The notes beneath the pieces are model-generated. The model was not told the DNA's origin and did not search any database. It was given only the letters and a program-made list of their open reading frames with translations. The position numbers and the translations under genes are program-made. This document shows positions 1 to 64,000 of a stretch of DNA of 64,000 nucleotides, in pieces. Source of the DNA: Phytohabitans suffuscus (GTDB lineage Bacteria; Actinomycetota; Actinomycetes; Mycobacteriales; Micromonosporaceae). The stretch covers positions 4,402,320-4,466,319 of the forward strand of contig NZ_AP022871.1 of assembly GCF_011764565.1 (NCBI RefSeq). The letters are read 5' to 3'. The stretch's first letter is position 1. Every line of letters begins with the position of its first letter.

Positions 1-7898: not shown

Positions 7899-9071
7899 TC
7901 AGCCGGTGGCCAGCCGCCAGCGGCCGTTACGGGCGACAAGCACGGTGAGTGCCTGTGGCATCAGCCCCGAGTGATTGTCGGGGGTGATCCGGATCGGACC
8001 CGAAAGCCCGTCGAACTGTGACGTCTCCACAATGGACCGGATGCTGTCGCGGCTCACGGAAGTGCTCTGCTGCAAGGCGTTGGTGACCATCTGCACCGCG
8101 TCGGCGGCGAACGACGAGAAGCCGTAGTAGCTGCCGTACTTCGCGGTGTAGTCGCGGAACCACTGCTTGCGTGCCGCCGTCGCCGGTGTGGTGGCGATGA
8201 CGTCGTCGATGACCATCGTCTGGGTGAAGACCATCGTGGCGCCTTCGGTGGCCCGCTGTCCGGAGAGGAAGAGATCGCCGGCGGCCGCCCCGTCGAAGTA
8301 CAGCGAGCCCTTGAAGCCCTCCTGCGCGGCGCTGGCGGCCGCGAGGGCCGCCTGCTCGGCGAATGTCCACACCACGATCGCGTCGACCGGCTCCGGGCGA
8401 TCCAGGAGGTTTTCCACCGCCTGGCTCACGTCCGTGTCGGTGGGGCGGACGGCCACCGCGGCCTTCACCTTCCCGGTGCCCAGCGCCGCGCGGAGGGCGG
8501 CGTAGCCCTCCTTGCCGTACTCGTCGTCGGTGTACAGGACGCCGACCCGCTTCTTCTTGGCGTCATTGATCTCGCGGGCGAGCGCGGCGGCGTTGTCGGC
8601 CGCGTTGGGGCCGACCTTGAAGACCCACTGGCGCTTCTGCACCGGCGAAGCCACCATGCCGGCCGGGGCCAGCGCGATCGTGGGGATCCGCCGGTCTCGC
8701 ACGGTGTCCGCCACCTTGTCGACGCACTGGGCGCAGGTGCCCATGACGATCGCCGCGACCTGGGGGTTGTTGGCGAACGCGCCGACGTTGGTGAGCGAGC
8801 GGCTGGAGTCGGAGCGGTTGTCCTTGGGGTCCAGCCGGAGCTTCCGGCTGCCGAGAACGCCAGAGTCGTTGACCTGGCTGATTTTCAACTCGAGCGCGCG
8901 CTGGTATGCCTGTCCGATAGCCGCTGTGGGACCGGACAGCTCCAGGTCGGCGCCGATGACGACTTCCTCGAAGTCGCCGCCCGCGTCATCGCTCGATGCG
9001 CACGCTGACGCCGACAGGACCAGCGTGGCTGCGGTGAGCGCAGACAGCGTCACGGAGCGTATGGGCCTCAA
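7899..9071 (-). CDS. Branched-chain amino-acid/urea-type (LivJ-like) substrate-binding lipoprotein
   Basis: A 390-residue periplasmic-binding-protein type 1 lipoprotein. The signal peptide ends in a SASAC lipobox and is followed by an acidic linker. The mature part has family wording: VIGADLELSGPTAAIGQAYQ, the disulfide-like pair in GTCAQCVD, and VGVLYTDDEYGKEGYAALR. No LivHMGF permease or ATPase genes adjoin it, so it is either an orphan subunit or a ligand sensor. The start is TTG at 9071, chosen because GGAGGA lies exactly 5 nt upstream. It is divergent from the conservon operon, with 470 bp between them. Confidence 0.8.
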   Translation of the reverse strand: MRPIRSVTLSALTAATLVLSASACASSDDAGGDFEEVVIGADLELSGPTAAIGQAYQRALELKISQVNDSGVLGSRKLRLDPKDNRSDSSRSLTNVGAFANNPQVAAIVMGTCAQCVDKVADTVRDRRIPTIALAPAGMVASPVQKRQWVFKVGPNAADNAAALAREINDAKKKRVGVLYTDDEYGKEGYAALRAALGTGKVKAAVAVRPTDTDVSQAVENLLDRPEPVDAIVVWTFAEQAALAAASAAQEGFKGSLYFDGAAAGDLFLSGQRATEGATMVFTQTMVIDDVIATTPATAARKQWFRDYTAKYGSYYGFSSFAADAVQMVTNALQQSTSVSRDSIRSIVETSQFDGLSGPIRITPDNHSGLMPQALTVLVARNGRWRLATG

Positions 9072-9541
9072 AATGGTCCTCCATGTGGACGGCCCAGCAG
9101 AGCTGGTGTTTTAAGGGTTGGCGACCGCTGTCCGTCCCCTGTGGAGCGACGCGGACGGGCCTGCCGTACGGTGTGAGCGCGCAGTCGTTCGAACCTGGAA
9201 AACCATGCCAACGGTGGACGCCGGGGTCAAGCCGGCGGGTACCTGTTCCACGGGACAGCTATCTCACATAGTGGTTTGCGAAGAAGTTTGTACTCGTTAA
9301 CTTTATCGACATCAATGCCTTACAGACTGAAGTTTGTGCAGGTCAGAGGCACATTCCTGGGAAGGGGCGGAGTGGGCAGAGTTTGTATTGGGGATGGTGC
9401 GACCGTTTCCTGCCTGACTGAGGCTTCCCAAGCGGGTGCCGTTTCTGGTGAAATCGCGGCCGTGCCGCGTGCGGCGCTGACCGATGCACCCAGGCGTCGG
9501 TCGAGCGGGTCGCAGGTGGAGACGACGACGGAGGCGATGTC
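9072..9541. other. Divergent regulatory region between the LivJ-like gene and the conservon
   Basis: There is no gene. It becomes AT-richer around 9265-9345, as promoters in this genome do. The heptamer AGTTTGT occurs three times on the same strand, at 9285, 9331 and 9380, spaced 46 and 49 bases, which could be binding sites for one regulator. The conservon ribosome-binding site GGAGG lies just before the GTG at 9542. Confidence 0.4.
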
Positions 9542-12500
9542 GTGAGCACGGGACCTACGACCCTGCCCGAAAAAGGTGCGCAGGCCCGCCGTGCTGCGCG
9601 CCGCTGGTTTCCGCGCCTGCGCGACGCGAAGATCAGGTCCAAGCTCGCGCTCATCCTCGTGGTGCCGGTCGCGGCGGTGCTCGCACTCGCCACGGTCCGG
9701 TTGGTCGACGTCGGCCGCGGTGCCCTCGACGCGAGCCTCATCCGCGACCTGACGGCGCTCTCGACCGACGTCTCGGCGCTCACGCAGGACCTGCACAAGG
9801 AGCGGATGGCGGCCGCCGTCTACCTGGCCGACCCGCCCAAGCAGGACCCGAAGGTCAACTACAAGGACCTGTACAACCAGGCGGTGAACGTCACCGACGA
9901 ACGGGTGACGGCGTACACGGCCGAGCGGCAGGCGATCGGTGAGGTGCCCGCCTCGGTCGAGGCCCGGCTCGTCCGGATCGACGAGCACCTGGCCACGCTC
10001 AACGTCACGCGCCAGGACATGCTCGCCCGCCAGCAGCGCTCGGTGGCCGAGTCGGTGCTCCGCTACGGCAACATCCTCACCGACCTCGTGGCGTACGGCG
10101 AGGTGGTCGGCCAGCTCGCCGGCGAGGGCGACCTCGCCGAGGAGCTGCGCGCGGTCGCCGCGTTCGCTCGGGCGAAGGCGGCCAAGGCCGAGGAGGAAGC
10201 GGTCGTCTACGCCGCCCTGATCGGCGGCGAGGAGCTGGGCCAGGAGCAGCTCAACTCGTTCCTCACCACGCTGACCAGCCAGGAGTCCGCGCAAGCGGCG
10301 TTCGAGCTGGTCGCGAGCAGTGAGCAGCAGGCCATCGCCGACGCGACGGTCACCGGCGACGCCGTCAACCTGGCACAGTCCAGCGAGGCGCAGGTGAGCC
10401 GCACCGTCGGGCAGGAGCCGGAGCCGGGTCAGGCCCTCGACGCCCAGCGCGCCATCGGCGCGGTGGTCGACCTCATGCGCTTCGCCGAGGTAAACCTCGA
10501 ACAGCGCGCGCTCGCCGAGGCCGACGACGTGCGCGCGGCAGTGTTCCGCCAGGCGATCGTCGAGTCGATCCTCGTGCTCATCACGCTCTTCATCGCTGTC
10601 GCGCTCGCCGTGGTCCTGGCCCGGTCGCTCAACCGCTCGCTGCGGCGCCTCCGTGAGGGCGCGCTCGCCGTGGCCAACCGCGACCTGCCCGAGGCCGTCG
10701 CCCAGCTGCGAGACGTCCGCAGCATCGGTGAGGGCGGACCGGACGAGATCGTGCGACAAGTACGCGACGCGATCCGGCTACCCAACCGCGACGAGGTCGG
10801 GCAGGTGGCCCAGGCGTTCAACGTCGTACACCGCGAGGCGGTCCGGATCGCGGCCGAGCAGGCCGCGCTGCGGACGAGCGTCTCGGCGATGTTCCTCAAC
10901 CTGGCCCGTCGAAGCCAGGCGCTGGTCGACCGCATGATCGGCGAGCTCGACATGATCGAGCGTGGCGAGGAGGACCCGAAGCGGCTGGCCCAGCTCTTCC
11001 AGCTGGACCACCTGGCCACCCGAATGCGCCGCAACGACGAAAACCTGCTGGTACTCGCGGGTGCCGACTCCACCGCGCCGCGCCGTGACGACGCGCTCCT
11101 GGTCGACGCGCTCCGCGCGGCACAGTCCGAGGTGGAGCTCTACAACCGCATCGAGTTCGGCACCGTCGACACCGACATCTCCATCGCGGCGCACGCGGTC
11201 AACGACGTCGTGCGTCTGGTCGCCGAGCTGCTCGACAACGCGACCCGGTTCTCGCCGCCCAACACCGTGGTCGTCGCGGACGCCCGGCGCATCCGCGACT
11301 ACGTGCTGATCCAGATCGAGGACCGCGGTCTGGGCCTCACCGAAGACCAGCTGGAGGCACTCAACCACCGGCTCAGCCAGCCGCCCGCGGTCGACGTGGC
11401 CGCGTTCCGGCTGATGGGTCTGGCGGTCGTGGGCCGCCTCGCCTCCCGGTACGGCGTCCGCGTCGAGCTGCGCCCGAACGTCGAGGGCGGCACCGTGGCG
11501 CAGGTGACGCTGCCGAGCGGGATCGTGGTGCTGCCCAAGCCGCGCACCCGGGAGCAGGTGCTCACCCGCCCGCGCTCGCCGCTCGCGGTGGAGACCAGCC
11601 CGGCCGCTGCCGCACCGGTCTCCGGCGGCTGGCCGCAGCCGGCCGCGCCGGTCACCCGCTCCTCGGCGGCCACGCTCTCCGAGCCGTGGCCGAGCCAGGC
11701 GCCGGCCTCGTGGGACACGTCCGCGGTGCCGGTCAACGCGACGGCCGCGACCAGCGCGTTTCCGACGCTGGGCCACTCGGCCGGCGCCACGCTGGGCCAG
11801 CCGCAGAGCGGACTGGGCTCGCCCACGGTGGCCTACCCGACCGTCCACTCCTCGTCGCTGCCGCAGCGTGGCCAGAATGCCGCGATCCCCGCGACGGCCC
11901 ACCCGATGACGCCCGCCGTCCTGCCCCCGTCCGGCCTGCCGGCCGGGCCGGTGGCCGGTTCGCCCGGTGTGTCACCCCGCCCCGACGACGGCGGTGAGGT
12001 GCCGATCTACCGGGAGATGGAGGCGGTCTGGTTCCGGTCGCACGGCCAGGCGTCGACGCAGATCTTCTCGGCGGTGAGCCCCAGCGGCGTCCCCGCCAGC
12101 CCGGCTCCGGCTCCGGCCGCCCCGACGGGCAGCTACGCCTCGTCGAGCGCGCCGGCCGCCTCGGCCGGCCTGTCCGGCGGCGCCTCGGGCTTCTCCAGCT
12201 CCTCCGGGCTCTCCGGCGGCCCCAGCCTCGGCAACGGCGGTATGGGCGGCGGCTCCGGCCTCGGCAACGGTGGCTCCGGCCTCGGCGGCGGTGGCATGGG
12301 CGGCGGTGGCATGGGCGGTGGCTCCGGTCTCGGCAACGGCGGTATGGGTGGTGGCTCCGGCCTCGGTGGCTCGCTGCCGAGCCGCGCACCCACCCCGCCG
12401 CCCGCGGCGCCGCCGCCGGCCGCGTACGCACCGCCGGTGGTGCCGCCCGCCGTGCCGCAGGACGCCGGTGCGGGCGCGGTGCCCCGGCCGCGTAGCGCCG

Positions 12501-12781
12501 CCGAAGACAGCTGGCGCACCGCCGCCGACGAGGGCTGGCGCCGCGCCGAGCAGGCTTCCGAGCCGAGCAACGCGGGTACCACGCGCTCCGGCCTGCCCAA
12601 GCGTGTGCCCCAGGCTCAGCTCGTGCCCGGTGGCGTCGAGACCTCGACAAACCGCGAGCGCACCAGGCGTACGCCGGACGAGGTCCGCGGCCTGCTCTCC
12701 GCGTACCACCGCGGCGTGCAGCGAGGCCGCTCTGCCGGCATCCAGGAAAACGGGAGCACCTCTACCAAGGAGACCAGTTGA
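9542..12781 (+). CDS. Nitrate/nitrite-sensing-type membrane histidine kinase (conservon CvnA-like)
   Basis: A 1079-residue sensor. One membrane helix at about 33-52 is followed by a helical extracytoplasmic NIT-type domain (about 60-330; DLTALSTDVSALTQDLHKER), a second helix at about 336-358, and HAMP. A dimerisation region precedes the HATPase domain, with N-box ELLDNATRFS near 560 and the G1 motif EDRGLGLT near 595. From about 665 on there is a low-complexity Pro/Ala/Gly tail, including Gly-Met-Ser tandem repeats at about 895-945. Conservon kinases of Streptomyces signal to a Roadblock protein, a DUF742 protein and a GTPase, exactly the next three genes. It starts with GTG after GGAGG. The NIT domain and the nearby nir genes suggest nitrate or nitrite as ligand, which is inference. 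Confidence 0.85.
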   Translation: MSTGPTTLPEKGAQARRAARRWFPRLRDAKIRSKLALILVVPVAAVLALATVRLVDVGRGALDASLIRDLTALSTDVSALTQDLHKERMAAAVYLADPPKQDPKVNYKDLYNQAVNVTDERVTAYTAERQAIGEVPASVEARLVRIDEHLATLNVTRQDMLARQQRSVAESVLRYGNILTDLVAYGEVVGQLAGEGDLAEELRAVAAFARAKAAKAEEEAVVYAALIGGEELGQEQLNSFLTTLTSQESAQAAFELVASSEQQAIADATVTGDAVNLAQSSEAQVSRTVGQEPEPGQALDAQRAIGAVVDLMRFAEVNLEQRALAEADDVRAAVFRQAIVESILVLITLFIAVALAVVLARSLNRSLRRLREGALAVANRDLPEAVAQLRDVRSIGEGGPDEIVRQVRDAIRLPNRDEVGQVAQAFNVVHREAVRIAAEQAALRTSVSAMFLNLARRSQALVDRMIGELDMIERGEEDPKRLAQLFQLDHLATRMRRNDENLLVLAGADSTAPRRDDALLVDALRAAQSEVELYNRIEFGTVDTDISIAAHAVNDVVRLVAELLDNATRFSPPNTVVVADARRIRDYVLIQIEDRGLGLTEDQLEALNHRLSQPPAVDVAAFRLMGLAVVGRLASRYGVRVELRPNVEGGTVAQVTLPSGIVVLPKPRTREQVLTRPRSPLAVETSPAAAAPVSGGWPQPAAPVTRSSAATLSEPWPSQAPASWDTSAVPVNATAATSAFPTLGHSAGATLGQPQSGLGSPTVAYPTVHSSSLPQRGQNAAIPATAHPMTPAVLPPSGLPAGPVAGSPGVSPRPDDGGEVPIYREMEAVWFRSHGQASTQIFSAVSPSGVPASPAPAPAAPTGSYASSSAPAASAGLSGGASGFSSSSGLSGGPSLGNGGMGGGSGLGNGGSGLGGGGMGGGGMGGGSGLGNGGMGGGSGLGGSLPSRAPTPPPAAPPPAAYAPPVVPPAVPQDAGAGAVPRPRSAAEDSWRTAADEGWRRAEQASEPSNAGTTRSGLPKRVPQAQLVPGGVETSTNRERTRRTPDEVRGLLSAYHRGVQRGRSAGIQENGSTSTKETS

Positions 12782-13188
12782 TGACGAGGCCAGCAGCGAT
12801 GCAGGACATGGGTTGGCTGCTCAGCAACTTCGCCGACAGCGTGGCCGGGATCGCCCACGTCGTCGCGGTGTCGGCCGACGGCCTTCTCCTCGCGTCGTCG
12901 CGTGACCTGCCGGCCGACCGGGCGGACCAACTGGCCGCGATCACATCCGGTGTGGTGAGCCTCACCGATGGCGCCTCCCGGATGTTCAGCGCCGGCGGGG
13001 TGCTCCAGACGGTCATCGAGATGGACAGCGGCTACCTCTTCCTCATGTCGATCAGCGACGGCTCCTCGATGGCGGTGCTGGCCGCACGCAGCTGTGACGT
13101 GGGTCAGGTCGGATACGAGATGGCGCTGCTCGTCGAGCGGGTCGGTGCGGCTCTGTCGCCGGCGACCCGAGAGGCAGTCACGCGCTAG
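12781..13188 (+). CDS. Roadblock/LC7 domain protein (conservon CvnB-like)
   Basis: A 135-residue cytoplasmic protein of Roadblock fold (LLSNFADSVAGIAHVVAVSADGLLLASSRDLP), the class that binds and regulates small GTPases as a homodimer. Its ATG overlaps the kinase stop codon by one base, and AAGGAG lies 8 nt upstream, so translation is coupled to the kinase. In conservons this protein is thought to link kinase and GTPase. There is nothing unusual in length or motifs. Confidence 0.88.
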   Translation: MTRPAAMQDMGWLLSNFADSVAGIAHVVAVSADGLLLASSRDLPADRADQLAAITSGVVSLTDGASRMFSAGGVLQTVIEMDSGYLFLMSISDGSSMAVLAARSCDVGQVGYEMALLVERVGAALSPATREAVTR

Positions 13189-13245
13189 TCCTAAGTAGAT
13201 AATGACGCTGACGCCGCGACTATTACGGAAGGAGGTGACCGCGTC

Positions 13246-13614
13246 ATGGTGGACCAACCACGAGAAGACCCGAGAGGTGCCCTGGTCCGGCCGTACGCGG
13301 TCACCCGTGGGCGTACTGAACCCCGCCGCGAGATCGCCCTGGAGGCGGTGCTCGTGGCGGACCCGGCCGCTGTGCAGGAGTCGCGGTTCGCTGGCCACGA
13401 CAAGCACCGCATCGCCACCGTCTGTGAAAACCGTGCGCAGTCGTTGGCGGAGATAGCGGCCTACACCCGGCTCCCGTTGGGCGTCGCCCGGGTGCTCGTC
13501 GCCGACATGGTGGCGGAGGGCTTGCTGACGCTGCACAGTGCCGCTCCGGTAGAAGCCTATGAGGAGCGGATGGAACTGCTTGAGAGGGTGCTGAGTGGAC
13601 TTCGCAGGCTATAA
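13246..13614 (+). CDS. DUF742 winged-helix-like protein (conservon CvnC-like)
   Basis: A 122-residue DUF742 protein: LVRPYAVTRGRTEPR near the start, and a predicted helix-turn-helix ending LPLGVARVLVADMVAEGLL. It is the third member of the conservon, with an excellent ribosome-binding site GGAAGGAGGTGA before the ATG. Its role in signalling is not established; it may be the DNA-binding or adaptor output. The next gene begins inside its 3' end. Confidence 0.88.
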   Translation: MVDQPREDPRGALVRPYAVTRGRTEPRREIALEAVLVADPAAVQESRFAGHDKHRIATVCENRAQSLAEIAAYTRLPLGVARVLVADMVAEGLLTLHSAAPVEAYEERMELLERVLSGLRRL

Positions 13615-14221
13615 CGCCGCAGGGGCGCGCCGAAACCGAGGGATCACGTCCGCCAAGATTGTGATCGCGGGAGGCTTCGGCGTCGGCAAGACGACGCTCG
13701 TGGGCGCCGTCTCCGAGATCACCCCGCTGACCACGGAAGCGGTCATGACCGCGGCCGGCGTGGGGATCGACGACCCCTCGAAGGTGCCGGGTAAGGAGAC
13801 CACCACGGTCGCGATGGACTTCGGCCGCATCACCATGGCCGAAGACCTCATCCTGTACCTCTTCGGCACACCCGGCCAGACCCGCTTCTGGTTCATGTGG
13901 GACGAGATCATCCGAGGCGCGGTGGGCGCGGCCGTCCTGGTCGACACCCGCCGCATCGCGGACGCTTTCGCGCCGCTGGACTACTTCGAAAACCGGCACC
14001 TGCCGTACGTGGTGGCGCTGAACGTCTTCGACGGCTCCCCGCAGTACGAGGTCGAGGAGATCCGCGAGGCACTGGCCATCGCCCCGCACGTACCGCTGGT
14101 GCTGTGCGACGCCCGCCACCGCGACTCGGTCAAGCACGTGCTGGTCAACGTCGTGGAGCACGCGATGATGACCCTCCGCGCCGAGCGCGGCGGCGGCCGC
14201 CGCCCAACCCCGGTCGGCTGA
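13595..14221 (+). CDS. Small Ras-like GTPase (conservon CvnD-like)
   Basis: A 208-residue GTP-binding protein: P-loop GGFGVGKT at 26-33, a switch region with ETTTVAMDFGRI, and the G3 motif LFGTPGQTRFWFMWD. It is the last gene of the conservon and overlaps the DUF742 gene by 20 bases, starting with GTG. It should cycle between GTP and GDP forms under control of the Roadblock protein encoded two genes upstream. It is also the only GTPase near the separate Roadblock array at 18942-20869. Confidence 0.88.
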   Translation: MDFAGYNAAGARRNRGITSAKIVIAGGFGVGKTTLVGAVSEITPLTTEAVMTAAGVGIDDPSKVPGKETTTVAMDFGRITMAEDLILYLFGTPGQTRFWFMWDEIIRGAVGAAVLVDTRRIADAFAPLDYFENRHLPYVVALNVFDGSPQYEVEEIREALAIAPHVPLVLCDARHRDSVKHVLVNVVEHAMMTLRAERGGGRRPTPVG

Positions 14222-14242
14222 GCTTTCTCGCGGTCTCGTTCA

Positions 14243-14268
14243 CGCCGCGCGCCACACAGCGCGCGGCG
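14243..14268. terminator. Terminator hairpin after the conservon
   Basis: CGCCGCGCGC and its exact complement flank the loop CACACA, 21 bases after the GTPase stop and before the end of convergent nnaR. Confidence 0.6.
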
Positions 14269-14444
14269 TTCGCCGTGCCCGCGCGCCATGCGCTAGCAGA
14301 TCGTGGTACGAAGCTGCCCCCAGACGGCACGATCCCCTGAAACCTGATCCCTGTCGCTACGGCGGGCGGACAAACCGGCAGAAACAGTCGGTGGCCGAGG
14401 TTCGCTCTGGCTGTGAACCGCGGCGGAGGAGAGGGGACTTTGGG

Positions 14445-15533
14445 CTAGTCCACGGGGAGGCGGTAGCCGCGTTTCACCACGGTCTGGACCACGCCGGGGG
14501 CGCCGAGGCCGGCGCGTAGGCGGGCTACGGCCATCTCGACCGCGTGCTCGTCGGCGCCGCGCGGGAGGGTGCGTAGCAGGGCGGCCCGGGAGAGTACCCG
14601 GCCCGGGGTGGCGGCCAGGGCGCGCAGGACGGACATCGGTGCGGGCGCCAGCGGGCGTAGCTCGCCGTCCACCACGGCGGCGTGGCCGCGCAGGGTCAGG
14701 ACGTGGCCGGCGACCTTGAGGTTGACGGCGCGCTGGGGCAGCTCGTCGACGATCGTGCGGACGAGGGCGCCCAGCCGGGCGCGGGTCGGTGCTACGACCG
14801 GTACGCCGTGGCGGCGTAGCGGGGCGGCGGTGACCGGGCCCACGCAGGCGGCCAGCACGTCGGAGCGGAGGGCGTCCAGCACCGCGTCGCCGCTGGCGCC
14901 GGCGGCTCTCAGCAGGGCGCCCGCGGCGGGGGCCGAGGTGAAGGTGACCGCGTCGACGAGCCGGCCGGTGATCAGGTCGACCAGGCGGTGCAGCGGGGCC
15001 GGGTCGGTGGGTGGTGCCCAGCGGTACACGGGGACCTCGATGACCGTCGCGCCGGCGGCTTCCAGGGCGGCGGTGCATTCGGGCTGGCGTTCGCCGTGCA
15101 GCTGCATGGCCACGACCTGGCCGGCGACGCCGCGGCGCTGGAGGTGGTCGACGACCTCCTCGCAGCTCTCCGAGACCGGCGACCACTCGTCGTGCAGGCC
15201 GGCCGCGCGGATGGCGCCACGGGCCTTCGGGCCGCGGGCCACGATGTACGAGTGGCCGAGCACCGAGCGGAGCGGCTCGGCCAGGCCCCATCCCTCGGCC
15301 GCCTCCAGCCAGCCGCGCATGCCGATGCCGGTGTTGGCCATGAGGACGTCCGGCGGGCGCTCCAGGCAGGCCCGGGTGGCGGCGCGCAGCTCGGTGTCGT
15401 CGGCGAGCGGCACGATCCGCAGGGCCGGGGCGAGCACGATCCTGGCGCCGCGCCGCTCAAGCAGGGCGGCCAACTCGTCGCGGCGCCGGTCCGCCGTCAC
15501 CCCGACCGTGAAGCCGGAGAGCTCGTCGCTCAT
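14445..15533 (-). CDS. nnaR: NnaR-type regulator: uroporphyrinogen-III synthase domain fused to winged-helix DNA-binding domain
   Basis: A 362-residue protein. Residues 1 to about 255 form a HemD fold (FTVGVTADRRRDELAALLERRGA; TFTSAPAAGALLRAA). The last 90 or so form an OmpR-like winged helix (LSRAALLRTLPRGADEHAVEMAVARLRAGLG, ending VVKRGYRLPVD). This is the architecture of NnaR, the Streptomyces activator of nitrate and nitrite assimilation genes. It is the last gene of a nirB-nirD-nnaR unit; its ATG overlaps the nirD stop in TAATG. Since nirB needs siroheme, the HemD domain may sense or make a precursor. Confidence 0.85.
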   Translation of the reverse strand: MSDELSGFTVGVTADRRRDELAALLERRGARIVLAPALRIVPLADDTELRAATRACLERPPDVLMANTGIGMRGWLEAAEGWGLAEPLRSVLGHSYIVARGPKARGAIRAAGLHDEWSPVSESCEEVVDHLQRRGVAGQVVAMQLHGERQPECTAALEAAGATVIEVPVYRWAPPTDPAPLHRLVDLITGRLVDAVTFTSAPAAGALLRAAGASGDAVLDALRSDVLAACVGPVTAAPLRRHGVPVVAPTRARLGALVRTIVDELPQRAVNLKVAGHVLTLRGHAAVVDGELRPLAPAPMSVLRALAATPGRVLSRAALLRTLPRGADEHAVEMAVARLRAGLGAPGVVQTVVKRGYRLPVD

Positions 15534-15874
15534 TACCGGGCGCCCACTTCGACCATGCCGTCGCGCACCCGCACGGGGAACGTGCGCACCGCCACGCCGG
15601 CCACGTCGAGGCATTCGCCGGTGCGCAGGTCGTACACCTCCTTGTGCAGCGGGGACGCGACTGTCGGCGCGTCGCCACGGCTGCCGACGATGCCGCGGGA
15701 CATCACGTTCGCGCCGGCGATCGGGTCGCGGTTGTCGATGGCGAAAAGCCCGCCGTCGTACGTGCGGAAGATGGCGACCTGTGAACCGGCCACGAGCGCC
15801 GCCACGCCCCGCTCCGGCTCCACCAGCTCCTGCGGGCAGATGACTTCCCAGCGCTCCGTCAGGGTGTCCGTCAT
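15533..15874 (-). CDS. nirD: Nitrite reductase (NADH) small subunit NirD
   Basis: A 113-residue protein of the Rieske-like NirD family (ERWEVICPQELVEPERGVAALV; SPLHKEVYDLRTGEC), without Rieske cluster ligands, as expected for NirD. It partners NirB in cytoplasmic reduction of nitrite to ammonium. The ATG overlaps the nirB stop (ATGA) and the TAA overlaps the nnaR start, so the three genes are translationally coupled. Confidence 0.92.
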   Translation of the reverse strand: MTDTLTERWEVICPQELVEPERGVAALVAGSQVAIFRTYDGGLFAIDNRDPIAGANVMSRGIVGSRGDAPTVASPLHKEVYDLRTGECLDVAGVAVRTFPVRVRDGMVEVGAR

Positions 15875-18402
15875 TGGCGTGCTCCCATGGTCGGTAGACC
15901 GAGCACCACGGGTCGGCGCTCGCCCAGTGCCGGGACCGGCTGCCCCCGCTCCACCTCGAAGGTGATCGATGGGTCGGGGGTGTCCGGTGCGTTGACGAAG
16001 GAGGTGAACCGGCGCACGCGCTCCGGGTCGTCGACGGTGGCCCGCCACTCGTCCTCGTACGAGTCGACGTGGCGGGCGATGGCCGCGTCGAGCTCCGCGC
16101 AGAGGCCGAGCGAGTCGTCGACGATCACCGCGCGCAGGTGGTCGAGGCCGCCGTCCATCGCCTCGATCCACGCGGCCGTGCGCTGTAAGCGGTCCGCGGT
16201 GCGGATGTAGAACATGAGGAACCGGTCGACGTACCGCACCAGCTCCTCAGTGGACAGATCGCTGGCGAAGAGGTCGGCGTGGCGCGGGCGGAAGCCGCCG
16301 TTGCCGCCGACGTAGAGATTCCAGCCGTTGTCGGTCGCGATGACGCCGAAGTCCTTGCTCCGGGCCTCGGCGCACTCGCGGGCGCACCCGGAGACCGCCG
16401 ACTTGATTTTGTGCGGCGCGCGCAGCCCCCGATAGCGCAGCTCCAGCGCGACCGCCAGCCCGACCGAGTCCTGCACCCCGTACCGGCACCAGGTGGAGCC
16501 GACGCAGGACTTGACCGTGCGCAGTGCCTTGCCGTACGCGTGGCCGGACTCGAACCCGGCGTCGACGAGGCGCCGCCAGATCTGCGGAAGCTGCTCCACG
16601 CGCGCGCCGAACAGGTCGATCCGCTGGCCACCGGTGATCTTCGTGTACAGGTTGAAGTCGCGGGCCACCTCGCCGATCACGATGAGCTTGTCGGGCGTGA
16701 TCTCCCCGCCGGGGATGCGCGGCACGACCGAGTAGGTGCCGTCGCGCTGGATGTTGGCCAGGAAGTGGTCGTTGGTGTCCTGCAGCGCGGCCTGCTCGCC
16801 GTCGAGCACGTAGCCGTTGCCCAGCGAGGCGAGGATCGAGGCGACCGCGGGCTTGCAGATGTCGCAGCCGCGCCCGCGCCCGTGCTCGGTCACCAGCTGC
16901 GAGAACGTGCGGATGCCACGGACCCGGATGATCTCGAAGATCTCCTGCCGGCTGTGGTCGAAGTGCTCGCACAGCGCCTTGGAGAGCCGCACGCCGGAGA
17001 CGGCGAGGAGCTGCTTGAGCATCGGCACGCACGAGCCGCAGCTGGTGCCGGCGCGGGTGCACGCCTTGAGGGCGGGCACGTCGGCGCAACCCTCGTGGAT
17101 CGCGCCGACGATCTGGTCCTTGGTCACCGCGTTGCACGAGCAGACCTGCGCGCTGCCGGGCAGCGCGGCGATACCGGCGCCCGTGCCCGCGCCGCCGGAC
17201 TCGGGGGCGAGCAGCGCGAGTGGCGGCCCGGGCAGCGGCCCGCCGACGCTGGCCCGGAGCGTCGGGTATGCCGACGCGTCGCCCACGAGCACGCCGCCGA
17301 GCAGTGTCGTGGCGTCGTCGGAGAGGACGAGCTTCGCGTACACCCGGGTGGCCGGGTCGGTGAACGTGACGTCGAGGCAGCCCTCGGTGGTGCCGTGCGC
17401 GTCACCGAAGGAGGCCACGTCGACGCCGAGCAGCTTGAGCTTGGTCGACATGTCGGCGCCGGGGAACGTGGCGTGGCCGCCGAGCAGCCGGTCGGCCACC
17501 ACCTCGGCCATCGCGTAGCCGGGTGCGACAAGCCCGTAGCAGCGCCCCTCGACGGCCGCGCACTCGCCGATCGCCCAGACGCGCTCGTCGGAGGTGCGGC
17601 AGGCGGCGTCGACGAGGATGCCGCCGCGCTCGCCCACGTCGAGCCCGGCGTCGCGGGCCACGTCGTCGCGGGGGCGGATGCCGGCGGCGATCACCACGAC
17701 GTCCGCCTGGATCCACGAGCCGTCGGACAGGACCAGCCCGTGCACCGTGCCGGCCTCGCCGCCGGGGGCGCCGTGCGGGCGGATCGCGGTCGTCGCCGTG
17801 CCGGTGTGCACCTTGACGTCGAGCTCCTCGACGTAGCGCCGGAGCATCGAGCCGCCGGCCTCGTCGACCTGCACCGGCATCAGCCGCGGCGCGAACTCCA
17901 CGACGTGTGTCGACAGGCCCAGCAGGCGCAGCGCGTTGGCCGCTTCGAGACCGAGCAGGCCACCCCCGATGACCGCGCCGGTGTGGCGCCCCCGCGCGTG
18001 CTCGCGGATCGCCTCCAGGTCGTCGAGCGTGCGGTAGACGAAGACCCCGCGCAGGTCGGTGCCGTCGACCGGGGGCACGAACGGGTATGAGCCGGTGGCG
18101 AGGACCAGGGCGTCGTACGGGTACTCCCCGTGGTCGGTGACCGCGAGGCGCCGCTCCCGGTCGACCCGGACGACCGGCTCGCCGAGCCGCAGGTCGACGC
18201 CGTCGTCGGGGGTGTGCAGGCTCAGCTCCCGCGCCGAAACGCCGTCGAAGAACGCGGAGAGCCGCACCCGGTCGTACGCCGGGCGGCCCTCCTCGGCCAG
18301 CACCGTGACCCGCCACCCGCCGCTCGTGTCGCGGGAGCGCAGCGCCTCCACGAAACGCTGGCCGACCATGCCGTTGCCGACGACGACGAGGTTGGCGGTC
18401 AT
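15871..18402 (-). CDS. nirB: Nitrite reductase (NADH) large subunit NirB
   Basis: An 843-residue flavo-sirohaem enzyme that reduces nitrite to ammonium with NADH. Domains in order: FAD/NAD(P) Rossmann domains (start TANLVVVGNGMVGQRFVEAL), a BFD-type [2Fe-2S] domain (CSCNAVTKDQIVG and ACTRAGTSCGSC), then the sulfite/nitrite reductase halves with cluster and sirohaem cysteines in SCVGSTWCRYG and SGCARECAEARSKD. The length is normal. The open frame continues upstream, but the ATG at 18402 fits the family N terminus. A nitrate reductase remnant lies immediately upstream and overlaps the start by four bases. Confidence 0.93.
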   Translation of the reverse strand: MTANLVVVGNGMVGQRFVEALRSRDTSGGWRVTVLAEEGRPAYDRVRLSAFFDGVSARELSLHTPDDGVDLRLGEPVVRVDRERRLAVTDHGEYPYDALVLATGSYPFVPPVDGTDLRGVFVYRTLDDLEAIREHARGRHTGAVIGGGLLGLEAANALRLLGLSTHVVEFAPRLMPVQVDEAGGSMLRRYVEELDVKVHTGTATTAIRPHGAPGGEAGTVHGLVLSDGSWIQADVVVIAAGIRPRDDVARDAGLDVGERGGILVDAACRTSDERVWAIGECAAVEGRCYGLVAPGYAMAEVVADRLLGGHATFPGADMSTKLKLLGVDVASFGDAHGTTEGCLDVTFTDPATRVYAKLVLSDDATTLLGGVLVGDASAYPTLRASVGGPLPGPPLALLAPESGGAGTGAGIAALPGSAQVCSCNAVTKDQIVGAIHEGCADVPALKACTRAGTSCGSCVPMLKQLLAVSGVRLSKALCEHFDHSRQEIFEIIRVRGIRTFSQLVTEHGRGRGCDICKPAVASILASLGNGYVLDGEQAALQDTNDHFLANIQRDGTYSVVPRIPGGEITPDKLIVIGEVARDFNLYTKITGGQRIDLFGARVEQLPQIWRRLVDAGFESGHAYGKALRTVKSCVGSTWCRYGVQDSVGLAVALELRYRGLRAPHKIKSAVSGCARECAEARSKDFGVIATDNGWNLYVGGNGGFRPRHADLFASDLSTEELVRYVDRFLMFYIRTADRLQRTAAWIEAMDGGLDHLRAVIVDDSLGLCAELDAAIARHVDSYEDEWRATVDDPERVRRFTSFVNAPDTPDPSITFEVERGQPVPALGERRPVVLGLPTMGARQ

Positions 18403-18839
18403 GCGGCGGCCTCCGGCGAATCCGGACCGGGGCTGCCGAGGATGGAACCGGGGAGGCCGCCGAGGATGGACCCGTCGAGGATGGGGCTGTCGAGGAAAAG
18501 CCACGGCGTGCCCGGCCGGTCCACCGATGGGCACGGCCGGAACACGCCGTCCTCAGCGTCGACCCGCTCCCACGTCACGCCTGCGCGATCCGCCGCACCC
18601 CCGGCAGAGGCACGCCGCGGCTCCTCGAACACAGCTCGCGGCTCGGTGGTGAACCGCGCGCCGGCGCCGAGCCGGGAGGCCAGCTCGGCAAACACCGCCA
18701 GATCCGTCCTCACATCTGGCGGCGGCTCGACGTGACCCCCCGGCGCCGCCCGGAAGGTCATGCCGCATCTGGGCGCGCGGGACGGACAGTGGGTGGCAAC
18801 CTCCCGGGCCACCACCAGACTCTCCGCCGCGCCTGCCAT
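18399..18839 (-). pseudogene. Internally deleted remnant of assimilatory nitrate reductase (NasA)
   Basis: A 146-codon frame joining two distant parts of a NasA-like protein. Codons about 13-39 (EVATHCPSRAPRCGMTFRAA) match the N-terminal iron-sulfur region, normally THCPYCALQCGMTL, but the second cluster cysteine is lost. Codons 44 to about 115 (DLAVFAELASRLGAG, EEPRRASAGGAAD, DGVFRPCP, PGTPWLFLD) match a region several hundred residues further on in the full protein. The tail is a repetitive SILDGSILGGLPGSILG stretch unlike NasA. A real enzyme has roughly 700 residues or more, so this cannot reduce nitrate. It sits just upstream of nirB, where an active nasA would be expected. The comparison is from memory of the family. 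Confidence 0.65.
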
Positions 18840-18941
18840 GCCGGAAAGCGTGCCGAGGGGCCGTTTCGCAGTCGGGTCCCGCTTGTTTCGGGCCTGCTAA
18901 GAGGCGTTCACTCCACCCCTCGGAAGAGGGACAGGTGACGG

Positions 18942-19355
18942 CTAGAGACGGGCCTGCGCGGCGACGTGCACATCCAGCATGGTGATCAGGCGCGCGGTCA
19001 CCTGCCGCGCCTCGAGATGCAGGCGGGCGATGTTGAGCCCCTCACCGCCCAGCACCGCGAGGAGCGCGGCGTCACCGACCGCGTACACCGAGAAGTAGCC
19101 CCGGTGGCTGCGCACCGTGGACTCCCGGAACGGGCCCTGCCGCAGGGCCAGTCCGGTCTGCCGGCCGAGCCCGAAGGTCGCCGCGGCCAGGGCCGCGATG
19201 TCGTGTGGCTCGGGCCCGCTGTTCAGGTCGTGGAGGAGCAGCAGCCCGTCCACGCCGGCGATGACCGAGCCCACGACGCCGCTGACCGCCTGCTTCAGCG
19301 ACGCCATCTCGGCGTACGCCGCCCCATACGCCTCCTCCTCGGAGGTGTCCGCCAT
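18942..19355 (-). CDS. Roadblock/LC7-type protein (array member 4)
   Basis: A 137-residue protein with a Roadblock-like core: VSGVVGSVIAGVDGLLLLHDL, then IAALAAATFGLGRQTGLAL and a YFSVYAVGDAALLAVLG strand pair. A GAGGGGGA ribosome-binding site precedes the ATG. It is the last of four same-strand genes of this fold and has no GTPase or kinase gene beside it. Its role is unknown; the family generally regulates small GTPases or builds scaffolds. Confidence 0.75.
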   Translation of the reverse strand: MADTSEEEAYGAAYAEMASLKQAVSGVVGSVIAGVDGLLLLHDLNSGPEPHDIAALAAATFGLGRQTGLALRQGPFRESTVRSHRGYFSVYAVGDAALLAVLGGEGLNIARLHLEARQVTARLITMLDVHVAAQARL

Positions 19356-19394
19356 TCCTGTCCCCCTCTGTGAAGCTCTCCTTCGAGAGCTGTG

Positions 19395-20039
19395 TCACCC
19401 CAGCCGGTGCAAGCCGTCCCGCACCCGCTCCACTGTCCGGCCGTCCGTTTCGAACAGGTGCCCGGCGAACTTGGCGAACCAGGAGGGCGCCGGATCCTCC
19501 TCGACCGTGCCGCGGTCCCACGGGCCGGTCGTTGAGGGCTTCCGCCGCGGCAGTGTTCCGGCCAACTCCAGCTCCACGGCGTCCGGTATGGCCGCTGGCG
19601 GTGCCGGTGTCGCTGCCCGCGGTGCCTCGGCCGCGGGCGTGGAGGCCACCGGAACCGGTTCGGTGGGCGCTGGTACCGCCCCGTCGATCAGCTCCCGGAA
19701 GTCCCGGCGGGCCATCGCCAGGTTGGCCTCCCGCCGGTCGAGCAGCAGGTGTGCGACGCACCCGCCGGTCCCCTCGCCCTCGATGACCCGTAGCACGTGA
19801 AACCAGCGCTGGCTGGTCACGAGCAGGTCGTCCATCGCCGTTTCCATGTCCGTCAGCCGGACCAGCTCGACCGCCGTCTCGGCCATGGCGGCCGCCATCT
19901 GCGCGATGCTCTCCCCTTCGGGAAGAGCCTCCATGGTCGCCGAACGAAGCGGCTTCCTCGTGTCGATGGCGGTCACGATCACAGCACGCGCCCCGGTTAT
20001 CCGGAGCGCGTCCCCCCAGATGACATCCTCGATCGACAT
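19395..20039 (-). CDS. Roadblock-like domain fused to Pro/Ala linker and conserved C-terminal segment (array member 3)
   Basis: A 214-residue protein. Residues 1 to about 120 resemble the Roadblock fold of its neighbour (DDLLVTSQRWFHVLRVIEGEGTG, then RREANLAMARRDFREL, matching EDILITLDTQYHLIRPL and KSRANLGLARHQL in array member 1). A Pro/Ala linker (about 120-160) leads to a C-terminal part with SWFAKFAGHLFETDGRTVERV, which I do not recognise. The fusion suggests an adaptor. There is no clear ribosome-binding site; the gene follows the previous one by 25 bases. Confidence 0.6.
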   Translation of the reverse strand: MSIEDVIWGDALRITGARAVIVTAIDTRKPLRSATMEALPEGESIAQMAAAMAETAVELVRLTDMETAMDDLLVTSQRWFHVLRVIEGEGTGGCVAHLLLDRREANLAMARRDFRELIDGAVPAPTEPVPVASTPAAEAPRAATPAPPAAIPDAVELELAGTLPRRKPSTTGPWDRGTVEEDPAPSWFAKFAGHLFETDGRTVERVRDGLHRLG

Positions 20040-20064
20040 GACCTATGGCCGTCTCGCCGAGGCA

Positions 20065-20493
20065 TCAGCCACCGAAGCTGGTGTCCAGGCCCCGCATCAC
20101 CAGCCGGGCCTGGGCGAACAGCATGCCGATGTTGACCGCCCGCCGGCACACGACAACGGCCACCATGTCGTCGGTCACCGAGCTGCGCATGAAGAGGTGC
20201 ACCAGGTTCTCGCTGTTGACCAGGATCTCCCGGAAGTAGTGCCCCTGCTTTTCGATCCCGCGCCGCTTGTTGAACATCTCCTCGATCATCACCACGTTGC
20301 GGCCCTGGAACATGTCGAAGGTCGCGGCGGCGAGAAGGTCGAGGACCTCAGCGGGGTGGGAGTCGACGGTGTCGACGGCCAGGAGCATGCCCGTGGACAT
20401 GTCCACGACGCCGGCGGCCACGCACTCCGGCACGCTCTGCCGGAACTCCCGCACCACGTTGGTGACGACCTGGCTGATGCTTACCTCGGTCAT
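20065..20493 (-). CDS. Roadblock-like protein (array member 2)
   Basis: A 142-residue protein, probably of Roadblock fold (ECVAAGVVDMSTGMLLAVDTVDSH; DDMVAVVVCRRAVNIGMLFAQARLVM). It begins 4 bases after the stop of array member 1 without an obvious ribosome-binding site, so it is likely translationally coupled. Function unknown. Confidence 0.7.
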   Translation of the reverse strand: MTEVSISQVVTNVVREFRQSVPECVAAGVVDMSTGMLLAVDTVDSHPAEVLDLLAAATFDMFQGRNVVMIEEMFNKRRGIEKQGHYFREILVNSENLVHLFMRSSVTDDMVAVVVCRRAVNIGMLFAQARLVMRGLDTSFGG

Positions 20494-20497
20494 CGGC

Positions 20498-20869
20498 TCA
20501 GATTTCGATCGAGGACTCGATCAGGCGCAGCTGGTGGCGCGCCAGTCCCAGGTTCGCCCGCGACTTGTTCAGCGCCAGGTAGATGAACAGGCCCTTGCCG
20601 GCCCGCGAGCCCAGCGGCCGGATCAGGTGGTACTGCGTGTCCAGCGTGATCAAGATGTCCTCGATCGAGTCTTCGATCTTGAGCATTTCGAGCGTGCGCA
20701 TCTTCGCCCGGACCACGTCCGTGTTGCCCGCCGCGGCCATGCCGAGGTCAAGCTCGGGAGAGCCGCCGGCGATGCCGAGGGTCATGCCGCTGGAGTAGTC
20801 GACGAGCGCGACGCCGATCGCGCCCTCGATGCTCATCGCGTCTTTGAGCGCGGTGTCCAGTGCAGCCAT
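20498..20869 (-). CDS. Roadblock-like protein (array member 1)
   Basis: A 123-residue protein with the strand-helix pattern of Roadblock/LC7 (AIGVALVDYSSGMTLGIAGG; GKGLFIYLALNKSRANLGLARHQL). It is the first gene of the four-gene array; GGAGG lies 9 nt before the ATG, and 366 bp of divergent regulatory DNA lie upstream. Confidence 0.72.
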   Translation of the reverse strand: MAALDTALKDAMSIEGAIGVALVDYSSGMTLGIAGGSPELDLGMAAAGNTDVVRAKMRTLEMLKIEDSIEDILITLDTQYHLIRPLGSRAGKGLFIYLALNKSRANLGLARHQLRLIESSIEI

Positions 20870-21235
20870 GGGTCATTGCCTCCGCTGTTTCGAGTGATAT
20901 TGGCGTCACCGCGGCCCCGGTGTATGAGGGGTGGTGCCCAGGGGCGACGGTCGGCCTGGCGCCGGTTCCACTCGGAATCTCGCACGGTGATCGCCTTCAC
21001 GCACCAGCCCTGACGGAAACTGACTGAGGAGTCAGTCAAGGCATGTACGAGCACCGAAAATTCGCCCATCACGATGGGTTGTGTGATGGCTGGAGGTGCT
21101 GTAGTGGGCTATGCGTTGCGCGTCATGCTACGTCCCGCATGGTCGAAATCTATGGGAGCGTACTCATAGGCGGTGGGTGAGGATGGCGGTACGCTGCGGA
21201 TGTGCCCTGGTCATACCGTAGGTATGCTCTGGCGC
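20870..21235. other. Divergent regulatory region between the Roadblock array and the toxin-antitoxin pair
   Basis: No supported gene. It contains short perfect inverted repeats: ACTGACT-GAGG-AGTCAGT at 21019-21036, CCCATC-AC-GATGGG at 21065-21078, and the toxin-antitoxin operator at 21212-21226. Confidence 0.45.
21212..21226. promoter_or_regulatory. Operator palindrome overlapping the -10 box of the toxin-antitoxin operon
   Basis: CATACC-GTA-GGTATG, a perfect 6-bp inverted repeat, overlaps the -10 box TATGCT at 21223-21228, which ends exactly 7 nt before the ATG. Binding here would block transcription, as expected for an autoregulated antitoxin. Confidence 0.6.
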
Positions 21236-21481
21236 ATGACCAAGAAGGTGACCCTGTCGTTCCCCGACGACACGATCGAGGAGGCACGGCGGTTCGCCGA
21301 GCGTGACGGCATGACGCTGTCCGCCTGGATGGACCAGGCGGCCCGGGAGAAGGCGCTGCGCGAGGTCTTCGCCGCGCACGCCGCCGCGGTGCAGCGTGCC
21401 GGCTTCGACCTGGAGGCCGCGGCGCTGGCAGACGAGCGCGAGGTGGCGATGGTGGACGCAGCGATCTTCCGTGCTGCGTAG
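21236..21481 (+). CDS. Antitoxin of a MazEF-like pair, ribbon-helix-helix type
   Basis: An 81-residue protein: KKVTLSFPDDTIEEARRFAERDGMTLSAWM has the pattern of a ribbon-helix-helix DNA-binding N terminus, followed by an acidic/alanine helix (AALADEREVAMVDAAIF) that would wrap the toxin. The ATG at 21236 is chosen over an upstream in-frame GTG-like extension because the -10 box ends 7 nt before it. The toxin gene overlaps the last 11 bases. Confidence 0.75.
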   Translation: MTKKVTLSFPDDTIEEARRFAERDGMTLSAWMDQAAREKALREVFAAHAAAVQRAGFDLEAAALADEREVAMVDAAIFRAA

Positions 21482-21764
21482 GGGCGAGGTCTGGCGCGTC
21501 GAGGGGGCCCGCGAGCGGCTCGGCCTGGTGATCAGCTCAGACGTCTACAACAGCACCGACGTGCCCATCGTCCTCGTGGCCGAGGTGGTGGAGGAGGAGT
21601 TGCTGCGCGACTCCCCGCTGGCCGTCGCCATGGGGCAGTACGTCGTGATGCCCGACCGGCTCTCGTCGCCGATGAAGAAGTGGTTCACCGAGTGCGTCGA
21701 CTACGCCGACACCGACACGATGAACAGGGTCTCCCGCGCGCTGCGCATCATCCAGGACCTGTGA
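21471..21764 (+). CDS. MazF/PemK-type toxin
   Basis: A 97-residue protein starting GTG inside the antitoxin gene: LRRGEVWRVEG, LGLVISSDVYN and PMKKWFTECVDYADTDTMNRV follow the MazF/PemK ribonuclease layout. It would cleave mRNA when free of antitoxin. The 11-base overlap gives coupled translation. Divergence in the middle makes the exact subfamily uncertain. Confidence 0.75.
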   Translation: MLRRGEVWRVEGARERLGLVISSDVYNSTDVPIVLVAEVVEEELLRDSPLAVAMGQYVVMPDRLSSPMKKWFTECVDYADTDTMNRVSRALRIIQDL

Positions 21765-21773
21765 CGACCGACC

Positions 21774-21799
21774 GGGGGCGCCCGCGCGCGGGCGCCCCC
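21774..21799. terminator. Perfect 26-bp palindromic terminator between convergent genes
   Basis: Two exact 13-base halves (GGGGGCGCCCGCG and complement) lie between the toxin stop and the narK stop. It probably serves both strands. Confidence 0.6.
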
Positions 21800-21816
21800 G
21801 ATCCGGGTGGGGCGGG

Positions 21817-23181
21817 TCAGATCGAGGCGTGCGCCAGGCTCGGCACCTGGCTGACCAGGACGCGGCGGCGCAGGTAGCACCACCAGGTGACGGCGAGGCA
21901 GGCGGCGTACATCACGCCGAACCACGTGAACGCGGTCGAGATGCCGCCGGTCGCGGTGTACGAGTCGCTGATCGCCCGGGGCAGGTAGAAGCCGCCCATC
22001 GCGCCGATCGCGCCGGCGATGCCGAGCGTCGCCGCCGACTCCCGCTTGGCCACGGCCAGGTCGGGCGACTTCGCCGCGAAGATCGCCGGGATCATCCGGT
22101 ACGTCGAGCCGTTGCCCGCGCCGGCCGCCGTGAAGAGCAGCCAGAACGACGCGAGGAACAGCCCCATGTTCTGGCCGCCGGCCGCCGTGACCACGCCGTA
22201 CGAGCCCAGGGCCATGAGCGTGAAGCAGGCGGCGGTGACCCGGGACCCGCCGATCCGGTCGGAGAGCCAGCCGCCGAAGGGCCGGGCGAGCGAGCCGATC
22301 AGCGGCCCGGTGAACGCGAGCGTGACCGTGGCGGCGCCCAGGTGGGCGGTCGGCGCGTCCGGAAACTGCAGCTTGAGCACCAGCGGAAACGCCGCCGAGT
22401 AGCCGAGGAACGAGCCGAAGGTGCCGATGTAGAGGAAGGACATGACCCAGGTGTGCGGCCGCTTGAGGGTGGCGAACTGGGCCCGGAACGGTGTCTTCGC
22501 CACGGCGAGGTTGTCCATGAACAGGTACGCGCCCACGGCCGCCGCCAGCACGAGCGGCACCCACATCAGCCCGCCGTAGACCAGGCCGGCGGCGATCACC
22601 ACGGGTACGAACAGCTGCATCGTGCTGATGCCGATGTTGCCGCCGGCCGCGTTGAGGCCGAGCGCGGTGCCCTTCTGCCGCTCGGGGTAGAAGAAGGAGA
22701 TGTTGGTCATGGACGAGGCGAAGTTGCCCCCGCCGAAGCCGGCCGTGGCCGCGCAGGCGAGCACGGCCCAGTACGGCGGCCGGGCGGTCACCGCGAACAT
22801 GAGGCCGGCGAGCGGGATGAGCAGCAGGAGCGCGCTGATCGCGGTCCAGGTGCGGCCGCCGAAGCGGGTGACCGCGAACGTGTACGGGATGCGCATCAGC
22901 GCGCCGATGAGGTTGGGGAGCGCGACCAGCCAGAAGCGCTGGTCGACGGAGTAGGGGAAGAGCGCCTGCGGGAGCGCCACGACCACGACGCTCCAGATGG
23001 TCCAGACGGAGAAGCCGAGGTGCTCCGCGAAGATCGAGAACACCAGGTTGCGCCGGGCGACCGGGCGGCCGGTGGTGGCCCAGAACTCCTCGTTCTCCGG
23101 CTCCCAGCGGGTGAGCCACCGGCCCTTGCCGGCCGGGGCAGCCGCGGCGGCGGCCACGGTGGGGGTCAGTGTCGTACTCAT
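21817..23181 (-). CDS. narK: Nitrate/nitrite transporter NarK (MFS, NNP family)
   Basis: A 454-residue, roughly 12-helix transporter. Both nitrate signatures are visible: GFGGGNFASSMTNISFFYPE and GAGNGSTYRMIP. It would import nitrate or nitrite, or exchange them. With nirBD and nnaR nearby and nasA decayed, nitrite uptake or export is the likelier job here. The frame is open further upstream, but the ATG at 23181 fits the family and has TAACTT ending 7 nt before it. Confidence 0.9.
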   Translation of the reverse strand: MSTTLTPTVAAAAAAPAGKGRWLTRWEPENEEFWATTGRPVARRNLVFSIFAEHLGFSVWTIWSVVVVALPQALFPYSVDQRFWLVALPNLIGALMRIPYTFAVTRFGGRTWTAISALLLLIPLAGLMFAVTARPPYWAVLACAATAGFGGGNFASSMTNISFFYPERQKGTALGLNAAGGNIGISTMQLFVPVVIAAGLVYGGLMWVPLVLAAAVGAYLFMDNLAVAKTPFRAQFATLKRPHTWVMSFLYIGTFGSFLGYSAAFPLVLKLQFPDAPTAHLGAATVTLAFTGPLIGSLARPFGGWLSDRIGGSRVTAACFTLMALGSYGVVTAAGGQNMGLFLASFWLLFTAAGAGNGSTYRMIPAIFAAKSPDLAVAKRESAATLGIAGAIGAMGGFYLPRAISDSYTATGGISTAFTWFGVMYAACLAVTWWCYLRRRVLVSQVPSLAHASI

Positions 23182-23188
23182 GGCGGGC

Positions 23189-23194
23189 AAGTTA
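23189..23194 (-). promoter_or_regulatory. -10 box TAACTT for narK
   Basis: It ends 7 nt before the ATG, so the transcript would be leaderless. No NnaR site could be assigned by eye. Confidence 0.45.
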
Positions 23195-23412
23195 CGGACG
23201 CGACTTTGCCGGAGGGTTCCGCTCGGCGTACCCCGGTGGTAAAGGGCACCGCACCTCTGCCGCGCCGGCCGTTGTGAGCATGGGGCCCCGTTTTGCGCCG
23301 GGTGCGGGCGACCGGGTATCGTTGCCTGCTGTTGTGCTAATGCCGGACGCGCTGCCGCTGAGCGGCGGCCTCGGCGTGCGCCCCCAGACCGACGACGAGA
23401 CAAGGTAAACCT

Positions 23413-23856
23413 GTGCGTACGTACAGCCCGAAGCCGGGTGAGATCGAGCGTCAGTGGCACGTCATCGACGCCTCTGACGTCGTGCTGGGGCGTCTGGCGA
23501 CCCACGCCGCCACGCTGCTGCGCGGCAAGCACAAGCCGACCTTCGCGCCGCACGTCGACACCGGTGACTTCGTGGTGATCGTCAATGCCGGCAAGGTCGC
23601 CCTGACCGGTAACAAGCGGCAGACCAAGATCGCCTACCGGCACTCCGGCTACCCGGGTGGTCTGAAGCAGGTCAACTACGAGGAGTTGCTGAGCAAGCGG
23701 CCCGACCGTGCCATCGAGTTGGCCGTCAAGGGCATGCTGCCGCACAACCGTCTTGGCCGGAAGCTGATCAAGAAGCTCAAGGTCTACGCCGGCGCCGAGC
23801 ACCCGCACGCCGCCCAGCAGCCGGTGCCGTTCGAGATCAAGCAGATCGCGCAGTGA
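23413..23856 (+). CDS. rplM: 50S ribosomal protein L13
   Basis: 147 residues, full length, with family wording throughout ([47 protein letters not shown]). It starts GTG. It is first of the rplM-rpsI pair, followed by glmM, an order conserved in actinobacteria. L13 is an early assembly protein of the large subunit. The 230-bp upstream region probably holds its promoter. Confidence 0.97.
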
Positions 23857-23876
23857 GCGCGGACGAAGGAAGCAGC

Positions 23877-24347
23877 ATGACCGACACCGTCGTCCCGACT
23901 CCGGCGCCGCCGGTCGTCGAGACCGCCCCGGCGCCCGCCGTCGCGCGCGTGCCCCGTGGTGACCGTCCCATCCAGACCGTGGGCCGCCGCAAGGAGGCCA
24001 TCGTCCGGGTGCGCATCGTGCCCGGCACCGGCAAGATCACCTGCAATGGCCGGGAGCTCGAGGAGTACTTCCCGAGCAAGGTGCACCAGCAGCTCATCAA
24101 GGAGCCGCTGGTGACCGCCGAAAAGGTCGAGGCTTTCGACGTGATCGCCAACCTGCGCGGTGGCGGCATCACGGGTCAGGCCGGCGCGCTGCGGCTGGGT
24201 ATCGCCCGCGCGCTCTGCGCCAACGACCTCGACGACCGCCCGGCGCTCAAGAAGGCTGGCTTCCTCACCCGTGACGCCCGCGTCAAGGAGAGCAAGAAGT
24301 ACGGTCTCAAGAAGGCCCGCAAGGCTCCTCAGTACTCCAAGCGCTGA
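23877..24347 (+). CDS. rpsI: 30S ribosomal protein S9
   Basis: 156 residues: an Ala/Pro-rich N-terminal extension common in actinobacteria, the core [16 protein letters not shown], and the basic C terminus [11 protein letters not shown] whose last residues reach the P-site tRNA. The ATG at 23877 is preferred over a GTG at 23853 that overlaps the rplM stop, because GAAGGA lies just upstream. Confidence 0.97.
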
Positions 24348-24368
24348 CGCGTTTTGTACTGCTGAAAG

Positions 24369-24411
24369 ACGGCCGGGCCGCCCTGTGAAACAGTGGGGCG
24401 GCACCGGCCGT
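24369..24411 (+). terminator. Terminator-like hairpin after rpsI
   Basis: Outer stem ACGGCCGG/CCGGCCGT and inner stem GCCGCCC/GGGCGGC lie 21 bases after the rpsI stop, followed by a T-rich stretch. It may separate rpsI from glmM. Confidence 0.5.
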
Positions 24412-24437
24412 TCTGTTGCTCCGAGGAAGTAGGGCAG

Positions 24438-25784
24438 ATGGCGCGTCTCTTCGGCACCGATGGCGTACGTGGCCGGGCCAACGCCGACCTCACGCCCGAG
24501 CTGGCGATGGCCGTGGCGGTCGCGGCGGCCCGCACGCTGGCCGAGTCCGACCGCAGCCACCCTCCGCGGGCGATCGTCGGCCGCGACCCGCGGGCCAGCG
24601 GCGAGATGCTGGAGGCGGCGGTCGTGGCCGGCCTGGCCAGCGCCGGCGCCAACGTGGTGCGGGTGGGCGTGCTCCCGACACCCGGCGTGGCCTACCTGGT
24701 GGGTGAGGCCAAGGCCGACCTGGGCGTGATGCTCTCCGCCTCGCACAACCCGATGCCCGACAACGGGATCAAGCTCTTCGCCGCGGGTGGGCACAAGCTC
24801 CCCGACGAGGTCGAGCACAAGATCGAGGCGGCGGTCGCGGCGGGCGCGACGTGGACCCGGCCGACCGGGAGCGGTATCGGCCGCGTGCACGACCTGCTCG
24901 ACGGCGCCGAGCACTACGTGCAGCACCTGGTCAGCACCGTCCCGCACCGGCTCGACGGGCTGAAGGTCGTGGTCGACTGCGCCAACGGCGCGGCCTCCGA
25001 CGTGGCACCCCTGGCCTACGCCGAGGCCGGCGCCGAGGTGATCGCCATCCACGCCGAGCCCGACGGCCTCAACATCAACGACGGCTGCGGCTCGACCCAT
25101 CTGGAGCCGATCAAGGCCGCGGTCCTGGAGCACGGCGCCCACCTCGGCATCGCGCACGACGGCGACGCCGACCGCTGCCTGGCGGTCACCGCCGGCGGCG
25201 CGGAGGTCGACGGCGACGAGATCATGGCGATCCTCGCCCTGGCGATGCGGGACAGCGGCGCGCTCACCGCCGACACGCTCGTCGCCACCGTCATGAGCAA
25301 CCTCGGCCTGCGCCTGGCCATGTCGCGGGAGGGCATCCGGCTGGTCGAGACCAAGGTCGGCGACCGGTACGTCCTGGAGGAGCTGCGCGCCGCCGCCCTC
25401 GCCCTCGGCGGCGAGCAGAGCGGGCACATCGTGATGCCGGCGTACGCGACGACCGGCGACGGCATCCTCACCGGCCTGCACCTCATGTCCCGGATGGCCG
25501 CCACCGGCCGCTCGCTCGCCGACCTGGCGTCGGCGGTCACCAAGCTGCCCCAGGTGCTGGTCAACGTGCCGGTCGGCGACCGCGCCGCGGGTGCGTCGGC
25601 GGCCCCGGTCCTGGCGGCCACCGCCGAGGCGGAGGCCGAGCTGGGCGAGACCGGCCGGGTGCTGCTGCGCCCCTCCGGCACCGAGCCGCTGGTGCGGGTG
25701 ATGGTCGAGGCGGCCACCGTGGAGACCGCCCGCTCGGTGGCCGAGCGGATCGCCGCTCGCGTGCGCGAGGCCAGCCCCGTCTAG
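24438..25784 (+). CDS. glmM: Phosphoglucosamine mutase
   Basis: A 448-residue phosphohexomutase converting glucosamine-6-phosphate to glucosamine-1-phosphate for peptidoglycan precursors. The phosphoserine loop SASHNP has Ser102 as catalytic residue; the metal loop DGDADR and the C-terminal phosphate-binding [13 protein letters not shown] are intact. GAGGAAG precedes the ATG. glmS, the previous step of the pathway, lies 2.2 kb downstream. Confidence 0.96.
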
Positions 25785-25844
25785 CGATCGTCCCGGGTCG
25801 GGCGTGCCGAACAGGACCAGATCCGAAGAGCCAGATTCGGGCTA

Positions 25845-25887
25845 CCGCGATGTCCGCCGTGGTCCGGACCCACCGCGGACATCGCGG
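25845..25887. terminator. Strong hairpin between convergent glmM and aminotransferase genes
   Basis: A perfect 13-bp stem CCGCGATGTCCGC with its complement, extended by a GGTCCGGACC core. Its place between two convergent stops suggests a bidirectional terminator. Confidence 0.6.
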
Positions 25888-25949
25888 CAGCTCAAGCCTC
25901 TTGAATTTGGGATCTCTTCGAGGCGACCACGGAAGGCGGCCGGCGAGGG

Positions 25950-27128
25950 CTATGCCCGTAGGCGGCGGACGGCTTCGTCGATGACGTCAGGGCGCTTGCA
26001 GAAGGCGAAGCGGACCAGGCGCTTACCGGCCTCGGGGTCGTCGTAGAAGACCTCGGTCGGCACGGCCGCCACGCCGCGGGCTTCGGGCAGCGTGCGGCAG
26101 AAGTCCATGCCGTCCGTCCCGCCCAGCGGTGTGATGTCGGTGGTCACGAAGTATGTGCCCTCGGACGGCAGCACACCGAAGCCGGCGTCGGTCAGGCCGG
26201 CCACGAGCTGGTCCCGCCGTGCTTCGAGGCCGGCGCGGAATGCCTCGTAGTAGCTGTCCGGCAGGCCCAGCGCCACCGCCACGGCGGGCTGGAACGGCGC
26301 GCCGTTGACGTACGTGAGGAACTGCTTGACCCGCGTCACCGCGGTGACCAGCCCGGCCGGCCCGCTCGCCCAGCCGATCTTCCAGCCGGTACAGGAGAAG
26401 GTCTTGCCGGCCGAGGAGATGCGCACCGTGCGCTCGCGCATGCCGGGCAGGGTGGCCAGCGGCACGTGCGCGTCGCCGGCGTCGGAGAAGACCAGGTGCT
26501 CGTACACCTCGTCGGTCACCGCGTACGCCCCGTACTCCTGGCACAGCTCCGCGATCTGGCCCAGCTCGTCCCGGGTGAAGACCTTGCCGGTCGGGTTGTG
26601 CGGGGAGTTGAGCAGCACCAGCCGGGTGCGCGGGCCGAACGCCGCGCGGAGCTCGGCCGGGTCGAAGGCGTACCGCCCGCCGGCCCCGGGGCGGAGCGTG
26701 ACCGGCCGCCGCACCGCGCCGGCCAGCGCGATCGAGGCCGCGTACGAGTCGTAGTAGGGCTCGAAGCAGACCACCTCGTCGCCCGGCTCGCAGAGCCCGA
26801 GGATCGCCGCCGCGATGGCCTCGGTGGCGCCGGCCGTGATCAGCACCTCGCCGTCCGGGTCGTACGCCAGGCCCCAGAACCGCCGCTGGTGCTCGGCGAC
26901 CGCGGCCCGGAGCACGGGGACGCCGGGGCCGGGCGGGTACTGGTTGTGCCCGGTGCGCAGCGCCTCGGCGGCCGCCTCCAGCATCTCCGGCGGCCCGTCC
27001 GTGTCCGGAAAGCCCTGGCCCAGGTTGACCGCCCCGTGGCGCACAGCCAGCGCCGACATCTCGGCGAAGATCGTGGTCCCGAAGGACCGCATGCGGCGCA
27101 CGCCGGGATCGCTGTCGATGGTGGTCAC
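25950..27128 (-). CDS. PLP-dependent aminotransferase, class I/II (DapC/kynurenine aminotransferase-like)
   Basis: 392 residues, fold type I. Substrate and cofactor motifs: NLGQGFPD near 35, NSPHNPTG at 174-181, and the cofactor lysine K242 in SSAGKTFSCTGWKIGW. The wording resembles the group containing actinobacterial N-succinyldiaminopimelate aminotransferase (DapC) and methionine/kynurenine aminotransferases, which sequence alone does not separate. The start is GTG with TAGGCT ending 6 nt upstream. It is not in an operon. Confidence 0.85.
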   Translation of the reverse strand: MTTIDSDPGVRRMRSFGTTIFAEMSALAVRHGAVNLGQGFPDTDGPPEMLEAAAEALRTGHNQYPPGPGVPVLRAAVAEHQRRFWGLAYDPDGEVLITAGATEAIAAAILGLCEPGDEVVCFEPYYDSYAASIALAGAVRRPVTLRPGAGGRYAFDPAELRAAFGPRTRLVLLNSPHNPTGKVFTRDELGQIAELCQEYGAYAVTDEVYEHLVFSDAGDAHVPLATLPGMRERTVRISSAGKTFSCTGWKIGWASGPAGLVTAVTRVKQFLTYVNGAPFQPAVAVALGLPDSYYEAFRAGLEARRDQLVAGLTDAGFGVLPSEGTYFVTTDITPLGGTDGMDFCRTLPEARGVAAVPTEVFYDDPEAGKRLVRFAFCKRPDVIDEAVRRLRA

Positions 27129-27134
27129 CGGGCC

Positions 27135-27140
27135 AGCCTA
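27135..27140 (-). promoter_or_regulatory. -10 box TAGGCT for the aminotransferase gene
   Basis: It ends 6 nt before the GTG start, the leaderless arrangement. Confidence 0.45.
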
Positions 27141-27199
27141 GGGCCTGTAGCGCGGTCGGGGTCAGGGCCCGGCCGGGCGGGAAGGGCTCGGGTCGCGGG

Positions 27200-27835
27200 T
27201 CACAGGATCAACTTGGTGCAGGTGGCGGTGGCGAAGGTGCCGCTCGCGGACTTCTTCGAGACCTCCTCGCCGTCGACGGTGATCCGGCACTGGATGCTGC
27301 CCTCGCCGCCGCCGCTACGGATGGCCGTCACCGTGACCAGGGCCGCGTCGTCCGAGAGCGTCAGCTCCTTGCGCCACGGCAGGTCGGTGCCGCTGGCCCG
27401 CTCCGGCGTGACGCCGTCCTCCTTGAGGAAGACGATGCTCACCGGGCCGTCGCCGGTGACCTCGTACACCACCTTGGCGCCGGCACCGTCGCCGCTGCCG
27501 GAGTCGTCGTAGTCGTCGTCGGTGCTGGTGGGCGCCACGCTGGTCCGTTGTGCCCGGGGCGTCTCCGGGTCGCGGGTGGGGTCCGCGACGACCGTGTCCG
27601 GGTCGCCGCCGCCGCTGTTGACGAGCAGCACGCCGGCGGTGACGGTCCCGCCCAGCAGTACCACGGCCAAGGCGATCACCACCGCGAGGATCGGCCCGTT
27701 CGAGCGGCGCGGCGGCGTGGGGGCGCCGAGGTACGCGGGGTACGGCGAGGTCGGTGGCGACGAGGACGGGTTGTGCGGCGGCACCGGCTGGGTCGGGTGC
27801 GAGCCGGGCTGCTCGTACGGCGGCGGGTAGGTCAT
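27200..27835 (-). CDS. MmpS-like membrane-anchored protein
   Basis: A 211-residue protein: a Pro-rich cytoplasmic N terminus (1-47), one transmembrane helix at about 48-72, a Thr/Asp-rich linker, then a C-terminal MmpS-type beta domain (VVYEVTGDGPVSIVFLKEDG; TVTAIRSGGGEGSIQCRITVDG). In mycobacteria MmpS proteins assist MmpL exporters, but no mmpL is adjacent, so the role here is open. The ATG at 27835 is chosen because the Pro-rich start PPPYEQP is typical, and earlier codons are not. Confidence 0.75.
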   Translation of the reverse strand: MTYPPPYEQPGSHPTQPVPPHNPSSSPPTSPYPAYLGAPTPPRRSNGPILAVVIALAVVLLGGTVTAGVLLVNSGGGDPDTVVADPTRDPETPRAQRTSVAPTSTDDDYDDSGSGDGAGAKVVYEVTGDGPVSIVFLKEDGVTPERASGTDLPWRKELTLSDDAALVTVTAIRSGGGEGSIQCRITVDGEEVSKKSASGTFATATCTKLIL

Positions 27836-27997
27836 CGGGCGTTTATCCCCCGGATAGAGACTGCGGCGAGTCACGGTGTTCCACGATCGGCCCACGGGGC
27901 AAGTCTGGTGTCCGATTCTTCCCTCGAATGCCGCAAACGCTCATGTCGGATGAGCGATATAGGCTCTTTCGAGCAAGCATCGTGAGCGAAAGTGGGC

Positions 27998-28003
27998 TAC
28001 GCT
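27998..28003 (+). promoter_or_regulatory. -10 box TACGCT for glmS
   Basis: It ends 7 nt before the ATG; no ribosome-binding site is seen. There is no glmS ribozyme, as expected in actinomycetes. Confidence 0.5.
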
Positions 28004-28010
28004 GCGGGCC

Positions 28011-29882
28011 ATGTGTGGAATCGTGGGCTACGTCGGCGCGCGGCCGGCGCTGGGCATCGTGTTGGACGGGCTGCGCCGGTTGGAATACCGCGGGTATGAC
28101 TCGGCGGGCGTCGCCGTGGTGGCCGGTGGCCGCCTGGTGACCGAAAAGCGCGCCGGCAAGCTGGCCAACCTCGAAAAGATCCTGGCCGAGGCGCCCACGG
28201 CGGGCATCAGCGACGGCGTCACCGCGATCGGGCACACCCGCTGGGCCACCCACGGGGGTCCGACCGACCGCAACGCCCACCCCCACCTGTCCCGCGACGG
28301 CCGGGTCGCCGTGATCCACAACGGCATCATCGAAAACTTCGCCAAGCTCCGCGCGGAGCTGGAGGCGGCGGGCGTCGAGTTCGCCAGCGACACCGACACC
28401 GAGTGCGCCGCCCACCTGCTCGCCGCCGAGCTGGACGACCAGGAGCAGCCCAGCGCCGAGGGGCTGGCCGCCGCGATGCGCCGGGTCTGCCAGCGGCTGG
28501 AGGGCGCGTTCACCCTGCTCGCCGTCGACGCCGCGGTGCCCGGCGCGGTGGTCGGCGCCCGGCGCAACTCGCCGCTCGTCGTGGGCCGCGGCACGGGGGA
28601 GAACTACCTGGCCAGCGACGTGTCCGCCTTCATCGAGCACACCCGTGAGGCGGTCGAGCTGGGGCAGGACCAGGTCGTGCTGATCACTCCCGAGGGCATC
28701 GAGATCACCGACTTCAGCGGCCGGCCGGCGAGCGGCAAGGACTTCCACATCGACTGGGACGCCTCCGCCGCGGAAAAGGGCGGCTACGACTACTTCATGC
28801 TCAAGGAGATCGCCGAGCAGCCGCAGGCGGTCGCCGACACCCTGCTCGGCCGCCTGACCGAGAGCGGCGAGATCGTCCTCGACGAGGTGCGCCTCACCGA
28901 CCAGGACCTGCGCGACGTCGACAAGGTCTTCATCGTCGCCTGCGGCACGGCCTACCATGCCGGCCTCGTCGCGAAGTACGCGATCGAGCACTGGACCCGC
29001 GTCCCCTGCGAGGTGGAGCTGGCCAGCGAGTTCCGCTACCGCGACCCGGTGCTCGACAGGTCGACGCTGGTGGTGGCGATCAGCCAGTCCGGCGAGACGA
29101 TGGATACGCTGATGGCGCTGCGCCACGCCAAGGAGCAGAAGGCGCGCGTGCTGGCGATCTGCAACACCAACGGCTCCACCATCCCGCGCGAGTCCGACGC
29201 CGTGCTCTACACGCACGCCGGACCGGAGATCGCGGTCGCCTCGACCAAGGCGTTCCTCACCCAGCTCGTCGCCTGCTACCTGGTCGGGCTGCACCTGGCC
29301 CAGGTGCGCGGGATCAAGTACGCGGACGAGGTCGCCGCGGTCGTCGCCCAGCTCCAGGAGATGCCCGGCAGGCTCCAGGAGGTCCTCGGCACGATGGAGC
29401 CGGTGCGCGAGCTGGCGCGGTCGCTGGCCGAGGCCAAGAGCGTGCTGTTCATCGGCCGCCACGTGGGCTACCCGGTGGCACTGGAGGGCGCGCTCAAGCT
29501 CAAGGAGCTGGCGTACATGCACGCCGAGGGCTTCGCGGCCGGCGAGCTCAAGCACGGCCCGATCGCGCTGGTCGACGAGGGCTGCCCGGTGGTGTGCGTG
29601 GTGCCCTCACCGGCCGGCCGGGGCGTGCTCCACGACAAGATCGTCTCCAACATCCAGGAGGTGCGCGCCCGCGGCGCCCGCACCATCGTGATCGCCGAGG
29701 AGGGCGACGACGCCGTCGTGCCGTACGCGGACCACCTCGTCCGGGTGCCCCGCACGCCGACGCTGCTCGCCCCGCTGGTGACCACCGTGCCGCTCCAGGT
29801 GCTCGCCTGCGAGATCGCCGCCGCCCGCGGCCACGACGTCGACCAGCCCCGCAACCTGGCGAAGTCCGTCACGGTCGAATAG
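28011..29882 (+). CDS. glmS: Glutamine-fructose-6-phosphate aminotransferase (isomerising)
   Basis: A 623-residue enzyme making glucosamine-6-phosphate, first step of UDP-GlcNAc synthesis. The N-terminal glutaminase domain begins at the nucleophile Cys2 (CGIVGYVG) and has HTRWATHG and NGIIEN. Two SIS sugar-isomerase domains follow (SQSGETMDTLMALRHAKE; LEGALKLKELAYMHAEG), ending LAKSVTVE. Full length. The remnant of a mobile element end lies just after its stop. Confidence 0.97.
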   Translation: MCGIVGYVGARPALGIVLDGLRRLEYRGYDSAGVAVVAGGRLVTEKRAGKLANLEKILAEAPTAGISDGVTAIGHTRWATHGGPTDRNAHPHLSRDGRVAVIHNGIIENFAKLRAELEAAGVEFASDTDTECAAHLLAAELDDQEQPSAEGLAAAMRRVCQRLEGAFTLLAVDAAVPGAVVGARRNSPLVVGRGTGENYLASDVSAFIEHTREAVELGQDQVVLITPEGIEITDFSGRPASGKDFHIDWDASAAEKGGYDYFMLKEIAEQPQAVADTLLGRLTESGEIVLDEVRLTDQDLRDVDKVFIVACGTAYHAGLVAKYAIEHWTRVPCEVELASEFRYRDPVLDRSTLVVAISQSGETMDTLMALRHAKEQKARVLAICNTNGSTIPRESDAVLYTHAGPEIAVASTKAFLTQLVACYLVGLHLAQVRGIKYADEVAAVVAQLQEMPGRLQEVLGTMEPVRELARSLAEAKSVLFIGRHVGYPVALEGALKLKELAYMHAEGFAAGELKHGPIALVDEGCPVVCVVPSPAGRGVLHDKIVSNIQEVRARGARTIVIAEEGDDAVVPYADHLVRVPRTPTLLAPLVTTVPLQVLACEIAAARGHDVDQPRNLAKSVTVE

Positions 29883-29902
29883 TCGCCCGCCACCACCTGA
29901 CG

Positions 29903-29952
29903 CCACCTGGACTCCGGCTCGCACCGACAAACTCTTTGATACAGGCCCTAGG
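29903..29952 (-). repeat. Partial copy of the MITE-like element end
   Basis: Read on the minus strand, this stretch repeats the left end of the 6446-6614 element: 28 of 29 bases match from TTTGTCGGTGCGAGCC onward, with a diverged AGGGCCTGTA tip. Only this end is present. It lies between glmS and acpS, and its CCCTAG edge forms part of the acpS -10 box. Confidence 0.6.
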
Positions 29953-29954
29953 GT
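29949..29954 (+). promoter_or_regulatory. -10 box TAGGGT for acpS, at the edge of the repeat
   Basis: It ends 6 nt before the GTG start. The first bases belong to the element edge, so the insertion may have created or replaced this promoter. Confidence 0.4.
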
Positions 29955-29960
29955 TGACGC

Positions 29961-30353
29961 GTGATCGTGGCTGTCGGTATCGATGTCGTCCTGGTCGAAC
30001 GGTTCACCGGCGCGCTGGCCCGCACGCCGCTGCTGGCCGACCGCCTCTTCACCGAGGCGGAGCGCTACACGGCCTCGGGCAACCCGCGCTCGCCCGAGTC
30101 GCTCGCGGCGCGCTTCGCGGCCAAGGAGGCCGTGGCGAAGGCGCTCGGCGCGCCGGTCGGGCTGCGCTGGCACGACTGCGAGATCGTGACCGACCCGGAC
30201 GGCCGCCCGTGGCTCACCGTCGCCGGCACCGTCGCGGCCGTGGCCACCGAACGGGGGATCACCCGCTGGCATCTGTCGTTGTCGCACGACGGGGGCATCG
30301 CGTCCGCCATGGTGGTAGCGGAGCGACTGGCGGAAGAGGTGGCCGGTCGGTGA
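29961..30353 (+). CDS. acpS: Holo-[acyl-carrier-protein] synthase
   Basis: A 130-residue trimeric-type phosphopantetheinyl transferase that loads the 4'-phosphopantetheine arm onto ACP. Both magnesium-binding motifs are present: [11 protein letters not shown] and [12 protein letters not shown]. It starts GTG. It is first of the acpS-nnrD pair downstream of glmS, an order seen in many actinobacteria. Confidence 0.94.
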
Positions 30354-30414
30354 GCGGGCGGAGGACACGGCGCGTGCGCACGACGGCGCCGAGCGGGCGA
30401 TCGAAGGACCGGCG

Positions 30415-31847
30415 ATGAGGCGGGCCTGGCGGGTCGGTGACGTGCGGGCGGCCGAGGAAGCCCTGATGCGTACGGTGCCCGACGGGGTGCTCATGCAGCG
30501 GGCGGCCGTCGGGCTGGCCCGCCGCTGCGCGCTGCTGCTCGCCGAGCGGGGCGGCGTGTACGGCTCACGCGTCCTGCTGCTCGCCGGCGCCGGCAACAAC
30601 GGCGGTGACGCGCTCTACGCCGGCGCGCTCCTGGCCGGGCGGGGCGCGGCTGTGTCCGCGCTGCTGCTGGCGCCGCAGCGGGTGCACCAGGGCGGGCTGG
30701 CGGCGCTGCGGCGGGCGGGCGGCCGGGTGGTCGACGCCGTGCCGCGCGACCTCGACCTGGCCGTCGACGGCATCGTCGGGCTGGGCGGCTCGGGTGGGCT
30801 GCGACCGTCCGCCGAGGCCGCTGTGCGGCTGCTCAACGCGCGGGGTACCACCATCGTGGCCGTCGACATCCCCAGCGGCGTCGACGTGGACACGGGCGGG
30901 CTGAGCGGGCCGGTGGTGCGGGCCGACGTGACCGTGACGTTCGGCTGCCTGAAGCCGGCGCTCGTGGTGGGGCCGGCCGCGCCGTACGCCGGTGAGGTGG
31001 AACTGGTCGACATCGGGCTGGAGCCGTGGCTGCGGGCGGACGCGGCGCTGGCCGTGCCCGAGTGGCCGGACATCGAGCGGTGGTGGCCCGCCTGGAGGCC
31101 GCCTCCGAGAAGTACACCCGGGGCGTCGTGGGCGTCGCGACCGGCTCGGCGACCTATCCGGGCGCGGCTGTCCTCTCCGTGGGCGGCGCGCTGGCCGGCC
31201 CGGCGGGCATGGTCCGGTACGCGGGGGGCGCCGCGGCCGACGTGCTGCGCCACCACCCGTCGGTGATCGCGACCAAGCGGGTGGCCGACGCCGGGCGGGT
31301 GCAGGCCTGGGTCTGCGGCTCCGGCCTGGGCACCGACGAGGCGGCCGCGACCGAGGTGCGCACCGTCCTGGCCACCTCCCTCCCGGTCGTGCTCGACGCG
31401 GACGCGTTGACCCTGCTGGTCGACGGGTCGATGGCCGACCAGCTGCGCGGCCGCGACGCGCCGATCGTGGTGACCCCGCACGACCGCGAGTTCGCCCGCC
31501 TCGCCGGCGGTGAGCCCGGCGCCGACCGCGTGGGCGCCGCGCTCCGGCTCGCCTCGTGGATGAACGCGGTGGTGCTGCTCAAGGGCGACCGCACGATCGT
31601 CGCCACGCCGTCCGGCAACGCGTGGGCCAACCCGACCGGCACGGCCGCGCTCGCCACCGGCGGCACCGGCGACGTGCTGGCCGGCCTGCTCGGCTCGCTG
31701 CTGGCCGCCCGGGTCTCCCCGGAGCGGGCGGCGGTCATGGCGGCGTACCTGCACGGCCTGGCCGGACGGGAAGCGGCCCGGCACGGCCCGGTGACCGCTC
31801 CCGACGTCGCCGCCGCGCTCCGCGACGTGGTGCCGGCTTCGCTCTGA
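30415..31847 (+). CDS. nnrD: Bifunctional NAD(P)HX epimerase/dehydratase, with an apparent frameshift
   Basis: A metabolite-repair enzyme for hydrated NADH and NADPH. The first frame encodes the NnrE (YjeF-N) epimerase domain (GAGNNGGDALYAGALL; VDIPSGVDVDTG). From about 31090 the frame one base back continues with the NnrD dehydratase domain (KYTRGVVGVATGS; CGSGLGTDE; TGGTGDVLAGLLG). The protein reads smoothly from DIERWWP to LEAASEKYTRG if one base is restored around 31086-31092, so I annotate one gene of about 477 residues. Taken literally, the sequence gives a 283-residue epimerase with a nonsense tail and a separate dehydratase frame. Confidence 0.85.
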
Positions 31848-31894
31848 GCGCGACCGCGCCACTTGGGCAGCGCGTACCCGGCGACCTGGCCCGG

Positions 31895-32866
31895 CTACGG
31901 GAGGGCGGACTCGGAGGGCGGCCGGCGGGCGCTCGGCGGTCGTACCGTCGTGGCCTCGGTCTCCTTGGCCAGGTAGTGGGGCCGGCGCTTGGTCTCGTAG
32001 TAGAGGCGGCCGATGTATTCGCCGATGATGCCGAGGATCATCATCTGGATGCCGCCCAGCCCGATGACGCTGACGATGATCGTGGTGTAGCCGGGCATGT
32101 CGATGCCGCGCACGAGGGCGCTGACCACGACCCACGTCATGTAGGCCACGGCCAGCACCGTCAGGGTGAGCCCGGCGTAGATGGCCAGGCGCAGCGGGCG
32201 GTTGTTGAACGACAGCAGCCCGTCGAGCGCGTAGTTGAAGAGCTTGCCGACGGTCCACTTGCTCTGGCCGCCCTGGCGCGCCTCGTTCGTGTACGCGAAC
32301 GCGATCGTGTTGAAGCCGATCCAGGAGTAGAGGCCCTTGGAGAAGCGGTTGTACTCGGGCAGCGAGAGCACCGCGTCGACGGCCCGCCGGGACAGCAGCC
32401 GGAAGTCGCCCGCGCCGTCGGTGAGCTGCACGTCGACCAGCCGGTTGACCATGCGGTAGAAGGTGCGTGAGGCGAGCGTGCGGAAGAAGCGGTCACCCCG
32501 CCGGTCACGCACGGCGATCACCTGGTCGTAGCCCTGCTCGAACAGCTCGATCATGCGGGGCAGCAGGTGGGGCGGGTGCTGGAGGTCGGCGTCCATGATC
32601 ACGACAGCGTCGCCGCTGGCTCGCTCGAGGCCGGCCAGCATCGCCGCCTCCTTGCCGAAGTTGCGGCTCAGCGACGTGTACTTGACAGTCGCGTCGCGGG
32701 CCGCCAGGCCGCGGAGCGCCACCAGCGTGCCGTCGTCGCTGCCGTCATCGACGAAGACGACTTCGATTTCCGCGGTCAGCGCCGAGGTGGCGGCCGTGAC
32801 CGCGGCGTGGAGCCGCTCGACGGACGCCTCCTCGTTGAAACACGGCACCACGACCGACAGGCGCAT
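31895..32866 (-). CDS. Membrane-anchored family 2 glycosyltransferase (GtrB/dolichol-phosphate-sugar synthase-like)
   Basis: 323 residues. An N-terminal GT-A domain (VVVPCFNEEASVERL; VFVDDGSDDGT; IMDADLQHPP; RDRRGDRFFR) is followed by two transmembrane helices near 235-255 and 270-290, the layout of GtrB and polyprenyl-phosphate glucosyl/mannosyl transferases. It would transfer a sugar from a nucleotide donor to undecaprenyl phosphate on the cytoplasmic face. It is divergent from alr, with only 42 bp between starts and both -10 boxes inside that gap. TAACAT ends 7 nt before this ATG. Confidence 0.88.
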   Translation of the reverse strand: MRLSVVVPCFNEEASVERLHAAVTAATSALTAEIEVVFVDDGSDDGTLVALRGLAARDATVKYTSLSRNFGKEAAMLAGLERASGDAVVIMDADLQHPPHLLPRMIELFEQGYDQVIAVRDRRGDRFFRTLASRTFYRMVNRLVDVQLTDGAGDFRLLSRRAVDAVLSLPEYNRFSKGLYSWIGFNTIAFAYTNEARQGGQSKWTVGKLFNYALDGLLSFNNRPLRLAIYAGLTLTVLAVAYMTWVVVSALVRGIDMPGYTTIIVSVIGLGGIQMMILGIIGEYIGRLYYETKRRPHYLAKETEATTVRPPSARRPPSESALP

Positions 32867-32873
32867 GTACAGG

Positions 32874-32879
32874 ATGTTA
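32874..32879 (-). promoter_or_regulatory. -10 box TAACAT for the glycosyltransferase gene
   Basis: It ends 7 nt before the ATG at 32866 and faces away from the alr -10 box 16 bases further on. Confidence 0.45.
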
Positions 32880-32895
32880 CGGGTTCGCGGGCCAG

Positions 32896-32901
32896 TAGGC
32901 T
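32896..32901 (+). promoter_or_regulatory. -10 box TAGGCT for alr
   Basis: It ends 7 nt before the ATG at 32909; no ribosome-binding site is present. Confidence 0.5.
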
Positions 32902-32908
32902 GATCCGC

Positions 32909-34027
32909 ATGTGGCAGGCCGAGGTGCGCGTCGACCTGGACGCGATACGCGACAACGTGGCCCTGTTGCGCAGCCGCACCACCGCCGAGGTCATGGCGGT
33001 GGTCAAGGCGGACGCGTACGGGCACGGCACTCTGCCGGTGGCTCGAGCGGCCCTTGAGTCAGGCGCGAGCTGGCTCGGCGTCTGCACGCTCGACGAGGCC
33101 CTCACGCTGCGGCGGGCCGGCGTCACCGTGCCGGTGCTCGCCTGGCTGCTGGCGCCCGGGCTGCCGCTGCACGAGGGGGTCACCGCCGGGGTCGACCTCG
33201 GCGCCGGCAGCCTCGCCCAGCTCGGCGAGATGATCGACGCGGCCCGCCGAGCCGGCCGCGCCGCGCGCGTACACCTGAAGATCGACACGGGCCTGGCGCG
33301 CGGTGGCGCGACGCCCGCCGACTGGCCGGCGCTGGTCGAGGCCGCCGCGAAGGCGGCGGCCGACGGGACCGTCGAGGTGGTCGGGATCTGGAGCCATTTC
33401 GTGTACGCCGACGCGCCCGGCCACGACACGATCGACCGCCAGCTCGACGCCTTTCGCGAGGGCGTGGCGACCGCCGAGCGGCTCGGGGTCGACGCCCCCT
33501 ACAAGCACATCGCCAACTCCGCCGCCACCCTCACCCGCCCTGACACCCACTTCGACCTGGTGCGGCCGGGCATCGCGGTGTACGGTCTGTCGCCCGTGGC
33601 GGGTGAGCGCTACGGGCTGCGTCCCGCGATGACCGCCCGAGCGCGGGTGACGCTCACCAAGCGGGTCCCCGCCGGGCAGGGCGTGTCGTACGGCCACACG
33701 TACCACACCGACCGGGAGACCACGCTCGCCGTCGTGCCCCTCGGCTACGCGGACGGCGTCCCCCGCCACGCCTCCAACACCGGCCCGATCGAGCTGGGTG
33801 GCAAGGTGCGGCGGATCGCCGGGCGGGTCTGCATGGACCAGGTGGTGCTCGACTGCGGCGACGATCCGGTGGCCGCCGGCGACGTGGCGACGCTCTTCGG
33901 CAGCGGCGCCCGCGGCGAGCCCACCGCCGACGACTGGGCCGAGGCGGTCGGCACGATCAACTACGAGATCGTGACCCGCTTCGGTGGAGTTCGAGTGCCC
34001 CGCCACTACGACGGAGTTGGTGCATGA
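32909..34027 (+). CDS. alr: Alanine racemase
   Basis: A 372-residue PLP enzyme interconverting L- and D-alanine for peptidoglycan. The cofactor lysine is K33 in VMAVVKADAYGHG; the second-base tyrosine lies in GQGVSYGHTYH, and the C-terminal beta domain has RIAGRVCMDQ. The start is chosen from the -10 box and family N terminus. The stop overlaps the ATG of the next gene, beginning the alr-hydrolase-tsaE-ung chain. Confidence 0.95.
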   Translation: MWQAEVRVDLDAIRDNVALLRSRTTAEVMAVVKADAYGHGTLPVARAALESGASWLGVCTLDEALTLRRAGVTVPVLAWLLAPGLPLHEGVTAGVDLGAGSLAQLGEMIDAARRAGRAARVHLKIDTGLARGGATPADWPALVEAAAKAAADGTVEVVGIWSHFVYADAPGHDTIDRQLDAFREGVATAERLGVDAPYKHIANSAATLTRPDTHFDLVRPGIAVYGLSPVAGERYGLRPAMTARARVTLTKRVPAGQGVSYGHTYHTDRETTLAVVPLGYADGVPRHASNTGPIELGGKVRRIAGRVCMDQVVLDCGDDPVAAGDVATLFGSGARGEPTADDWAEAVGTINYEIVTRFGGVRVPRHYDGVGA

Positions 34028-35160
34028 GTCGACTGAGTGGTATCGCCAGCCGCTCGATGCGTAAGCGGGCCGGCCTTCTCGGCGCGGTCGTCGGGATCGC
34101 CGCCGTCGGCGTGGCCGCGGGCGTCGTGGCCGAGCGGACCCTCGTCCGCCGGTCCAAGCGGGCGCCCGACGACCCGTACGCGGGGGAGGACTTCGGGCTG
34201 CTCCCCTACGACGAGGCGCTCACCGTCAGCACCGACGACGGCACCGACCTGTACGTCGAGATCGTCGAGCCGATCGACGGCGTCGAGCTGGACGCCGACT
34301 TCGTGGCCCGGGTGGCCGGCGCGATGACCACGCTCGAGCCGACGATCGTCTTCGTGCACGGCTTCTGCCTCGACATGGGCACGTTCCACTTCCAGCGCAA
34401 GGAGCTGACCCGCCGCGGCGACTACCGGATGGTCTTCTACGACCAGCCGGGGCACGGCCGCTCCGGCCGCCTGGAGTCCGGCGAGTACGAGCTGCCCGCG
34501 CTCGGCGAGGCCCTCAAGACGGTGCTCGACGAGACCGTGCCGGAGGGCCCGATCGTGCTGGTCGGCCACTCGATGGGCGGCATGACCATCATGGCCTTCG
34601 CCGAGCAGCACCCCGAGTACTTCGGCGACCGGGTCGTGGCGACCGTCCTGATGTCCACGTCGGGCGGGCGGCTGGAAGAGACCAAGTTCGGGCTGCCCGC
34701 GCTGATCGCCAAGGCCGGCACGCCGCTGCTCCCGCTCGTCAACAGCGCCACCCGGGTCAGCGGCGGCGTGATCGACCGGGCCCGGCACGCCTCGTCCGAC
34801 CTGGCCTGGCTGCTCACCCGGCGGTACGGCTTCGGCGACACCAAGCCCAGCCCGGCGCTCGTGTCCTACGTGGAGGAGATGAACGCCCGCACCTCCACCG
34901 AGACCGTCGCCCGCTACCTGCGCACGCTCTACACGCACGCCCGCTACCCCGCGCTCAAGGCGCTGCGCTCCGCGCCCGCGCTGGTCATCGTCGGCGACAG
35001 AGACATGATCACGCCGGTCACCCACTCGGAGGAGATCCTGCGACACCTGCCGGACGCCGACTTCGTCAAGGTGCCCGACAGCGGACACGTGGTCATGCTG
35101 GAGCACGCCGACGAGGTCAACTCCGTGTTCACCGCGTTCCTGGAGAAGCTGACCGCGTGA
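34024..35160 (+). CDS. Alpha/beta hydrolase with N-terminal membrane helix
   Basis: A 378-residue protein. A hydrophobic segment (about 18-38, GLLGAVVGIAAVGVAAGVVA) anchors it, and the hydrolase core has the oxyanion strand IVFVHGFCLDMG, the nucleophile elbow GHSMGG, and a late GDRDMITPVTHSEE plus DSGHVVMLEH giving the acid and histidine. The substrate is unknown. A hydrolase gene between alr and tsaE is usual in actinobacteria. It overlaps both neighbours by one to four bases. Confidence 0.88.
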   Translation: MSRLSGIASRSMRKRAGLLGAVVGIAAVGVAAGVVAERTLVRRSKRAPDDPYAGEDFGLLPYDEALTVSTDDGTDLYVEIVEPIDGVELDADFVARVAGAMTTLEPTIVFVHGFCLDMGTFHFQRKELTRRGDYRMVFYDQPGHGRSGRLESGEYELPALGEALKTVLDETVPEGPIVLVGHSMGGMTIMAFAEQHPEYFGDRVVATVLMSTSGGRLEETKFGLPALIAKAGTPLLPLVNSATRVSGGVIDRARHASSDLAWLLTRRYGFGDTKPSPALVSYVEEMNARTSTETVARYLRTLYTHARYPALKALRSAPALVIVGDRDMITPVTHSEEILRHLPDADFVKVPDSGHVVMLEHADEVNSVFTAFLEKLTA

Positions 35161-35627
35161 TGCTCCTGTCCACCGTGTCGCAGACCGAGGAGTTCGGCCG
35201 GCGCCTCGGCACCGTCCTGCGCGCCGGCGACCTGGTCCTGCTGACCGGCCCGCTCGGCGCCGGCAAGACCGCGCTGGTCCGGGGCATCGGCGCCGGGCTG
35301 GGCGTGAGCGGCGACATCACCTCGCCGACGTTCGTCATCGCCCGGGTGCACAAGCCAGATCCGGCGAAGGGCGGCCGCGTCGCTCTCGTACACGCGGACG
35401 CGTACCGGCTAGGCTCTGCGATCGACCCGCGGGCGGAGATCGACGACCTCGACCTGGACGCCTCGGTCGACGACTCGGTCACCGTCGTGGAGTGGGGCGA
35501 GGGCGTGGTGGAGCAGCTGTCCGACGCGCATCTCCAGGTCCGCATCGACCGCCGGGACGACGACTCCCGCGAGGTCCGGCTCGAACCCCACGGCGGGGAC
35601 TGGCAAGCACGTGTGGAGGCGATATGA
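35160..35627 (+). CDS. tsaE: tRNA threonylcarbamoyladenosine biosynthesis ATPase TsaE
   Basis: A 155-residue P-loop protein: GPLGAGKTALVRG Walker A, SPTFVIARVH and HADAYRL as in the family, and VEWGEG near the Walker B position. It supports t6A synthesis with TsaB and TsaD encoded downstream. The ATG at 35160 overlaps the hydrolase stop (TGATG); a GTG at 35157 is possible. Confidence 0.93.
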   Translation: MLLSTVSQTEEFGRRLGTVLRAGDLVLLTGPLGAGKTALVRGIGAGLGVSGDITSPTFVIARVHKPDPAKGGRVALVHADAYRLGSAIDPRAEIDDLDLDASVDDSVTVVEWGEGVVEQLSDAHLQVRIDRRDDDSREVRLEPHGGDWQARVEAI

Positions 35628-36304
35628 CTCTCGACCTGATGGCACAGCTGCCCTCGTCCTGGCGCGCGGTGGTCTCCCCGCACCTCGACGAGGCCCGAGT
35701 GGTGGAGCTGGGCGCGTTCGTGGCCGCCGAGTACCAGGCCGGCCCGGTCTTCCCGCCGCTTGACGACCTCTTCTCCGCGTACCGGCTCTGCGCCCCCGAC
35801 GCCTGCCGCGTGCTGATCCTGGGCCAGGACCCGTACCACAAGGCCGGCCAGGCGCACGGGCTGAGCTTCAGCGTCCGGCCGGGCGTGTCGGTCCCGCCGT
35901 CGTTGCGCAACGTCTACAAGGAGCTGGCCGCCGACCTCGACGTGCCCCCGTCGCGCTCCGGCGACCTGACCGGCTGGGCCGCCCAGGGCGTCCTGCTGCT
36001 CAACGCGGTGCTCACGGTCCGCGAGGGCAAGCCCGGCTCGCACGCCAACCGCGGCTGGGAAGACTTCACGGACGCCACGATCCGCGCGCTGAACGCTCGC
36101 GAGGAGCGCGTGGTGTTCCTGCTGTGGGGCGGCTACGCCCGCAAGAAGGCCGAGCTGGTCACCAACCCGACCCACGTGGTGCTCGAAGCCGGCCACCCCA
36201 GCCCGATGAACCCGCGCGGCTTCCTCGGCACCCGCCCGTTCAGCGCCACCAACAAGGCCCTCGCCGACGCCGGCCTCGACCCCATCGACTGGTCCCGGCT
36301 ATAA
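35624..36304 (+). CDS. ung: Uracil-DNA glycosylase, family 1
   Basis: A 226-residue repair enzyme removing uracil from DNA. The catalytic-water motif GQDPYH(K) has the expected aspartate, and the leucine-loop motif GHPSPMN carries the histidine; LLLNAVLTVREG is also family-typical. The ATG overlaps the tsaE stop (ATGA). Its last codons contain the TATAAT box of the toxin-antitoxin operon that follows. Confidence 0.94.
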   Translation: MTLDLMAQLPSSWRAVVSPHLDEARVVELGAFVAAEYQAGPVFPPLDDLFSAYRLCAPDACRVLILGQDPYHKAGQAHGLSFSVRPGVSVPPSLRNVYKELAADLDVPPSRSGDLTGWAAQGVLLLNAVLTVREGKPGSHANRGWEDFTDATIRALNAREERVVFLLWGGYARKKAELVTNPTHVVLEAGHPSPMNPRGFLGTRPFSATNKALADAGLDPIDWSRL

Positions 36305-36322
36305 TCTGGCCTGTCTAGACAG
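36300..36322 (+). promoter_or_regulatory. Promoter and operator of the Phd/PIN operon
   Basis: A consensus TATAAT at 36300-36305 overlaps the ung stop. A perfect 12-bp palindrome CTGTCTAGACAG follows at 36311-36322, close to the expected transcription start, where an antitoxin complex could repress. Confidence 0.6.
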
Positions 36323-36341
36323 ACTATTTCGGGGGTGGGCT

Positions 36342-36593
36342 ATGCGCTGGCAGGTCCAGGAGGCGAAGCAGCGGTTCAGCGAGGTGCTCCGCGCGGCGGA
36401 GTCCGGCGAGCCGCAGATCGTCACCAAGCACGGCGAGGAGATCGCCGTGGTCATCGACATCGCGGAGTACCGGCGCCTGCGGGGCGAGGCCGTCGGCTTC
36501 ATGGACTACCTTCGCGCCGGCCCCCATCTCGACGATGACCTGCCGATCGAGCGCCCGCGCGACGAGCCGCGCGAGATCGACCTGGCCGGCTGA
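36342..36593 (+). CDS. Phd/YefM-type antitoxin
   Basis: An 83-residue protein: WQVQEAKQRFSEVLRAAESGEPQIVTKHGEEIAVVIDIAEYRRL is the classic Phd DNA-binding fold, followed by a toxin-binding tail. GGGGGTGG precedes the ATG. It is paired with the PIN toxin 3 bases downstream; the palindrome upstream is the likely autoregulatory site. Confidence 0.88.
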   Translation: MRWQVQEAKQRFSEVLRAAESGEPQIVTKHGEEIAVVIDIAEYRRLRGEAVGFMDYLRAGPHLDDDLPIERPRDEPREIDLAG

Positions 36594-36596
36594 CCC

Positions 36597-37016
36597 GTGG
36601 GCTTCCTGCTGGACACCAACGTCGTTTCCGAGCTCCGCAAGGCCAGACCAGATCCCAACGTCCTGGCCTGGCACGCGCGAAACGCGAACGCGGACGTGTT
36701 CATCAGCGTCCTGGTGGTCGGCGAGATCCGGCGCGGCATCGAAGGTATCCGCAATCGTGATCCGCGGCAGGCGGATGCGCTCGACGCTTGGCTGACCGGG
36801 CTCGTCGCCACCTACCGCGACCGGGTGTTGCCGGTGACGGCGGAGGTCTCGGACGAGTGGGGGCGGCTCGCGATAGCCCAGCCTCCGCCGGTGATCGACG
36901 GGCTGATGGCGGCGACCGCGCGGGTGCACCAGCTCACCCTGGTCACCCGCAACGTGGCTGACGTCGCCCGGACGGGTGTTCGCGTGGTCAACCCGTTCGA
37001 GCCGGCGACCGCGTGA
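36597..37016 (+). CDS. PIN-domain toxin (VapC/FitB-like)
   Basis: A 139-residue PIN ribonuclease with the acidic residues expected for metal binding: LLDTNVVSEL, VGEIRRG, and DGLMAATARVH, then LVTRNVADV. It starts GTG three bases after the antitoxin stop. It would cleave RNA when unbound. A 17-base direct repeat spans its stop codon (from about 37003 to 37036). Confidence 0.87.
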   Translation: MGFLLDTNVVSELRKARPDPNVLAWHARNANADVFISVLVVGEIRRGIEGIRNRDPRQADALDAWLTGLVATYRDRVLPVTAEVSDEWGRLAIAQPPPVIDGLMAATARVHQLTLVTRNVADVARTGVRVVNPFEPATA

Positions 37017-37036
37017 CGGCGGCGACCGCGTGACGG
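37003..37036. repeat. Short tandem duplication over the toxin stop codon
   Basis: GCGACCGCGTGACGGCG occurs twice in direct succession. It looks like a slippage duplication, and both copies contain an in-frame-type TGA. Confidence 0.55.
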
Positions 37037-37068
37037 CGGTGGGCGGCAGGTGGGGCGGAGCGCCCGGA

Positions 37069-37074
37069 TAGGGT
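37069..37074 (+). promoter_or_regulatory. -10 box TAGGGT for tsaB
   Basis: It ends 7 nt before the GTG at 37082, and selects that start over the GTG at 37073, which it overlaps. Confidence 0.45.
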
Positions 37075-37081
37075 GCATATC

Positions 37082-37753
37082 GTGCTGGTACTCGTGGTGG
37101 ACTCGTCGACTCCGGCGGTGACGGCCGCGCTCGCGGAGGTCGCCGACCGTGGTGTCGCCATGCGCGCGCGGCGGCGGGCCGTCGACGCCAAGGCGCACGG
37201 TGAGCTGCTCGCGCCCGCCGTCGCGGCGGTGCTCGCCGAGGCCGGTGCCGAGCCGCGGGATCTGGACGCGATCGTCGCCGGGGTCGGGCCCGGGCCGTTC
37301 ACCGGGCTGCGGGTCGGGCTGGTCACCGCGGCCAGCATGGGCCAGACCCTCGACATCCCCACGTACGGCGTCTGCTCGCTCGACGCGCTCGGGCTGGCGG
37401 CTGGCGGCGGCCGGGTCCTGGCGGCGACCGACGCGCGGCGCAAGGAGATCTACTGGGCCGCGTACGACGGGGGCGCGCGGGTCACCGGGCCCGACGTGGA
37501 GACGCCGGCCGTGGTCGCCGAGCGGGTCGCGGGGCTCGGGGTGACCGCCGCGGTGGGTGAGGGGGCGCACAGGTACGCCGGCGTCCTCGGGCTCCCGGTG
37601 CTGGACGAGCCGCGCTACCCGCCGGCGGCCGCGCTCGTGGAGCTCGCCGCGGAGCGGGTGCTGGCGAAGGCGCCGGGCGAGCGGCTCACGCCGCTCTACC
37701 TGCGGCGGCCGGACGCGGTGGCGGCGGCGGGGCGCAAACCGGTCCTGCGATGA
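37082..37753 (+). CDS. tsaB: tRNA threonylcarbamoyladenosine biosynthesis protein TsaB
   Basis: About 223 residues of the TsaB ASKHA-like fold (LVLVVDSSTPAVTAAL; IVAGVGPGPFTGLRVGLVTA). It forms the scaffold that holds TsaD and TsaE. It is first of tsaB-rimI-tsaD, each overlapping the next. The start at GTG 37082 is chosen from the -10 box; the other GTG at 37073 would add three residues. Confidence 0.93.
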   Translation: MLVLVVDSSTPAVTAALAEVADRGVAMRARRRAVDAKAHGELLAPAVAAVLAEAGAEPRDLDAIVAGVGPGPFTGLRVGLVTAASMGQTLDIPTYGVCSLDALGLAAGGGRVLAATDARRKEIYWAAYDGGARVTGPDVETPAVVAERVAGLGVTAAVGEGAHRYAGVLGLPVLDEPRYPPAAALVELAAERVLAKAPGERLTPLYLRRPDAVAAAGRKPVLR

Positions 37754-38193
37754 GGATCCAGCCGCTTCGCTGGTGGCACATCGACGAGGTACTGGTCATC
37801 GAGGCCGATCTCTTCGGCGTCGAGCAGTGGTCGGCGGCCATGTTCTGGAACGAGCTTGCCAACGGCCACCACTACCTTGTGGCGACCGGCGACGAGGGAG
37901 AGATCCTCGGGTACGCCGGCCTCGCCGTGCAGCCGCCCGACGAGGCGTGGGTGCAGAACATCGCGGTGCGCCGGGACGCCCAGCGGCGCGGGATCGGGCG
38001 TACGTTGCTGGAGGCGCTGCTCGCCGAGGCGGCGCGGCGCGGCGTGCGCAAGGTGCTGCTGGAGGTGGCCGTCGACAATGGACAGGCGCAGAAGCTGTAC
38101 GGCGCCTACGGTTTCGAGGCGGTCGGCCTCCGCCGCGGGTACTACCAACCGAGCAACACCGACGCCCTGGTGATGATGAGACACGATGACTGA
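37750..38193 (+). CDS. rimI: Ribosomal-protein-alanine N-acetyltransferase RimI
   Basis: A 147-residue GNAT acetyltransferase ([24 protein letters not shown] is the acetyl-CoA pyrophosphate loop; [17 protein letters not shown] the C-terminal part). It acetylates the N terminus of S18 in E. coli; its target here is inferred from position between tsaB and tsaD. The ATG overlaps the tsaB stop. Confidence 0.92.
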
Positions 38194-39229
38194 GCCGCTG
38201 GTACTGGGAATCGAGACCTCGTGCGACGAGACCGGGGTGGGTGTCGTGCGCGGGCACACGCTCCTCGCCGACGCGCTGGCGTCCAGTGTGGACGAGCACG
38301 CGCGCTTCGGCGGGGTGGTGCCCGAGGTGGCCAGCCGCGCGCACCTCGAGGCGATCGTGCCCACGATGGAGCGGGCGCTGAAGGAGGCCGGCGTCACGCT
38401 CGGCGACATCGACGCGATCGCCGTGACCGCCGGGCCCGGTCTCGCGGGCGCGCTGCTCGTGGGGGTCGCCGCCGCCAAGGGGTACGCGCTCGCGGCCGAG
38501 AAGCCCATCTACGGTGTCAACCACCTGGCCGCCCACGTGGCGGTCGACACGCTGGAGCACGGGCCGCTGCCCGAGCCGGCGATCGCGCTGCTGGTCTCCG
38601 GCGGCCACTCGTCGCTGCTGGAGGTCGACGACCTCGCCACCGGCGTGACGCCGCTGGGCGCGACGATCGACGACGCGGCCGGCGAGGCGTTCGACAAGGT
38701 GGCGCGGCTGCTGGGCATGCCGTTTCCGGGCGGGCCGCCGATCGACCGGGCGGCGCGCGAGGGCGATCCGGCGGCGATCCCGTTTCCGCGCGGGCTCACC
38801 GCGCCCAAAGACCTCGCCGCGCACCGCTTCGACTTCTCGTTCTCCGGCTTGAAGACCGCGGTCGCCCGGTGGGTGGAGGCGCGCGAGCGCCTAGGCGAGC
38901 CGGTGCCCGTGGCCGATGTGGCCGCGTCCTTCCAGGAGGCGGTCTGCGACGTGCTGGTGTCCAAGGCCGTCGACGCCTGCCGGGAGCGCGGCATCGGGAC
39001 GCTGGTGATCGGCGGCGGTGTCGCGGCCAACTCGCGGCTCCGGGCGCTGGCCGAGGAGCGCGGCGCCCGTCACGGCATCGCGGTCCGCGCGCCGCGTCCC
39101 AGGCTCTGCACCGACAACGGCGCGATGGTGGCCGCGCTCGGCGCTCACCTGGTCGCGCGCGGCGTCGCACCGAGCCGGCTCGACCTTCCCGCCGACTCGG
39201 CCATGCCACTGACGATCGTGAGCGTGTAG
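38186..39229 (+). CDS. tsaD: tRNA N6-adenosine threonylcarbamoyltransferase TsaD
   Basis: A 347-residue Kae1/YgjD protein transferring the threonylcarbamoyl group to A37 of tRNAs. Family motifs: [14 protein letters not shown], the metal histidines in [20 protein letters not shown], and late NGAMVAALG. It starts 8 bases inside rimI. Confidence 0.96.
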
Positions 39230-39495
39230 TGTCCGGCGACGTGATCGTCCGGATGTGGGAGGTACGCGGCGAGGCCGCGAAGTTCACCGACCTGATCGCG
39301 TGGGTGTGCGACACGGCGCTACCGCGGATCGAGGTCGAGCCGCTCCACATCTCCAGCGAGGTCTACTCCTCCACGGACAACCGCGTGGTGGTCGTCTCGA
39401 AGTGGCGCAGCTCCCCGACGCCGCTGCCCGACCCACCGAAGGAGCTGGTGGCCCGGGCACCGCACGTCTGGGACTTCACCCAGGTCGACCGCTAG
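39229..39495 (+). CDS. Small conserved protein downstream of tsaD
   Basis: An 88-residue protein (VIVRMWEVRGEAAKFTDLIAWV; SSEVYSSTDNRVVVVSKW) ending HVWDFTQVDR. The GTG overlaps the tsaD stop (TAGTG); a second GTG at 39241 is an alternative start. The size and strand pattern recall small dimeric alpha-beta barrel proteins of the antibiotic-monooxygenase type, which is only a guess. Function unknown. Confidence 0.65.
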   Translation: MSGDVIVRMWEVRGEAAKFTDLIAWVCDTALPRIEVEPLHISSEVYSSTDNRVVVVSKWRSSPTPLPDPPKELVARAPHVWDFTQVDR

Positions 39496-39524
39496 CGCCC
39501 CCTGGTCGACAGCAGCTGGATCGG

Positions 39525-41297
39525 CTAGGAGACGCGGCCGGCGAAGGCGAGGATGATCTGCTGGATCGCGCTGACGTCGTTGCGTTCGACGAACGTGCGG
39601 CCGCCGGTGACCTTCGTGATCTCCTCCAGCGCCGTCGCGTCCGCCTTCGGGCCGACCGCGATGGCCAGGACCGGCAGCGGGCGGTCGGGGCGGGCTGACG
39701 CCTTCAGCTTGTCGAGCAGCTGCTGGAGCGACAGGCCGGACTCGTCCTCGTTCTTGCCGTCGGTCATCACCACGACCATGTTCTGCGCGTTCGGCTTCCA
39801 CGCCTTCTGCATCCGGTCGTAGGCCGCGCCGATCGTGTCGTACAGGCCGGTGCCGCCGGCGGCGCGCAGGCCCTGCACCGCACCCGCGACGGCCTGGCGG
39901 CGCGGCACCCCGCCGAGGAGGCCGCCGGCCGGGCCGGGCGCGACCAGCTCCCGGTAGTCGGTGGTCGGCGTGAGGTCGGTGGCGAACGCCCACAGCCCGA
40001 TGACCGTGCCGTTGTTGAGCAGCCCGGCGCCGGCGATCGCGGCGTTCTGGATGAGCTGCAGGCGGGTCTGGTTGGTGCCCGGCACCTGGTCGTTCATCGA
40101 GCCGGAGACGTCGAGCAGCAGGAGCGCGTTGTTGGAGCGCTGCAGCACGCCCCACACGGCGAGCATCTCGGTGAGCGCCTCGGCGGTCGCGGTGCGCTCG
40201 GGCCCGGCGACCAGCGTCTGGAAACCGCGGTCGGGGCTGAGCAGCCGGGTGTCGCCGGTGGTGTGGTCGACGTCCCGGAAGCCGGCCGCCTCGTACGCCT
40301 GGTGGCTCTCCGGCCTCTGCAGGTAGGCGAGCAGCCCGGCGGCCGCCTGCCGGCGTACGTCGTCGACCCATGGCGCGCGCAGCACGGTGAACGGGTAGTC
40401 CGCGTACGCCGCGCCCTCCTTGGGGTAGACCGGCACGAGCGGCACGCGCGGCGCGTCGTCCGCGTACGCGGCCAGCTCGCGCTCCAGCACCGGGATCGCG
40501 GCCGGCAGCGTGGGGATGTCGTCGTTGTTGGCGACGGTGTACTGGCGCAGCAGCGCCGCCGGGTCCTCCGCGCTCGTCGTGGTGAGCTGCGAGGCGGATA
40601 GCGCGATGTACAGCTCCTCGTTGGTCTGCTGCTGGTTGTTGTCCGGGTCCATGATGGTCATCGCGGTGGCCAGGCCGGCGCCGGAGCGGGTCGGGTCGGC
40701 CATGCCCAGCCGCATCGGGCCCCACTCGGGATGGCCGTGGTCGGCCCACGTCTTGCCGCCCTGGAACGCGCCGATGAGGTCGGTCCAGCCGAGCGCCCGC
40801 CCGGGCCAGCCGAGCGCCTCGGCCATCGGGCGCTGCATGGCGATGACGGTCGGCGAGCTGGCGAGGCTCGGCGACTTCTCCTGCGGGAGCACGCCGGCGG
40901 CGTCCGGCCGCCCGGCGGCGAGCGACAGCCAGGCGCTGAAGTCGGGTGACCACACGTCGGGGCGGGGCCCGTCCTGCGCCTCGTCCCAGCCCGGCCCGAT
41001 CGAGGCGGCCACCGCGCTGGACGGCATCGCGCGCACGGTGGCGGACACGCAGCGGTCGCCGACGGAGGGCTTCGCGTCGTTCCACTGGTCGGTCAGCTCG
41101 TTGACGATCGGGTAGTGGTCGGGGGACGCCACGACGCTGATCTCCACGGGCGCGCCGGTGCAGCCTTTCTCACCACCGGTCAGCTGGAAGTAACCCACCG
41201 TGCCGCCGCCACCGACGGCGAGCGCCACGGCACCCGCGGTCACGGCCATCCGGCCACTACGGCCGGCGCGGCGGTGCCGCAGTACGGAGTCCGCCAT
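39525..41297 (-). CDS. Secreted/membrane-anchored binding-protein plus VWA-domain protein
   Basis: 590 residues. An N-terminal membrane helix (about 17-40) is followed by a domain resembling extracellular solute-binding proteins (VVASPDHYPIVNELTDQWND to about 330), then a von Willebrand A domain with an intact MIDAS motif LLLLDVSGSMND and later MTDGKNEDESG. Such proteins occur widely in actinomycetes beside kinase genes; their ligand is unknown. It is divergent from the Ser/Thr kinase gene, with about 180 bp between them, suggesting linked function in envelope sensing. Confidence 0.8.
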   Translation of the reverse strand: MADSVLRHRRAGRSGRMAVTAGAVALAVGGGGTVGYFQLTGGEKGCTGAPVEISVVASPDHYPIVNELTDQWNDAKPSVGDRCVSATVRAMPSSAVAASIGPGWDEAQDGPRPDVWSPDFSAWLSLAAGRPDAAGVLPQEKSPSLASSPTVIAMQRPMAEALGWPGRALGWTDLIGAFQGGKTWADHGHPEWGPMRLGMADPTRSGAGLATAMTIMDPDNNQQQTNEELYIALSASQLTTTSAEDPAALLRQYTVANNDDIPTLPAAIPVLERELAAYADDAPRVPLVPVYPKEGAAYADYPFTVLRAPWVDDVRRQAAAGLLAYLQRPESHQAYEAAGFRDVDHTTGDTRLLSPDRGFQTLVAGPERTATAEALTEMLAVWGVLQRSNNALLLLDVSGSMNDQVPGTNQTRLQLIQNAAIAGAGLLNNGTVIGLWAFATDLTPTTDYRELVAPGPAGGLLGGVPRRQAVAGAVQGLRAAGGTGLYDTIGAAYDRMQKAWKPNAQNMVVVMTDGKNEDESGLSLQQLLDKLKASARPDRPLPVLAIAVGPKADATALEEITKVTGGRTFVERNDVSAIQQIILAFAGRVS

Positions 41298-41477
41298 GAC
41301 TGTTCACCCCCCACATGTGATGACCTTCGGCGAGGCCACCATTGCGCTGCGTACAAATAGATGACTTATCGCCGGGTTGGTTGCACAGTGATACGAACAT
41401 ACGGTCCCGGGGGTTGGGTTGGTGACCATGACGGTCACAATCCTGCAGGCCAATGGTCATATTGGGGGACGGTGTAC

Positions 41478-42909
41478 GTGACTCGAACGGTGGGAGGCCG
41501 TTACCGGCTGTATGAGTTCCTGGCGGGTGGGGATACCGGTGAGGTATGGCAGGCGATCGATCTCGGCACTGACCGTACCGTTGCCGTCAAGTTGCTCTAT
41601 CCCGACCTCGCCGCGGACCCGCGGCTGGTCGACCGGTTCGTACGCGCGCGTGGTCAGCTCACCATGCTGTGGCATCCGAGCATCGCCCGGCTGCTCGACA
41701 TCGTGGTGGAGGAGGGGACGCTGGCCCTGGTGACGGAGCTGGCGCCCGGGTCGACCTGGGCCGCCGTCTCGCGCGTGAGGGGCCGCTGGACGCCGGCGGC
41801 GCGTCCGCGGTGGGGCCGCGGTGGCCGAGGCGCTCAGCGCCGCGCATCAGCTCGGCGTCGTGCACGGCGACGTCAAACCCTCCAACGTGGTGGTCGCGCC
41901 ACGTGGGCAGGGTCCGGCCCGCATCACCGACTTCTCGGTGATGCTTCTGGTACGGGCGGGACGCCGCTACCCGGAGCCGTTCGAGCGGCTGCGGTACCGG
42001 GCGCCGGAGGTGACCGACGGTGCGGTCCCGGTCCCGCCCAGCGACGTGTACGCGCTCGGCGCGATACTCGCCGAGATGCTGCCCGGCGACTCGCCGGCGC
42101 GGCTGCGGATGATCGCCGACGAGTGCGTGCGCGCCGATCCCGGTTCGCGCCCGTCGGCGGCCGAGATCGGCGCCGAGCTGGGCGCGCTGGCGGCCCGCCT
42201 GGAGTCGGCGCCCGTGGCGGCGGGACCGGCGCGCGCGGCGATCGGTGCCGGGCCGGCACCGGCCCGCGGCCGCCCCCGGCCCACGCGGCGCGGCCCGGCC
42301 TGGCTCTTCGGCAGCCCGGCGCGGATGGCGATCGTGTTCGGCCTGGCGCTGGCGCTGGTGCTCGGCGCGTTCGCGGTGACCCGGCCGTGGGAGCCGGCGA
42401 GCGACCAGGGCGGCGAGGGTACGAGCACGCCCGGCGGCTCTCCCGGCGGCGCCGCGTCCGCGACCGGTTCGTCCCGGGCGCCAGCGCAGCCGGCCGCCGC
42501 CGGTCGGCACGACCGGGAGGGCGGTGCGGCGTTCGTCCGGTACTGGTTCACCCTGCTCAACCACGCCCAGGTCGGCGGTGACACATCGCCCCTGAAGGCG
42601 GCCGCCGGGCCGGGCTGCCGGGAGTGCGAGGAGGTCGTCACCACGGTCGAGGCCGCGTACGGCGACGGCGGGTCGATGCGCGGCGGCGTGTACGTCGTGC
42701 GCAACGTCGCCACCAACGGCCTCTTCACCCTCGACCGGCCGATCTACGAGGCGACGCTGGACCGCAGCCCGCGCGCCACCCTCGACCGCACCGGGGTGGA
42801 GCGCGACAGCCTGCCCGGACTGACGGTCGCGAACTGCATGGTGAGCCTCGACTGGACCGACGACCGCTGGCGGGTCGTGGGCGTACCGACGGCGGGGTGC
42901 ATCGGCTGA
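41478..42909 (+). CDS. Membrane Ser/Thr kinase-like protein with extracellular DUF6318-type domain, apparent frameshifts
   Basis: The kinase part has a glycine loop LAGGDTGEVWQ, lysine in VAVKLL (residue 38), catalytic loop VVHGDVKPSNVVV (HGD instead of HRD) and DFS instead of DFG, then YRAPEV. A helix near 42325-42380 leads to an extracellular domain (AAFVRYWFTLLNHAQVGGDT; GCRECEEVV) like DUF6318. The protein crosses three frames: each switch, near 41772 and near 41812, equals one missing base, and the segment LAREGPLDAGGASAV joins them. I treat it as one gene. The start is GTG 41478, 8 nt after GGGGGA; GTG 41472 is possible. The altered DFG may mean weak or no catalysis. Confidence 0.7.
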
Positions 42910-42938
42910 GGGGGCCGGGACCAGCGTAAATCGGTGGC

Positions 42939-44683
42939 GTGACGGAGAGCCGCTCCCGTAACTTCGCCGTTACTATGCGCTCCTTACCGGTCGCCGATCC
43001 CGGCGTGCCCGATCACCGGTCAGCCACCCGATATCTCTGGTGGCTGGCCGTGCGCACCTGGCCCTCGATGGCGGCCGGCATCGCGTGGGGCGTCGTGTGG
43101 ATGGTCAGCCAGGCGCTGATGCCGGCGGTGATCGGCAAGGCGGTCGACGCCGGCCTCGCCGACCGCGACCGCGGCGCGCTGCTGACCTGGGGCGCCGTCC
43201 TGCTCGCACTCGGCCTGGTCCAGGCGGCCGCGGGCATCATCCGGCACCGCCTCGCGGTGTTCAACTGGCTGGCCGGCGCCTACCGGACCATCCAGCTGAC
43301 CATCGGGCAGGCCAACCGCCTCGGCGCCACGCTGCCCAAGCGGCTGGCCACCGGCGAGGTGGTCAGCATCGGCACCGCGGACATCGGCCACATCGGCAAC
43401 GCGCTCGACGTGACCGCGCGCGGCGCCGGCTCGGTGGCCGCGATCGTCACGATCGCCGCGATCCTCTTCAGCACCTCGGTGCCGCTCGGCCTCGTGGTCA
43501 TCGTCGGCGTGCCGCTGCTGATGGTGCTCGTGGGCGGGCTGATCCGGCCGCTGCACCGCCGCCAGCAGGCATACCGCGACCAGCAGGGCAAGCTCACCAC
43601 CCGGGCCGGCGACATCGTCACCGGGCTGCGGGTGCTGCGCGGCGTGGGTGGCGAGGCGACGTTCGCGGCGCGCTACCGCGCCGAGTCCCAGGCGCTGCGA
43701 TCGGCCGGGGTACGGGTGGCGCGCGTGGAGTCGGTGCTGGAGGCGGCCCAGGTGCTCGTGCCGGGCGTGTTCGTGGTGCTGGTCGTGTGGCTGGGCGCCC
43801 GGTTCGCGCTGCGCGGCGAGATCACGCCCGGCGAGCTGGTGTCGTTCTACGGGTACGCGTCGTTCCTGATCGCTCCACTTCGGACGATCACCGAGATGAT
43901 CGACAAGATGACCCGCGGGCACGTGGCCGCGCGCCGGGTGGTGTCGATGCTGGCGCTGCGCCGAGACCTGGCCGAGCCGGCCCACCCGGCGTCGCTGCCG
44001 GACGGCGACGGCGACCTCGTCGACGCGGAGTCGGGCGTGGTGGTCCGCCCCGGCCGGCTCACCGCGATCGCGGCCACCGCGCCGGAGGAGGCGGCCGCCA
44101 TCGCCGACCGACTCGGGCGGTACGTGGACGGCGAGGTGACGCTCTCCGGCGTACCCCTGCGGGACCTGCCGCTGGCGACGGTGCGTGAGCGGATCCTGGT
44201 GGCCGACAACGACGGGCGCCTCTTCTCCGGCCCGCTGCGCGCGGAGCTCGCCGGGCCGGACGGCGACCGGAGCGACGAGCGGATCGCGGCCGCGCTGGTG
44301 GCCGCGAGCGCGTCGGACATCGTCGAGGCCCTGCCCGCCGGGCTCGACACGGTGGTGGCCGAGCGCGGCCGGGAGTTCTCCGGTGGGCAGCAGCAGCGGC
44401 TGCGGCTGGTCCGGGCGCTGCTGGCCGACCCGCGGGTGCTGGTGCTGGTCGAGCCGACGAGTGCGGTCGACGCGCACACCGAGCAGCGGATCGCCGCACG
44501 GCTCGGCCCGGCGCGGGCCGGGCGGGCCACCGTGGTCTGCACGACCAGCCCGCTGGTGCTCGACCGCGCCGACCACGTGCTGTTCGTCGAGGACGCGAAG
44601 GTGGCCGCCGAGGGCAGCCACCGCGAGCTGCTGGAGACCGAGCCGCGCTACGCCGCGGTGGTGACCCGGGGGAGGAGTCGTGA
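42939..44683 (+). CDS. ABC exporter half-transporter with degenerate Walker A, apparent 3' frameshift
   Basis: About 580 residues: a six-helix exporter membrane domain and an ATPase domain. Walker A is missing: where GxxGxGKS should be, the sequence is AIAATAPEEAAAIADRL. The signature FSGGQQQRLRLVRALL and Walker B LVLVEPTSAVD remain. It is partner to the next gene, complementing its defective site. The literal frame runs 284 bases into the next gene; restoring one G in the G-run near 44667 gives an end at TGA 44681-44683, overlapping the GTG of the next gene. The start is GTG 42939 or ATG 42975; neither has a clear ribosome-binding site. Confidence 0.82.
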
Positions 44684-46419
44684 GTGCGGCGCTGCCGGTC
44701 GCGGACGCGCGGCAGGTGCGGCGGTACGCCCGCGCGCTGATGCGCCGGCACCCCGGCGCGCTGACCGGCGCGATCGGCCTGCATGTCCTCGCCGCGGTCG
44801 CCGGCCTGGCCACGCCCCGGCTCATCGGCGACCTCGTCGAGGCGATCGAGCGGGGCACCACGAGCGTGACGGTCGACCGGATCGCGCTGGCCATCGCGGG
44901 GTTCGTGGTGGTGCAGTCGGTGATCACGCGGTTCGCCCACATCGCCTCAGCGCGGCTCGGTGAGCGGGTACTGGCCGAGCTGCGCGAGGACTTCGTGGAC
45001 CGGATCCTCGCCATCCCGCTGTCCACTGTGGAGCAGGCCGGCACCGGCGACCTGCTGACCCGCACGTCCCGCGACGTCGCCGCGCTCTCCCAGTCGGTGC
45101 GCTTCGCGGTGCCGGAGACGCTGATCGCGCTGGCCACGGGTGCCTTCGCGATCGCCGCGCTGCTGCTCGTCGACCCGCTGCTCGGGCTGCCCTGCCTGAT
45201 CGCGGTGCCGATCCTGTGGGTGGGCACGCGGTGGTACCTGCGTTACGCGCCCGCGGGCTACCTGCGCGAGAGCGCGGCGTACTCGGACATCACCGACGGC
45301 ATCACCGAGACCGTGGAGGGCTCGCGCACCACCGAGGCGCTGGGCCGGCAGGACCGCCGGCGGCGGCGCACGGACGAGGACATCCGCCGGCAGTACGCGG
45401 CCGAGCGGTACACGTTGCGGCTGCGCACCGTCTGGTGGCCGCTGACCGAGGTGGCGTACGTGCTGCCGGTCGTCGCCACGCTCGTGGCGGGCGGCTGGTT
45501 CTACCTGGAGGGCTGGGTCACGCTCGGCGAGGTGACCGCCGCGACGCTGTACGTGCAGGTGCTCGTCGACCCGCTCGACCGCTTCCTGTCCTGGCTCGAC
45601 GAGCTGCAGGTGGGTGGCGCCTCGCTGGCCCGGATCCTCGGTGTCTCGCAGGTGCCCGACGACCGTACGGCGTCCGGCGTACGGGCCGAAGGCGAGGGCA
45701 TCGCCGCGCGCGACGTCCGGTACTCCTATGTGGAGGGACGCGACGTGCTGCACGGCGTCTCGCTCGCGGTGGCGCCGGGGGAGCGGCTGGCCATGGTGGG
45801 GCCGTCCGGTGCGGGCAAGTCGACGCTCGGCCGGCTGCTGGCCGGGATACACGGTCCGCGCGCCGGCTCGGTCACCGTGGGCGGCGCGCCGCTGGTCGAG
45901 CTGCCCCTGGACGAGCTGCGCTCGCACGTCGCGCTGGTCACCCAGGAGCACCACGTCTTCATCGGCACGCTCCGGGAGAACCTCGTGCTGGCCCGCCCGT
46001 CCGCCTCCGACGAGGGGGTACGCGCCGCCCTGGCCGCGGTCGACGCGCTGGAGTGGGCCGACGCCCTGCCGGACGGGCTGGACACGCTCGTGGGCGCGGG
46101 TGGCCACCCGCTCTCGCCCGCGCAGGCACAGCAGCTGGCGCTCGCCCGGCTGGTCCTGGCCGACCCGCACACGCTGGTGCTCGACGAGGCGACCTCGCTG
46201 ATCGACCCGCGCGCCGCCCGCAACCTGGAGCGCTCGCTGGCCGCCGTACTGGAGGGGCGCACGGTCATCGCGATCGCGCACCGGCTCTTCTCGGCCCACG
46301 ACGCCGACCGGGTCGCCGTGGTCGAAGACGGCCGGATCACCGAGCTGGGCTCACACGCCGAGCTGGTGGCGGCCAACGGCTCGTACGCCGCGCTGTGGCG
46401 GAGCTGGCACGGCTCATAG
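44680..46419 (+). CDS. ABC exporter half-transporter with intact Walker A and degenerate signature
   Basis: 579 residues: six-helix membrane domain, then an ATPase domain with a normal Walker A VGPSGAGKST and Walker B LVLDEATSLID, but the signature reads LSPAQAQQLALARL instead of LSGGQ. With the preceding gene it would form a heterodimer with one canonical and one degenerate ATP site, as known for TM287/288-type exporters. The substrate is unknown (lipid, peptide or drug). It starts GTG, probably overlapping the stop of its partner. Confidence 0.87.
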   Translation: MSAALPVADARQVRRYARALMRRHPGALTGAIGLHVLAAVAGLATPRLIGDLVEAIERGTTSVTVDRIALAIAGFVVVQSVITRFAHIASARLGERVLAELREDFVDRILAIPLSTVEQAGTGDLLTRTSRDVAALSQSVRFAVPETLIALATGAFAIAALLLVDPLLGLPCLIAVPILWVGTRWYLRYAPAGYLRESAAYSDITDGITETVEGSRTTEALGRQDRRRRRTDEDIRRQYAAERYTLRLRTVWWPLTEVAYVLPVVATLVAGGWFYLEGWVTLGEVTAATLYVQVLVDPLDRFLSWLDELQVGGASLARILGVSQVPDDRTASGVRAEGEGIAARDVRYSYVEGRDVLHGVSLAVAPGERLAMVGPSGAGKSTLGRLLAGIHGPRAGSVTVGGAPLVELPLDELRSHVALVTQEHHVFIGTLRENLVLARPSASDEGVRAALAAVDALEWADALPDGLDTLVGAGGHPLSPAQAQQLALARLVLADPHTLVLDEATSLIDPRAARNLERSLAAVLEGRTVIAIAHRLFSAHDADRVAVVEDGRITELGSHAELVAANGSYAALWRSWHGS

Positions 46420-46562
46420 ACAGCCGTCTTGCAAACGGCGCTGTCGACCCGCTCGGTGAACTCGTCGAGGGAGAGCCGCCCGGCCTCGGTGTGCCGCTGG
46501 AGGGCGTCCACGACACGGTGCCTGTCCTCATCGGACGCCCGCAAGTCACCGCTCACCGGCAC
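46420..46562 (-). pseudogene. Truncated DUF1707 protein fragment
   Basis: The first 43 codons from ATG 46562 (DLRASDEDRHRVVDALQRHT, then AGRLSLDEFTERVDSAV) are a clear DUF1707 N terminus. After that the sequence stops resembling the family just where the 3' end of the convergent exporter gene is reached, and the frame runs on without stop antisense to it. The gene's remaining part is absent, so it appears broken by a rearrangement at the exporter boundary. Confidence 0.6.
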
Positions 46563-46576
46563 AGGGTAGACCCGGC

Positions 46577-47760
46577 TCAGCTGGAAAGGGGATCCGCTAG
46601 AAGGCGCTCGAACGCCAGCTCGGCGGCGCCGATCAGCGCGGCGTCCTCGCCCAGCTGGGGGTACGCAGGCGGACGTGCTCGCGCGCGGCGGTCAGGGCCA
46701 TGGAGTTGAGCCGGCTGCGCACCTGGGCGGCGGCGGCGAGGTACACGTCGCGGAGGGTGCCGCCGAAGATGACCATCTCGGGGTCGAAGATGTTGACCAG
46801 GTTGGCCAGGCCGAAGCCGAGCCAGTCGCCGACCTGCCGCACCGCCGCCTGGGCGCTCGCGTCGCCCCGCGAGGCGGCGTCGACCACGGCCAGTGCCGCG
46901 CCCCGCCCGCCGTCGCCGTCCCGCCCAGCGGCGTTGAGCAGCGCGCGGTCGCCGATCTCGGTCTCCCAGCAGCCGCGCGAGCCGCAGCTGCACGGCCGCC
47001 CGCCGGGCAGCACCACCATGTGGCCGACCTGCCCGCTCTGGCCGGCGTGACCGGTCAGCCGCCGGCCACCGACGATGATGCCGGCGTCGACGCCGGCATC
47101 ACGGTGCAGGTATATGACGTTGTCGCAGCTGACCGCCGCACCTCTGGCGTGCTCGGCCAGCGCGGCCACGTCGGCCGCGTTGCCGACGACGAGCGGCCGC
47201 TCGGCACCCAGCTCGGCGGCGAGCACAGCGCCGAGGGGCTCGCCGACCGCGGCGGCGTCGGCGCCCCCGCTCAGCCCGGCCTTGCCGTCGGCCCGCCGCA
47301 TCATCCGGGACACCGAGACACCGCCGCCGACGTACACGGCACCGTCCGGCACCGCCTGCTGCAGGTCCTTGACGAACTCGGCGAGCAGCGGCACGGCCTC
47401 GGCCGCGGGCAGGCCTGCGGGGCGGTCGTCAGCCCGGTGGTCGAGCACCTCGCCGCCCAGCCCCACCCGGGCCGCCCGCAGCTGGTCCACCTCGATGCTG
47501 AACGCGTAGGCGTACACCAGCTCCGACTCCGGCCGGACGACCAGCGACGGCCGCCCGGCCCGGCCGGTCTCCCGGGGCGCCGCCTCCGTCACCAGGCGGG
47601 CGGCGGCCAGGTCGGCGGTCAGCGCCCCGATCGTGCTGCGGTTGAGGCCCAGCTCGGAGGTGAGCTCGGCGCGCGAGGTCGGGCCGTGGATGTGCACGTA
47701 CCGAAGGAGCGCACCGAGGTTCTGCCGGCGCACCTCCTCCTGGCTTGGTCCCGTGCGCAT
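46577..47760 (-). CDS. ROK-family transcriptional regulator of the sugar operon, apparent 3' frameshift
   Basis: About 394 residues. An N-terminal winged helix (VHIHGPTSRAELTSELGLNRSTIGAL) is followed by the ROK domain with VGNAADVAALAEH and the zinc motif CSCGSRGCWET. Near 46655 the frame changes: the literal end is RTPSWARTPR, while one base restored in a C-run gives LGEDAALIGAAELAFERLL, the usual ROK C terminus, ending at TGA 46577. It lies 38 bases downstream of the permease gene and probably represses the transporter unless sugar is bound, as XylR-type ROK proteins do. Confidence 0.87.
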
Positions 47761-47798
47761 CCGTTGCCCAGCCTCCCCGATCGACTAGATGGCGCTAC

Positions 47799-49055
47799 CT
47801 AATGGCCCGTGGCCGCCGCCCGTCTGCGCGACAGGGCGTCGACGCCGGCGGCCAGCAGTAGCACCGAACCGGTGAAGACGAACTTCTGGCCGGAGCTGAG
47901 GTTCATGAGGCCCATGCCATTGTCGATCACGGCGATCACGGCGCCGCCGAGGACCGCGTCGAGCACCCGACCCTTGCCGCCGAAGAGGCTCGTACCGCCG
48001 ATGACGGCCGCGCCGACGGCGTAGAGCAGCACGCTGCTGCCGCCGGTGTTCGGGTCGACCGAGCGGGCCCGGCTGGCCGCGATGATGCCGCCGATCGCCG
48101 CCATGAACGAGCAGATCACGAAGACCGAGATGCGGATCTTGTCTACGTTGATACCGGCCCGGCGCGCCGCCTCCCGGTTGCCGCCGACCGCGTAGATGTG
48201 CCGGCCGTACGCGGTGCGCCGCAGCACGAACGTCCACACGATCAGCAGCACCGCGATGATCGGCACCACGATCGGCACGCCCTTGAGCGAGTTGAACGCC
48301 GGGTTGACGCTCCGTTCCATGTTCAGGAAGTAGACGGCGAGGGCGAGGATGATGGCCAGCCCGGCGATCCGGCCGAGCACGACCGGCAGTGGCTCGGTGA
48401 CCAGGTTGCGCGCCTGCCGCCGGCGCACGCTGAGCAGCTGGATCGCGGCGTAGCCGCCACCGACCACCAGCACCATGACCCAGCCCAGCCAGGGCGGGAG
48501 GTTGCGGTTTTCGATCGCCACGATCACGTCGTCGCCGATGGAGACGTTGGTGCCGCCCTTGATGAGCAGCAGCACCGTGCCTTGGAAGGCGAGGAACGCG
48601 GCGAGCGTCACCACGAACGACGGGATGCCGATCTTGGCGACCAGGAAGCCGAGCACCAGGCCGATCACGATGCCGGTGGCGAGCGCGGCGACGACCGCGA
48701 CGTACCACGGGTATCCCTGGATCGAGACCAGCTGGGCGAGCACCGCCGCGCAGACGCCGCTGGCGTAGCCGGCCGAGAGGTCGATCTCGCCGAGCAGCAG
48801 TACGAAGATCAGGCCCATCGCGATCACCGCGACCGCCGCGCCCTGCGTGAACAGGTTGGCGAAGTTGCCCGCGGAGAAGAACGCCGGCCGCATGATGCCG
48901 AAGAAGACGCAGAGCACGACCAGGCCGAGGACCGCTGGCAGCGCGCCCAGATCCCCGCCGCGGATCCGTGCGATGTAGTCCCGGCCGATGCTCCCCACCG
49001 TCGGCTTCGGCGTTACGGCCGCCGGCTCGATCTGTGGCGCCGTGATGGTGCTCAT
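47799..49055 (-). CDS. Sugar ABC transporter permease (XylH/RbsC family)
   Basis: A 418-residue permease with about ten helices; family wording includes LLGEIDLSAGYASGV, GIPSFVVTLAAFLAFQG and AVGGNREAARRAGINV with GTSLFGGKGRV. It carries pentoses or related sugars in this family. Its ATG overlaps the ATPase stop. Order: binding protein, ATPase, permease, ROK regulator. Confidence 0.92.
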   Translation of the reverse strand: MSTITAPQIEPAAVTPKPTVGSIGRDYIARIRGGDLGALPAVLGLVVLCVFFGIMRPAFFSAGNFANLFTQGAAVAVIAMGLIFVLLLGEIDLSAGYASGVCAAVLAQLVSIQGYPWYVAVVAALATGIVIGLVLGFLVAKIGIPSFVVTLAAFLAFQGTVLLLIKGGTNVSIGDDVIVAIENRNLPPWLGWVMVLVVGGGYAAIQLLSVRRRQARNLVTEPLPVVLGRIAGLAIILALAVYFLNMERSVNPAFNSLKGVPIVVPIIAVLLIVWTFVLRRTAYGRHIYAVGGNREAARRAGINVDKIRISVFVICSFMAAIGGIIAASRARSVDPNTGGSSVLLYAVGAAVIGGTSLFGGKGRVLDAVLGGAVIAVIDNGMGLMNLSSGQKFVFTGSVLLLAAGVDALSRRRAAATGH

Positions 49056-49854
49056 TCCTTGGCTCCCGGGATGGTCGGTTCCATGAGCTCGGCGCCGTTT
49101 TCCGCCGGGGCAGGCCGAGGTTGCCGCTGCGGCCGGCGGTGATCAGCTCGACCACCTGAGCGTGGGTCACGTCGGTCGTGCGGACCTGCGCGACCATGCG
49201 GCCGAGGAACAGGGCCGCGATGTTGTCCGAGACCGCGAACACGTCGTTCATGTTGTGCGAGATCAGGACCACGGCTAGGCCGTTGTCGGCCAGCCGGCGG
49301 ACCAGCTCGAGCACCTGGGCCGTCTGCGCGACGCCGAGAGCGGCGGTCGGCTCGTCCAGGATGACCAGCTTGCTGTTCCACAGCACGGCCTTGGCGATCG
49401 CCACCGTCTGCCGCTGGCCGCCGGAGAGGCTGGCGACGAGCTGGCGCAGCGACTTCACCGTACGCACGGAGAGGCCGGCGAGGGTGTCGGCCGCCATCTG
49501 CTCCATGGTCGGCTCGTCGAGCACGAGGCCGGAGCGCTTCTCCCGGCCGAGGAACATGTTCTGCACGATGTCGAGGTTGTCGCAGAGGGCCAGGTCCTGG
49601 TAGACGACCTCGATGCCGAGCGCGGCGGCGTCCCGCGGGCCATGGATGGAGACCGGGTTGCCCTCGAAGAGGAACTCGCCCTCGTCGCTCGGATAGATCC
49701 CGCTGATGCATTTGACCAGCGTCGACTTGCCGGCGCCGTTGTCACCGACGAGCGCGGTGACCTCGCCGGGCGGTACGGAGAAATCCACGTCTTGCAGGAC
49801 CTGTACGGGGCCGAACCGCTTCACGATCCCGCGCGCTTCAAGCAGCGGTGTCAC
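49052..49854 (-). CDS. Sugar ABC transporter ATPase, single-domain type, apparent 3' frameshift
   Basis: About 267 residues with one nucleotide-binding domain: Walker A GDNGAGKST, signature LSGGQRQTVAIAKAV, Walker B LVILDEPTAALG, H-loop ISHNMND. XylG/RbsA proteins have two such domains, so this is the FrcA-like short type. Near 49105 one base appears missing in a C-run: restoring it gives LGLPAPAENGAELMEPTIPG and a TGA at 49052 overlapping the permease ATG, instead of a frame running through the permease gene. It starts GTG, with AGGAGG 4 nt upstream. Confidence 0.87.
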
Positions 49855-49862
49855 GGTGCCTC

Positions 49863-49979
49863 CTACTTCGCTCGCTCATGCGGCGCCGAAGGCGATGTCT
49901 TCCCTCGCGACCCCGAAACCCCGACTTCGTCGGCGGGGCCGCTCAGTCCAGACGTCGCCGCGCCAACTCGCTCGCTCAC
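49863..49979 (-). CDS. Possible 38-codon small ORF between hairpin and ATPase gene
   Basis: A GTG start with AAGGAG 8 nt upstream opens a 38-residue frame (VSERVGAATSGLSGPADEVG...) ending TAG just before the ATPase ribosome-binding site. It has no hydrophobic segment or known motif. It lies right after the intergenic hairpin, so it could be a leader peptide, or chance. Confidence 0.3.
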   Translation of the reverse strand: MSERVGAATSGLSGPADEVGVSGSRGKTSPSAPHERAK

Positions 49980-49999
49980 GGTGCCATCTCCTTAGCGTT

Positions 50000-50054
50000 G
50001 ATCTAGGGCATACCGTGCGCCGACCAATTGGTAAGCGCCGATATGCCCTAGATC
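50000..50054. promoter_or_regulatory. Intergenic hairpin between sugar-binding protein and ATPase genes
   Basis: GATCTAGGGCATA and its exact complement (13 bp) enclose 29 bases containing a second perfect palindrome ACCAATTGGT. It starts 15 bases after the binding-protein stop. Such hairpins often let the binding protein be made in excess over its transporter. Confidence 0.6.
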
Positions 50055-50068
50055 GACCGTATCTCAGG

Positions 50069-51174
50069 TCAGCTGATACCGGCCTGGGTGCAGGCGGCGG
50101 CGAAGCTGCCCGTGCACAGCTCTTCCTTCGTGACGAAGCCGTCGGCGACGACGTCCTTCACGTTGTCCTTGGTGATCGCGACCGGCGTCAGCAGCACCGA
50201 CGGGACGTCGCGCCCACCCTCGGGTCCTTGACCGTCTGCGAGGTGGCCTTCTTCTCGCCCTTGGCCAGGCCGATCGCCAGCTCGGCGGCCGCGTCGGCCT
50301 CCTTCTTGATCGCCTTGTAGACGGTCATGCACTGGTCGCCCGCGAGGATGTTCTGCAGGCCCTGCACGGTGGCGTCCTGGCCGGTCACCGGGACCTTGCC
50401 GTTGAGCTTGTTCTTCTTGAGGATGGAGATCACGGCGTTGCCGAGGCCGTCGTTGGCGGCGAGCACACCGTTGATCTTGCCACCGGTCTGGGTCAGCATC
50501 TGCTCGAAGATCGTGCCGGCCTGGGTGTTGTTCCAGTCGGGCACCCACTGGTCCGGGCCCTTCTGGTAGTCACCGGCGTCGTACTTCGGCTGGAGCACCG
50601 AGTCGTAGCCCTGCTTGAAGAGGGTCGCGTTGTTGTCGGTCTGCGAGCCGTTCAGCTCGGCCACGACCGGCTTCTGCGCGTTCATGGTGGTCAGGCAGTT
50701 GACCAGGCCCTCGCCCTGGAGCTTGCCGACGGCCACGTTGTCGAAGCTGACGTAGTACTCGGCGGAGCCGCCCAGCGTCAGCCGGTCGTAGTCGATCGTG
50801 GCGACGCCCTGCGACTTGGCCTTGTCGAGGACGGCCTTGCCGGTGCCCGAGTCGAGGTTGACGATCATGAGAACCGTCGCGCCATTGGTGATCATCTGGT
50901 CGGCCAGGGTCTGGAACGTGTTCTTGTCACCCTGGGCGTTCTGGATGTCGAACTGGACGCCGGCGGCCTTGAAGGCCTCCTCGAGGTACTTGCGGTCCGC
51001 CGTCTCCCAGCGGTCCGAGGACGCGCTGTCGGGCAGGATCACGCCGATCTTGGGGGTCTTGCCGCCGCCGTTGTCGCCGGAACCGGTGTCACTGCCGGAG
51101 TCGTCGCCACACGCGGCGAGCGACCCTAGTGCCAGGATGCTGGCGGCAGCGATGGAGAGGATCCCTTTGCGCAT
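50069..51174 (-). CDS. XylF-like sugar-binding lipoprotein, apparent 3' frameshift
   Basis: About 368 residues: signal peptide with lipobox LAAC and Ser/Gly/Asp linker, then a periplasmic-binding-protein type 1 fold close to D-xylose-binding XylF (KIGVILPDSASSDRWE; TIDYDRLTLGG with YYVSFDNVAVGKLQGEGL). Near 50220 the literal frame ends as PRVGATSRRCC; with one C restored it reads DPEGGRDVPSVLLTPVAITK and finishes AAACTQAGIS at TGA 50069. The start is ATG 51174 with AAAGGG upstream. Confidence 0.87.
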
Positions 51175-51255
51175 TGCATGGGCCCTTTCATCGAAAAGTG
51201 GGTGTGGTGGGTGTTTCGCGCGGTCGAGGCGCGGTGAGCGTCGTGGGGCACGTAC

Positions 51256-51346
51256 TTTTGTTGTGTCCGGCAACGTATTGCGGCACAGAGCGATCGCACA
51301 AGACCGCCGACGCCACGAGTTTGTTGGCAGCGATAACAATTCAGCA
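51256..51346. promoter_or_regulatory. Possible ROK operator sites upstream of the sugar operon
   Basis: Two imperfect inverted repeats with TTGTTG/CAAC-type half-sites, at 51256-51276 (GTTG-N7-CAAC core) and 51318-51346 (TTGTTG ... CAGCAA), lie before the binding-protein gene. ROK repressors such as XylR bind TTTGTT-like half-sites. Weak evidence by eye. Confidence 0.3.
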
Positions 51347-51437
51347 ACGTGATCGACATGTGCCCGTTCGCGGATCATGTCCGACTCGAAACATCAGCCA
51401 CTTTAACCCCACTATCGGGCAAAAGGGGCGAAATCGA

Positions 51438-51914
51438 TCAGCTGCGGATGGCGGCGAGTGTCGCTGCCGTGAGCCGCACCAGGTCGTGCGGTGACAGCTC
51501 CACCTGAAGTCCCCTGCGGCCTGCGGAAACATAGATCGTCTCGTGGTCGGCGGCGGTCGCGTCGACGACCGTGGGCAGGCGTTTGCGCTGCCCGAGCGGG
51601 CTGATCCCGCCCCGCACGTACCCCGTGGTGCGCTCGGCCAGCGTCCGGTCGGCCAGCACGGCCCGCTTCCCGCCGGCCGCCGCGGCGAGCGCCTTGAGGT
51701 CGAGGTCGCCGGTGACCGGTACGACCGCCACGGTCAGCGCGCCGTCCACCTCGGTGACCAGCGTCTTGAAGACCCGCTCGGCGGGCACGCCCAGCGCGGC
51801 GGCCACCTCGGCACCGTAGTTGGGCGAGTCGGGCGACACCGAGTACGGATGGGTGGTGTGCGCGACCTTCTGCTTCGCGAGCAGCGACGTCGCCGGGGTG
51901 CCCTGACCTGACAC
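51438..51914 (-). CDS. YbaK/EbsC-family Cys-tRNA(Pro)-type deacylase
   Basis: A 158-residue editing-domain protein (HPYSVSPDSPNYGAEVAAALGV; VFKTLVTEVDGALTVAVVPV; YVRGGISPLGQRKRLPTVVD). It hydrolyses mischarged Cys-tRNA(Pro) in trans in the family. It starts GTG; TAATCT lies 8 nt before it, so it may be leaderless. Separate from the sugar operon. Confidence 0.88.
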   Translation of the reverse strand: MSGQGTPATSLLAKQKVAHTTHPYSVSPDSPNYGAEVAAALGVPAERVFKTLVTEVDGALTVAVVPVTGDLDLKALAAAAGGKRAVLADRTLAERTTGYVRGGISPLGQRKRLPTVVDATAADHETIYVSAGRRGLQVELSPHDLVRLTAATLAAIRS

Positions 51915-51925
51915 GGCTGCGAAGA

Positions 51926-52834
51926 TTACCGCCGCTCCGCGATGGCGGTCGCGATCTGGGCGGCGGTGCGGCCGGGGTGCCCCAGCACGTCGTCCGCCGT
52001 GAACCGCAGGACCAGCCAGCCCGCCGCCCGCAGGGCGTTGAGGCGGTGCACGTCCTGCCGGAAGTGCGCGCGCTCGCGGTGGTGGTCACCCTCGTACTCG
52101 ATCGCGATGCGCCACCGCGGGTACGCCAGGTCCACCCGGCCGATGAAGCGGCCCTGGGCGTCGCGGACGTCGTGCTGGGCCACCGGAGGCGGCAGGCCGG
52201 CGTCGATGATCAGCAGGCGCAGCCGGCTCTCCATCGGCGACTCGGTCAGCGGCTCGGCCAGCGCCAGCACCTCACGCAGCCGCGGCAAACCCAGCCATCC
52301 GGACCGGCCGGCGGCGTAGTCGATCAGCTGCGGCAGCTTGACGACGCGGCGGCTGAGCAGGGCGTCCACCGCCACCAGCGCCTCCGCGCGGGGCAGCCAC
52401 CGGCCGACGTCGAAGGCGGTGCGGAGCGGCGTGGTCACCGGGAGGCCGCCGAATCGGGTGACGTCGTCCGGCGGCAGCCCCGACCTGACGATCCGTAGCC
52501 GCGGATGGGCTCGCAACCTGCTCGTGCGGGGCACGACGAGGGTGACCGGCGCGTCCACGCTGACCAGGTTGGCGCCCCAGAGGTACGCCGCGCTCAGGCC
52601 ACCGATGGCACCGCCGGGTGGCAGCAGCAGCGCGGCTGCGTCGCACCAGGTGCGGTGGTCGGCCTCCCGGAAGGCGTCGGCGTGGGCATAGACGCCGGGC
52701 AGCATCGGCCGCCAGGCCGGTCCGGTCAGCATCCGCCGGGTCAAGAGCCCTGCCGCGACCGCGTCGCCCCCGCGAAACGGCAGGAACCGTAACTGCGAGG
52801 GCACCCGCGGTAACCGAACCACGGCCGACATCAT
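51926..52834 (-). CDS. DUF559-type protein (AbiEi/Vsr-like nuclease fold at C terminus)
   Basis: About 302 residues. The N-terminal two thirds resemble AbiEi-like proteins (LPGVYAHADAFREADHRTWC; TPLRTAFDVGRWLPRAEALVAVD). The C-terminal DUF559 part (RVDLAYPRWRIAIEYEGDHH, then VHRLNALRAAGWLVLRFTADDV) has the Vsr/PD-(D/E)xK pattern. Such genes are abundant in actinomycetes and are not proven nucleases or antitoxins. The start is taken as ATG 52834 or 52831; a TTG at 52864 would extend it. Confidence 0.7.
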   Translation of the reverse strand: MMSAVVRLPRVPSQLRFLPFRGGDAVAAGLLTRRMLTGPAWRPMLPGVYAHADAFREADHRTWCDAAALLLPPGGAIGGLSAAYLWGANLVSVDAPVTLVVPRTSRLRAHPRLRIVRSGLPPDDVTRFGGLPVTTPLRTAFDVGRWLPRAEALVAVDALLSRRVVKLPQLIDYAAGRSGWLGLPRLREVLALAEPLTESPMESRLRLLIIDAGLPPPVAQHDVRDAQGRFIGRVDLAYPRWRIAIEYEGDHHRERAHFRQDVHRLNALRAAGWLVLRFTADDVLGHPGRTAAQIATAIAERR

Positions 52835-52865
52835 GCTCTGGCCGCGGCCCGCGCGCTGCCCCAAC

Positions 52866-52926
52866 GCTCAGCGGTACAGGTAGTACGTTTTGGTGCCTCT
52901 ATTACGTATCACCTGTACCGCTGAGC
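52866..52926. repeat. Long inverted repeat over the methyltransferase gene end
   Basis: GCTCAGCGGTACAGGT and its exact complement (16 bp) flank 29 bases. The right arm encodes the last codons LSGTG of the methyltransferase, so the left arm repeats coding sequence in reverse. It could be a terminator or a rearrangement scar. There is no T-run. Confidence 0.6.
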
Positions 52927-54083
52927 GGGTGGCAGAGCAGTGCCGTCGGGGCGGCGGCGACCCGCGTCAGCACCAGCGTCGCTGCCGCTGGGCCGGACAG
53001 GCGGAGGGCGCGGCGGAGCTGGTCGGGGTCCAGGGCGGAGCCGCGCTTGAGGATCTCCAGCCGCCCGACACCCCGCTCGCGGAGCAGTGCTCTCAGGCGC
53101 TTGAGCGAGAACGGCAGCACCTCGTCAACCGCGAGGCAGCGGGCGAGGGTGGTGGGCGTGGGCGTGTCGGCGTAGACGTAGGCGATCTCCGGGTCGGCGA
53201 GGTGGCCGCCGACCGCCGTGGCGAACTCGGCCACCAGGTGCGCGCGGACCACCGCGCCGTCCGGGTCGTAGAGGTACGGTGTGACCGGCCCGACCGGGGC
53301 CTTCGCGTCGCCGGGGCCGGTGAGCTCGGTCGCCCCGAGCAGCGTGGCGCGGCGCGGCACCTCGGCGAGCGGCCCGCACCAGAACGCGGCCTCGACCACC
53401 TCGCCCCGCACGCTCACCCACTCCGCCTCCGCGCCGGGCGGTACCAGCGCGTGGTCGATCCCGGGCGCCAGCTTGAGCACGGTGCGCGGGACCCGCTCGG
53501 GCAGCGCGGCGACGAAGTCCCACGGAGGTGAGTAGGCCGCGGGGTCGAAGACCCGCCGCCCGTCCCGCCGCCGCGCCGGGTCGCAGAAGACCGCGTCCAC
53601 ACCGGACAGGGGCGCGGCGGTGGCGTCGCCGTGTGTCACGGTGATCCCGGCCAGCCCCAGCACCTCCGCGTTCGCGGCGGCCACCGCGGCGGTGCCCGGG
53701 TCGGCTTCCCACGCGTACACCTCGATGCCGGAACGCGCGGCGGCGATCGCGTCCGCGCCGATGCCGCAACCGAGGTCGGCGAGCGTGCGCACCCCCGCGG
53801 CGCGCAACCGGGCGGCGCGGCGCTCGGCCACCGCGGACCGGGTCGCCTGCTCCAGCCCGGCGCGGGTGAAGAACATCCGGTCGGCGTCCGCGCCGAACTT
53901 TCCGGCCGCCCGCCGCCGTAGCTCGGCCTGGGTGAGCGCGGCGGCGGCCAGGTCGGCGGGCACGCCGGCGGACCGGAGCGCCGAGGCCGCGGTCAGCGGG
54001 TCGCCGCCGGCCAGCTCGGCCGCCATGGCGATGGCCTTCACCCCTTCAGGGGTACGCAGCGCGGCGAGCCGTTCGGGATCCAC
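52902..54083 (-). CDS. Class I SAM-dependent methyltransferase with THUMP-like C-terminal domain
   Basis: 393 residues: an N-terminal helical domain, a Rossmann methyltransferase domain (TLADLGCGIGADAIAAARSG; DAVFCDPARRRDGRR as motif IV), and a C-terminal THUMP-like domain (KRLRALLRERGVGRLEILKRGS, then DPDQLRRALRL). The layout suggests RNA modification, but no target is established. It starts GTG. Confidence 0.82.
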   Translation of the reverse strand: MDPERLAALRTPEGVKAIAMAAELAGGDPLTAASALRSAGVPADLAAAALTQAELRRRAAGKFGADADRMFFTRAGLEQATRSAVAERRAARLRAAGVRTLADLGCGIGADAIAAARSGIEVYAWEADPGTAAVAAANAEVLGLAGITVTHGDATAAPLSGVDAVFCDPARRRDGRRVFDPAAYSPPWDFVAALPERVPRTVLKLAPGIDHALVPPGAEAEWVSVRGEVVEAAFWCGPLAEVPRRATLLGATELTGPGDAKAPVGPVTPYLYDPDGAVVRAHLVAEFATAVGGHLADPEIAYVYADTPTPTTLARCLAVDEVLPFSLKRLRALLRERGVGRLEILKRGSALDPDQLRRALRLSGPAAATLVLTRVAAAPTALLCHPLSGTGDT

Positions 54084-54110
54084 CGACTGATTGTCGGCCC
54101 CGCCGGGAGG

Positions 54111-54299
54111 TCAGCGGCCGGTGGGCTCGACCACGCTGTCGGGACCGGGGAAGACCAGGCTCTCGTGGCCGTCCGGGAAGCGGACGAGGTATGGCGGCTG
54201 GCCGTCGGTGCCCCTGACCTCGAGGATCTCGGCGATCCGGTCGCTGGTGCCGACAGAGTTGCTGTGCACGTGCAAGTGGTCGCCTACTGTGGCCTGCAT
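54111..54299 (-). CDS. DUF1918 protein
   Basis: A 62-residue small beta-rich protein (MQATVGDHLHVHS; YLVRFPDGHESLVFPGPDSVV), typical of DUF1918 in actinobacteria. The ATG at 54299 is chosen because GGAGG precedes it. Function unknown. Divergent from groES. Confidence 0.85.
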   Translation of the reverse strand: MQATVGDHLHVHSNSVGTSDRIAEILEVRGTDGQPPYLVRFPDGHESLVFPGPDSVVEPTGR

Positions 54300-54398
54300 A
54301 GCATCGCCTCCGCGCGGATGGGCTGCGGGGTGGTCCTCCTGACGATGCCGCAAGTCGCGCCGCCGCGCCATCGGTTCGGGGCACGCTGGCACTCTCCT

Positions 54399-54428
54399 TG
54401 ACGGAGTGCTAGCCACCGGCATAACCTG
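54399..54428 (+). promoter_or_regulatory. Promoter of groES-groEL
   Basis: TTGACG (54399-54404) and TAACCT (54423-54428) are spaced by 18 bases and directly precede the CIRCE element, as expected for the housekeeping sigma factor. Confidence 0.7.
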
Positions 54429-54433
54429 CGGGT

Positions 54434-54460
54434 TAGCACTCTCAAACTGAGGGTGCCAGC
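54434..54460 (+). promoter_or_regulatory. CIRCE element (HrcA operator)
   Basis: TTAGCACTC-N9-GGGTGCCAG matches the CIRCE consensus TTAGCACTC-N9-GAGTGCTAA perfectly on the left and at six of nine positions on the right. A further GAGTGCTA at 54405-54412 overlaps the promoter spacer and may pair with the left arm. HrcA should repress the operon until heat shock. Confidence 0.85.
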
Positions 54461-54578
54461 ACTCGGGCACGCCGGCACCCGCGACGACGGCACCGCCCGG
54501 TGGCATGAGGCAGGAGTAATACCGCCTCCCGGAGCGATCCGGGTGGCTACCAGACCAGTACCCCAGGAGGGTATGCCC

Positions 54579-54887
54579 GTGACTACCGCGACCAAGGTTG
54601 CGATCAAGCCGCTCGAGGACCGGATTCTGGTCCAGGCGAACGAGGCTGAGACCACCACGGCGTCGGGCATCGTGATCCCCGACACCGCCAAGGAGAAGCC
54701 GCAGGAGGGCACCGTCCTCGCTGTCGGCCCCGGCCGCGTCGACGACAAGGGCAACCGGATCCCGGTTGACGTCAGCGTCGGCGACACGGTCATCTACTCG
54801 AAGTACGGTGGCACCGAGGTCAAGTACGCAGGCGAGGAGTACCTGGTGCTCTCCGCCCGCGACGTCCTCGCCGTCATCGAGAAGTGA
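54579..54887 (+). CDS. groES: Co-chaperonin GroES
   Basis: A 102-residue GroES ([57 protein letters not shown]). The start is given as GTG 54579 because AGGAGG at 54565-54570 is 8 nt upstream; an ATG at 54573 is only 2 nt from it and would add two residues. In operon with groEL under CIRCE control. Confidence 0.96.
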
Positions 54888-54957
54888 CTGACTGAAGCTG
54901 ATAATCGCCCCGGGCCGGCTCCATGCGGTCCGGGGCGTACCGCTTGGAGGGACATAG

Positions 54958-56613
<1,656 letters not shown>

Positions 56614-56632
56614 GGGTTCATTCGGGTTGACG

Positions 56633-56653
56633 GGGCGCTCCTTCGGGGCGCCC
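56633..56653 (+). terminator. Terminator hairpin after groEL
   Basis: GGGCGC/GCGCCC stem with a 9-base loop, 19 bases after the groEL stop. Confidence 0.5.
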
Positions 56654-56662
56654 ACGTCATTT

Positions 56663-56720
56663 ACCGGCGGCCCGATGTCTACGGGCGGCATTTAACCGGC
56701 GGCTCTGTATTACGGGCGGC
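56663..56720. repeat. Four direct repeats of AC(C/G)GGCGGC
   Basis: Copies at 56663, 56681, 56695 and 56712 alternate between ACCGGCGGC and ACGGGCGGC, each preceded by a T-rich base pair or two. They lie 47-104 bases before the molybdopterin oxidoreductase start and may be regulator sites. Confidence 0.45.
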
Positions 56721-56766
56721 TTACGGCTCCGCGCGTGGCCCCCGCCCGCGGGGCAGACTTGTCGCC

Positions 56767-58268
56767 ATGCGAAACGGCGTGCGCGGTGTGCTGGCGGGAG
56801 TCGCCGCGGCCGCGGTGGCCCTCGGGCTGGCGGAGTTCGTCGCGGTGTTCACGGGCTCCCGCTCGGCCCCGCTGGTGGCGGTCGGCGGGGTCGTCGTGGA
56901 CCACGTGCCCGAGCCGCTCAAGCAGTTCGCGATCGACACGTTCGGCACGCACGACAAGACCGCCCTGCTGACCGGCACGGTGGTGCTGCTGGCCGCGTTC
57001 GCCGCGCTCATCGGCTGGCTCGCGCTCCGCAACATCTGGTACGGCGTTGCCGGCATCGCCCTCTTCGGCGCGGTCGGCGTCGCGTCCGCCCTGAGCAGGC
57101 CGGACGCGGGTATCGAGGCCGCGGTGCCGTCGCTGCTCGGCGCGGCGGTGGCCGCCGCGGTGCTGTGGCGCCTGCTCGCGGCTCCCGCCGAGATCGGCGA
57201 CTCCGGTGACCGCCGGCGCTTCCTCACCGGCGTGGCCGTGGTGGCCGGCGCGGCTGCTCTGAGCGGGCTGGGCGGTCGGTGGCTGAGCACCCGGCGCACC
57301 GTCTCCGAGGCGCGCAGGGCGGTGCGGCTGCCGGTCCCGGCCAGCCCCGCGCCGCCCGTGCCCGCCGGGCCGAGCTGGACATCACCCAGCTCGCGCCGTA
57401 CGTCACCTCGAACCGCTCCTTCTACCGCATCGACACCGCGCTCGTGGTGCCGCAGGTGGACCCGCAGACGTGGACGCTGCGGATCCACGGGCGGGTACGC
57501 AACCCGATCACGCTCACCTTCGACCAGCTGCTGGCCCGGCCGATGGTCGAGCGGTACGTCACGCTCGCCTGCGTCTCCAACGAGGTGGGCGGCGACCTGA
57601 TCGGCAACGCGCGCTGGCTGGGCGTACCGGTGAAGGAGCTGCTCGACGAGGCGCAGCCGCTGGACGGCGCCGACCAGGTCGTGGGCCGCTCGGCGGACGG
57701 CTGGACCTGCGGCACGCCCACGGCGGTACTGCGCGACGGGCGCGACGCCCTGCTGGCGGTCGGCATGAACGGCGAGCCGCTGCCGATCCAGCACGGCTTC
57801 CCGGCGCGGATGGTGGTGCCGGGGCTGTACGGCTACGTGTCCGCGTGCAAGTGGGTCACCGAGTTGGAGCTGACCAGCTTCGCCGACTTCGACGCGTACT
57901 GGGTGCCGCGTGGCTGGTCGCCGATGGGACCGATCAAGACGCAGTCCCGGATCGACGCGCCCCGCTCGCGCAACAACCTCACCGCCGGTCCGGTGACGGT
58001 CGCCGGGGTGGCCTGGGCGCAGCACCGCGGCATCCGCAAGGTCGAGGTACGCGTCGACGGCGGGCCGTGGCAGGAGGCCGCCCTGGCCCGCTCGGTTTCG
58101 GTCGACACGTGGGTGCAGTGGTCGTGGCGGTGGGACGCGACGGAGGGCAGGCACCGGCTACAGGTGCGCGCCACCGATACGACCGGCGAGGTGCAGCCGG
58201 AGCAGGAGCGGCCGCCGGCCCCGGACGGTGCTACCGGATGGCACTCGGTCGACGTTGAGGTGGGATGA
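56767..58268 (+). CDS. Membrane-bound sulfite-oxidase-family molybdopterin oxidoreductase, apparent frameshift
   Basis: About 500 residues. Four or five membrane helices (1-180) precede a Tat-like RRRFLTGVAVVAGAAAL segment and the molybdopterin domain (YRIDTALVVPQVDPQTWTLR; TLACVSNEVGGDLIGNARW with the probable Mo-ligand cysteine; HGFPARMVVPGLYGYVSACKW), then a dimerisation domain (RKVEVRVDGGPWQEAALA). The frame changes between 57355 and 57372; restoring one base joins PPVPAG to AELDITQLAPYVTSN. Likely an extracytoplasmic oxidoreductase; the substrate is unknown. Confidence 0.85.
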
Positions 58269-58283
58269 GCGGGAGGCGCGAGG

Positions 58284-58703
58284 CTACGGGCCTTGACCAG
58301 GACGGCGCACGAGCGCCGAGCGACGGAGCTGGGTAGGCATAGCCGGCACGGACTTGTGCGGCTTGCCGAGCCGCGCCTCCAGCCGGGCGACGTCGACGCG
58401 TTGCTGGTGACGGTCGGCCAGGTCCTCCCAGCCGACCGCGAGCAGCCGCAGCCGCTCGGACTCGCTGAAGCCGCCCCACACGCCGTACGGCTCGCGGACC
58501 GACAGCGCGTGCGCCGCGCACTCCGCCCGTACCGGGCAGTCGTGGCAGAAGGACTTCGCCTTCGCCTCACGCCGGTTGCGCGACGAACCGCGCTCGCCGT
58601 CAGGGTGGAAGAACTGTGCGCTGTCCCTGCCCCGACAGGCGCCCAGCCGCTGCCAGTCCCAGATGTCGGCGATGGGACCGGGCAGTCTGCTCACGTTCGA
58701 CAT
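58284..58703 (-). CDS. whiD: WhiB-family regulator WhiD
   Basis: 139 residues with four cluster cysteines, C23, C53, C56 and C62 (ACRGRDS; CHDCPVRAEC), and the GVWGG turn at 74-78. The N terminus SRLPGPIADIWDWQ and FFHPDGERG match Streptomyces WhiD, and the divergent bldM-like gene and nearby guaB reproduce the whiD-bldM-guaB neighbourhood. It should hold a nitric-oxide- and oxygen-sensitive [4Fe-4S] cluster and control late sporulation with sigma factor. The ATG at 58703 is supported by GGAGGAGGG; the tail is longer than in WhiD. Confidence 0.85.
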   Translation of the reverse strand: MSNVSRLPGPIADIWDWQRLGACRGRDSAQFFHPDGERGSSRNRREAKAKSFCHDCPVRAECAAHALSVREPYGVWGGFSESERLRLLAVGWEDLADRHQQRVDVARLEARLGKPHKSVPAMPTQLRRSALVRRPGQGP

Positions 58704-58722
58704 CGACCCTCCTCCCACGAGG

Positions 58723-58770
58723 CGCTCCGGCCACGCGAATCACGAGCCGCTCCGGCCACGCGAATCACGA
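58723..58770. repeat. Two direct 23-bp repeats in the whiD/bldM intergenic region
   Basis: CGCTCCGGCCACGCGAATCACGA occurs at 58723-58745 and again at 58748-58770 without mismatch, a period of 25 bp. It starts 20 bases upstream of the whiD start, so it could be a regulator-binding tandem or a recent duplication. Confidence 0.7.
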
Positions 58771-58898
58771 ATTACCCGCGCGCGCTCGCAGGGAAACCGG
58801 CGTGTCTACTGTCGGGAACTTTCAACTTCTTTCGTCCGAAAGCCCGTAATGATCAGTTGGTTCCGTGGTCTCCTCCTCAGAGGAAGAGGAGGATCACA

Positions 58899-59758
58899 GT
58901 GCGTACCGTCCTCGTGTGTGTCCGGACACCGCTCGCGGCGCAGACCGTCGCATCCGCCGCCGCCCGTCTCGGGATGAGTGGCGTTGTGCGTACCGCCGTG
59001 TCGGAGACCGAAGCCCTACTCCGGCTGGCCGAGCGCCCCGCCGACATCATCCTCGCGGATACCGCGCTGACCAGGCGGGACAGCGTCGGCTTCACCCGCC
59101 GGGCCTTAGTACGGGCGCCCGGGGCGGTGATCATCCTCTTCGGCGCCGAAGACCCCCGGGTGGCGGCCGCCACGATCGCCGCCGGCGCGCGTGGTGTGCT
59201 GCGCGGTGGCGGTGACCACGACCTGGTGAGCATCGTGGCCAAAGCGCTGCTGCTCTGCCTGCCCGAACCCGCCCGCCCGGCCGCCGCCCGCCCCGCCGTG
59301 ACGCGGGCCGGCGAAGCGGTGGCAGTCGCCGGCGATCCCCCGCCGACCCGGCGATCCCCGCCGCCGGTGTCTCCGCCGCCCGCCCGACCAACGGCCCGCT
59401 CTCCCGCACCCAGCCGCCCTCGATGGTGCCGGTGCAGCGGGGCGACCAGCTCGACGTGGGCCCCGGTGGCCCCGGCCGCCCGCCCGGCGGGAGCCCGAAC
59501 ACCGGACCGAGCTGGCGGGTCGGACCCCGCACCGGCGACCGGCCCGAGGTGGTGGCCCGGCGCATGACCCTGACCGAGCGCGAGCTGCAGGTGCTGCGCG
59601 GCATGGCCGACGGCAAGAGCAACGCCGAGATCGGGCGCGAGCTCTTCGTCTCCGAGGACACCGTCAAGACCCACGCCCGGCGCCTGTTTCGCAAGCTCGG
59701 CGCCCGCGACCGCGCCCACGCCGTGGCAGCCGGCTTCAGAGCCGGCCTGGTGGCCTAG
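58899..59758 (+). CDS. BldM-like orphan response regulator, degenerate receiver, apparent frameshift
   Basis: The receiver-like domain has candidate phosphoacceptor D54 (IILADTALTRR), but the acidic pair near residue 8 is replaced by VCVRT, and the conserved lysine by LRGG, so normal phosphorylation is unlikely. A long Pro/Ala linker leads to a LuxR helix-turn-helix (LTERELQVLRGMADGKSNAE to KLGARDRAHAVAAGFRAGLV), very close to BldM. Around 59340 one base is missing in a C-run; restoring it turns GDPPPTRRSPPP into ADPAIPAAGVSAARPTNG and joins the domains. It starts GTG, with AGGAGG 6 nt upstream. It may form heterodimers, as BldM does with WhiI. Confidence 0.8.
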
Positions 59759-59776
59759 CCGTCGTACCCGGTCTGA

Positions 59777-61828
<2,052 letters not shown>

Positions 61829-61837
61829 GAGCGACCC

Positions 61838-62956
61838 GTGCGTGACGTGGTCGAGATCGGGTTGGGAAAGACCGCGCAGCGCGGATACCACCTCGACGAC
61901 ATTGCGATCGTGCCGAGCCGCCGCACGCGGGACGTCGACGACGTCTCCACGGGCTGGCAGCTCGACGCGTACCCCTTCGACATCCCGTGCGTGGCGCATC
62001 CGTCCGACGCGACGATGAGCCCGGCGACGGCCGTGGCCCTGGGCCGCCTGGGCGGGCTCGGCGTGCTCAACGTCGAGGGCCTGTGGACCCGCTACGAAGA
62101 CCCGACGAAGATCCTCGAAGAGCTGGCCTCCCTCGACGAGGAGGCGCCCGCGACGCGGCGGCTCCAGGAGGTGTACGCGGAGCCGATCCGGCCCGAGCTG
62201 ATCGCCGAGCGGGTCCGTGCGATCCGCGAGGGCGGGGTGACCGTGGCCGTGCGGGTCTCGCCGCAGCACACGCTCGCGCTCGCCCCGGTGATCCTCGACG
62301 CCGGCGTCGACATCCTCGTCATCCAGGGCACGCTGGTCTCCGCGGAGCACGTCTCCACGACGGACGAGCCGCTCAACCTCAAGGAGTTCATCGCCGACCT
62401 CGACCTGCCGGTGATCGCCGGCGGCTGCACCGACTACAAGACCGCGCTGCACCTCATGCGCACCGGCGCGGCCGGCGTGATCGTGGGCGTCGGCGCCGAC
62501 GAGTGGTCCACGACCGACACGGTGCTCGGCATCCGGGTGCCGATGGCCACCGCGATCGCCGACGCGGCGGCGGCCCGCCGTGACTACCTCGACGAGACCG
62601 GCGGGCGGTACGTGCACCTGATCGCGGACGGCGACATCCAGACCTCGGGCGACATCGCCAAGGCGCTGGGCTGCGGCGCCGACGCGGTGATGCTCGGCGA
62701 GCCGCTCTCGCTCAGCGAGAAGGCGCCGGGGATGGGCGCGTGGTGGCACTCCGCCGCCAGCCACCCCAAGCTGCCGCGCGGCGCCTTCGGCGTGGCCGAC
62801 GAGCCGCTGGGCCCGCTCGAAAAGGTGCTGTACGGGCCGTCCGACGCGCCGGACGGGCAGCTCAACCTCTTCGGCGGCCTCAAGCGGGCGATGGCCAAGT
62901 GCGGCTACCGCGACGTCAAGGAGTTCCAGCGGGTCGGCCTCGTACTCGACAGGTAG
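61838..62956 (+). CDS. guaB3: GuaB3-family IMP dehydrogenase-related protein
   Basis: A 372-residue IMPDH-fold barrel without CBS domains. Phosphate-binding parts persist ([22 protein letters not shown]), but the catalytic cysteine loop is replaced by VGVGADEWSTTDT, so it cannot do the IMPDH reaction by the usual mechanism. Members of this group in actinobacteria are often annotated IMPDH; the role is unsettled and may include GMP reduction or regulation. GTG start, AGGAG upstream, operon with guaB. Confidence 0.88.
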   Translation: MRDVVEIGLGKTAQRGYHLDDIAIVPSRRTRDVDDVSTGWQLDAYPFDIPCVAHPSDATMSPATAVALGRLGGLGVLNVEGLWTRYEDPTKILEELASLDEEAPATRRLQEVYAEPIRPELIAERVRAIREGGVTVAVRVSPQHTLALAPVILDAGVDILVIQGTLVSAEHVSTTDEPLNLKEFIADLDLPVIAGGCTDYKTALHLMRTGAAGVIVGVGADEWSTTDTVLGIRVPMATAIADAAAARRDYLDETGGRYVHLIADGDIQTSGDIAKALGCGADAVMLGEPLSLSEKAPGMGAWWHSAASHPKLPRGAFGVADEPLGPLEKVLYGPSDAPDGQLNLFGGLKRAMAKCGYRDVKEFQRVGLVLDR

Positions 62957-63035
62957 CGATGGCGCGGGTCGTCGCGGCGACCCGCGTCTGGAACACTTTC
63001 TTGTCGCTTTCGGCGCGAGAGAGGACGCTCCCTAC

Positions 63036-64000
63036 GTGAATCGCAGGATCCTGGCCGCCACGCTCGTCGCGGCGCTGACGCTTGCCGGCTGCACCGACTC
63101 CGCACCGGATCCCTCGGCGCGGTCCGGGTCGCCGCCGGCGGCCGAGCCCGACTTCCGGCCCGGCGAGGAGGGACTCGGCGACCCGTACTTCCCGACGTAC
63201 GGCAATGGCGGCTACGACGTGCGCCACTACAAGCTCGTCGTGAAGTACGACCCGAGCACCGACGAGCTCACCGGCACCGCCACGATCACGGCGGCCGCCA
63301 CCCAGGACCTGTCCAGCTTCAACCTCGACTTCGTCGGCCTCTCCGTCGGTTCCGTCAAGGTCAACGGCGCCGGTGCCACCGAAAAGCGCGAGGACGCCGA
63401 GCTGGTGATCACGCCGTCCGGCGGGATCGCCAAGGACGCGGAGTTCACCGTCGAGATCGGATACTCGGGCAAGCCGCAGGCGATCCAGAGCCCCGACTTC
63501 GGCGAGGGCGGCTTCCTGCACACCGCGGACGGCGCGATCGCGCTCGGCCAGCCCGAGTCGGCGAGCACCTGGTTTCCGGTCAACGACCACCCGATCGACA
63601 AGGCCACGTACGACGTCGAGGCCACCGTGCCGGAAGGGCTGAGCGCGCTCAGCAACGGCGTCCCCGGCGGCAGCACCGACTCCGGCGGCTGGACCACGTG
63701 GAAGTGGTCGGAGAAGGTGCCGATGGCCAGCTACCTGGCCTTCCTGGTCGTCGGCAAGTTCCGGGTGGAGACCGGCGAGCACAAGGGCCGGCCGATCTTC
63801 ACCGCGATCCAGTCGTCGCTGCGGCCGGGCGGGCCGGCCGACCAGGCGATGGCGCAGACCGTCCGGATCGCCGACTTCCTGGAGACCCAGTTCGGCCCGT
63901 ACCCGTTCGAGGCGTACGGCGGCGTGGTGGTCGACGACGACCGCATCCGGTACGCGCTGGAGACCCAGTCACGGCCGGTCTACGGCAGCGTCTTCTTCAG
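63036..64000 (+). CDS. M1-family metallopeptidase lipoprotein, cut by the window end
   Basis: The first 321 or so residues: signal peptide with lipobox LAGC (Cys19), a linker, then the M1 N-terminal beta domain (GLGDPYFPTYGNGGYDVRHYKL; TATITAAATQDLSSFNLDF) and the start of the catalytic domain, with RYALETQSRPVY in place of the GAMEN exopeptidase motif, as usual in actinobacterial homologues. The zinc motif HExxH would lie beyond the window. It starts GTG. Likely an extracellular aminopeptidase. Confidence 0.88.
   Translation, partial: MNRRILAATLVAALTLAGCTDSAPDPSARSGSPPAAEPDFRPGEEGLGDPYFPTYGNGGYDVRHYKLVVKYDPSTDELTGTATITAAATQDLSSFNLDFVGLSVGSVKVNGAGATEKREDAELVITPSGGIAKDAEFTVEIGYSGKPQAIQSPDFGEGGFLHTADGAIALGQPESASTWFPVNDHPIDKATYDVEATVPEGLSALSNGVPGGSTDSGGWTTWKWSEKVPMASYLAFLVVGKFRVETGEHKGRPIFTAIQSSLRPGGPADQAMAQTVRIADFLETQFGPYPFEAYGGVVVDDDRIRYALETQSRPVYGSVFF

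Follow-up and report, generated by a model that had tools for sequence, protein, structure and literature searches.

In actinomycetes Roadblock genes are numerous and outnumber those for GTPases; a survey from 2014 counted 328 orphan MglB homologues, none of them characterised at that time (PMC4316618). At a locus of Phytohabitans suffuscus an earlier note had proposed an array of four same-strand Roadblock-type genes without a GTPase of its own. We analysed it in a window of 64,000 nucleotides, which belongs to a genome of 10.1 Mb in one contig (G000); the same array locus is also present in Phytohabitans maris and P. flavus. The array consists of four minus-strand ORFs of 123, 142, 214 and 137 amino acids at 18942-20869 of the window, named in transcription order R1 (20498-20869, the operon's first gene), R2 (20065-20493), R3 (19395-20039) and R4 (18942-19355), with intergenic gaps of 4 bp (R1-R2), 25 bp (R2-R3) and 39 bp (R3-R4). 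Downstream lies nirB (15871-18534); upstream, on the opposite strand, a NarK-like MFS transporter (21817-23178) is separated from the array by a small toxin-antitoxin-like gene pair. The nearest conservon is complete, is situated 5 kb off on the strand opposite to the array (9542-14221) and includes a CvnA kinase with a NIT (nitrate/nitrite sensing) domain (9542-12781, plus strand) and the CvnD GTPase (13595-14221, plus strand). As the note had stated, the array has neither a GTPase nor a kinase nor a DUF742 gene beside it in the window; it is thus not a conservon, in which genes for a histidine kinase, a Roadblock protein, a DUF742 protein and a GTPase lie next to each other. No promoter or terminator consensus was found at the array, as chance rates predict. 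The pair between narK and the array (21173-21764, plus strand) resembles a ribbon-helix-helix/DUF6364 antitoxin and a PemK/MazF-type toxin, both matches being just below the Pfam cut-offs, and in other Phytohabitans similar-sized genes occupy its place.

Are the four proteins Roadblock proteins? R4 is a Robl_LC7 protein by Pfam, with 46 bits for a cut-off of 23. R1 stays below all Pfam cut-offs, its top match being LAMTOR5, a Roadblock subunit of Ragulator, which is weakly matched by 15 of the 28 R1 family members (best E 3.5e-4). The AlphaFold2 model of R1 (pLDDT 85) presents the Roadblock order a-bb-a-bbb-a, and Foldseek retrieved as the best PDB structure MglB (6hjm, E 4e-7, TM 0.73), followed among solved structures by a Streptomyces Roadblock protein, Ragulator and p14/MP1. 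The N-terminal domain of R3 (residues 3-121; 19677-20033, minus strand) was matched to MglB in the same way (E 8e-6), the models being built on shallow alignments of 20 sequences (R1) and 9 sequences. The MglB-related Roadblock/LC7 fold is thus found in R1 and R3 by modelling and in R4 by Pfam, that is, wherever it was testable. A single-sequence search of R1 against PDB chains was set aside, since its matches, NRas, spike and fragments of that kind, all had E values of 0.1 or worse. For R2, a divergent protein, no Robl_LC7 or PDB sequence match was obtained in any of the 15 members, and its profile-profile matches are weak and confined to R4, the R4 counterpart R4s and R1 (R4-type E 6e-5 to 1e-4, R1 E 2e-4, unrelated pairs giving about 0.01-0.9); R2 is probably a Roadblock protein, judging from these matches. 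The note had also pointed out phrases shared by the first and the third members. Both pairs are present, EDILITLDTQYH in R1 and DDLLVTSQRWFH in R3, and SRANLGLAR and REANLAMAR, and they reflect homology rather than chance because R1 and R3 match in profile-profile comparison with an E of 4e-18, against the 0.01-0.9 of unrelated pairs.

The four members are not copies of a single gene. Profile comparison joined R1, R3 and R1p, a protein of a Streptomyces cluster, with E values of 4e-32 to 4e-18, the R3 profile matching R1p at 2e-20; it joined separately R4, its counterpart R4s and the conservon CvnB (7e-35 to 4e-10, the last value being that of R4 versus CvnB). In a maximum-likelihood tree of 69 domains each array member formed a separate clade. 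R4, R4s, CvnB and the gammaproteobacterial R4-type proteins fell on one side (support 95/91), the R1 clade took in the R1 of Marinobacter and Ectothiorhodospiraceae (95/99), and R2 sat on a long branch whose side is unsure; a single clade of R3 and R1p was neither supported nor rejected (p 0.38). On these comparisons there are two lines, an R1-type line (R1, R3) and an MglB/CvnB-type line (R4, perhaps R2), and the array is therefore an old set of paralogues and not the product of a recent tandem duplication. Our first iterative profiles had merged R1 with R3 and R2 with R4; members were reassigned by separate seed profiles, profile-profile comparison and the tree, after which the link between R2 and R4 was weaker.

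At the end of R3 the note had recognised a Pro-rich linker and left the C-terminal part without assignment. In the model the Roadblock domain is followed by disorder and then by two C-terminal helices. The linker differs widely in length among orthologues: the shortest have about 40 residues, and in Winogradskya (L034, L035) it exceeds 400 and contains repeats like EPDLAPKVEPDLA. It is followed by an LPRR motif (residues 163-166; 19542-19553, minus strand): an LPxR occurs within the last 65 amino acids of 19 of 20 non-redundant R3 proteins, for an expectation of 1.6 and a maximum of 7 in 1000 shuffling trials. The C-terminal helix (DGRTVERVRDGLHRL; 19401-19445, minus strand) follows the pattern D-x3-[LV]-x-R-[VIL]-x3-L-x2-L. 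A matrix derived from R3 tails alone scored 20 of 20 non-redundant DUF742 (CvnC) C-termini, and 46 of 59 C-termini of DUF4388 proteins, above the best of 448 background genes. The two ends can be compared in the window itself, where the nearby CvnC finishes with RMELLERVLSGLRRL (13567-13611, plus strand) and R3 with DGRTVERVRDGLHRLG; the homology is short, 16 amino acids, and the helix has a pLDDT of about 60-66 in the R3 model. Comparing profiles, we found that the C-terminal half of the DUF4388 protein matches the winged helix and tail of DUF742 with a probability of 90% (E 1.6e-6, with a DUF742 profile of 20 sequences and other families at E 0.02 or worse), which identifies this half, at the profile level, as CvnC-like. 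The new finding is that, by sequence comparison, the LPRR motif and the terminal helix of R3 recur both in the DUF4388 protein and in the exchange factor of conservons, CvnC (DUF742). The LPxR is weak in DUF4388 proteins (12/38, a number that shuffles reach), and R3 gave no match to a full DUF742 domain with winged helix, only the C-terminal helix being present. An LPxR motif has been reported in the CvnA kinase (PMC4316618), and a CvnA-like tail was considered for R3 on this ground; the CvnA helix scores as background, so that only the LPxR is common to the two proteins.

We then asked whether the four genes form a unit, or whether they are scattered independently in relatives. R2 was found only in arrays of the R1-R2-R3-R4 type and served as the array marker. 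It is present in 23 of 201 Micromonosporaceae genomes and in 6 of 44 genera, and the order R1-R2-R3-R4 is kept in 20 of the 22 intact R2 loci of this family (window excluded), the two exceptions being one locus without R1 nearby and one without R3; the genes are therefore not scattered. The R1 family is wider (108/201 Micromonosporaceae and 75/297 Actinomycetia genomes, with 12 strong loci among 229 gammaproteobacterial genomes), and many genomes have R1 alone. Genes in the fetched loci were called by simple scripts. The neighbours of the array differ from genus to genus, so that the operon is retained whatever genes surround it. All four genes of the intact array are under purifying selection within Phytohabitans, with dN/dS of 0.05-0.15 (R1), 0.16-0.32 (R2), 0.29-0.55 (R3) and 0.04-0.28 (R4). 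No GTPase was seen inside the array in any array locus read, nor within about 4-6 kb of it in the loci from other genera. The note had placed the array in a nitrite locus close to a conservon whose GTPase could be the partner: the location is correct, and in other Phytohabitans genomes the array and a conservon GTPase are also about 5-10 kb apart, but this linkage was seen in Phytohabitans only. The absence of the array from one genome (G001) was dismissed as evidence, since its narK lies at a contig end. A second array copy in G000 (L050 2820-4032; G000:C1 about 5864.8-5866.0 kb) has an intact R1 (93%) and frameshifted R2 and R4, no R3 being found in it, and another frameshifted second copy occurs in the genome G004 (L211).

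In Acidimicrobiia and Gammaproteobacteria, relatives of R1 and R4 are found on either side of a Ras-like GTPase. In an Acidimicrobiales locus (L045) R1 is followed directly by the GTPase and then by R4; Marinobacter (L047) and Ectothiorhodospiraceae (L048) have an unknown protein between R1 and the GTPase, again with R4 last; in 7 of the 12 gammaproteobacterial loci a GTPase lies on the same strand at most 3.5 kb from the R1 relative. Within Actinobacteria, R1 adjoins CvnB-CvnD in one Micromonosporaceae locus (L124), and three genomes of the genus g85 (L147, L169, L170) have it upstream of a conservon. Another gammaproteobacterial locus contains two tandem R2-like Roadblock genes, with no GTPase detected there (L251 3726-4542). 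Finally, a GTPase-less cluster of the order R1p-DUF4388-R4s-R1 is widespread in Actinobacteria and is also present in G000 (L058 2261-4625; G000:C1 about 1938.8-1941.1 kb).

The GTPase content of whole genomes was examined as well. G000 has five MglA-type GTPases, all inside conservons, among them the CvnD of the window; a search for an orphan GTPase in this genome with an R1-linked GTPase and a broader profile yielded only these five, plus one fragmentary match. The same genome has nine CvnB genes for five CvnD, four CvnB genes being without an adjoining CvnD (L055, L056, L057, L059), three of them with a CvnA-type kinase. With every GTPase housed in a conservon and four CvnB left without one, it may be common in G000 for GTPases to be shared in trans. 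MglA-type GTPases are present in all 201 Micromonosporaceae genomes, including the 23 with R2, and in the class sample in 73 of 75 genomes with R1 versus 106 of 222 without it, these being raw genome counts in which both genome size and descent act as confounders of the co-occurrence. Two R1 genomes, G442 and G493, both rated 100% complete and with a lone R1 (G442:C16:47308-47673; G493:C34:43923-44288), have no recognisable MglA-type GTPase, and R1 can therefore have another use.

The GTPase linkage of relatives, the shared tail and the GTPase counts lead us to prefer, with a probability of roughly 0.55, a reading in which the array derives from a switch of the MglA/MglB type, is without a GTPase and acts in trans on conservon CvnD, as a regulator or a scaffold. 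Since the R3 tail is common to the exchange factor of another signalling system in the same cell, the array probably plugs into GTPases encoded elsewhere, and the five GTPases of G000 would be the candidate partners. The array Roadblock proteins would assemble into at least one dimer, of an R1-type subunit with an R1- or R4-type one; the dimers would bind a GTPase of the MglA family that is produced from another locus, with conservon CvnD, one or several, as the likeliest partner, and binding would alter the GTP cycle of the GTPase or hold it in place. By homology, R4 and R1 would be the GAP-type subunits, and R3 would combine a Roadblock domain with a CvnC-type docking tail. Its flexible arm, with the LPRR and a C-terminal helix that may imitate the end of CvnC, could so dock on the surface of CvnD or CvnB that CvnC uses, competing with CvnC or replacing it. 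The mycobacterial homologues of CvnB and CvnC, MfpD and MfpC, have been reported to be the GAP and the GEF of MfpB (PMC9769811; PMC13015309). Against this reading stand the many genomes with R1 alone, the two R1 genomes with no MglA-type GTPase, the restriction of conservon linkage to Phytohabitans, and the shortness and low model confidence of the shared tail.

The array could also work without any GTPase, as a hetero-oligomeric scaffold that binds other Roadblock proteins, CvnB for instance, or a kinase, in the manner of the Ragulator dimers or of Myxococcus MglC. We regard this as possible, though on the unlikely side. MglC, itself a Roadblock paralogue, binds MglB (PMC7949163), and the weak LAMTOR5 matches of the R1 family, the two R1 genomes without an MglA-type GTPase and the surplus of CvnB over CvnD genes in G000 all point in this direction; the near relatives are nevertheless linked to GTPases in several phyla, and the tail of R3 is that of a family of GTPase exchange factors. 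Quite unlikely, in our view, is a local nitrite-sensing module in which the array would serve the nearby NIT-kinase conservon and tune the flanking nirB and narK. It would account for the position of the array between these two genes, 5 kb from a NIT-domain CvnA, and for the similar spacing in other Phytohabitans, but in other genera the array is surrounded by quite different genes, with no conservon in the nearest 4-6 kb or so, and NIT sensory domains occur in CvnA kinases of many kinds (PMC13343842). The absence of a GTPase and the frameshifted second copies in G000 and G004 would suit a functionless remnant, decaying or selfish, of an Mgl system whose GTPase has been lost; with purifying selection on all four intact-copy genes (dN/dS 0.04-0.55) and a gene order kept in six genera, this explanation is already disfavoured and very improbable.

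How does the array compare with known systems? Group 3 Mgl systems, as described by Wuichet and Sogaard-Andersen in 2014, combine a single MglA with one or two MglB and a receiver/winged-helix protein whose winged helix is predicted (PMC4316618). Those of beta/gamma-Proteobacteria are alike in that the Roadblock genes of the Marinobacter and Ectothiorhodospiraceae loci are R1 and R4 relatives. We class these loci as Group 3-like by gene content and not by a GTPase tree: their Roadblock subunits are orthologous to those of the array, by the R1 clade and by the R4-type genes at the same loci. Unlike Group 3 loci, the array contains no MglA-family GTPase and no receiver/winged-helix protein, and has two additional Roadblock proteins (R2, R3); the tails of the Group 3 unknown proteins gave no clear match to the R3 tail by matrix or profile comparison. 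With conservons (CvnA-D) the array shares the CvnB line of R4, and the CvnC C-terminal helix and CvnA-like LPxR of R3, whereas it lacks the kinase, the full DUF742 protein and the GTPase, and canonical conservons lack R1-type subunits. The cluster R1p-DUF4388-R4s-R1, for which we found no name, likewise has both Roadblock lines and is without a GTPase, and the R3-type tail is carried there by a third protein; it has a DUF4388/PATAN-type protein and no R2, while the array has the tail alone, fused to R3. A second clade of orphan actinobacterial MglB also consists of GTPase-less Roadblock genes not flanked by conservon genes (PMC4316618), but it was described without an operon, R1-type partners or an R3 tail, and is compared here with R4 by description only.

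The note had considered a stand-alone multi-Roadblock complex to be functionally undescribed. That is too broad in view of MglB-MglC (PMC7949163) and of Ragulator (LAMTOR1-5; PMC5680233), although we found no description of a GTPase-less operon of this make-up in the open-licence literature. Both these complexes, like the array, comprise several different Roadblock subunits, and in Ragulator a flexible protein wraps two Roadblock heterodimers; they are demonstrated, whereas a complex of the array proteins is only guessed and has no sequence-level membership in either. A Ragulator-like hub, in which R1/R2 and R3/R4 heterodimers would be joined by the R3 arm and the CvnC-mimicking tail would collect CvnD from several conservons, is in our opinion rather doubtful; were it true, one GTPase-less operon would coordinate many separate G-protein systems of the cell. 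The shared tail is a concrete and testable link between a GTPase-less operon and the conservon exchange factors; through the DUF4388 proteins it carries the homology of CvnC over to another widespread cluster, and it would make cross-talk between several conservons of one cell rest on a defined set of proteins. Orphan Roadblock proteins with an activity have precedents: a point mutation in an orphan mglB of Snodgrassella altered gut colonisation (PMC11112851), and MglC binds MglB (PMC7949163). Finally, R1 genes, solitary or linked to a conservon, can adjoin a gene for an ArsR-like regulator (L118 5345-5677, L124 5126-5542, L170 6148-6642).
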